A stretch of 9,507 bases of DNA, taken from NCBI GenBank assembly GCA_002401285.1, contig NVSQ01000024.1, positions 24,810 through 34,316 of the forward strand, written 5' to 3'. This DNA is from SAR202 cluster bacterium. Its GTDB lineage: Bacteria > Chloroflexota > Dehalococcoidia > UBA3495. This document shows, one piece after another, positions 1-9,507 of the stretch. The position numbers and the translations under genes were made by a program. The notes under the pieces are model-generated. The model did no database searches and was not told the DNA's origin. It was given only the letters and a program-made list of their open reading frames with translations. The stretch's first letter is position 1. Each line of letters starts with the position of its first letter.

Positions 1-113
1 AAAGCGTGAGTTTAGCTCCTCCCGGAAATACTTCTTCTATCCATGAGGGAGGAGAATTCCGGCTGAAGCGTTTGGTTTATCTATCCCTGGGTCGAGTCGG
101 CCGAAAAGGGACT
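1..113. other. Region downstream of the loader gene, no gene seen
   Basis: No convincing coding region is visible between the left edge and the stop codon of the loader ATPase. The only structure seen is a perfect 8-bp inverted repeat, CTCCTCCC at 16-23 and GGGAGGAG at 47-54, separated by 23 nt. A second, partly competing pairing exists between CCGGAA (22-27) and TTCCGG (57-62). On the minus strand this lies about 60 nt past the end of the replication operon, so it could be a weak 3' structure, but there is no T-run after it. The next gene presumably lies beyond the edge. Confidence 0.4.
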
Positions 114-1520
114 TTAACTCCCAGGTGCGCCGCCGCGGGTGGGCCGGCGGGTGCGGCGCTGGTCCCGGTAGTTGGGGGCGGTGATCGGCTGCCAGTTCAC
201 CGTCACGTCCATCAGCCGGGAGCCTATCTTTGGCTTGGCCTCTTCCAGTTCGTCGATGCTGAAGGCGCTGGTAATCACGGTGGGCAAGCGGGCCTCTTGC
301 CGGTGGACCACGATCTGGTACAGTTTCTCTTCGGCCCAGGCGGTGCTGGTCTCGGCTCCCAGGTCGTCCAAGATCAACAGTGGTACCGTCTTGAGTTGCT
401 CGAATAGCTCGTCGTAGCGGATCGGGCTGTCTGGGCTGAATGTAGCCCTCAGGTGGTCCAAGAGGGTAGGAACAAAGGCGAAGAAAATCGGGCGGTCACG
501 GCGCAGGCACTCCGCGGCGATGGCCACTGCCAAGTGGGTCTTTCCCGAACCTCTGGGTCCAGTAAACAGCAGCCAGCCCTCCGGGTCGGAGGCAAAGTTT
601 TCGGCGGCGGACTTGGCATGCTCCAAAGATACCCTGTCGGTGCGTCCGGCGGTGCTGCCGCCACCCGTATCATAAGAGGCGAAAGTCATCCTCCGCTGCA
701 TCTCAGTGGGCAGGTCTCCGATACTCCGGGCCAAGCGGGTGTTGTATTGGCCTAACTGATAGACATGGGAAAAGTCCTGAACCGACTCGATGCGGGTCCG
801 CAGGGACTCGTCCAGTTGTTGCAGGGGCCCTCGCACGGTGATGACGGTGGAGAGTTCAAGATTGAACCGGTGATTCATCACCTGGAACAGCTTCTCTTGC
901 GCCCAGGGAGTAGTGCTGTGGCTGCCCAGGTCGTCCAGGATGAGGACCGGGACGTTGCGTACTTGATCGAATAACTCGTCGTAAGACACGGGGTTGTCCG
1001 GTGAATACGCCCCCCGTAGATGGTCCAGTAAGTCGGCAACCACGATGAAGAACGTAGTCTGGCCTAGCTCGATGCACCGGTTGGCCACGGCCACCGCCAG
1101 ATGGGTTTTTCCGCTGCCGCTGGGACCGGTTAGCACCAGCCAGCCGGTCGGACGGTCGGCGAATTTGACGCAAGCTTCCAAGGCCAGTTTGAACAGATGG
1201 CTGCTGGCGGCGTCGGGCAGAGGACCGTCTTGGCGGGTGGAGGCGAAGGAGACGCGGCTAAGCGGACCAAGGTTGCTGTAGCGGCGCAGGGCGTCGATCC
1301 GGGCCGCGGGGTCCTTTGTTCCCTGGCAATCGCAGGGAAATGTCTGGGCGAAGTCAGGGTGGCCTACTGGAACGCGTTTGCTAACCCAGCCGGTGCCGTT
1401 GCAGATGGAGCATACGGGGCCTTCGTGCGGGCTATCGGGATACGCGGCCCCAGCGCCGTTCGTAGTCCTCGAGGTACTTTTGGCGGTTATCCTTCTGAGG
1501 ATGTCTCCCAGACTTTCCAT
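114..1520 (-). CDS. Helicase-loader ATPase with two tandem AAA+ domains (DnaI/DnaC/IstB type)
   Basis: Predicted 468-aa ATPase that would load or remodel the DnaB helicase during replication initiation, in the cytoplasm. Seen from the chosen start: a zinc-finger-like cluster C37-x2-C40 ... C63-x-C65 near 'GHPDF', as in DnaI-type loaders; a first AAA+ module with Walker A GPSGSGKT (132-139), Walker B VLILDD (192-197) and an arginine-bearing 'LRTRI'; then a second full module with Walker A GPRGSGKT (321-328), Walker B LLILDD (381-386) and 'IGSRL'. The modules are clear repeats of each other, sharing 'DLLDHLR/TLLDHLR', 'YDELF' and 'TVIT'. Usual DnaC/DnaI proteins are about 250-310 aa with one module. 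The ATG at 1520 is preferred over the longer open frame to 1649: it has a GGAAAG ribosome-binding site and gives the family N-terminus 'MESLGDILRRI'. It overlaps the end of the upstream DnaD-like gene by 89 bp in another frame. The loader role is inferred from family and operon. Confidence 0.85.
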   Translation of the reverse strand: MESLGDILRRITAKSTSRTTNGAGAAYPDSPHEGPVCSICNGTGWVSKRVPVGHPDFAQTFPCDCQGTKDPAARIDALRRYSNLGPLSRVSFASTRQDGPLPDAASSHLFKLALEACVKFADRPTGWLVLTGPSGSGKTHLAVAVANRCIELGQTTFFIVVADLLDHLRGAYSPDNPVSYDELFDQVRNVPVLILDDLGSHSTTPWAQEKLFQVMNHRFNLELSTVITVRGPLQQLDESLRTRIESVQDFSHVYQLGQYNTRLARSIGDLPTEMQRRMTFASYDTGGGSTAGRTDRVSLEHAKSAAENFASDPEGWLLFTGPRGSGKTHLAVAIAAECLRRDRPIFFAFVPTLLDHLRATFSPDSPIRYDELFEQLKTVPLLILDDLGAETSTAWAEEKLYQIVVHRQEARLPTVITSAFSIDELEEAKPKIGSRLMDVTVNWQPITAPNYRDQRRTRRPTRGGAPGS

Positions 1521-2190
1521 CGTACTTTCCTTCGTACTTCCCTTGGTCTTTCCCTTCGGAGGCCCAGCGCCGGAGTATCCCGGCGATGTAGCGCCAACTG
1601 CGCTTGTTCTCGGTGACGGCGATATGGAAGGCGCTTTCCAACCAGCCACCGGGGTATAGCTCTTCCGCCTCTTTCAACTCTTCGGCCAATATGGGGGAGA
1701 GCATGCCTATGTTCTCCTCGTAGAGAACGAATATATTGGGCCGGTCATCGGGCGCCGGTGTCACCGTCCCGGATAACGGTAGGCTTTTTTCCGGAATCGG
1801 GACGCCTTCCGCCATCATGCGTTTCAACGCGTCACGGTTTTGGTCCGTGTTCAGCAGGTAAAACTCGTTGTCCGATTCTCCTTCTTCGGCTGGATCACGC
1901 CGATGGCATAGAAAGATTCCCCGGTCGGCCGCGAGACGCAGGCCCCGGCGTATCTCCGCTGGGGCGTCGCCGGTGGGTTCGGCCAAGCCCCGCAACAACG
2001 TCCGGTCGTTGAGAAATTCCTGGGTGGTGACCATTCGTGGCCGGGTCCGCTGGCGGTGCAGCAGCCACAGCCCCCGCAGCGCCACCTTGAGTTCGGCCAT
2101 GTCCTGAATCTGCTCCAATAACGGTCCGAAGAAGGGATTGGGCGCCGGCGTATAGAGCGTGCCGGAGTTGAACCCTGGAAAGGGTTCCAT
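1432..2190 (-). CDS. DnaD-domain primosomal/replication-initiation protein
   Basis: A 252-aa protein with the architecture of DnaD-type initiation proteins, which bind DNA and remodel it so that the helicase can be loaded. The N-terminal part (about 30-95: 'ELKVALRGLWLLHRQ', 'EIRRGLRLAADRGIFL') looks like a winged helix. The C-terminal part (about 155-213) is a DnaD/DnaB2 domain: 'YEENIGMLSPILAEELKEA' followed by Y201-xxx-I205-xxx-W209, the YxxxIxxxW motif of this family. The tail is charged and repetitive (GKYEGKYDGK) and likely disordered. The start codon shares its A with the TGA stop of dnaB2 (TGATG), and no good ribosome-binding site is seen, so translational coupling is likely. The 3' end overlaps the loader gene. 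Position between helicase and loader ATPase fits a bridging role; that is inference. The symbol dnaD is withheld because orthology to the Firmicutes gene cannot be shown here. Confidence 0.85.
   Translation of the reverse strand: MEPFPGFNSGTLYTPAPNPFFGPLLEQIQDMAELKVALRGLWLLHRQRTRPRMVTTQEFLNDRTLLRGLAEPTGDAPAEIRRGLRLAADRGIFLCHRRDPAEEGESDNEFYLLNTDQNRDALKRMMAEGVPIPEKSLPLSGTVTPAPDDRPNIFVLYEENIGMLSPILAEELKEAEELYPGGWLESAFHIAVTENKRSWRYIAGILRRWASEGKDQGKYEGKYDGKSGRHPQKDNRQKYLEDYERRWGRVSR
1509..1560 (-). repeat. 12-nt coding tandem repeat that carries the loader ribosome-binding site
   Basis: On the minus strand the 3' part of the DnaD-like gene contains near-identical units of about 12 nt (GG(A)AAGTACGA-type), encoding the GKYEGKYDGK stretch. 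One unit supplies GGAAAG just upstream of the loader ATG at 1520, and that ATG lies in the next unit. The repeat therefore serves as coding sequence in one frame and as translation signal for the next gene in another. Confidence 0.6.
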
Positions 2191-3122
2191 CAGGCAGGTT
2201 CCGAATTCGGCATTGAGTAGAAACGCAGCAGGTTGTCTCGGAAAGCGAGGGTTACTTCGCCGGTAGGTCCGTTACGGTGCTTGGCAACGATAATCTCGGC
2301 GATGTTTTTGGGATATGGGCATCCCGGAGAGTGCTGGTCCCACTCCTCCTCGGTGTAATACATGTCCTCCCGGTGTATGAACATGACCACGTCGGCGACC
2401 TGCTCGATGCTGCCGCTGTCCCGTAGGTCGGAAAGCATGGGACGGTGGCTGGGCCGGTTGGTCACCCCACGACCGAGTTGGGAACAAATGAGCAGGCAGA
2501 TGTTAAGTTCGCGGGCCATACGCTTGAGTTCCCGTGAAATTTCGCTTAACTCTTGGACCCGATTGCCTCCGTAGTTTCCGGTGCCCTCGATTAGTTGAAG
2601 GTAGTCGACGACTAGGAGGTCTAGGCCGCACTCCAGGGATAGACGGCGTGCTCTACTGCGCATCTCCACCATGCCTTGGAAGGGGGTGTCATCGATGTAC
2701 ATGGGAAGCTCGGATTGGTGTCCAATGGAGTCAGATATCCGTTGAACGTCAGCTTCGGTAACCAGACCGAGACTAAGACGGTGGGAGTCAATCTCCGTGT
2801 TGGCTGCCAGCATTCGTAAAGCAAGCTGATTCCCGCCCATTTCCAGGCTGAATACGCCGACTTTGGTGCCGCCTTGACCAACGTTCAACGCTATATTTAG
2901 CGCAAGGCTTGATTTCCCCATGGAGGGTCGAGCACCCAGTACTATCAGATCGTCGCGCTGCATTCCGCCCAGTAACTCATCCAGGTCTTTATACCCGGTG
3001 AGCATCGGCGCTCTCGGCTGCACCTGAGACGCGGCAGCTGCGGCCCGTTTCTCTTGGTAGTCGCTGAGAATTTGTCCTAAGTGGATGAAGTCGCTTCCGG
3101 TTTTGTCTGAATCGTCAATCAC
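2190..3122 (-). CDS. DnaB helicase paralogue lacking the N-terminal domain (linker helix plus RecA motor only)
   Basis: A 310-aa protein closely similar to the C-terminal two thirds of the upstream DnaB. It keeps the linker-helix segment (about 12-32) that packs subunits into the hexamer, Walker A GARPSMGKS (63-71), the catalytic Glu of 'FSLEM' (E94), Walker B LLVVDY (D173), and 'KHRNGPTG' with the likely arginine finger R283. The N-terminal domain, which in DnaB forms the trimer-of-dimers collar and contacts primase, is absent. It starts with GTG at 3122 behind a strong GAGGAA site, so it is a real gene start and not a broken 5' end. Differences from the full copy and from usual DnaB include V242 in place of the Asp of 'SIEQDAD' and 'SLEMGGNQ' for 'SLEMSREQ'. 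It might be a second motor, a partner in mixed hexamers, or a decaying duplicate; an intact frame and good motifs argue against decay. Confidence 0.88.
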   Translation of the reverse strand: MIDDSDKTGSDFIHLGQILSDYQEKRAAAAASQVQPRAPMLTGYKDLDELLGGMQRDDLIVLGARPSMGKSSLALNIALNVGQGGTKVGVFSLEMGGNQLALRMLAANTEIDSHRLSLGLVTEADVQRISDSIGHQSELPMYIDDTPFQGMVEMRSRARRLSLECGLDLLVVDYLQLIEGTGNYGGNRVQELSEISRELKRMARELNICLLICSQLGRGVTNRPSHRPMLSDLRDSGSIEQVADVVMFIHREDMYYTEEEWDQHSPGCPYPKNIAEIIVAKHRNGPTGEVTLAFRDNLLRFYSMPNSEPA

Positions 3123-3153
3123 TACACTTTCCTCAGCACACCTAAGTTCATAG

Positions 3154-4518
3154 TTAGAAAGCTTCCACCCTCTGTATCGATTCGAAACGCAGCAGGTTGT
3201 CTCTGAAGTATAAGTTTATGTCGTCGGTGGGACCGTTCCGGTGCTTGGCCACAATTATTTCAGCGATGTTTTTGGGGTATGGGCGCCCCGGAGAGTGTTG
3301 TTCCCATTCCTCTTCGGTGTAGTACATGTCCTCACGGTGTATGAACATGACTACGTCGGCGTCCTGCTCGATACTCCCGCTGTCTCGAAGGTCGGAAAGC
3401 ATTGGCCGATGGCTCGTCCGGTTGGTCACACCACGACTGAGTTGGGAGCAGGTGAGCACGCAGATGTTCAGGTCCCGGGCCATACCCTTCAATGACCGGG
3501 AGATCTCGCTTACCTCCTGGACACGGTTGTCTCCGCCCTTACCACGCCCCTCGATCAATTGTAGATAATCGACGATGAGGAGATCCAGACCGTGTTCCAG
3601 GGAGAGACGGCGGGCTTTGCTCCGCATCTCCACCATTCCTTGAAATGGGGTGTCATCGATGTACATGGGGAGCTCGGACAGGCGGCCTATCGAGTCGGTG
3701 ATCCGCTGTTCGTCAGCTTCGGTAACCAGGCCGAGACGGAGACGGTGGGAGTCGATCTGCGCATCGGCGGCCAGGATCCGCAGAGCAAGTTGTTCCCGGC
3801 TCATCTCCAAGCTAAACACGCCGACGGTGGCCCCGTCTTGGGCAGCGTTGATCGACACGTTTATCGCCAGTGTGCTCTTGCCCATGGCAGGGCGCGCCCC
3901 CAGGACGATCATGTCGGAACGCTGCATCCCGCCCAGAAGCTCATCCAGGTCGTTGTACCCGGTGAGCATCGGCGTGTCGGATGCCAGAAGCGGATCGGCA
4001 ACGGCGGCCCGCTCTTCCAAGTATTGGTCGTATATCTGGCGAAGGGGCAGGAAGCCGCGCTGGGGTTGACCGGTGCGGACACCAAACAGGATGTCCTCGG
4101 CTTGCCGTAGCGTGGCGTCCACGTCGTCGGTGTCGTCATAGCCGATGACGGAGATGCGAGAAGCCGCATCGATGAGCGTCCGCATGGTTGAGGTGCGGGC
4201 GACCAGTTGGGCGTAGTGTTCCGAATGGGCCGAAGTTGGGGTAACGGAAACCAGATGACTGAGGTAGGCCATACCCCCGGCCGATTCCAACTGATTGGTG
4301 CGGGAGAGTTCCCGCGCCAATGTCACCTGGTCGATGGCCTCATTGCGCTCGAACAGAGAGCGGCAGGCGGCATAGCAGAGCTGGTTTCTTTCCCGGTAGA
4401 AGTCTTCCGGTTTGATCAATGAGGAGATGCGGACGAAACTGTCCCCATCGATCAACAACGACCCAACCACCGCTTCCTCCGCCTCCAAGTCGTGGGGAAG
4501 GAGTTTCTCCGCATACAT
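3154..4518 (-). CDS. dnaB: Replicative DNA helicase DnaB
   Basis: A 454-aa hexameric 5'-3' replicative helicase that unwinds DNA at the fork and recruits primase. The length is normal for DnaB. Seen: N-terminal domain opening with 'PHDLEAEEAVVGSLLID' (8-24), linker helix (about 155-175), then the RecA-type motor with Walker A GARPAMGKST (207-216), catalytic E238 in 'FSLEM', Walker B LLIVDY (D317), 'CSQLSRG', 'SDLRDSGSIEQDADVV' (375-390) and 'KHRNGPT' with likely arginine finger R427. After GPT the sequence reads DDIN instead of the usual GxV. The ATG at 4518 lies 18 bp after the rplI stop; a GGAAG overlaps that stop, about 14 nt from the start. The rplI-dnaB order is the conserved bacterial one, so this copy is taken as the housekeeping helicase, and the shorter copy follows 31 bp downstream. 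Confidence 0.95.
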   Translation of the reverse strand: MYAEKLLPHDLEAEEAVVGSLLIDGDSFVRISSLIKPEDFYRERNQLCYAACRSLFERNEAIDQVTLARELSRTNQLESAGGMAYLSHLVSVTPTSAHSEHYAQLVARTSTMRTLIDAASRISVIGYDDTDDVDATLRQAEDILFGVRTGQPQRGFLPLRQIYDQYLEERAAVADPLLASDTPMLTGYNDLDELLGGMQRSDMIVLGARPAMGKSTLAINVSINAAQDGATVGVFSLEMSREQLALRILAADAQIDSHRLRLGLVTEADEQRITDSIGRLSELPMYIDDTPFQGMVEMRSKARRLSLEHGLDLLIVDYLQLIEGRGKGGDNRVQEVSEISRSLKGMARDLNICVLTCSQLSRGVTNRTSHRPMLSDLRDSGSIEQDADVVMFIHREDMYYTEEEWEQHSPGRPYPKNIAEIIVAKHRNGPTDDINLYFRDNLLRFESIQRVEAF

Positions 4519-4536
4519 CAGTCTATTTTGAACTTC

Positions 4537-4986
4537 CTATTCTTCGATTTCCGCCGCTACATGAATCGTGGCCTGGATCTCGCCGGAGAACCGTAATACC
4601 ACGTCGTACTCGCCGGGCTCGCGGATGGTCTCGGCCGAGTCCAGAAGTCTTCGGTCGATATCTCTACCCACCGCCGAAGCTAATTCTGAAGCTATCCTGG
4701 TGCTGGTGATCGCGCCGTAATACCGGCCCGTAGGTGTTACCCGCGCGGTGATCGTGACGGTAGTATCGTCCAACGCGGAGGCCAATTCCTGCATATCCTG
4801 AGTTTCTTGGATCCGGGTCATGTCTCCCGCGGCCTTGATCTTGTGAAGCCGTTTCAAAACCTCCGGAGTGGCTATTTGCGCCAGACCCTGGGGGATCAAG
4901 TAATTTCGGGCGAATCCGTCGGCGACCCTTTTTATCTCCCCGGCTTGGGCCTGGTTGAGAACATCCTGAGTGAAAACGACTTCCAT
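4537..4986 (-). CDS. rplI: Large ribosomal subunit protein bL9
   Basis: A 149-aa protein of the 50S subunit, binding 23S rRNA near the base of the L1 stalk. The N-terminal domain shows the L9 signature as 'AGEIKRVADGFARNYLIPQG', a central helix connects it, and the C-terminal domain reads 'GAITSTRIASELA...GEYDVVLRF'. Length matches the family (about 148-150). The start is the ATG at 4986 and not the GTG at 4995: the ribosome-binding site AAGGAAG sits about 8 nt before the ATG, whereas the GTG overlaps that site. It is the first gene of the replication operon, with a TATAAT box about 40 bp upstream. The rpsF-ssb-rpsR genes that often precede rplI are not next to it here. Confidence 0.96.
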   Translation of the reverse strand: MEVVFTQDVLNQAQAGEIKRVADGFARNYLIPQGLAQIATPEVLKRLHKIKAAGDMTRIQETQDMQELASALDDTTVTITARVTPTGRYYGAITSTRIASELASAVGRDIDRRLLDSAETIREPGEYDVVLRFSGEIQATIHVAAEIEE

Positions 4987-5025
4987 GGTGGTCACTTCCT
5001 TAACACATTGGCTGAATTATCTTCT

Positions 5026-5031
5026 ATTATA
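5026..5031 (-). promoter_or_regulatory. -10 box of the rplI-dnaB operon promoter
   Basis: A perfect TATAAT on the minus strand, 39 bp before the rplI start codon, predicts a short leader of roughly 30 nt. No good -35 hexamer is present at 16-18 bp spacing (GTATTC or TGTATT at best), and a run of G lies in the spacer, so an activator or extra contacts may be needed. Confidence 0.6.
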
Positions 5032-5075
5032 GTCCAGCCAACCCCCCGGAATACACCTGCCCTTTTCAGGGGAAG

Positions 5076-5162
5076 AAAAAGTGCCGGAGGTATGTCACCA
5101 CGGGTGACACTCACAAAAGCTACAACCCCGCCCGACACCCAGGAACCCATCCCTCCGGCTGG
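5076..5162 (-). ncRNA. Candidate small structured RNA ending in a T-run
   Basis: On the minus strand GCCGGAGG (5159-5152) pairs perfectly with CCTCCGGC (5090-5083), closing a loop of about 60 nt that contains a perfect 7-bp hairpin TGTCACC-CGT-GGTGACA (5109-5093). The closing stem is followed after 2 nt by TTTTT (5080-5076), as at an intrinsic terminator. A TTGACA (5196-5191) and a weak TTTATC (5173-5168), 17 bp apart, could start the transcript near 5162. It fits no RNA family I recognise: it lacks the SRP RNA core, tRNA T-arm and common riboswitch cores. The pairing is seen; transcription and function are inferred, and it may instead be two unrelated DNA operators. Confidence 0.35.
5093..5109. 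promoter_or_regulatory. 17-bp perfect palindrome, operator or RNA hairpin
   Basis: TGTCACC (5093-5099), 3-bp spacer, GGTGACA (5103-5109). It lies about 60 bp upstream of the rplI -10 box. As DNA it has the shape of a dimeric regulator site (TGTNA-N7-TNACA); as RNA it is the inner hairpin of the candidate small RNA. Which reading is right cannot be decided from sequence alone. Confidence 0.4.
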
Positions 5163-5167
5163 CACAC

Positions 5168-5196
5168 GATAAATCACCCAGCCTTGCCTCTGTCAA
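5168..5196 (-). promoter_or_regulatory. Possible promoter of the candidate small RNA
   Basis: A perfect -35 TTGACA at 5196-5191, a 17-bp spacer and a poor -10 TTTATC (3 of 6 matches) at 5173-5168. It points at the predicted 5' end of the structured segment. The weak -10 keeps confidence low. Confidence 0.3.
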
Positions 5197-5292
5197 GGGG
5201 AGAAACGATGAATTATTGAGCCCAGCCGTCGAGTTTTCAGTCGTGAAGTGGTCAAAGTCTGATCAGTCAAATTGCGGAACTAGTAGTGCGGT

Positions 5293-5321
5293 TTGACGGT
5301 TATCGTACCGGCTACTACAAT
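5293..5321 (+). promoter_or_regulatory. Sigma-70-type promoter of tenA
   Basis: TTGACG at 5293-5298 and TACAAT at 5316-5321 with an ideal 17-bp spacer, each one mismatch from consensus. It points at tenA and predicts a start near 5328 and a leader of about 160 nt. An inverted repeat (TAGTAGTGCGGT at 5281-5292 against ACCGGCTACTA at 5307-5317) flanks the -35 and reaches the -10, so a repressor site is plausible. Confidence 0.65.
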
Positions 5322-5447
5322 CTTCCCGCGATGGAGTCGAAATCCTCCCTGCCTCCCTTCACGGAAGAGGGGAACTAGGATTCGGGAAAAACGAGAGAAA
5401 GCGGGGGGAAGAGGAAACCCAATGGTGTTCTGATGAATGAGGCGGCT

Positions 5448-5466
5448 CGAGAATACCAGATTCTCG
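5448..5466 (+). promoter_or_regulatory. Leader hairpin just upstream of the tenA ribosome-binding site
   Basis: A perfect 7-bp stem, CGAGAAT (5448-5454) and ATTCTCG (5460-5466), with a 5-nt loop. It ends 11 nt before the GGAG ribosome-binding site (5478-5481) and could affect initiation. I do not see the conserved core of a TPP riboswitch in the leader. Confidence 0.35.
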
Positions 5467-5488
5467 GTAGCGATCGTGGAGTGATGTT

Positions 5489-6157
5489 ATGAGTTTTTCC
5501 GAAGACATTGAACGGACGGCGTTGCCGGTGCGGCAGGCCATTTTGGCGCATCCGTTTATCACCGGCGTGGGGGGCGGCACGCTGCCGGTGGACAGGTTCA
5601 AGTATTTCATAATGCAAGACTATGTTTACCTGATCGACTATAGCCGGGTGCTCGCTTTGGCTTCCGCCAGGGCGCCGGACCTGGAATCAATGAGCTGGTT
5701 CGCCAGATTGCTGGACGAGATCCTCAATACAGAGATGGAGTTGCATCGAAGCTACTGCGGCGAATTTGGCATCACGAGGGCAGAGCTGGAGGCGACCAGT
5801 CCCGCACCCACCACACTCGGGTATACCAGCTATCTGTTGACGGTGGCCTACCAGGGGTCTTTCTCTGAACTGGTTGCGTCTTTGTTGCCCTGCCAGTGGG
5901 GCTACTGGGAGATGGGTGACCACCTTGCCCGCCAAGGTCGGCCTGAGGGCGCGCCGCTTTATTCACGATGGATCGATATGTACGCTTCCGAGGAGTACGC
6001 CCAGCTGGCCCAAACGACGCGGGATCTGGCCGACCGGCTGGGACAAGAAGCCGGCCCTGGCGAACTGGCTGCCATGGGTAAAGCTTACCTAACCAGCCTT
6101 CGGTTTGAGCACCGGTTTTGGGAAATGGCCTACACGCTGGAGGATTGGGGAGCCTAG
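5489..6157 (+). CDS. tenA: TenA/thiaminase II family protein
   Basis: A 222-aa cytoplasmic enzyme of the TenA family, which hydrolyses amino-HMP (a breakdown product of thiamine) to HMP, salvaging the pyrimidine half of vitamin B1. The chain matches the well-known family layout from start to end: 'HPFITGVGGGTLPVDRFKYF' (21-40), D44 and Y47 in 'QDYVYL', Y112, the catalytic C135 in 'LLPCQWGYWEMG', Y139 and E207 in 'FEHRFWEMAY'. These correspond in number as well as in type to the active-site residues known from the Bacillus enzyme, so an active C-type TenA is expected. The ATG at 5489 follows GGAG with 7-nt spacing. It stands alone behind its own promoter; no other thiamine gene (thiD, thiE, thiM) lies nearby, and no TPP riboswitch was recognised. 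A role other than thiamine salvage is possible but less likely. Confidence 0.93.
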   Translation: MSFSEDIERTALPVRQAILAHPFITGVGGGTLPVDRFKYFIMQDYVYLIDYSRVLALASARAPDLESMSWFARLLDEILNTEMELHRSYCGEFGITRAELEATSPAPTTLGYTSYLLTVAYQGSFSELVASLLPCQWGYWEMGDHLARQGRPEGAPLYSRWIDMYASEEYAQLAQTTRDLADRLGQEAGPGELAAMGKAYLTSLRFEHRFWEMAYTLEDWGA

Positions 6158-6172
6158 GGCACGTCGTCCCCA

Positions 6173-6335
6173 CCCTGTCATTCCGACCGGAGGGAGGAAT
6201 CTCGGGATGTGAGGAGCAGGCCCACTCCAGATTTCTCGTCGCTCCACTTCTCGAAATGACAGGCTATGGCCTTTACCTGGATTGACAGGCTGTAGCTTTT
6301 ACTTGAAATGACAGGGTGACGCTTTAACCCTGTCA
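6173..6335. repeat. REP/MITE-like palindromic element with three 26-bp tandem units
   Basis: The tenA/methyltransferase convergent gap is filled by repeats. CCCTGTCATT at 6173-6182 is inverted at 6307-6316 (AATGACAGGG). The left half (6176-6263) is an imperfect hairpin of the 'GTCATTCCGA...GGAATCT' type that is common in many bacterial genomes. It runs into three units starting with TGACAGG at 6257, 6283 and 6309, an exact 26-bp period; the first two differ at about 6 of 26 positions. The last unit ends in a perfect 8-bp hairpin (TGACAGGG 6309-6316, CCCTGTCA 6328-6335). There is no coding capacity; it may act as a bidirectional terminator. Confidence 0.7.
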
Positions 6336-6353
6336 GTGCAAAGGTCCGGATCG

Positions 6354-7151
6354 CTATACTTTGACGGCCCGGAAAACCAAGCAAGGCCACGAGAAATCGA
6401 TATCGCCGTTTGAAGGTTGGATCTGAAACGCTTCCCTAGCGCCGGCGGGCGCTTGGAGAAAGTCATTACGCAGGGCGGTGGCCTCGGGTTCTGGTACGAC
6501 GGTGCGGGCAACCCACTCGTTAAATCTCAAGAAGACGCGAGCGTCTTCCTGCCGCTCCACTTTCAGGCCCCGGTCAGCCAGCATGGCGTTAATCTCGGAT
6601 ATCTTCCTGTTCCTGACGTGACTGAAGTCCCGCCGCAGCTCGATGTCGTTCATCCAACGGTCCACTTCGTCGTCTTCGGGGCAGACGCTGTCCGCCATCA
6701 CAAAGACGCCTCCCGTTTTTAAAACCCGGCGCACTTCGTCGAAGGCCCGGTTCAGGTCGCTGAAGTGGTGCCCGGCCACCCGGCTGGTCACCAGGTCCAG
6801 GCTGTCACCGGCAAACGGCAATGACTCGGCTACATTCCGGCTCAAGCCTAGATTCTCCAACCCGCGTTCCTGGCCCAAGCGCCTGGTTTGCTCCAACATG
6901 GGCCGAGTTGGGTCGGTGGCCACCACGCGGTCAGACAATTGAGTCATGGCGAAAGCGGTGAACCCGGCTCCCGTCCCCAAGTCCGCGGCCCAACCGTACG
7001 CTTTATCGTCGGACCGTGCGGCCAACTTTTGCAATACGTCCAAACTATCGTCGCGGACATGCACCTGACTAGTTGCGTAGACCCCAGCTTGGGGACCGAA
7101 CATTCTTTGGGCATTGCCAGACCCCGTTGTATTCCCATCGTTTTGGACCAT
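6354..7151 (-). CDS. Class I SAM-dependent methyltransferase (UbiE/MenG-like)
   Basis: A 265-aa soluble methyltransferase that would move a methyl group from S-adenosylmethionine to an unknown small molecule. Seen: N-terminal 'MFGPQAGVYATSQVH' (17-31), typical of UbiE-like enzymes; motif I DLGTGAG (57-63); the acidic end of strand 2, D80; 'AESLPFAGDSLDLVTSRVAGHHF' region with the post-I motif (108-130, split here only by position) and 'EVRRVLKTGGVFVMAD' (139-154). The C-terminal third, about 165-265, is the substrate-recognition part and is not recognisable. The ATG at 7151 has GGAGG 14 nt upstream, rather far, so a later start is possible, but M17 lacks any ribosome-binding site. It follows the kinase gene by 98 bp on the same strand and has a possible promoter of its own. 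Substrate unknown. Confidence 0.88.
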   Translation of the reverse strand: MVQNDGNTTGSGNAQRMFGPQAGVYATSQVHVRDDSLDVLQKLAARSDDKAYGWAADLGTGAGFTAFAMTQLSDRVVATDPTRPMLEQTRRLGQERGLENLGLSRNVAESLPFAGDSLDLVTSRVAGHHFSDLNRAFDEVRRVLKTGGVFVMADSVCPEDDEVDRWMNDIELRRDFSHVRNRKISEINAMLADRGLKVERQEDARVFLRFNEWVARTVVPEPEATALRNDFLQAPAGAREAFQIQPSNGDIDFSWPCLVFRAVKV

Positions 7152-7213
7152 AAGAAAACCGGTGACCTCCGGAGATTATTCGATCAGGAATCGGTGGATT
7201 CGGGAGTCGTCAT

Positions 7214-7242
7214 ATTATCGGCGATGGTGGAGGGGGCCGCAA
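7214..7242 (-). promoter_or_regulatory. Possible promoter of the methyltransferase gene
   Basis: TTGCGG (7242-7237), 17-bp spacer, GATAAT (7219-7214). The -10 matches 5 of 6 consensus bases and the -35 only 3. It begins a few bases after the kinase stop codon and predicts a leader of about 55 nt. Confidence 0.4.
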
Positions 7243-7249
7243 GGTGAAA

Positions 7250-7795
7250 TCAGATGTCTTGAAGGGAGTCCAAGAACTGATCGGCGTCTCTTTGGTTGCG
7301 CAACTCAACCCGTTGCAGACAGGGAAACTCTTCCCCGTCAAAGGTGGCCCGGGTGGACCTCCGACGGTCGTGAAAAGTCTTGATTACCCACAAAATCATC
7401 GAGTCCGTGCTGAAGAACGCCCTTCTGATCGATTCCCGGTTGTCCGAGAAAATAGTCCGGCGACCGATGCTGCGGACCGTTGTTCGGGAAAATGCTCGCC
7501 AGAAGACCACGAGGAAGGAGTGATTCAGCCAGACTAGCGTGGTAGCCCGTGGCCAGACTATGTCCCGCACCATGTTATAGTTGCCGTCCACTACCCACCG
7601 GTCCGCCGCCACCGCCGTACCGACAAGCTCCCTGAATTCATCGTCTTCCCGCTCTTGCCAGTCCGGTAACCAATGAATGGCGTCCAGTTCGATGTGAGGG
7701 GTTTGCAATATGTCGGCCAACCGCCGGGCCATGGTGGTCTTGCCGGAGCAACTGGAGCCGATAATAACTACTCGTTCCATCTCAACATTTTTCAT
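7250..7795 (-). CDS. Adenylate-kinase-like P-loop kinase (FlaR/topology-modulation type)
   Basis: About 181 aa, a cytoplasmic P-loop nucleotide kinase of the family often named 'adenylate kinase-like' or 'topology modulation protein'; the real substrate of such proteins is generally unknown. Seen from the ATG at 7795: Walker A GSSCSGKT (13-20), 'HIELDAIHWLPDW' (34-46), 'VVDGNY' (68-73), 'RDIVWPRATTLVWLN' (77-91) as the Walker B-like strand, and an arginine-rich lid with 'DNRESIRRAFFSTDSMILW' (118-136). The start is uncertain: ATG 7795, ATG 7780 and TTG 7825 are all in frame and none has a good ribosome-binding site. The family usually begins only a few residues before the P-loop, which favours 7795 or 7780. 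A perfect 12-bp palindrome lies directly upstream of 7795. It precedes the methyltransferase on the same strand; no functional link is evident. Confidence 0.82.
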   Translation of the reverse strand: MKNVEMERVVIIGSSCSGKTTMARRLADILQTPHIELDAIHWLPDWQEREDDEFRELVGTAVAADRWVVDGNYNMVRDIVWPRATTLVWLNHSFLVVFWRAFSRTTVRSIGRRTIFSDNRESIRRAFFSTDSMILWVIKTFHDRRRSTRATFDGEEFPCLQRVELRNQRDADQFLDSLQDI

Positions 7796-7798
7796 CAG

Positions 7799-7810
7799 TG
7801 GGTCGACCCA
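7799..7810. promoter_or_regulatory. 12-bp perfect palindrome upstream of the kinase gene
   Basis: TGGGTCGACCCA lies directly upstream of the ATG at 7795 (a 3-nt gap) in the divergent kinase/NMT1 region. It may be an operator or a small RNA hairpin that influences initiation; a chance palindrome is possible at this GC content. Confidence 0.3.
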
Positions 7811-7872
7811 GTATTTACCAAACAAGTTCTTGGGGACCCTGGGCTAGTCTAACAGGCGCAATGGCCGTGACA

Positions 7873-7881
7873 TGGTACAAT
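7873..7881 (+). promoter_or_regulatory. Extended -10 promoter of the NMT1-type gene
   Basis: TGGTACAAT, an extended -10 element (TGn followed by TACAAT at 7876-7881), about 50 bp before the start codon at 7931. No recognisable -35 is seen at the right distance, as is usual for extended -10 promoters. Confidence 0.5.
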
Positions 7882-7930
7882 CTGCTGGCGATAGCAATGT
7901 CCGTTCAAAGGCGTAATGAGGTGCGGCGGC

Positions 7931-8818
7931 ATGAGTAAGTTTCGCATTCAACCCCACAGCCGATTGCAAGAATGGGTGGCCGAGGAAAAAGGGTATTTCA
8001 CAGAAGAAGGCTTGGACTACGAATTCGTCCACGGACGCCTGCTTGGCCCCGACGAAACCTCGCCCGTGCCCGTGGGTGGTTTGCCTGGTGGCCCGGTGGA
8101 GGTGAAAAGCGGCGCTTTTGAAAGCATGGAAGCCGGACGGGCCTGCGACGTCAGCGCCGCCTGTCACTGGGCGGTAAGTCATGCTTCGGCGCAAGGGCAC
8201 GGCCTCATGTGGGGTCACGCCTACTCTATCACCCCTTCGGGACTGTATACCGCCCCGGATAGCGGTATACGGACCGCCGCGGACTTGAAAGGCGTGGAGG
8301 TGGGCGTAGGCTACCACTCAGGCAGCCATTTCTCGACACTTCAGGCGCTGGAGAAATTTCTCAGTCCCGATGATATCAAACTGAGATTCGTCGGCGGCCC
8401 CAACGACCGGTTGTCGTTGCTGCTGGAACGGAAAATTTCGGTAGCTAACGTCTTCGGCGCGCAGCTTTACACCATGGAGCAGCAGGGATTCCGGAAAGTG
8501 GTGGACACCACGTTTATGATCGGCTTCTTATTCTCCGCCGACGCCAACATTGATGACGTGGCGGCCTACTTCAAAGCCTTGCAACGGGCGCAGTGCGACA
8601 TAGACCGTGACCCGGCGCTATACAAACATTACTTCCTGAATGAGCTGCCGGAGCGCTTCCATGACCTGGTAGATATTCAGGGATTTGGGCCAGGCGAGCG
8701 GTTAGTGTTTGAGCCATACACCAAGGAGATGTTCGACGATACGCACCGGTGGATGGCATCTTGGAAGCTCTTCCCCGACACCGGCGAGCATTCCTACGAG
8801 ACGGCGGTGGTTGCTTAA
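7931..8818 (+). CDS. NMT1/THI5-like substrate-binding-fold protein without signal peptide
   Basis: A 295-aa protein with the fold signature of NMT1-type ABC substrate-binding proteins, which bind organic ligands such as pyrimidines, sulfonates or aromatic acids. Seen: 'LQEWVAEEKGYFTEEGLDYE' (12-31), 'SGAFESMEAGRACDVSAACH' (60-79), 'GLYTAPDSGIRTAADLKGV' (104-122), 'GSHFSTLQALEKF' (131-143) and a helical C-terminal lobe. It lacks any N-terminal hydrophobic stretch or lipobox and starts right at the first strand, so it is probably cytoplasmic. No permease or ATPase gene is nearby, which argues against a normal transporter part. The Cys-rich motif of yeast THI5 (HMP-P synthase) is absent, so that activity cannot be claimed. 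The ATG at 7931 follows GAGGTG with 7-nt spacing and is preferred over the ATG at 7916. tenA is about 2 kb upstream on the same strand, which keeps a pyrimidine ligand open. Function unknown. Confidence 0.8.
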   Translation: MSKFRIQPHSRLQEWVAEEKGYFTEEGLDYEFVHGRLLGPDETSPVPVGGLPGGPVEVKSGAFESMEAGRACDVSAACHWAVSHASAQGHGLMWGHAYSITPSGLYTAPDSGIRTAADLKGVEVGVGYHSGSHFSTLQALEKFLSPDDIKLRFVGGPNDRLSLLLERKISVANVFGAQLYTMEQQGFRKVVDTTFMIGFLFSADANIDDVAAYFKALQRAQCDIDRDPALYKHYFLNELPERFHDLVDIQGFGPGERLVFEPYTKEMFDDTHRWMASWKLFPDTGEHSYETAVVA

Positions 8819-8830
8819 CGGCCGGTCATT

Positions 8831-8902
8831 TTAACGCAGAGACACAGAGGACGCTGAGACTTTAATTATCTAAGCGAAGCTCTCAGCGTCTCTGCGGTTA
8901 AC
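8831..8902. repeat. Imperfect inverted repeat between convergent genes
   Basis: Left arm from TTAACGCAGAGAC (8831-8843) to ACGCTGAGA (8851-8859), right arm TCTCAGCGT (8881-8889) to GCGGTTAAC (8894-8902), with a loop of about 21 nt. The inner 9 bp pair perfectly; the left arm has about 7 extra bases and there is one bulge. It resembles the 'CGCAGAGACGCAGAG' dispersed repeats seen in many bacterial genomes. It sits between the stops of the NMT1-type and ThuA-like genes and may terminate both transcripts. Confidence 0.7.
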
Positions 8903-8931
8903 AACTGGTCCCGAAGCGCCACGTGGGCGGC

Positions 8932-9507
8932 TTACGACGCGGTGGACCAGTTTACGCCGTTCAAGACCATCTGCTGAAACTCCGGTGACTCAAAGCTCTT
9001 ACCATCATGGCCTAGCAGCAGAGTGAAAACTTTGCCCTGGCCGTACCGGCGTGTCCAGCCAAGAGGGAAGGTCCCGCCGGGCATGTCTTTGGGCGCCCGA
9101 TCCGGACCCCAAGGATGGGTCCCGTTTTCCGTATGGCCGGTGAGGAACACGTCGTTTCCCTCGGTGATCGCCAGGCCCATGTAAAGCTCATCGTCGGTGT
9201 CGAATTCGGCGACCCCATTTACTCCAGGATGGCCGGAGTTGCTGATGTTGACGCTGAACCGGCCGTAGGGTGGATGGAAGCTGGTTCCGGAGACCCAACC
9301 GCCCCCGGTGATGTCGTGGTACTCCGGCCAACCGCTGGGCAGGCAGGTGGAGATGTGGAGACAGACAAAGCCCTTGCCAGAGCTGATGAAGTCTTTCATT
9401 CCATTCTGCTCGCTGCTCGACAAAGCCCATTCACCGAAGTCCGGTATATTCTCCCGGCGGGTATTGAACACCAGGGCGTCGTAGCTATTCAGGTCCGATG
9501 CATTGGC
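8932..9507 (-). CDS. ThuA-like domain protein, 5' end beyond the window
   Basis: The C-terminal 191 aa or so of a ThuA-like (trehalose-utilisation-type) protein, a class I glutamine-amidotransferase-like fold often found in sugar-related gene sets; its reaction is not firmly known. Seen: 'SYDALVFNTR' at the edge, 'SGKGFVCLHISTCLPSGWPEY' region with the conserved GKGF..LH, 'DITGGGW', 'HPGVNGVAEFDTDDELYMG' with the DE-Y motif, 'RYGQGKVFTLLLGHD' and the closing 'FQQMVLNGVNW'. A GTG at 9471 could be read as a start, but the frame stays open to the edge with family-like residues before it, so the gene is cut by the window. No signal peptide can be judged. It is convergent with the NMT1-type gene. 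Confidence 0.85.
   Translation of the reverse strand, partial: ANASDLNSYDALVFNTRRENIPDFGEWALSSSEQNGMKDFISSGKGFVCLHISTCLPSGWPEYHDITGGGWVSGTSFHPPYGRFSVNISNSGHPGVNGVAEFDTDDELYMGLAITEGNDVFLTGHTENGTHPWGPDRAPKDMPGGTFPLGWTRRYGQGKVFTLLLGHDGKSFESPEFQQMVLNGVNWSTAS

Follow-up and report, generated by a model that had tools for sequence, protein, structure and literature searches.

The replicative helicase DnaB is regarded as a ring of six identical subunits, with the number of primases set by their N-domains. RSF1010 RepA, a plasmid protein, is a DnaB-like hexameric helicase without the DnaB N-domain, and G40P lacking its N-domain reportedly does unwind, to go by the title of a 2006 study by Mesa. Cores without the N-domain (NTD) occur naturally in mycobacteriophage D29, whose Gp65 consists of the RecA core only, and by engineering in the NTD-deleted core of Wildcat Gp80, which unwinds DNA when thioredoxin-tagged; the linker is absent from these phage cores too, and core-only DnaBs have been proposed as ancestral (PMC4523182; this and the other sources cited by PMC number are represented by excerpts). 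Laboratory deletions, including the E. coli beta-gamma fragment, G40P DN109 and DN175 and H. pylori DelN2, make a similar cut, sparing the motor and in some cases a portion of the linker. In the excerpts of PMC2761005, deletion of the NTD leaves ATPase but no helicase activity in G40P and in the DnaBs of E. coli and B. stearothermophilus, and NTD-deleted H. pylori DnaB has helicase activity down by 20-30% and no binding to the C-domain of DnaG. Truncated dnaB paralogues are found in Orientia tsutsugamushi, with 36-52 copies that are mostly tied to RAGE mobile elements, on which degraded copies are plentiful, the truncated ones having incomplete C-terminal motifs (PMC10732058), and phytoplasma mobile units carry several dnaB/dnaC copies (PMC3750655).

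Here we describe a shortened second replication-helicase gene that adjoins dnaB in a Chloroflexota bacterium, with the motor present and the primase-binding domain absent. The window (the whole stretch of DNA analysed, 9,507 nucleotides) holds this run of genes in minus-strand order:

4537..4995, minus strand: rplI, ribosomal protein L9, upstream in the same gene run (profile matches)
3154..4518, minus strand: full-length dnaB, 454 aa, the parent paralogue (Pfam and TIGR profiles)
2190..3122, minus strand: short DnaB, an NTD-less DnaB paralogue of 310 aa with a GTG start (ORF, domain, alignment and protein-set match)
1432..2190, minus strand: DnaD-domain protein, 252 aa (profile matches)
114..1649, minus strand: DnaC/DnaI-like loader with two AAA+ modules (profile matches, Walker motifs)

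DnaB cores without the N-domain are already known from phages and constructs; one within a dnaB operon is new, and an NTD-less paralogue beside dnaB was not described in the open-licence PMC literature searched. With bacterial DnaB (TIGR00665; Pfam DnaB_C and N-domain) the short protein shares motor core, catalytic motifs and fold, but it lacks the N-domain, falls below the TIGR00665 cut-off and sits beside a complete DnaB. Unlike the phage cores, which have neither N-domain nor linker, it retains the linker segment with its helix, and its closest kin is the adjacent chromosomal DnaB. Whereas the laboratory deletions are engineered, it is genome-encoded next to the full gene, and in contrast to Orientia there is one copy, with an intact motor, in the dnaB operon. 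We lean modestly towards reading this gene, very probably a real one, as a tandem copy of part of dnaB that purifying selection has kept open in NTD-less form.

The short gene starts 31 nt from dnaB, which lies upstream on the minus strand, and has zero stops across its 310 codons. Its features are as follows:

3129..3134, minus strand: GAGGAA, a ribosome-binding-like sequence ending 6 nt before the GTG
3030..3080, minus strand: linker helix (LH), residues 15-31 (predicted model, local pLDDT ~63-70)
2910..2936, minus strand: Walker A, GARPSMGKS, residues 63-71 (alignment to DnaB)
2841..2843, minus strand: FSLEM glutamate E94, retained (alignment)
2715..2756, minus strand: docking or determinant helix (DH), residues 123-136, which together with the LH makes up the site for the neighbouring subunit and the loader (predicted model, pLDDT ~90)
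2604..2606, minus strand: Walker B aspartate D173, in VVDYLQL (alignment)
2397..2399, minus strand: V242, replacing an aspartate (D386 of the full protein, SIEQDAD) kept in all other rows (conserved-column comparison)
2274..2282, minus strand: KHR of AKHRNG with K281 and R283, arginine-finger segment (alignment)
2188..2192, minus strand: TGATG, in which the stop overlaps the dnaD start (sequence)

The first-pass annotation had described a 310-aa paralogue directly after dnaB, with its own GTG and ribosome-binding site, all core motor motifs and the linker helix, and without the N-terminal domain. Indeed, the reading frame at 2190-3122 (minus strand) is intact and GAGGAA precedes its GTG at 6 nt. 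In Pfam searches the protein matched DnaB_C (2e-91) and gave no match to PF00772, the DnaB N-domain; the neighbouring DnaB matched both, the latter at 4.3e-30. Against the TIGR00665 equivalog it scored 336.3 bits, below the cut-off of 385.25, versus 480.2 for the neighbour. It aligns without gaps to DnaB 156-452 with 226 of 297 residues identical (76%). Walker A, the FSLEM glutamate, Walker B VVDYLQL, the SQL glutamine and AKHRNG, the arginine-finger segment, are all present, and E94 is presumably catalytic. The claim of a complete set of motor motifs thus held for the catalytic residues, but five of 118 columns conserved at no less than 98% in the other rows are broken, among them D386V in SIEQDAD. 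Near relatives break 0-4, so that five is little more (counted for the short protein plus 18 rows chosen out of 130, leaving out P0001, P0002 and P0003 and keeping P0047 and P0049). A structure model reached a mean pLDDT of 86.6 with a wider alignment (53.4 at the first try), falling to ~63-70 in the blocks covering residues 11-40; LH and DH both appear in it as predicted helices, the former diverged in sequence. From the TGATG overlap, the short gene and dnaD may be translationally coupled.

The loader downstream has two modules in one chain, which share 53% identity across 127 aa and in the window each carry Walker A and B; a pair of Walker A motifs was present here and in all of the 10 relatives examined. 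In the BstDnaB-DnaI complex the DnaB ring bears three dimers of the loader (PMC3791466, excerpts), and the twin-AAA+ loader could likewise be a covalent loader dimer. Its ORF overlaps the 3′ end of dnaD (1432-1649), and its similarity to the two nearest genomes, L001 (Chloroflexi bacterium SAT91) and L003 (Dehalococcoidia bacterium ALOHA_A2.5_21), also begins within dnaD. Between the L001 loader and that of the window, dS is 0.16 over the first third but 0.45-0.54 beyond it, a jump which suggests recombination inside the L001 gene.

A 310-aa protein 99% identical to the short protein, P0001, represents a cluster for which 98 member sequences and 2 contigs are listed, the members possibly non-independent. 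Between the short gene and dnaB, dN and dS were 0.161 and 0.944 by NG86 and 0.147 and 1.405 by YN00. The dN/dS comparison proposed in the first-pass annotation therefore gave 0.10-0.17, a purifying-selection signal. Because of P0001 and this ratio the short gene is very probably real. The ratio and the lack of stops favour selection acting on the short protein, apparently stronger in the core (dN/dS 0.121/0.935) than in linker helix and loop (0.526/1.247); the values for full-length L002 were 0.148/1.577 and 0.318/2.066. Part of this signal may predate the truncation. A search with residues 1-45, which sees proteins of ~170-540 aa sharing 5-residue words, returned only P0001 and no full-length protein; thus no full-length protein with that end is known.

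The DnaBs of L001 and L003 are 99.1% and 98.5% identical to that of the window, and in both genomes, each with one DnaB match, dnaB is followed directly by dnaD with no short copy between them. The flanks on both sides are 92-99% identical to L003 per 150-nt bin, except for one bin at 87%, and 90-98% (upstream) and 78-97% (downstream) identical to L001. DnaB matches were obtained in 48 of 50 family genomes, six of them with two places, every second place lying on another contig and only that of G004 being close (52%). At 1e-40, 237 of 250 order genomes matched, 229 in a single place and eight in two or three, all on different contigs. An adjacent second match was found in none of the 48 matching family genomes or the 237 matching order genomes, the order search being run without a genome with a known tandem as positive control. 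Searching 29 loci (L001-L026 and L048-L050) with the window proteins, we found dnaB and dnaD both matched in nine (L001-L005, L007, L025, L048 and L049), in every one of which dnaD starts at most ~85 nt from where the dnaB match ends; in L006 dnaD was not matched. The first-pass annotation had looked to conservation of the pair in relatives and had named relatives with a single dnaB as evidence against its reading. A single dnaB is what the closest relatives carry, and no adjacent second match appeared in family or order; what stands of that reading is a motor-only paralogue with catalytic residues, purifying selection and no primase domain, and what falls is the conserved pair. Because the closest relatives carry a single dnaB, the short copy is a lineage-restricted, dispensable gene.

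Other short DnaBs were also noted. In G004 (L050:2233-3300) an independent NTD-less paralogue does not adjoin dnaB; its gene call, P0121, has 310 aa and is alone in its cluster, and the protein has lost the FSLEM glutamate (FDLGM) and keeps a linker-like segment. P0126 and P0164 were rejected, as their contigs of 930 and 912 bp probably represent cut ends, as was P0157, whose N-terminus reads like a frame-shifted gene call; P0013, P0056 and P0201 are also listed. Short frames in G008 and G072 run into contig ends. The sole dnaB match of G031 (L049) begins at DnaB residue 170, and since the 297 nt preceding it, up to the contig end, hold no DnaB match, this is by its sequence either a rearranged dnaB or a misassembled or bad contig end.

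As to origin, a tree of 39 rows united the short protein with DnaBs from its nearest relatives (support 100/99), placing it beside all ten nearest DnaBs on a branch of 0.39, their common branch being 0.02 with support of only 87/68. This tree held no phage rows. Excluded from it were the likely mosaics P0002, P0003, P0047 and P0049, the majority of the other listed proteins, and, out of 23 loci, the 12 in which no forward ORF was found. A phage origin is ruled out: 1431 phage records match, all below 60% identity and the ten listed at 42-49%, an IMG/VR scan returned no relative of the short protein, and the grouping at 100/99 is with the clade's chromosomal DnaBs rather than a phage lineage. 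Read in the short gene's frame, the spacer after dnaB gives YELRCAEESV against ATLRQAEDIL at DnaB 135-144, a match score of 13 that 17 of 20,000 shuffles reached; two other DnaB places score these 10 upstream codons equally, so the breakpoint is uncertain. In one in-frame register, itself moderate evidence, the parent has GAGGAC (Glu-Asp) where the short gene has GAGGAA, and the short-gene end shares GGAACCTG-CTGA words with the dnaB-dnaD spacer of L001 and L003. Such comparisons point, with moderate strength, to a partial tandem duplication in which all of dnaB downstream of a point shortly before the linker helix would have been copied between dnaB and dnaD in the rplI-dnaB-dnaD-loader run, former linker codons probably supplying the new copy with a start codon and a ribosome-binding site.

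The age of this event sits less easily with the distribution. Relative to L003 or L001, dS is 0.21-0.24 for dnaB, 0.09-0.15 for dnaD and 0.11-0.36 for the loader, so that recent duplication of the resident dnaB after the L003 split is ruled out (0.94-1.4 versus 0.24). Since 0.94-1.4 exceeds all of these (0.09-0.36), the short copy is, on synonymous divergence, older than its patchy distribution and was either lost in relatives or imported by recombination. Against the reading we prefer, the short copy is absent from the nearest genomes, hence not needed, and its dS does not match what a resident dnaB duplicated solely on this branch would give.

Its distribution raises the prospect, which we consider somewhat unlikely, of a neutral leftover without a dedicated role, which some of the population still carries and which recombination with dnaB removes. 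Such a transient duplicate would be lineage-restricted, as observed in the family and order genomes, and it has parallels in the lost glutamate of the independent G004 paralogue and in the Orientia mobile elements rich in degraded dnaB copies (PMC10732058, excerpts). P0002 and P0003 are full-length DnaBs that switch from full to short sequence with one crossover each, in the direction expected from tandem collapse; the P0003 allele differs from that of the window. They may be tandem-collapse products or assembly chimeras, and caution is due because P0047 and P0049, in the same metagenome protein data, resemble mosaics of two lineages and appear to be such chimeras. Against a passing leftover stand dS of ~1 with dN/dS of 0.10-0.17 and no stop, and the 98 member sequences listed for the P0001 cluster.

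If the short protein instead entered DnaB rings, these would carry fewer N-domains and hence fewer primase sites. The LH-DH module that joins neighbouring subunits, and at which DnaC and DciA bind (PMC9912922, excerpts), bears on this. LH identity between short and full protein is 50% over 16 columns (full 156-171, short 12-27), against a mean of 83% in 77 relatives of similar core identity (P0001, P0002, P0003, P0047 and P0049 dropped), none of which is as low; values of 0.44-0.56 are seen in full-length L005, L006 and L007, which are more distant and fall beyond the compared range. The DH, placed near full 264-282 through alignment to VcDnaB (W291) and the excerpts of PMC9912922, is unremarkable, with identity equal or lower in 36 of 77 rows, which gives no support for a coordinated LH-DH change. 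Mixed hexamers would fit the shared gene run, the 76% identity, the 31-nt spacing, a DH about as conserved as in relatives, and the loss of DnaG C-domain binding in NTD-deleted H. pylori DnaB (PMC2761005, excerpts). An LH more diverged than in any of the 77 relatives argues mildly against a like-for-like mixed ring, and with the short copy missing from the closest relatives we regard such rings as unlikely.

A separate, primase-free helicase in which the short protein forms its own rings seems less probable again: the motor core is complete and the tagged Wildcat Gp80 core unwinds DNA (PMC4523182, excerpts), but NTD-deleted E. coli and B. stearothermophilus DnaB and G40P keep ATPase and show no helicase activity (PMC2761005, excerpts). 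That a second strain's dnaB was joined to this operon in assembly, as mosaic dnaB proteins in these metagenome sets and probable strain mixtures might suggest, is very improbable, given an N-terminal 45 aa that match no full-length protein, the 98 member sequences and 2 contigs listed for the P0001 cluster, and a 3′ end that merges with the dnaB-dnaD spacer words of L001 and L003.

Under the preferred reading, that of a selected partial duplicate, the short gene would be co-expressed with DnaB, and its product would fold as a DnaB motor, hydrolyse ATP and be unable to recruit primase through an N-domain. Reports on NTD-deleted DnaB make it plausibly an ATPase that cannot hold primase in this way and may need DnaB for rings. 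Its DH surface could accept the DnaB linker helix or the loader and, with the DH about as conserved as in relatives and its own linker helix altered, it might be an asymmetric or poor ring partner. The role we favour, if only tentatively, is that of a dispensable accessory motor subunit that would modulate DnaB or its loader.

A bolder extension, which we hold to be doubtful, is a natural two-subunit replicative helicase, in which a primase-blind subunit made between DnaB and DnaD would, by virtue of its altered linker helix and conserved docking surface, enter DnaB rings or sit on them as a cap and so adjust, in this lineage, primase density or the use of the loader. If true, a natural motor-only partner sharing the operon would offer a ready means to ask what number of N-domains a replisome requires and whether unequal subunits can make up a hexameric helicase. 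If the gene is a dispensable duplicate, it would illustrate how a full-length gene can give rise to a core-only DnaB, a point relevant to the idea, put forward in the excerpts of PMC4523182, that such cores are ancestral.
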